A stretch of 12,315 bases of DNA, from positions 1 through 12,315 of the forward strand of contig DMAO01000132.1 of assembly GCA_003446545.1 (NCBI GenBank). Reading direction: 5' to 3'. A program made the position numbers and the translations under genes. Position 1 is the first letter of the stretch. Every line of letters starts with the position of its first letter. Positions 1 to 12,315 of this stretch are shown piece by piece. Below the pieces are notes generated by a model. It did no database searches. It was not told the DNA's origin and was given only the letters and a program-made list of their open reading frames with translations. The stretch comes from Sphaerochaeta sp. Lineage in GTDB: Bacteria; Spirochaetota; Spirochaetia; Sphaerochaetales; Sphaerochaetaceae.

Positions 1-8
1 GCAAAACA

Positions 9-14
9 GAGGAG
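9..14 (+). promoter_or_regulatory. Ribosome binding site of transketolase
   Basis: The sequence GAGGAG lies six bases before the ATG at 21 and fixes the transketolase start. Nothing further upstream is in the window, so the promoter cannot be seen. Confidence 0.8.
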
Positions 15-20
15 AATCAT

Positions 21-2015
21 ATGGACAAAAAGAAATTGGCCGATGCTATACGCATTTTAAGTATGGACGGGGTGCAAAAGGCTAACTCAGGACACCCTGG
101 AGCGCCTATGGGGATGGCAGATATTGCAGAAGTGCTTTTTCGCCATACTATGCGCTACAACCCGAAAAATCCCTCTTGGGAGAACCGTGATAGGTTTGTC
201 CTTTCCAACGGGCATGCCTCCATGCTCCTGTACTCCCTTTTGCATCTGACTGGGTATGATGTGACCCTTGATGACTTGAAGCAGTTCCGTCAGTTGGGCT
301 CCAAAACCCCAGGACATCCTGAAAGGGAGCGTACCCCAGGGGTAGAGACTACCACAGGACCTCTTGGACAGGGGCTTGCCAATGCTGTAGGTATGGCCTT
401 GGCAGAGAAGAAGCTTGCGGCAACCTTCAACAAGAAGGGCCTTCCTATTATTGACCATTACACCTATGTCTTCGTAGGTGATGGATGTCTGATGGAAGGC
501 ATCTCCCATGAGGCAGCCTCCCTTGCAGGGACCTGGAAGCTGAGCAAGCTCATAGTCTTGTATGACAGTAACGGCATCTCCATAGATGGGGAGATTACTG
601 GCTGGTTTACCGATGATACCGCGCAGAGGTTCTCCTCCTATGGCTGGCAGGTCATAGCCGATGTCAATGGGCATGATCCCTATGCGATAGGCAAGGCAAT
701 TACCAAGGCTAAAGCCAATACAGACCAACCCACCTTGATTATCTGCAATACGATCATTGGCTTTGGCTCGCCCAATAAGCAGGGTAAGGCTTCAAGCCAT
801 GGGGCGGCTCTTGGAGATGAGGAAGTCTCTTTGGCTAGGAAACAACTCGGATGGAAGTATGAAGAACGATTCTATGTTCCAGAGGAGATGTATGAGGATT
901 GGGACTTTACAAAACAGGGTGCAGAGTTGGAAAGAGAGTGGAATGATCTCTTTGCAGAATACAAGAAGCAGTACCCCAGTGAAGCCGCTGAGTTTGAACG
1001 TAGAATACAGGGCGTGTATCCTGATGGATGGGAAGACAAACTTGACGAGATGATTGTCACGTGGCAAAAGGACAAGCTCAATGTGGCTTCACGCAAGGCC
1101 TCCCAGCTTATATTGGACCAGATAAGCGCCTTTATGCCTGAACTGATAGGAGGATCTGCTGACCTGACCCCTTCCAATCTGACTCAAGGCAAAGCCTCAG
1201 AGAGTTACGACGTTGATGAGAGTAAAGGCAATTACCTACACTTTGGAGTTAGGGAGTTTGGCATGATGGCCATTCTTAACGGCATAGCCTTGCATGGTGG
1301 CTTTGTCCCCTATGGCGGGACATTCCTGATATTTATGGAGTATGCCCGCAATGCGATCAGGATGTCAGCTATCATGAAGTTGCCTGTTATCCAAGTATTC
1401 ACCCATGACTCGATCGGCCTAGGGGAAGACGGTCCCACCCACCAGGCAGTCGAACAGGCTGCAACCTTGCGCATGACTCCCAATATGGTCGTATGGAGAC
1501 CCGCTGATGCTGTGGAGACTGCTGTTGCCTGGAAGTCTGCCCTCAAGCGTAAGGATGGGCCTACCTCCTTGCTTCTGAGTCGCCAGAACTTGGTGCCTCA
1601 GGATCGTACGGATGAGCAGGTCCAGGCGATCAGTAAGGGTGGCTATGTCATTTGGGAGTCCAAGGGCAAGCCTGAAATTATCCTGATCGGTACGGGATCT
1701 GAATTGGATCTTGCCATGCAGGCGGCTAGGCGCTTGGGCAAGGATGGCAAGAAAGTGCGAGTCGTATCGATGCCCTCATGTGAGGTCTTTGAGGCGCAGG
1801 ATGAAGCATACCGTGAAAGTGTGTTACCATTCTCTGTTCGGAAGAGAGTCGCAGTTGAGGCAGCTTGGACCGACTACTGGTTCAAGTATGTGGGTCTCGA
1901 TGGCACGATCATCGGCATGCACAGCTTTGGGGAGTCTGCTCCTGCTGACAAGCTGTATGAGCATTTCCACATTACTGCCAATGCTGTGTATGAGGCTGCT
2001 CTCTCCCTGAAGTAG
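21..2015 (+). CDS. tkt: Transketolase
   Basis: Full-length transketolase (664 aa, the usual size for the bacterial enzyme). It moves two-carbon ketol units between sugar phosphates in the cytoplasmic non-oxidative pentose phosphate pathway, using thiamine diphosphate and a divalent metal. Visible in the protein: an N-terminal SGHPGAPMG segment (residues 23-31, with H25), LSNGHASML with H65, the TPP/metal-binding GDGCLMEG (153-160) followed by SNG (183-185), the conserved FGVREFGM containing the cofactor-activating glutamate E412, and GEDGPTHQ (468-475) in the pyrimidine domain. The last ~120 residues form the usual C-terminal domain. The ATG at 21 has a good Shine-Dalgarno. The gene converges with the large operon that follows and is probably a housekeeping gene, though it could process pentulose phosphates made by that operon. 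Identification is firm; any role with the operon is inference. Confidence 0.97.
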
Positions 2016-2074
2016 GGGGGTGGGACGTTCTATAGGGTATGTTGGATTCATTTTTTTACAGAGGTATTGTAGTG

Positions 2075-2106
2075 ATATGCCCGCTTCTACATAGAGGCGG
2101 GCATAT
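2075..2106 (+). terminator. GC-rich hairpin after transketolase, probable terminator
   Basis: A perfect 10-bp inverted repeat, ATATGCCCGC (2075-2084) and GCGGGCATAT (2097-2106), encloses a 12-base loop that can extend the stem further. It is followed on the + strand by the moderately T-rich ATTTGGTTT. It lies 60 bp after the transketolase stop and between convergent genes, so it may stop transcription from both sides. The T tract is imperfect, hence moderate confidence. Confidence 0.55.
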
Positions 2107-2365
2107 TTGGTTTGCCCAGCATGGGGCAATACCTAGGTGGTGAAAGTCCGCTGTGGGTGCCGAACACCACGCTTTGAGAGAAGGTCGGCTCCAACGATGG
2201 GGCTCCGGGCATCGACGGCATACGAGCCGAAGACGCCTTGGTGTACCTGTTGAAGGACAAGGACAGTTGTCAGCGAGATCACCACGAGGCCAATTTTCGT
2301 ATTTCTCGGGGAGTGTATGGCGAGGGATATGATTCTTCCAATTTGGTAATGGCGTTCTTCTGTCC
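2107..2365. other. Intergenic segment with possible group II intron remnant
   Basis: This gap between two convergent genes holds no intact gene. The part at about 2110-2172 has the look of structured intron RNA: a GGTGGTGAAAGTCC stretch and a small stem GTGGGTG/CACCAC around CCGAA. It leads directly into a reverse-transcriptase-like coding scrap (listed separately). The right-hand part, about 2268-2365, shows no recognisable motif. No terminator typical of the - strand operon was identified here apart from the hairpin at 2075-2106. Confidence 0.4.
2160..2267 (+). pseudogene. Remnant of group II intron reverse transcriptase N-terminus
   Basis: Read in the frame starting at 2178, about 30 codons include NDGAPGIDGI then RAEDALVYLL. 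This matches the N-terminal block of group II intron-encoded reverse transcriptases, which typically carry an N-[KG]-G-[AS]-x-G-[VI]-D-G motif followed by a short helix. A stop codon (2175-2177) sits just before it, and the neighbouring frame just upstream reads A-L-R-E, so a one-base frameshift is likely. After about 2267 the match fades and no YADD catalytic motif follows. It is therefore a 5' scrap of a mobile intron, not a working element. The family call rests on motif recognition only; a chance resemblance cannot be excluded. Confidence 0.5.
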
Positions 2366-3268
2366 CTACGACTCGATCGCCCCTTTCTTATTTGCATAGA
2401 TAGATGAGCCTATCATTGCCAGGAGGGTGAATATATAGGGTATGGCTAGGATGAAGTCAGAGGGTATGTTCAAAGCCCCTTGTGCATAGTTGGAGAAGGC
2501 ATCAGCAAGGCCAAAGATGAAGGCTGCAATAAGCAGGCCGATAGGTTTCTTGTTTCCTAAGAAGATTACCACAAGGGCTATCCACCCTTTTCCTGCAGTG
2601 ATGTTAGGAACAAAAGCCCCTAGGTTTAGGGTCAGTAGGGCCCCTCCAAGACCACAGGTGAACCCTGAGATGAGGAAGGAGGCGAATCGGTACCGGTTTG
2701 GACGCATGCCCAATGAGGAGAGTGCCTCCGGGTGCAACCCCGTCGCACGAATCCGAAAGCCAAAGGGGGTCCTGTAGAGGACGAAATAACAGAGGGCAAG
2801 CAATAGCCAACTGAGGTAGACAAAGGCAGAGTGTCCGATAAAGATATCACCGAGTATTGGGATCTTTGCCAACTCTGGTGTCCCCAAGAGGGGGAGGGGG
2901 GGGATGTTGTCAAAGACAACAACCCCTTTATTGGCAAACAAGGCAAACGAGAGTACAACCGTCATGCCTGAGGCGAATAGGTTTACGGCAAGGCCTGTGA
3001 TGAAAACGTTGGCCTTTAGGTTCAAGGTAACAGAGGCCAGTATGGCTGACAGGATCATGGTGCACACGATACCAAGCAAGGTTCCCAGTATCATGCTCGC
3101 TGTGTAATAGGAGAATATGATCGAACAGAAAGCTCCCATGAGCAGCAACCCCTCCAAGGCAATGTTCAGCATGCCTGAGAGCTCGGTGAAGAGGCCTCCC
3201 ATTGAGGCAAGCAGCAAAGGGGTCATGATGGTTATCGCACTATGGAGCATGGGGATGGTGAATTGCAT
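2366..3268 (-). CDS. BMP-type ABC importer permease (second subunit)
   Basis: Inner-membrane permease, 300 aa, of the branched-chain amino acid/ribose-type permease family as found in YufQ/NupQ-like importers. It forms a heterodimeric channel with the permease encoded just upstream. The chain is almost entirely hydrophobic with about eight to ten membrane segments. The family motif GMLNIALEG lies at residues 32-40, and the ATPase-contacting region towards the C-terminus reads GKGWIALVVIFLG. Its ATG (3268-3266) shares one base with the stop of the preceding permease (TGATG), and AGGAGG lies just upstream, so translation is probably coupled. It is the last gene of the operon. The transported substrate cannot be told from the permease; nucleosides are usual for relatives, but the operon content suggests a sugar-like solute. 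Confidence 0.9.
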   Translation of the reverse strand: MQFTIPMLHSAITIMTPLLLASMGGLFTELSGMLNIALEGLLLMGAFCSIIFSYYTASMILGTLLGIVCTMILSAILASVTLNLKANVFITGLAVNLFASGMTVVLSFALFANKGVVVFDNIPPLPLLGTPELAKIPILGDIFIGHSAFVYLSWLLLALCYFVLYRTPFGFRIRATGLHPEALSSLGMRPNRYRFASFLISGFTCGLGGALLTLNLGAFVPNITAGKGWIALVVIFLGNKKPIGLLIAAFIFGLADAFSNYAQGALNIPSDFILAIPYIFTLLAMIGSSIYANKKGAIES

Positions 3269-4329
3269 CAGGAGTACCTCCTCTTCTTTTCAAACAGGGT
3301 GAACAAGACTTCACTGCTGATAAGGAAGAATACGATTGACTGCACTATGGCTGCTATTTCGAAGGTGACATCGGAATGTAACATGGCACTTCGTGCCCCA
3401 GCTTCTATGTAGGAAAAGAACAGGGCAGCAGGTATCACCATTGATGGCTTGTTTTTTGCAATCAGGGCGACAGCCAGACCATTCCACCCCATGCCGGCCG
3501 AAAATTCCTTAATGCTGGAGAAATAGGTCCCGTAGATGGCAAAACCGCCACCGAGGCCATACAGGAACCCACTGAGAAACATGGGTAGTACGATAAATTT
3601 CCTAGTATTGATCCCCCCATACTTGGCAAATCGGCTGTTGAGTCCTGTCATCCGTAGCTGATACCCGCTTTTTGTCTTGTAGAGGTAAATATGAACTATA
3701 ATGACAGCAACCAGTGCAAAGAACAGGGCAGTACTGAGGCTTGAAGGGGGAAGCAATACCGGAAGCCTGAAAGATTCTGGGATTTTCCTAGTTGCTATCA
3801 GACTGGTGGAAGGGTCCATGAAAGGCCCGGCTATTAGATAGTTCACCACCAACACCACAGCATTGGAAATCAGAAATGAGGTTATGAGTTCGCTGGTATC
3901 CCATTTCATGCGCAGGTATCCCGAAAGGCCTGCAAGGCCTCCTGCTACAAATGCCCCTATGAAGAGGGCAAGGATGGCTCCAACCACACCAAGGGGCGCA
4001 AGGTAGAGTGCAAAAAGGGTGGTTGCCAGGGCCCCACTGTAAATCTGGCCTTCCCCTCCTAGGTTGAAGTTGCCCGACCTCATGGCAAGGGATATCCCCA
4101 AGCCTCCAAATATCAGTGGGATAGCCCCATTGAGCATATTGCCAAAATAGTAGGCGTTCTGCAGAGGACCTAGAAAAAAGTACCTAAGGGTCTTGGACGG
4201 GGTCTTGCTGAGTAGGAAGGATAGGATTATCACCCCGGAGAGTGCTATCAGGACAATCAGGAGACTTCCGATACTTTCTTTTAGGGTGGGGAATGCATTT
4301 TTGCTTGTTGGATTTCTTTTCTCAGACAT
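3268..4329 (-). CDS. BMP-type ABC importer permease (first subunit)
   Basis: Inner-membrane permease, 353 aa, YufP/NupP-like partner of the following gene. After a short polar N-terminus come a first membrane helix at about residues 20-41, a loop, and then a series of hydrophobic helices. The family signature reads MRSGNFNLGGEGQIYSGA (83-100), and a second conserved region has GMGWNGLAVALIA. The open frame extends upstream by 48 codons, but those residues (S/C/R-rich, no family look) lie over the end of the ATPase gene. The ATG at 4329 gives a normal N-terminus and overlaps the ATPase stop by eight bases, typical of coupled translation. Function as transporter subunit is secure; substrate is unknown. 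Confidence 0.9.
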   Translation of the reverse strand: MSEKRNPTSKNAFPTLKESIGSLLIVLIALSGVIILSFLLSKTPSKTLRYFFLGPLQNAYYFGNMLNGAIPLIFGGLGISLAMRSGNFNLGGEGQIYSGALATTLFALYLAPLGVVGAILALFIGAFVAGGLAGLSGYLRMKWDTSELITSFLISNAVVLVVNYLIAGPFMDPSTSLIATRKIPESFRLPVLLPPSSLSTALFFALVAVIIVHIYLYKTKSGYQLRMTGLNSRFAKYGGINTRKFIVLPMFLSGFLYGLGGGFAIYGTYFSSIKEFSAGMGWNGLAVALIAKNKPSMVIPAALFFSYIEAGARSAMLHSDVTFEIAAIVQSIVFFLISSEVLFTLFEKKRRYS

Positions 4330-5863
4330 GCGAAGCCCCTTGCTTTCTGATGCCCAGCATGTATTCCCCAATCTCTTCCTTGGAAAGGTTCCTTGCCTCA
4401 TCACCGACAAAAGAGGCAACCCTTGTTCCCCTGTACAGTACGATAATCCTATCAGAGATTGTAAGGATCTCATCGAGATTGGAAGAAATGAGGATTACCG
4501 CTGCCCCTTTGTCCCGAAGAGATGCCATCTGCTCGTATACAAACTGGCTGCTGGCAATATCGAGACCCCAGGTGGGTTCTGAGAAAACGATGTAGTCCTG
4601 GTAGCGTTCTATCTCCCTGGCCAGAATCACTTTCTGGATGTTCCCCCCTGACATGGTACCGATAGGCATCTGGGCCGTACCCTTGGTGGAGTATTTTTCC
4701 AATAGGTCGTTGGTGTGTTTAGTGACCTGTCTCTGATCGATAAATCCATTTTTTCGGAAGGATCTGCTCTCTCCTACAATAATGTTCTCCTGTACACTCG
4801 CCTTGAGGGAACTGCCTATCTGTAGTCTGTCGGAAGGAACGTAGGCAAGGCCTTGCCTACGAAGTTGGGCGGTTCCAATATTGGTAATGTCATTTCCGTC
4901 ATGCAGGATTTTCCCATCGAAGACAGGGATGAACCCTCCTAGCACTGCTTCAAGGACTCCCAATCCGTTACCGCTGACTCCCGCAAAGCCTAATATTTCC
5001 CCAGAGTAGGCTGTGAAATTGAGGTCTTTGAGTAAGGGTCTCTCTTGGCCTTGTCTGAGAACGGTTATTTTCTTGCATTCTATAACAGGTTGACTCTCAT
5101 CGGTTCGCTTTGCATGCTTGATGGAGAGCGATATGCTCTTACCCATCATCAAAGCTGAGATCTGCTGTTCATTTACATCCTTTGTCTCATAGGTGCCAAG
5201 CATCTTTCCTTGTCGCATGACAACCACACGGTCACTTATGGCTATGATCTCCTTGAGCTTGTGGGTAATGAGAATCAGTGACTTGCCCCTTTTTGCAAGT
5301 TGTTTGAGGGATGAGAACAGGGCTTCAATCTCTAGTTCGGTGAGAACGGTCGTCGGTTCGTCTAGGATGAGGATATCAACATCCCTATAGAGCATCTTGA
5401 TGATTTCAACCTGTTGCTTTTGCCCGACGGTAAGGTTCCGTACCAACATGTCTGCCTCAATGGAGAAATGGTGGTGGGCAATCGCCTCATTGACTAGGGA
5501 GACTGCTTTTTTCAGGTCATAGGCAATGCCATACTTTCGTGGCTCGATGCCCATGACAACATTCTGGGCAACGGTAAAATCCTCCACAAGCATAAAGTGC
5601 TGGTGGACCATACCAATTCCCAGACGGTTGGCAACCAAGGGAGAGCTTATGTTCTCTTGGTTGCCCCGTATCCTAATAGTGCCTTTCTCATGGCTCTCGA
5701 GGCCATACAGCACTTTCATCAGGGTTGTCTTTCCAGCTCCGTTCTCACCTGCAAGACAGAGAATCTCTCCCTTTCGTAATGAAAAATCTATCCCATCATT
5801 GGCACGGAGGTTATTTTCTGGATATGTCTTAGTGATATTGCGCATCTCAACAGCAAGTTCCAA
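4322..5863 (-). CDS. BMP-type ABC importer ATPase with two ABC domains
   Basis: Cytoplasmic ATPase of about 513 aa with two nucleotide-binding domains in one chain, as in YufO/NupO and RbsA-type proteins. Residue numbers here count from the upstream GTG at 5872. Domain 1: Walker A GENGAGKT (42-49), Q-loop in VHQHFML (89-95), signature LTVGQKQQ (147-154), Walker B ILILDEPT (167-174), switch histidine in ITHK. Domain 2: degenerate Walker A GVSGNGLG (298-305) without lysine, signature MSGGNIQK (407-414), and FSEPTWGLD (430-438). The weakened second site is normal for this family. The start is chosen as TTG at 5863: AAGGAG (5877-5872) is eight bases upstream of it, but overlaps the GTG at 5872 and is only two bases from the ATG at 5869. 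The gene begins close behind the binding protein and overlaps the next permease. Confidence 0.92.
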   Translation of the reverse strand: MELAVEMRNITKTYPENNLRANDGIDFSLRKGEILCLAGENGAGKTTLMKVLYGLESHEKGTIRIRGNQENISSPLVANRLGIGMVHQHFMLVEDFTVAQNVVMGIEPRKYGIAYDLKKAVSLVNEAIAHHHFSIEADMLVRNLTVGQKQQVEIIKMLYRDVDILILDEPTTVLTELEIEALFSSLKQLAKRGKSLILITHKLKEIIAISDRVVVMRQGKMLGTYETKDVNEQQISALMMGKSISLSIKHAKRTDESQPVIECKKITVLRQGQERPLLKDLNFTAYSGEILGFAGVSGNGLGVLEAVLGGFIPVFDGKILHDGNDITNIGTAQLRRQGLAYVPSDRLQIGSSLKASVQENIIVGESRSFRKNGFIDQRQVTKHTNDLLEKYSTKGTAQMPIGTMSGGNIQKVILAREIERYQDYIVFSEPTWGLDIASSQFVYEQMASLRDKGAAVILISSNLDEILTISDRIIVLYRGTRVASFVGDEARNLSKEEIGEYMLGIRKQGASHV

Positions 5864-5893
5864 TAGCATCACTCCTTGGAAAACACGTATTTC

Positions 5894-6931
5894 TTACAGG
5901 GCAGGCAGAGTATAGGCAATCTTGCCCTTATAGATGTCGTCCATGAATGCATTGAACTGAACCCTGATGGTTTCGGGAAGGTTGTTGGTATATGCAGGAT
6001 CATCAGCAAAGAAACCCAGATACCCGTCTTGTGCGCCGACAATGGAGGCAGCCCCATATTCTATGGTTCCACTGAGTGCATTTTTCAGAATTTCCTTGGT
6101 CAGCTTTTTCTGTTCCATTGAACCACAGCCTACCACATAACCCGGTGCATTTTTGTACTCATTGCTATTGTGGAAGACAATATAGGCACCCTGTTCCTTG
6201 GCTACCTTGAACAGCCCTTGGGCAGCACCACCGGCGATGGCTGCAAAGACATCAACGCCTGCATTTTTCATACTGGTAGCAAGATCGGCAGTCTTATTGG
6301 CATCGAACCAGTTGCCAATGACCCGGAAATCCAGTTCAATGTTTGGATTTACCATCCTTGCACCATCGAGGAAGCCTGGTAGCATATGCTTGTTCAGCAA
6401 AGGATACTCTTGGGCAACAATGAATCCGATTTTTAAATCCTTGTTTGCATGGCTCATGTTGCTGGTGGTCACCAAACCTGCAAGATAGCCCAGGTAGAGG
6501 GACTGTTCATACTGGTTGAAGAGATAGGTCCGTATCTGTGGATTCCCTTCCATAAAGGCATCGGTGATAACAAACTTCTGTTTGGGAAATTTCTTACCGA
6601 TGGATGCACAGATTTCCGGCAAGGAGGGGTTGGACGTCAATACCAGATCATATTCCCCGGTAGCTACCAAGGAAGTGAGCTGCTCTTCCCACTGTGCCTG
6701 GTTGAAGCCAGCCTCATATACCTTCACTGTAATATTTTGGTTTTCAGAGGCGAACTCTGTAGCTCCTTCAGCTAGGGCTTCGTAGGGAGGGCTTCCTGCA
6801 GTCACTCCGGCAATATATACCAAGACTGAGAGAGAAGGTGTATTTGGTATCTCCTTCTCCATATTTCCTGCAGCTACAGCAAGAGAGAGAACTATGCCAA
6901 AGAGTAGTGACATACTGATTATTTTTTTCAT
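5894..6931 (-). CDS. BMP-family periplasmic substrate-binding protein
   Basis: Solute-binding component of the ABC importer, 345 aa, of the basic membrane protein/PnrA (TmpC, Med-like) family. A signal peptide covers about residues 1-22 (KK, hydrophobic core, then AVAAGN). Family features follow: AGVTAGSPPYE (41-51), FNQAQWEEQL (76-85), DLVLTSNPSLPE (95-106) then KFVITDA (119-125), GYLAGLV (148-154), and the second lobe around FAAIAGGAAQGL (229-240). No cysteine occurs at the signal peptide end, so unlike most BMP proteins it does not look lipid-anchored. The ATG has AAGGAG seven bases upstream. Known relatives bind nucleosides; here the neighbours are a dehydrogenase, sugar kinase and aldolase, so the ligand may instead be a polyol, sugar or related compound (inference). 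Confidence 0.92.
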   Translation of the reverse strand: MKKIISMSLLFGIVLSLAVAAGNMEKEIPNTPSLSVLVYIAGVTAGSPPYEALAEGATEFASENQNITVKVYEAGFNQAQWEEQLTSLVATGEYDLVLTSNPSLPEICASIGKKFPKQKFVITDAFMEGNPQIRTYLFNQYEQSLYLGYLAGLVTTSNMSHANKDLKIGFIVAQEYPLLNKHMLPGFLDGARMVNPNIELDFRVIGNWFDANKTADLATSMKNAGVDVFAAIAGGAAQGLFKVAKEQGAYIVFHNSNEYKNAPGYVVGCGSMEQKKLTKEILKNALSGTIEYGAASIVGAQDGYLGFFADDPAYTNNLPETIRVQFNAFMDDIYKGKIAYTLPAL

Positions 6932-6953
6932 TATATGCTCCTTAGTGCCAGGT

Positions 6954-6974
6954 AAAAAATTGCAGTGGCCTGCA
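6954..6974 (-). terminator. Weak hairpin plus T run inside the operon, possible attenuator
   Basis: Read on the - strand, the aldolase stop is followed by the stem TGCAG/CTGCA around a GCCA loop, then A and six T's. This looks like a short intrinsic terminator. The stem has only five pairs, so it would be leaky. It lies in the 46-bp gap between catabolic genes and importer genes, where it could lower expression of the transport half. Alternatively it marks an RNA processing site. Confidence 0.35.
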
Positions 6975-6977
6975 CCT

Positions 6978-7784
6978 CTAAGCTTCTACCTTTGCCAGAG
7001 CCTTGTCTACACCCCAATGGCCATGAACTAGCCCATTAACTGCATTTATCATGGCTTCTACATTTCCAAAAGACCAGATATTTCTTCCCATAGCGATTCC
7101 GCTTCCTCCAGCCTGCAATGAGTCATAGATAGTCTGGAACACGACTCGAACCGAATCGTTCTTGGATCCCCCAAGAATGACAATGGGCACAGGGCATCCC
7201 TCAACAACACGGGCGAAGGATTCAACGCTTCCTGTGTAGTAGGTCTTGATGAGATCTGCTCCGATCTCGGCTCCCATGCGAGCTACCATCCTGATTGCCT
7301 CACTCTCATGGGGGGCAAACTCCTTCCCCCCTATGGTTCCCTTTGCCATAGCTTCCAGCATGACAGGCAATCCAAGGCGGTGACAGCGGTCTATGGCAAG
7401 GGAGGCTTGCCTGATGAAGTAGCCTTCCCGCTCATGGCCGAATTTGACTGTGATGGCAGCACATGATGAGCCGTAGGCGATTGCTGTCTCGGGCTCGACA
7501 ATCATCTCCTCTTCAAACCTTCCACCCAGAACAGTGAAGCCACCGGTTAGGCGCAAGACCAATGAGGTCTGTCTATCCCATTCTCCTAACGATGCATCGA
7601 CAATGCCTTTGGTGGTAAGGATGCCATCGACCTTTGCATCAACACACGCTTTGACAATTGAGCGTGGGTTTGTAATCCCCGGCATGGGTCCTGCGATGGA
7701 GCCATGGTCCAGGGCAATGATGACGGCCCTGCCATCCTGTTTGTCAAAAATTGCCTGTTTGCGTAGGGTGAGTCCTGATAGCAT
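6978..7784 (-). CDS. LsrF/DhnA-type class I aldolase
   Basis: Cytoplasmic aldolase of the DeoC/LsrF/archaeal class I FBP aldolase group (COG1830-like), 268 aa from the ATG at 7784. The barrel start shows IIALDHGS (22-29); the Schiff-base lysine is K180 in GADLIKTYYTG; VPIVILGGSK (199-208) and GSGIAMGRNIW (227-237) form the phosphate-binding end. The segment around K180 and CPVPIV strongly resembles LsrF, the last enzyme of AI-2 signal breakdown, but other relatives cleave ketose phosphates to DHAP plus an aldehyde. An in-frame upstream extension of 48 codons overlaps the kinase gene and lacks family character. The chosen ATG has AAGGAG seven bases before it, within the kinase stop region, and starts four bases after that stop. 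Exact substrate is unknown. Confidence 0.88.
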   Translation of the reverse strand: MLSGLTLRKQAIFDKQDGRAVIIALDHGSIAGPMPGITNPRSIVKACVDAKVDGILTTKGIVDASLGEWDRQTSLVLRLTGGFTVLGGRFEEEMIVEPETAIAYGSSCAAITVKFGHEREGYFIRQASLAIDRCHRLGLPVMLEAMAKGTIGGKEFAPHESEAIRMVARMGAEIGADLIKTYYTGSVESFARVVEGCPVPIVILGGSKNDSVRVVFQTIYDSLQAGGSGIAMGRNIWSFGNVEAMINAVNGLVHGHWGVDKALAKVEA

Positions 7785-7788
7785 TTGC

Positions 7789-9201
7789 TTACTCCTTCTT
7801 TGGTTTGAGGCTTCTGTAGGTTGCGAACAATTCGTCATAGACCTTTTGGAGTTTTGGCTCTGGTATGAAGAGGTGTTTTGTCTGTACCACAGCATGCGAA
7901 GCTTCCCTGTAGGAAGCAAAGTGCCCAAGGGCTTTCAGGGCAATGATGAGACAGCCCACAAGCTCGGCATCCTGCATGGCAGGGATCAGCACTTCTCTCC
8001 CTGTTATGTCCGCCTTGAGCTGGTTCATGAAATCACTTTCGCTTGGGCCTCCGGTGATTCGCAGCTGTCCGACTTCGGATCCCAACTCCTCCATAACGGT
8101 AATGACATCCCGCATAGCAAAGCAGGTCCCTTCAGCAACTGAACGCAACAGCTCCCTCTTGCCTGTCTCCAGATTCAGTCCGGAGAAAACTGCCCGTGCA
8201 TCGGGATCCCAGATAGGGGCACGTTCTCCACTGAGGTAAGGTAGGAACACTACTCCTCCGGACCCTGGCTCTGCCTCCGCCATGGTTGAATAGAGCTTAC
8301 TAAAGGATACATCGCCGTCACCTACAAGGTTTTTGGCCCATTCTATCGCTTTACCAGAGGTGGAGATGATGCCTGATACATTGTAGAGGGGCGAAACAGG
8401 ATGGTGGTAGGTCATCAGACGAGGGTCTGCTAAGGGCTTTCGCGTACAGAGATTGATTCCTTCTGACGTTCCTGATCTGTTGCAAACCTGTCCAACCTCC
8501 ACGGTTCCAGTCCCTAGGATTGAGACATAGAAATCTGGGGCACCTGCAAAAACCGGGGTGCCGACAGGAAGAGCCAATGTGTTACTGGCGAGGGCAGTGA
8601 CAGTGCCTATCAATTCCCCGGGGTTACAGAAGGGAGGGAATTTGTCTTTGTCCATTCCGAGTTTGGTTACCAGACTTTCTGTCCAGTACCATTGTTGGGA
8701 ATCATCAGAGTGTATAATTGCCTTGGCTACCCCTGTAAGCAAATAGTCAAGATACTCGTGTGAGGAGAGAAGCCACCGGCTCTCCTCATAGGTCTGTTTT
8801 TCATTGCGGAAAAGGTAGAGGGCTTTTGGCAGGAAGAAGCCTGCGTCGACAAAGGTACCCAGTACCTCACTAATTTCTGCACTCTCTGCAACAGGACGCC
8901 GGTCAAGCCAGGTTCTTGCCATGCCTGTCTTAGCAAACAACACCCCTTCCTTGCTTTCAGGATTTCCTAATACTGGTACCAGGGTAGGGCCATTGCCACT
9001 GATGACAACCGCCTTGACCAGAGAAAGATTGCCGAGTGCATTGCAGACAGTACTTAGGGCTTTGCTCCAAAGGATGGGGTTGATCTCATGGTAGTTTGGT
9101 TGTGTACCTATCGTAGCGTGGCTGGTCGAACAAAGGATTCCGGCTTCACTGAACAAAGCTGCTTTGAGGGTTGTTGTACCGAGATCTATTGTCAGAATCA
9201 T
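7789..9201 (-). CDS. FGGY-family carbohydrate kinase
   Basis: Sugar or polyol kinase, 470 aa, transferring phosphate from ATP to a ketose or alditol in the cytoplasm. The N-terminal phosphate-binding loop reads DLGTTTLKAAL (6-16). AGAPDF (219-224) carries the likely catalytic base D223. The C-terminal FGGY block includes FLPYLSGERAPIWDPDARAVF (starting at residue 319). The adenosine pocket lies around RITGGPSESDF (381-391). Length and motifs are closest in appearance to xylulokinase-like members; LsrK, rhamnulokinase and erythritol kinase belong to the same family and cannot be excluded. Its ATG is three bases after the dehydrogenase stop, with only a weak AAGG upstream, so it is probably translated by coupling. 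Its product would be the substrate of the aldolase encoded next. Confidence 0.9.
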   Translation of the reverse strand: MILTIDLGTTTLKAALFSEAGILCSTSHATIGTQPNYHEINPILWSKALSTVCNALGNLSLVKAVVISGNGPTLVPVLGNPESKEGVLFAKTGMARTWLDRRPVAESAEISEVLGTFVDAGFFLPKALYLFRNEKQTYEESRWLLSSHEYLDYLLTGVAKAIIHSDDSQQWYWTESLVTKLGMDKDKFPPFCNPGELIGTVTALASNTLALPVGTPVFAGAPDFYVSILGTGTVEVGQVCNRSGTSEGINLCTRKPLADPRLMTYHHPVSPLYNVSGIISTSGKAIEWAKNLVGDGDVSFSKLYSTMAEAEPGSGGVVFLPYLSGERAPIWDPDARAVFSGLNLETGKRELLRSVAEGTCFAMRDVITVMEELGSEVGQLRITGGPSESDFMNQLKADITGREVLIPAMQDAELVGCLIIALKALGHFASYREASHAVVQTKHLFIPEPKLQKVYDELFATYRSLKPKKE

Positions 9202-9204
9202 TGT

Positions 9205-10227
9205 CTAGTCCGCCTTTATCAGTACACGATAGGTTGTTTTATCCAGAGCTGCTTCCATCGCTTCGCTGATGGAAGCCAAGGGGAAGGTTTTGCTGATGAG
9301 GTCTGCAACCTCTATTGTCTTGTTTGATAATACCCTTACAGCTTGGGTGAAATCAATCTCGCTTCGTCCTTCAGAGCCTGTAATCTGGTATTCGTTTCTG
9401 TGTACAGTGTCCATATCTATGGGAAACTCGGGCCTGTCATCATAGGAAGTGAACACATTTACCCTACCAGCAGGGGCTAGGACTTGGAAGGCCAGATTCG
9501 CAGCATCCTTCGATGGTGAGGTTATGATACAGCAATCAACTCCCCTTCCCCCAGAGAGATTTTTCACTTGCCCAATTAGATATTCACTATCAGAGGCATC
9601 AAGGGCTGCAAAGCAGCCCATTCTTTGGGCATCCTGTAATCTGTTTTTGTCTATGTCACACATGATTACCTTAGCTCCCATTGCCATACCTAACTTCATA
9701 TGGAGCAGGCCCATGGTTCCTGCTCCACAGATAAGCAGGGTATCCCCGAGCTGCAGGCTGACTTTCTTCAATGATCGTATGGCGCAGGCAAGGGGTTCTG
9801 TAAGAGCTGCTGTGGCAAGGGGGAGCTCCTTGGGCAGGATATGTGCCTGTTCAGCACGAACGGTCATGTATTCGGAGAAGGCCCCCAAAATATGCTGTCC
9901 TTTGCTGAATCTGTTTTCGCAAAGGTTGGAGTTGCCTGAAAGGCACTCTGGGCAGATATGACAACGATTGACCAGATCGAGGGCCACATGGTCTCCGATG
10001 GTATGCTTTGAAACTACTTCACTCCCGATTGCAACAACAGTTGCCGAGGCTTCATGGCCAGCGACAATAGGGAAGTATATGGTTCGCTCTCCTGTAAAGA
10101 GCCTTTGTTCCAAGGTACAGATCCCGCAAAATGCAATCTTTACCAACAGTTCAGTGTGGCGAGGAACAGGACGTTCAGTCTGTCGTATCTCAACATGGTT
10201 TGCTTCTGTGATATATGCACTTTTCAT
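9205..10227 (-). CDS. Zinc-dependent medium-chain alcohol/polyol dehydrogenase
   Basis: Cytoplasmic MDR-superfamily dehydrogenase, 340 aa, of the sorbitol/threonine dehydrogenase type. Catalytic zinc ligands appear to be C37 (in FCGIC), H58 and E59 (AGHEA), with E144 in LTEPLAC. The structural zinc lobe has four cysteines, C89, C92, C95 and C103, in the CHICPECLSGNSNLC stretch. The Rossmann fold shows CGAGTMG (167-173), and an acidic end of the second strand (MCDIDKNRL) points to NAD(H) over NADP(H). The segment after the catalytic cysteine reads CTLEQ instead of the common CG[ST]D. First gene of the operon, with GAGGAAAG before its ATG. It probably oxidises an imported polyol or sugar alcohol to the ketose used by the kinase. 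Substrate is inferred from context only. Confidence 0.9.
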   Translation of the reverse strand: MKSAYITEANHVEIRQTERPVPRHTELLVKIAFCGICTLEQRLFTGERTIYFPIVAGHEASATVVAIGSEVVSKHTIGDHVALDLVNRCHICPECLSGNSNLCENRFSKGQHILGAFSEYMTVRAEQAHILPKELPLATAALTEPLACAIRSLKKVSLQLGDTLLICGAGTMGLLHMKLGMAMGAKVIMCDIDKNRLQDAQRMGCFAALDASDSEYLIGQVKNLSGGRGVDCCIITSPSKDAANLAFQVLAPAGRVNVFTSYDDRPEFPIDMDTVHRNEYQITGSEGRSEIDFTQAVRVLSNKTIEVADLISKTFPLASISEAMEAALDKTTYRVLIKAD

Positions 10228-10251
10228 GGCTTTCCTCGATTTTTAAACTTG

Positions 10252-10262
10252 ACGTAAAACGT
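10252..10262. promoter_or_regulatory. Inverted repeat ACGT-N3-ACGT, candidate operator of the operon
   Basis: The sequence ACGTAAAACGT forms an inverted repeat and contains AACGTT, a core often seen in LacI-family operators (a CG centre with flanking A/T). It lies between the proposed -10 box and the dehydrogenase start, where a repressor would block transcription. The LacI-family gene near the right edge is a possible partner. The site is short and the link is inference. Confidence 0.35.
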
Positions 10263-10278
10263 TAGCTTTGTCCTACTC

Positions 10279-10309
10279 ATAGTTTGGGCCTACCTTGGTG
10301 GACTGTCAA
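10279..10309 (-). promoter_or_regulatory. Putative operon promoter with long spacer
   Basis: On the - strand a perfect -35 box TTGACA (10309-10304) is followed, after 19 bases, by AACTAT (10284-10279), which keeps the key A at position 2 and T at position 6 of the -10 consensus. A 17-base spacing would give only the poor CAAACT. Spacers of 19-20 bases are the hallmark of MerR-activated promoters, and a merR gene lies divergently beside it. The spacer includes a small ACC-AA-GGT dyad. Confidence 0.4.
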
Positions 10310-10423
10310 GAAAAATACCATACCACCCATTTGTTCCAAAAAAGCCTTACTGCCCCCATTCTGAGAGTGTTACATCGCATTCAAAGAAGAGATGCTTGAC
10401 CCAATTCACTTGATGAGGGGGTA

Positions 10424-10435
10424 TTGCACTTGCAA
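10424..10435. promoter_or_regulatory. Dyad TTGC-ACTT-GCAA upstream of merR
   Basis: A perfect inverted repeat ATTGCA-CT-TGCAAT covers 10423-10436 and ends 65 bases before the merR start. The inner core TTGC-N4-GCAA recurs at the ferritin-like gene (11646-11657). It could be the binding site for MerR autoregulation. A convincing -10 box for merR was not found: CATGAT at 10448-10453 is a weak candidate, 17 bases after TTGCAC. Confidence 0.45.
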
Positions 10436-10501
10436 TGACATCGCTTCCATGATAGTTGTTATAGCAGTATTTGATCTTGAAAAAGCAACAGAGAGGAAGC
10501 C

Positions 10502-10960
10502 GTGGCAGAGAGAAGGTATAGGATAGGGGAACTCGCCCGTAAGGCAGGGGTCACCGCTAGGACAGTGCGATACTATGAGGCCCTTGGCCTGCTGAAAACC
10601 CAGGATCGGCAGGATGGGGGACAGCGGTACTATAGTGATGAGGATTTGGTCTACTTGAACCGAATCCTTCAGCTGAAGAGGTATGGCCTCTGCCTTGATG
10701 AGATTGCTGAGATTATCCGATTGGGAAATGAGGATTCCACCGGTCAGAAGCGTCGTCTTGAGCTTCTCAAGCAGTACCGAAAATTATTGAGCCGGGAACT
10801 GCAGCATCTGAAGGATGTCAAAGCTCTGATAGATGACCTAAGCTGGCATGTTGAGCAGCTGGAGTCTGTGGAACTTGATTTTCAGCAGTGCCCGGGTACC
10901 GCTTGTGAGAAGTGTGAATTCAAGGGACGCTGTGAGTTCTACCAGGGGCAAGAAGCATGA
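10502..10960 (+). CDS. MerR-family regulator with C-terminal cysteine cluster
   Basis: DNA-binding regulator, 152 aa. The N-terminal MerR winged helix-turn-helix covers about residues 6-75, with YRIGELARKAGVTARTVRYYE (from residue 6), then GLL and GGQRYYSDEDL in the wing. A coiled-coil dimerisation helix follows at about 80-122. The tail holds CPGTACEKCEFKGRC with cysteines at 130, 135, 138 and 144, spaced C-X4-C-X2-C-X5-C. SoxR holds an iron-sulfur cluster in a comparable place but with different spacing, so this tail may bind a cluster or a metal ion (inference). The start is GTG at 10502, preceded by AGAGGAA. The gene is divergent from the catabolic operon, which it may activate, and convergent with the ferritin-like gene. 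Confidence 0.92.
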   Translation: MAERRYRIGELARKAGVTARTVRYYEALGLLKTQDRQDGGQRYYSDEDLVYLNRILQLKRYGLCLDEIAEIIRLGNEDSTGQKRRLELLKQYRKLLSRELQHLKDVKALIDDLSWHVEQLESVELDFQQCPGTACEKCEFKGRCEFYQGQEA

Positions 10961-11061
10961 ACGTACTATCCCATCCTCCTGATGGCAATCGACAACAGGA
11001 TATCTCTTCCTTGCATCTTCACTTCAGGTAGTAAGTTAATGAGAAAGACACTATCTAGAGA

Positions 11062-11095
11062 ATGAGTACTGTCATCCAAAGACTCTAGTACTCAT
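11062..11095. terminator. Hairpin between convergent genes, possible bidirectional terminator
   Basis: A 9-bp perfect inverted repeat, ATGAGTACT (11062-11070) and AGTACTCAT (11087-11095), encloses a 16-base loop that can pair further through GTC/GAC. It lies between the ends of merR and the ferritin-like gene. No T run follows on either strand, so it is at best a weak or factor-assisted terminator. The rest of the gap (10961-11117) shows nothing else. Confidence 0.4.
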
Positions 11096-11117
11096 CTTCA
11101 TACAGCCAGCAGGAACA

Positions 11118-11597
11118 TCAATAATCCTCACGCTTTCCGAACTCGGCATTCTCAACCCATCTCTGAGGACGGCTTACCAATTTTACCAGTTCATCCAAGG
11201 TCTCATAGTGCTTCTTCTCTTCTGCCAATATTCTCTTGACTGCCTTTTGCTCCTCAGCGTCCTCCAGGTCAGCAAGATGGGAGGTATAGAGCTCAATGCT
11301 CTTCTGCTCAATCTCCAATGCCTTTTCATACATGCTGACTTGAGGAGCCTCTTTGAGGTAGTCATCCTGTTTGAATTGCTTGAAAATTGCCTGTGCTTCT
11401 TCAGCAACACTGCTGGGAACCATAGCAGGCACAGACTTGTTTTTGAGCGAGGTGAAGACCTTTATGTGATTGTTTTCATCTTTAGCCAACATGGTAAAGA
11501 TAGATTTGAAGCCATTGGTTGTAGCCTGAGAAGCAAGATCCTCATAAAAAGCAACTCCTTCCTGTTCCAACTGAATCGCAATAGTAAAAATATCCAT
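11118..11597 (-). CDS. Ferritin-like (rubrerythrin-type) diiron protein
   Basis: Small four-helix protein, 159 aa, of the COG1633/rubrerythrin-domain group. Metal-ligand pattern: E13 in QEGVAFYE, E41 and H44 in the first ExxH (ENNH), E98 in ALEIEQKS, then E127 and H130 in the second ExxH (EKKH). It has no C-terminal rubredoxin CxxC module, so it is a short form of the family. Such proteins are linked to peroxide reduction or iron handling in anaerobes; the exact activity cannot be told. The ATG at 11597 has a strong GGAGGA nine bases upstream. A longer in-frame start 20 codons earlier would run across the promoter and ribosome binding site and was not used. It shares a promoter dyad with the merR gene. 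Confidence 0.85.
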   Translation of the reverse strand: MDIFTIAIQLEQEGVAFYEDLASQATTNGFKSIFTMLAKDENNHIKVFTSLKNKSVPAMVPSSVAEEAQAIFKQFKQDDYLKEAPQVSMYEKALEIEQKSIELYTSHLADLEDAEEQKAVKRILAEEKKHYETLDELVKLVSRPQRWVENAEFGKREDY

Positions 11598-11627
11598 AGT
11601 GGTATCTCCTCCTCGCTTCTTATTTGC

Positions 11628-11657
11628 ATTGTACCAAGCCTTCCCTTGCCTTGGCAA
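11628..11657 (-). promoter_or_regulatory. Promoter of the ferritin-like gene
   Basis: On the - strand the -35 box TTGCCA (11657-11652) and -10 box TACAAT (11633-11628) are 18 bases apart, and TGG before the -10 gives an extended -10 motif. The ferritin-like ATG lies about 30 bases downstream. The region upstream is A/T-rich. This is the best-formed promoter in the window. Confidence 0.65.
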
Positions 11658-11659
11658 GG
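11644..11659. promoter_or_regulatory. Dyad CCTTGCC-TT-GGCAAGG over the ferritin-like gene -35 box
   Basis: A 7-bp perfect inverted repeat with a two-base centre overlaps the -35 box, the position expected for a repressor or a class II activator site. Its inner part TTGC-CTTG-GCAA matches the dyad upstream of merR in both arms and spacing. It could alternatively act as a hairpin after the LacI-family gene, but no T run follows on the - strand. Confidence 0.5.
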
Positions 11660-11695
11660 AAATACTATAGGGAAAAAGAATAAAATTGAATTGTT

Positions 11696-12315
11696 TTACG
11701 GTATTGGAATTCCTCCGTTGGTTACCATTACCTTAATTTCGGGGGTATGGACTATCTGTTGTGGGTAGTCTGACCAGTCACCTTTTAGGCGTCGTAGTAC
11801 CAGTGTTGCTACTGATTTTCCTATCTCTTCCAAGGGTTGGCAGACAGCATAATGGCAAAACTGCAACAGGGGGGAGTAGAATAGGTAGTCGAAGCTAGCA
11901 AAGACAATAGTAGGACGGTCTTCTGGTCTGAATGTCTCCATAAGGTATGTAGTGGCTCCGAGATGCAGCATGTCATTGGCAATAAAAAATGCTTGGGGAT
12001 GATTTGGGTTTTGCAATATTGTGTGCATGAGGGAGAAACCCTTCTTCTGGTCCATATGCCCCTCTACAAAGACAAACTCGTCTTCGACTTCTAGATTTGC
12101 TTCCTGCATGGCTTGTCTGTAGCCAAGGTAGCGCTCCTTTGCAGTGGGGATATGGAGGCTTCCCCCTATGAACCCAATGCGTTGGAAACCTTCCCTGATG
12201 AGGCCCTTGATTCCTTGTCGTACTCCATAGAGGTTGTCTGTCAGTACTGTATCAAAGTTGAGGCTAGGTATCTGTCTATCAAGGATAATAGTGGGTATTT
12301 GCTCTAGGGCCTTGT
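11696..12315 (-). CDS. LacI-family regulator, C-terminal part (cut by window edge)
   Basis: The visible 205 codons are the ligand-binding domain of a LacI/PurR-family repressor. The N-terminal DNA-binding part lies beyond the right edge. Reading into the window: LEQIPTIILDRQIP, then TDNLYGVRQGIKGLI, FQRIGFIGGS, ERYLGYRQAM, FFIANDMLHLGA and the closing CQPLEEIGKSVATLVLRRL. These correspond in order to the usual family landmarks (LIDR, DN, GHRRIGFI.G, R..G...A, ND..A.G, and .QP...MG..A...L). The frame stays open to the window edge, so the ATG at 12109 is internal. The end spells a TAA at 11696. Periplasmic-binding-protein-like sensing of a sugar is typical, and the adjacent operon is a candidate target. 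The ligand is unknown. Confidence 0.9.
   Translation of the reverse strand, partial: KALEQIPTIILDRQIPSLNFDTVLTDNLYGVRQGIKGLIREGFQRIGFIGGSLHIPTAKERYLGYRQAMQEANLEVEDEFVFVEGHMDQKKGFSLMHTILQNPNHPQAFFIANDMLHLGATTYLMETFRPEDRPTIVFASFDYLFYSPLLQFCHYAVCQPLEEIGKSVATLVLRRLKGDWSDYPQQIVHTPEIKVMVTNGGIPIP

What the first reader, a model, noticed from the sequence alone, without database searches (positions are those of the whole stretch)
2366..10227. BMP-type importer joined to a dehydrogenase-kinase-aldolase catabolic operon
Seven genes with overlapping or near-touching junctions combine a PnrA/BMP-type ABC importer, normally associated with nucleosides, with an NAD-type MDR dehydrogenase, an FGGY kinase and a class I aldolase. 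The order suggests import, oxidation to a ketose, phosphorylation and carbon-carbon cleavage. No nucleoside phosphorylase, deaminase or hydrolase is present, so a plain nucleoside salvage role is unlikely. This may be a catabolic pathway for a substrate not yet linked to BMP importers.
Basis: partly seen in the sequence, partly recalled or inferred. Interest (0 to 1): 0.75.

Follow-up and report, generated by a model that had tools for sequence, protein, structure and literature searches.

The report
Riboflavin import and side-chain breakdown operon
A spirochaete gene set that looks built to import vitamin B2 (riboflavin), phosphorylate it with an unexpected kind of kinase and cut off its sugar-alcohol tail, which gives candidate enzymes for two steps of vitamin B2 metabolism that are still unexplained.

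The parts
9205..10227 (-). MDR-type zinc alcohol/polyol dehydrogenase, 340 aa; proposed FMN (or riboflavin) 4'-dehydrogenase
   Evidence: PF08240 + PF00107; sorbitol- and threonine-dehydrogenase-like solved relatives; zinc-site motifs GICT, GHE, TEPLA and CHICPECLSGNSNLC located; substrate and product inferred
7789..9201 (-). FGGY-family kinase, 470 aa; proposed riboflavin kinase
   Evidence: PF00370 + PF02782, below the cut-off of every NCBIfam model listed; 91-row clade, support 99, with kinases next to RfuA importers; D6, G8, T9, K13 and D223 invariant in 16 of 16
6978..7784 (-). DhnA/LsrF-type class I aldolase, about 268 aa; proposed retro-aldolase giving DHAP and 10-formylmethylflavin
   Evidence: PF01791; MJ0400 and LsrF solved relatives; K182, at the Schiff-base lysine position of that family (role recalled), invariant in 16 of 16; start codon
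5894..6931 (-). BMP-family substrate-binding protein of RfuA type, 345 aa
4322..5872 (-). tandem ABC ATPase, 516 aa (RfuB-like)
   Evidence: PF00005, two stretches; best NCBIfam model NF047930, below cut-off
3268..4329 (-). ABC permease (RfuC-like)
   Evidence: PF02653; ATG at 4329 overlapping the ATPase stop
2366..3268 (-). ABC permease (RfuD-like), 300 aa
   Evidence: PF02653; overlaps the preceding gene by 1 nt
10502..10960 (+). divergent MerR-family regulator with a C-x4-C-x2-C-x5-C tail; possible regulator of the operon
   Evidence: PF13411; called in 23 of 48 loci

Best explanation
The operon takes up riboflavin through an RfuABCD-type ABC importer and consumes its ribityl side chain. 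Step 1 (importer; strongly indicated): the BMP protein delivers riboflavin. Step 2 (inferred from linkage, riboswitch context and gene replacement): the FGGY kinase phosphorylates the 5'-OH, giving FMN, so it is a riboflavin kinase unrelated to RibF. Step 3 (inferred from chemistry and the fin parallel): the NAD-type MDR oxidises C4' of the side chain to a ketone, making a ketose-1-phosphate-like molecule. Step 4 (inferred): the class I aldolase cleaves C2'-C3', releasing dihydroxyacetone phosphate for glycolysis and 10-formylmethylflavin, which is reduced or exported (an MFS gene is called in 20 of 48 relatives). Control by the divergent MerR protein is a guess from position.
Against: No biochemical test. 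The aldolases of this operon and of fin are not one clade (AU p 1.3e-11 on a 43-row set), and fin MDRs are nearer to MDRs of FGGY-aldolase-MDR clusters, two of which were checked and have SBP_bac_1-type importers, so the enzyme homology to fin is only at family level. The absence of an FMN riboswitch from 27 operon loci (some start within the operon) and the window does not mark the operon as catabolic, because 8 loci with kinase and importer but without MDR and aldolase lack it too, as do most RfuA loci (3 of 17 have one). The kinase/flavokinase replacement does not hold outside Spirochaetia: 4 Bipolaricaulota and 1 Atribacteria genome with the operon enzymes also have PF01687. In 28 of 119 genomes no kinase of either kind was identified (G084 and G102 undecided; best hits only were placed), so another solution exists or RibF without PTAN still works. 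Many kinases of the clade sit beside PRPP synthetase in genomes without RfuA, which could suggest a ribose-type substrate. In one layout the operon abuts SsnA/PreA/YgeW/Xdh-like genes. The window's own genome is 83% complete; no FAD_syn gene was found in it.
Confidence: 0.52

Rival explanations
1. Riboflavin salvage only: RfuABCD and the FGGY riboflavin kinase supply FMN, and the MDR and aldolase serve a side task such as clearing damaged or surplus flavins (overflow) rather than feeding carbon metabolism.
For: Importer and kinase occur together without MDR and aldolase in 8 loci read (L209-L214; L289, L290), and BMP and kinase branches do not separate by presence of the enzymes. These 8 loci lack an FMN riboswitch just as the operon does. 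The fin authors discuss overflow or damage for C. scindens, where ribose and ribitol did not improve growth (PMC12934955 section 16).
Against: The MDR is called in 43 and the aldolase in 45 of 48 loci, in one unit with the kinase; an MDR and a dedicated aldolase are the parts of a carbon pathway.
Confidence: 0.2
2. The substrate is another ribityl or flavin-like compound (for example ribityllumazine, a deazaflavin such as Fo, or FMN/FAD fragments), handled by the same chemistry.
For: The window BMP lacks 11 of 40 signature residues of the FMN-switch set; the enzymes need only a ribityl tail; 6 of the 18 operon genomes hold lumazine synthase (G056, G067, G073, G080, G105, G113) and would not need riboflavin from outside.
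Against: An FMN-switch BMP and kinase (G092) are nested among the operon proteins, and the other 12 of the 18 operon genomes show no lumazine synthase, so riboflavin import fits their needs.
Confidence: 0.15
3. A nucleoside, sugar or polyol catabolic operon with a BMP importer of altered specificity.
For: Other solved BMP proteins bind nucleosides (PnrA, BmpD, Lbp); FGGY-aldolase-MDR clusters with SBP_bac_1 importers exist in relatives; SsnA-, PreA-, YgeW- and Xdh-like genes flank some loci; PRPP synthetase pairs with kinases of the clade.
Against: RfuA-type residues and tree position of the BMP; FMN riboswitch on a BMP-kinase operon; gene replacement of flavokinase.
Confidence: 0.1

Closest known systems
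RfuABCD riboflavin ABC importer of Treponema (TP0298, PDB 4iil)
   Different: In one operon with kinase, dehydrogenase and aldolase; no FMN riboswitch; ligand not measured here
fin (flavin-induced neighbourhood) of Clostridium scindens and other Lachnospiraceae (PMC12934955, 2026 preprint)
   Same: Kinase + MDR-type alcohol dehydrogenase + class I aldolase, often with a transporter; matching clusters in Clostridia loci such as L133, L138, L140, L141 and in one spirochaete, L334
   Different: fin uses a RibF-type kinase and, in most loci read, an APC permease; the aldolases form a separate clade; no ALDH or Grd genes in the window. The preprint's main text has no 'spiroch', 'FGGY', 'retro-aldol' or 'dihydroxyacetone'
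FGGY pentulose/xylulokinases
   Same: Same fold family and catalytic residues
   Different: A separate clade with an SGNGPT-like motif in most members, tied to RfuA importers or PRPP synthetase; no listed NCBIfam cut-off reached
RcaE riboflavin lyase pathway (aerobic; PMC12934955, passages and introduction)
   Same: Consumes the riboflavin side chain
   Different: Needs oxygen and releases the chain as ribose; the window's enzymes are of other families
Putative B6 ABC transporter (NF047927-NF047930)
   Same: Best NCBIfam models for ATPase and permeases; another non-nucleoside BMP importer
   Different: All far below the curated cut-offs

Membership tests
RfuABCD riboflavin importer | BMP protein groups with TP0298 RfuA and FMN-switch BMPs, apart from PnrA | tested here: met
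   68-row clade, support 96; 29 of 40 signature positions
RfuABCD riboflavin importer | ATPase and two permeases in the same operon | tested here: met
RfuABCD riboflavin importer | FMN riboswitch upstream (seen in part of the family only) | tested here: not met
   none in the window, 0 of 27 operon loci; before 12 of 46 RfuA-type BMPs of related genomes
RfuABCD riboflavin importer | binds and transports riboflavin | not testable with these tools
   needs purified protein
PnrA-type nucleoside importer | BMP closest to nucleoside-binding members | tested here: not met
   RfuA ahead of PnrA by sequence, fold and tree
fin riboflavin-degradation neighbourhood | RibF-type kinase gene in the cluster | tested here: not met
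   no PF01687 among the window proteins scanned or in the own genome; FGGY kinase instead
fin riboflavin-degradation neighbourhood | aldolase orthologous to FinC-like aldolases | tested here: not met
   one clade rejected, AU p 1.3e-11
fin riboflavin-degradation neighbourhood | kinase, MDR alcohol dehydrogenase and class I aldolase together | tested here: met
   composition only
fin riboflavin-degradation neighbourhood | induced by riboflavin | not testable with these tools
   needs expression data
FGGY carbohydrate kinases | FGGY_N and FGGY_C domains with catalytic residues | tested here: met
Riboflavin kinase (function, FGGY-type) | phosphorylates riboflavin | not testable with these tools
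   indirect only:
DhnA/LsrF class I aldolases | PF01791 with the Schiff-base lysine | tested here: met
   K182 invariant in 16 of 16; role of the lysine recalled
Putative B6 ABC transporter | above the NCBIfam cut-offs | tested here: not met

The most novel reading that the evidence does not exclude
FGGY-family kinases of this clade are the riboflavin kinases of most Spirochaetia, a non-orthologous replacement for the flavokinase domain that their RibF proteins have lost. In this operon that kinase feeds an oxygen-independent pathway that oxidises FMN at C4' and splits the ribityl chain by a class I retro-aldolase into DHAP and 10-formylmethylflavin. The route was assembled separately from the RibF-based fin route of Clostridia.
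Probability: 0.48. Interest if true: 0.87.

Novelty: new variant of a known kind. Interest (0 to 1): 0.75.

Why it matters
How anaerobes break down riboflavin is open: a candidate gene neighbourhood is described in a 2026 preprint, and the parts of it that I read give no reaction scheme. This operon suggests a simple one (kinase, C4' dehydrogenase, retro-aldolase) that predicts DHAP and formylmethylflavin; the preprint (section 15) lists formylmethylflavin and hydroxyethylflavin among breakdown products found in urine and rabbit caeca. It also names a candidate for a missing step: the spirochaete RibF proteins read here have lost the kinase motif, so their FMN-forming enzyme is unknown, and an FGGY 'xylulokinase-like' protein fits the gap in many genomes. 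If right, many FGGY kinases in spirochaete genomes carry the wrong name and BMP importers gain a catabolic vitamin role. All of this can be tested with four purified proteins.

Tried and rejected
Nucleoside salvage: rejected on importer type. Membership of fin by descent: first suspected from shared composition, then rejected for the aldolase; the MDR tree shows the same tendency. B6 transporter: cut-offs missed. RNA elements in the window: one sub-threshold Rfam match, SIB_RNA 22.5 bits against 56, E 0.92, taken as chance. Promoter and terminator scans around 10180-10560 found nothing. Reading the kinase as plain xylulokinase: not excluded biochemically, but the clade is separate from the xylulokinase-like proteins of the same genomes. 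Lack of an FMN riboswitch as a mark of breakdown: dropped as an argument, because 8 enzyme-free kinase-importer loci lack it as well. That the kinase clade and flavokinase exclude each other was tested outside Spirochaetia and fails there. A first list of 41 genomes with neither kinase shrank to 28 when a profile was used: 13 more gained a clade member, one of them (G090) on a long branch; G084 was left undecided and G102 was not placed. In one search three genomes (G076, G088, G109) were counted as kinase-positive by position and identity, not by tree. Of 23 flavokinase genomes searched with the profile, the best hit of 17 was placed and lay outside the clade, 3 had no hit, 3 hits were not placed; lower-ranked hits were not placed. 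Rows dropped before counts: repeated and partial sequences in the trees, and most 'other' aldolases in the 43-row AU set. Papers: among the titles and abstract starts listed none joins FGGY kinases with riboflavin phosphorylation; among those the only one on an anaerobic bacterial breakdown pathway that I recognised was PMC12934955. The RfuA structure paper was not held, so ligand-contact residues could not be read and the signature test stands in for them.
Full report
What is there. The window is contig C145 of a 2.2 Mb, 83% complete draft genome; by the aldolase its nearest named relative is a Sphaerochaeta metagenome assembly (96% identity). Seven genes run on the minus strand with overlapping or nearly touching ends: an MDR zinc dehydrogenase, an FGGY kinase, a DhnA/LsrF-type class I aldolase, a BMP-family binding protein, a tandem ABC ATPase and two permeases. 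A MerR regulator is divergent. A transketolase gene lies convergently on the other strand and is not obviously part of the unit.

Conservation. The aldolase was sought in 119 related genomes: 26 have a relative at E 1e-30, 18 of them a close one at 51% identity or more. A scan of the named genome collection kept 80 loci; 48 of these carry an operon-type aldolase (47 of the 48 were placed in the tree). Of the 48, the script calls the MDR in 43, the kinase in 46, an importer gene in 37, the MerR gene in 23, an MFS permease in 20 and a PreA-like gene in 8; of 19 loci with 6 kb on both sides, 17 have importer genes. Record titles span Spirochaetota, Bipolaricaulota, Atribacteria, Caldisericota and Coprothermobacterota. 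Three layouts occur: enzymes then importer (window type), importer then enzymes (often followed by an MFS gene), and the two halves divergent. The same association in three orders argues for selection on it.

The kinase. Genes of the same FGGY clade lie beside RfuA-type importers in loci without MDR and aldolase (L209-L214; L289, L290). In other families the clade is paired with a PRPP-synthetase gene (L205), often divergent from an RfuA operon, and sometimes in genomes without RfuA. In G092 an FMN riboswitch (L274:1783-1894) precedes BMP, ATPase, two permeases and the kinase on one strand. These kinases form one clade (91 rows, support 99) apart from the xylulokinase-like proteins of the same genomes.

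A missing enzyme. FAD_syn is found in 95 of 119 genomes. In 44 of them the main RibF copy was read: 29 of 29 readable copies in L244-L273 (30 loci, one unreadable) and that of G017, and 14 of 14 further main copies keep the FAD-synthetase half and lack the PTAN kinase motif. Among the loci the motif is present in second RibF copies (G001, G113) and in stand-alone flavokinases (G037, G066, G028). Across 119 genomes the FGGY clade is found in 55, PF01687 in 24 and both in one (Fisher p 1.3e-6, not corrected for relatedness); the clade is in 41 of 46 genomes with an RfuA-type BMP (38% identity or more) against 14 of 73 without, and 11 of those 14 have lumazine synthase. In the window's genus each of the 12 sampled genomes at least 95% complete has exactly one of the two. 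A profile search then added 13 clade members, among them 10 of the 13 genomes that have RfuA or lumazine synthase but had shown neither kinase. In 28 genomes neither was identified. In 4 of 5 genomes read around PF01687 without the clade (G001, G005, G019, G037; not G040), the FinB-like RibF lies beside an APC permease, which looks like an alternative transporter-kinase pair. Outside Spirochaetia the exclusion fails: four Bipolaricaulota and one Atribacteria genome with the operon enzymes also have PF01687, while one Caldisericota and two Coprothermobacterota genomes show none. There the FGGY kinase would be a dedicated catabolic kinase beside the housekeeping one; Kineothrix, with a fin-type cluster, likewise has two PF01687 genes.

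The breakdown pathway. Of 12 Clostridia loci found with the aldolase, 10 hold RibF, MDR and aldolase together, often with ALDH, Grd-like and APC genes (the other two, L137 and L147, run off the stretch). This is the composition of the fin neighbourhood that Clostridium scindens induces on riboflavin (PMC12934955; abstract and sections 4, 11, 15, 16 and 36 read). A spirochaete, G113, carries such a cluster besides the FGGY operon. From the chemistry (recalled), oxidising C4' of FMN makes a ketose-1-phosphate-like side chain, and a class I aldolase would then split C2'-C3' into DHAP and 10-formylmethylflavin; reduction of the latter gives hydroxyethylflavin. The preprint names formylmethylflavin and hydroxyethylflavin as breakdown products; its main text holds neither 'dihydroxyacetone' nor 'retro-aldol'.

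Results against. The aldolases of the operon and of fin are not one clade (AU p 1.3e-11); fin aldolases and MDRs are nearer to other FGGY-aldolase-MDR clusters, two of which were checked and carry SBP_bac_1-type importers. So the parallel is one of composition, and the breakdown step rests on inference. No FMN riboswitch was found in 27 enzyme-bearing loci (several of these start within the operon) or in the window, but 8 kinase-importer loci without the enzymes lack one too, so this does not tell breakdown from salvage. PRPP synthetase next to many kinases of the clade is unexplained. In one layout SsnA-, PreA-, YgeW- or Xdh-like genes are neighbours, and their role is open.

Verdict. The importer is very probably for riboflavin (about 0.8), the kinase probably a riboflavin kinase (about 0.65), and the full breakdown route is the best single account (0.52). 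Shown: genes, linkage, trees, riboswitch positions, loss of the RibF motif in the copies read. Inferred: all substrates and products.

Noticed in passing
L334:5159-12000 (genome G113): A fin-like cluster (SorC regulator, aldolase, MDR, APC permease, RibF, iron alcohol dehydrogenase) in a spirochaete that also has the FGGY operon.
   Followed up: partly
L337, L346, L348, L349: An APC permease lies beside a FinB-like RibF in four spirochaetes without RfuA-type BMP and lumazine synthase hits: a candidate riboflavin permease.
   Followed up: no
L338-L341, L343: FGGY kinase, DhnA aldolase and MDR clusters (in part incomplete), L340 and L341 with SBP_bac_1-type importers, related to both fin and the operon enzymes; substrate unknown.
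   Followed up: partly
L098, L104, L106, L115, L118, L127: SsnA-like aminohydrolase and PreA-like dehydrogenase genes lie directly upstream of the importer. In some loci genes that read by eye as SelA and SelB follow downstream, with tRNA-Sec in L100, L104 and L106.
   Followed up: partly
L281, L283, L288, L293, L370, L371, L394, L395, L410: A conserved pair of PRPP synthetase and FGGY kinase of the same clade in many spirochaetes, including two genomes of 1.0-1.2 Mb (G111, G089); why these two genes stay together is unknown.
   Followed up: no
L136:8921-17646, L146: A Thermotogae version (MDR, aldolase, BMP, importer, kinase) whose BMP falls outside the 68-row RfuA family and keeps about half of its signature residues (19 of 40 in both); possibly another substrate.
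   Followed up: no
window 11118-11657 (-) and 11696-12109 (-): A rubrerythrin/ferritin-like gene and an ORF without any Pfam match at the contig end; by eye the latter resembles the ligand-binding part of a LacI-type regulator.
   Followed up: no
L099, L109, L113 and others, gene behind the aldolase: An MFS permease is called in 20 of 48 loci, as a rule behind the aldolase; a possible exporter of the flavin remnant.
   Followed up: partly
L121, L124: Two tandem RfuA-related BMP genes of a diverged clade in front of the importer genes in a Caldisericota and a Coprothermobacterota assembly.
   Followed up: no
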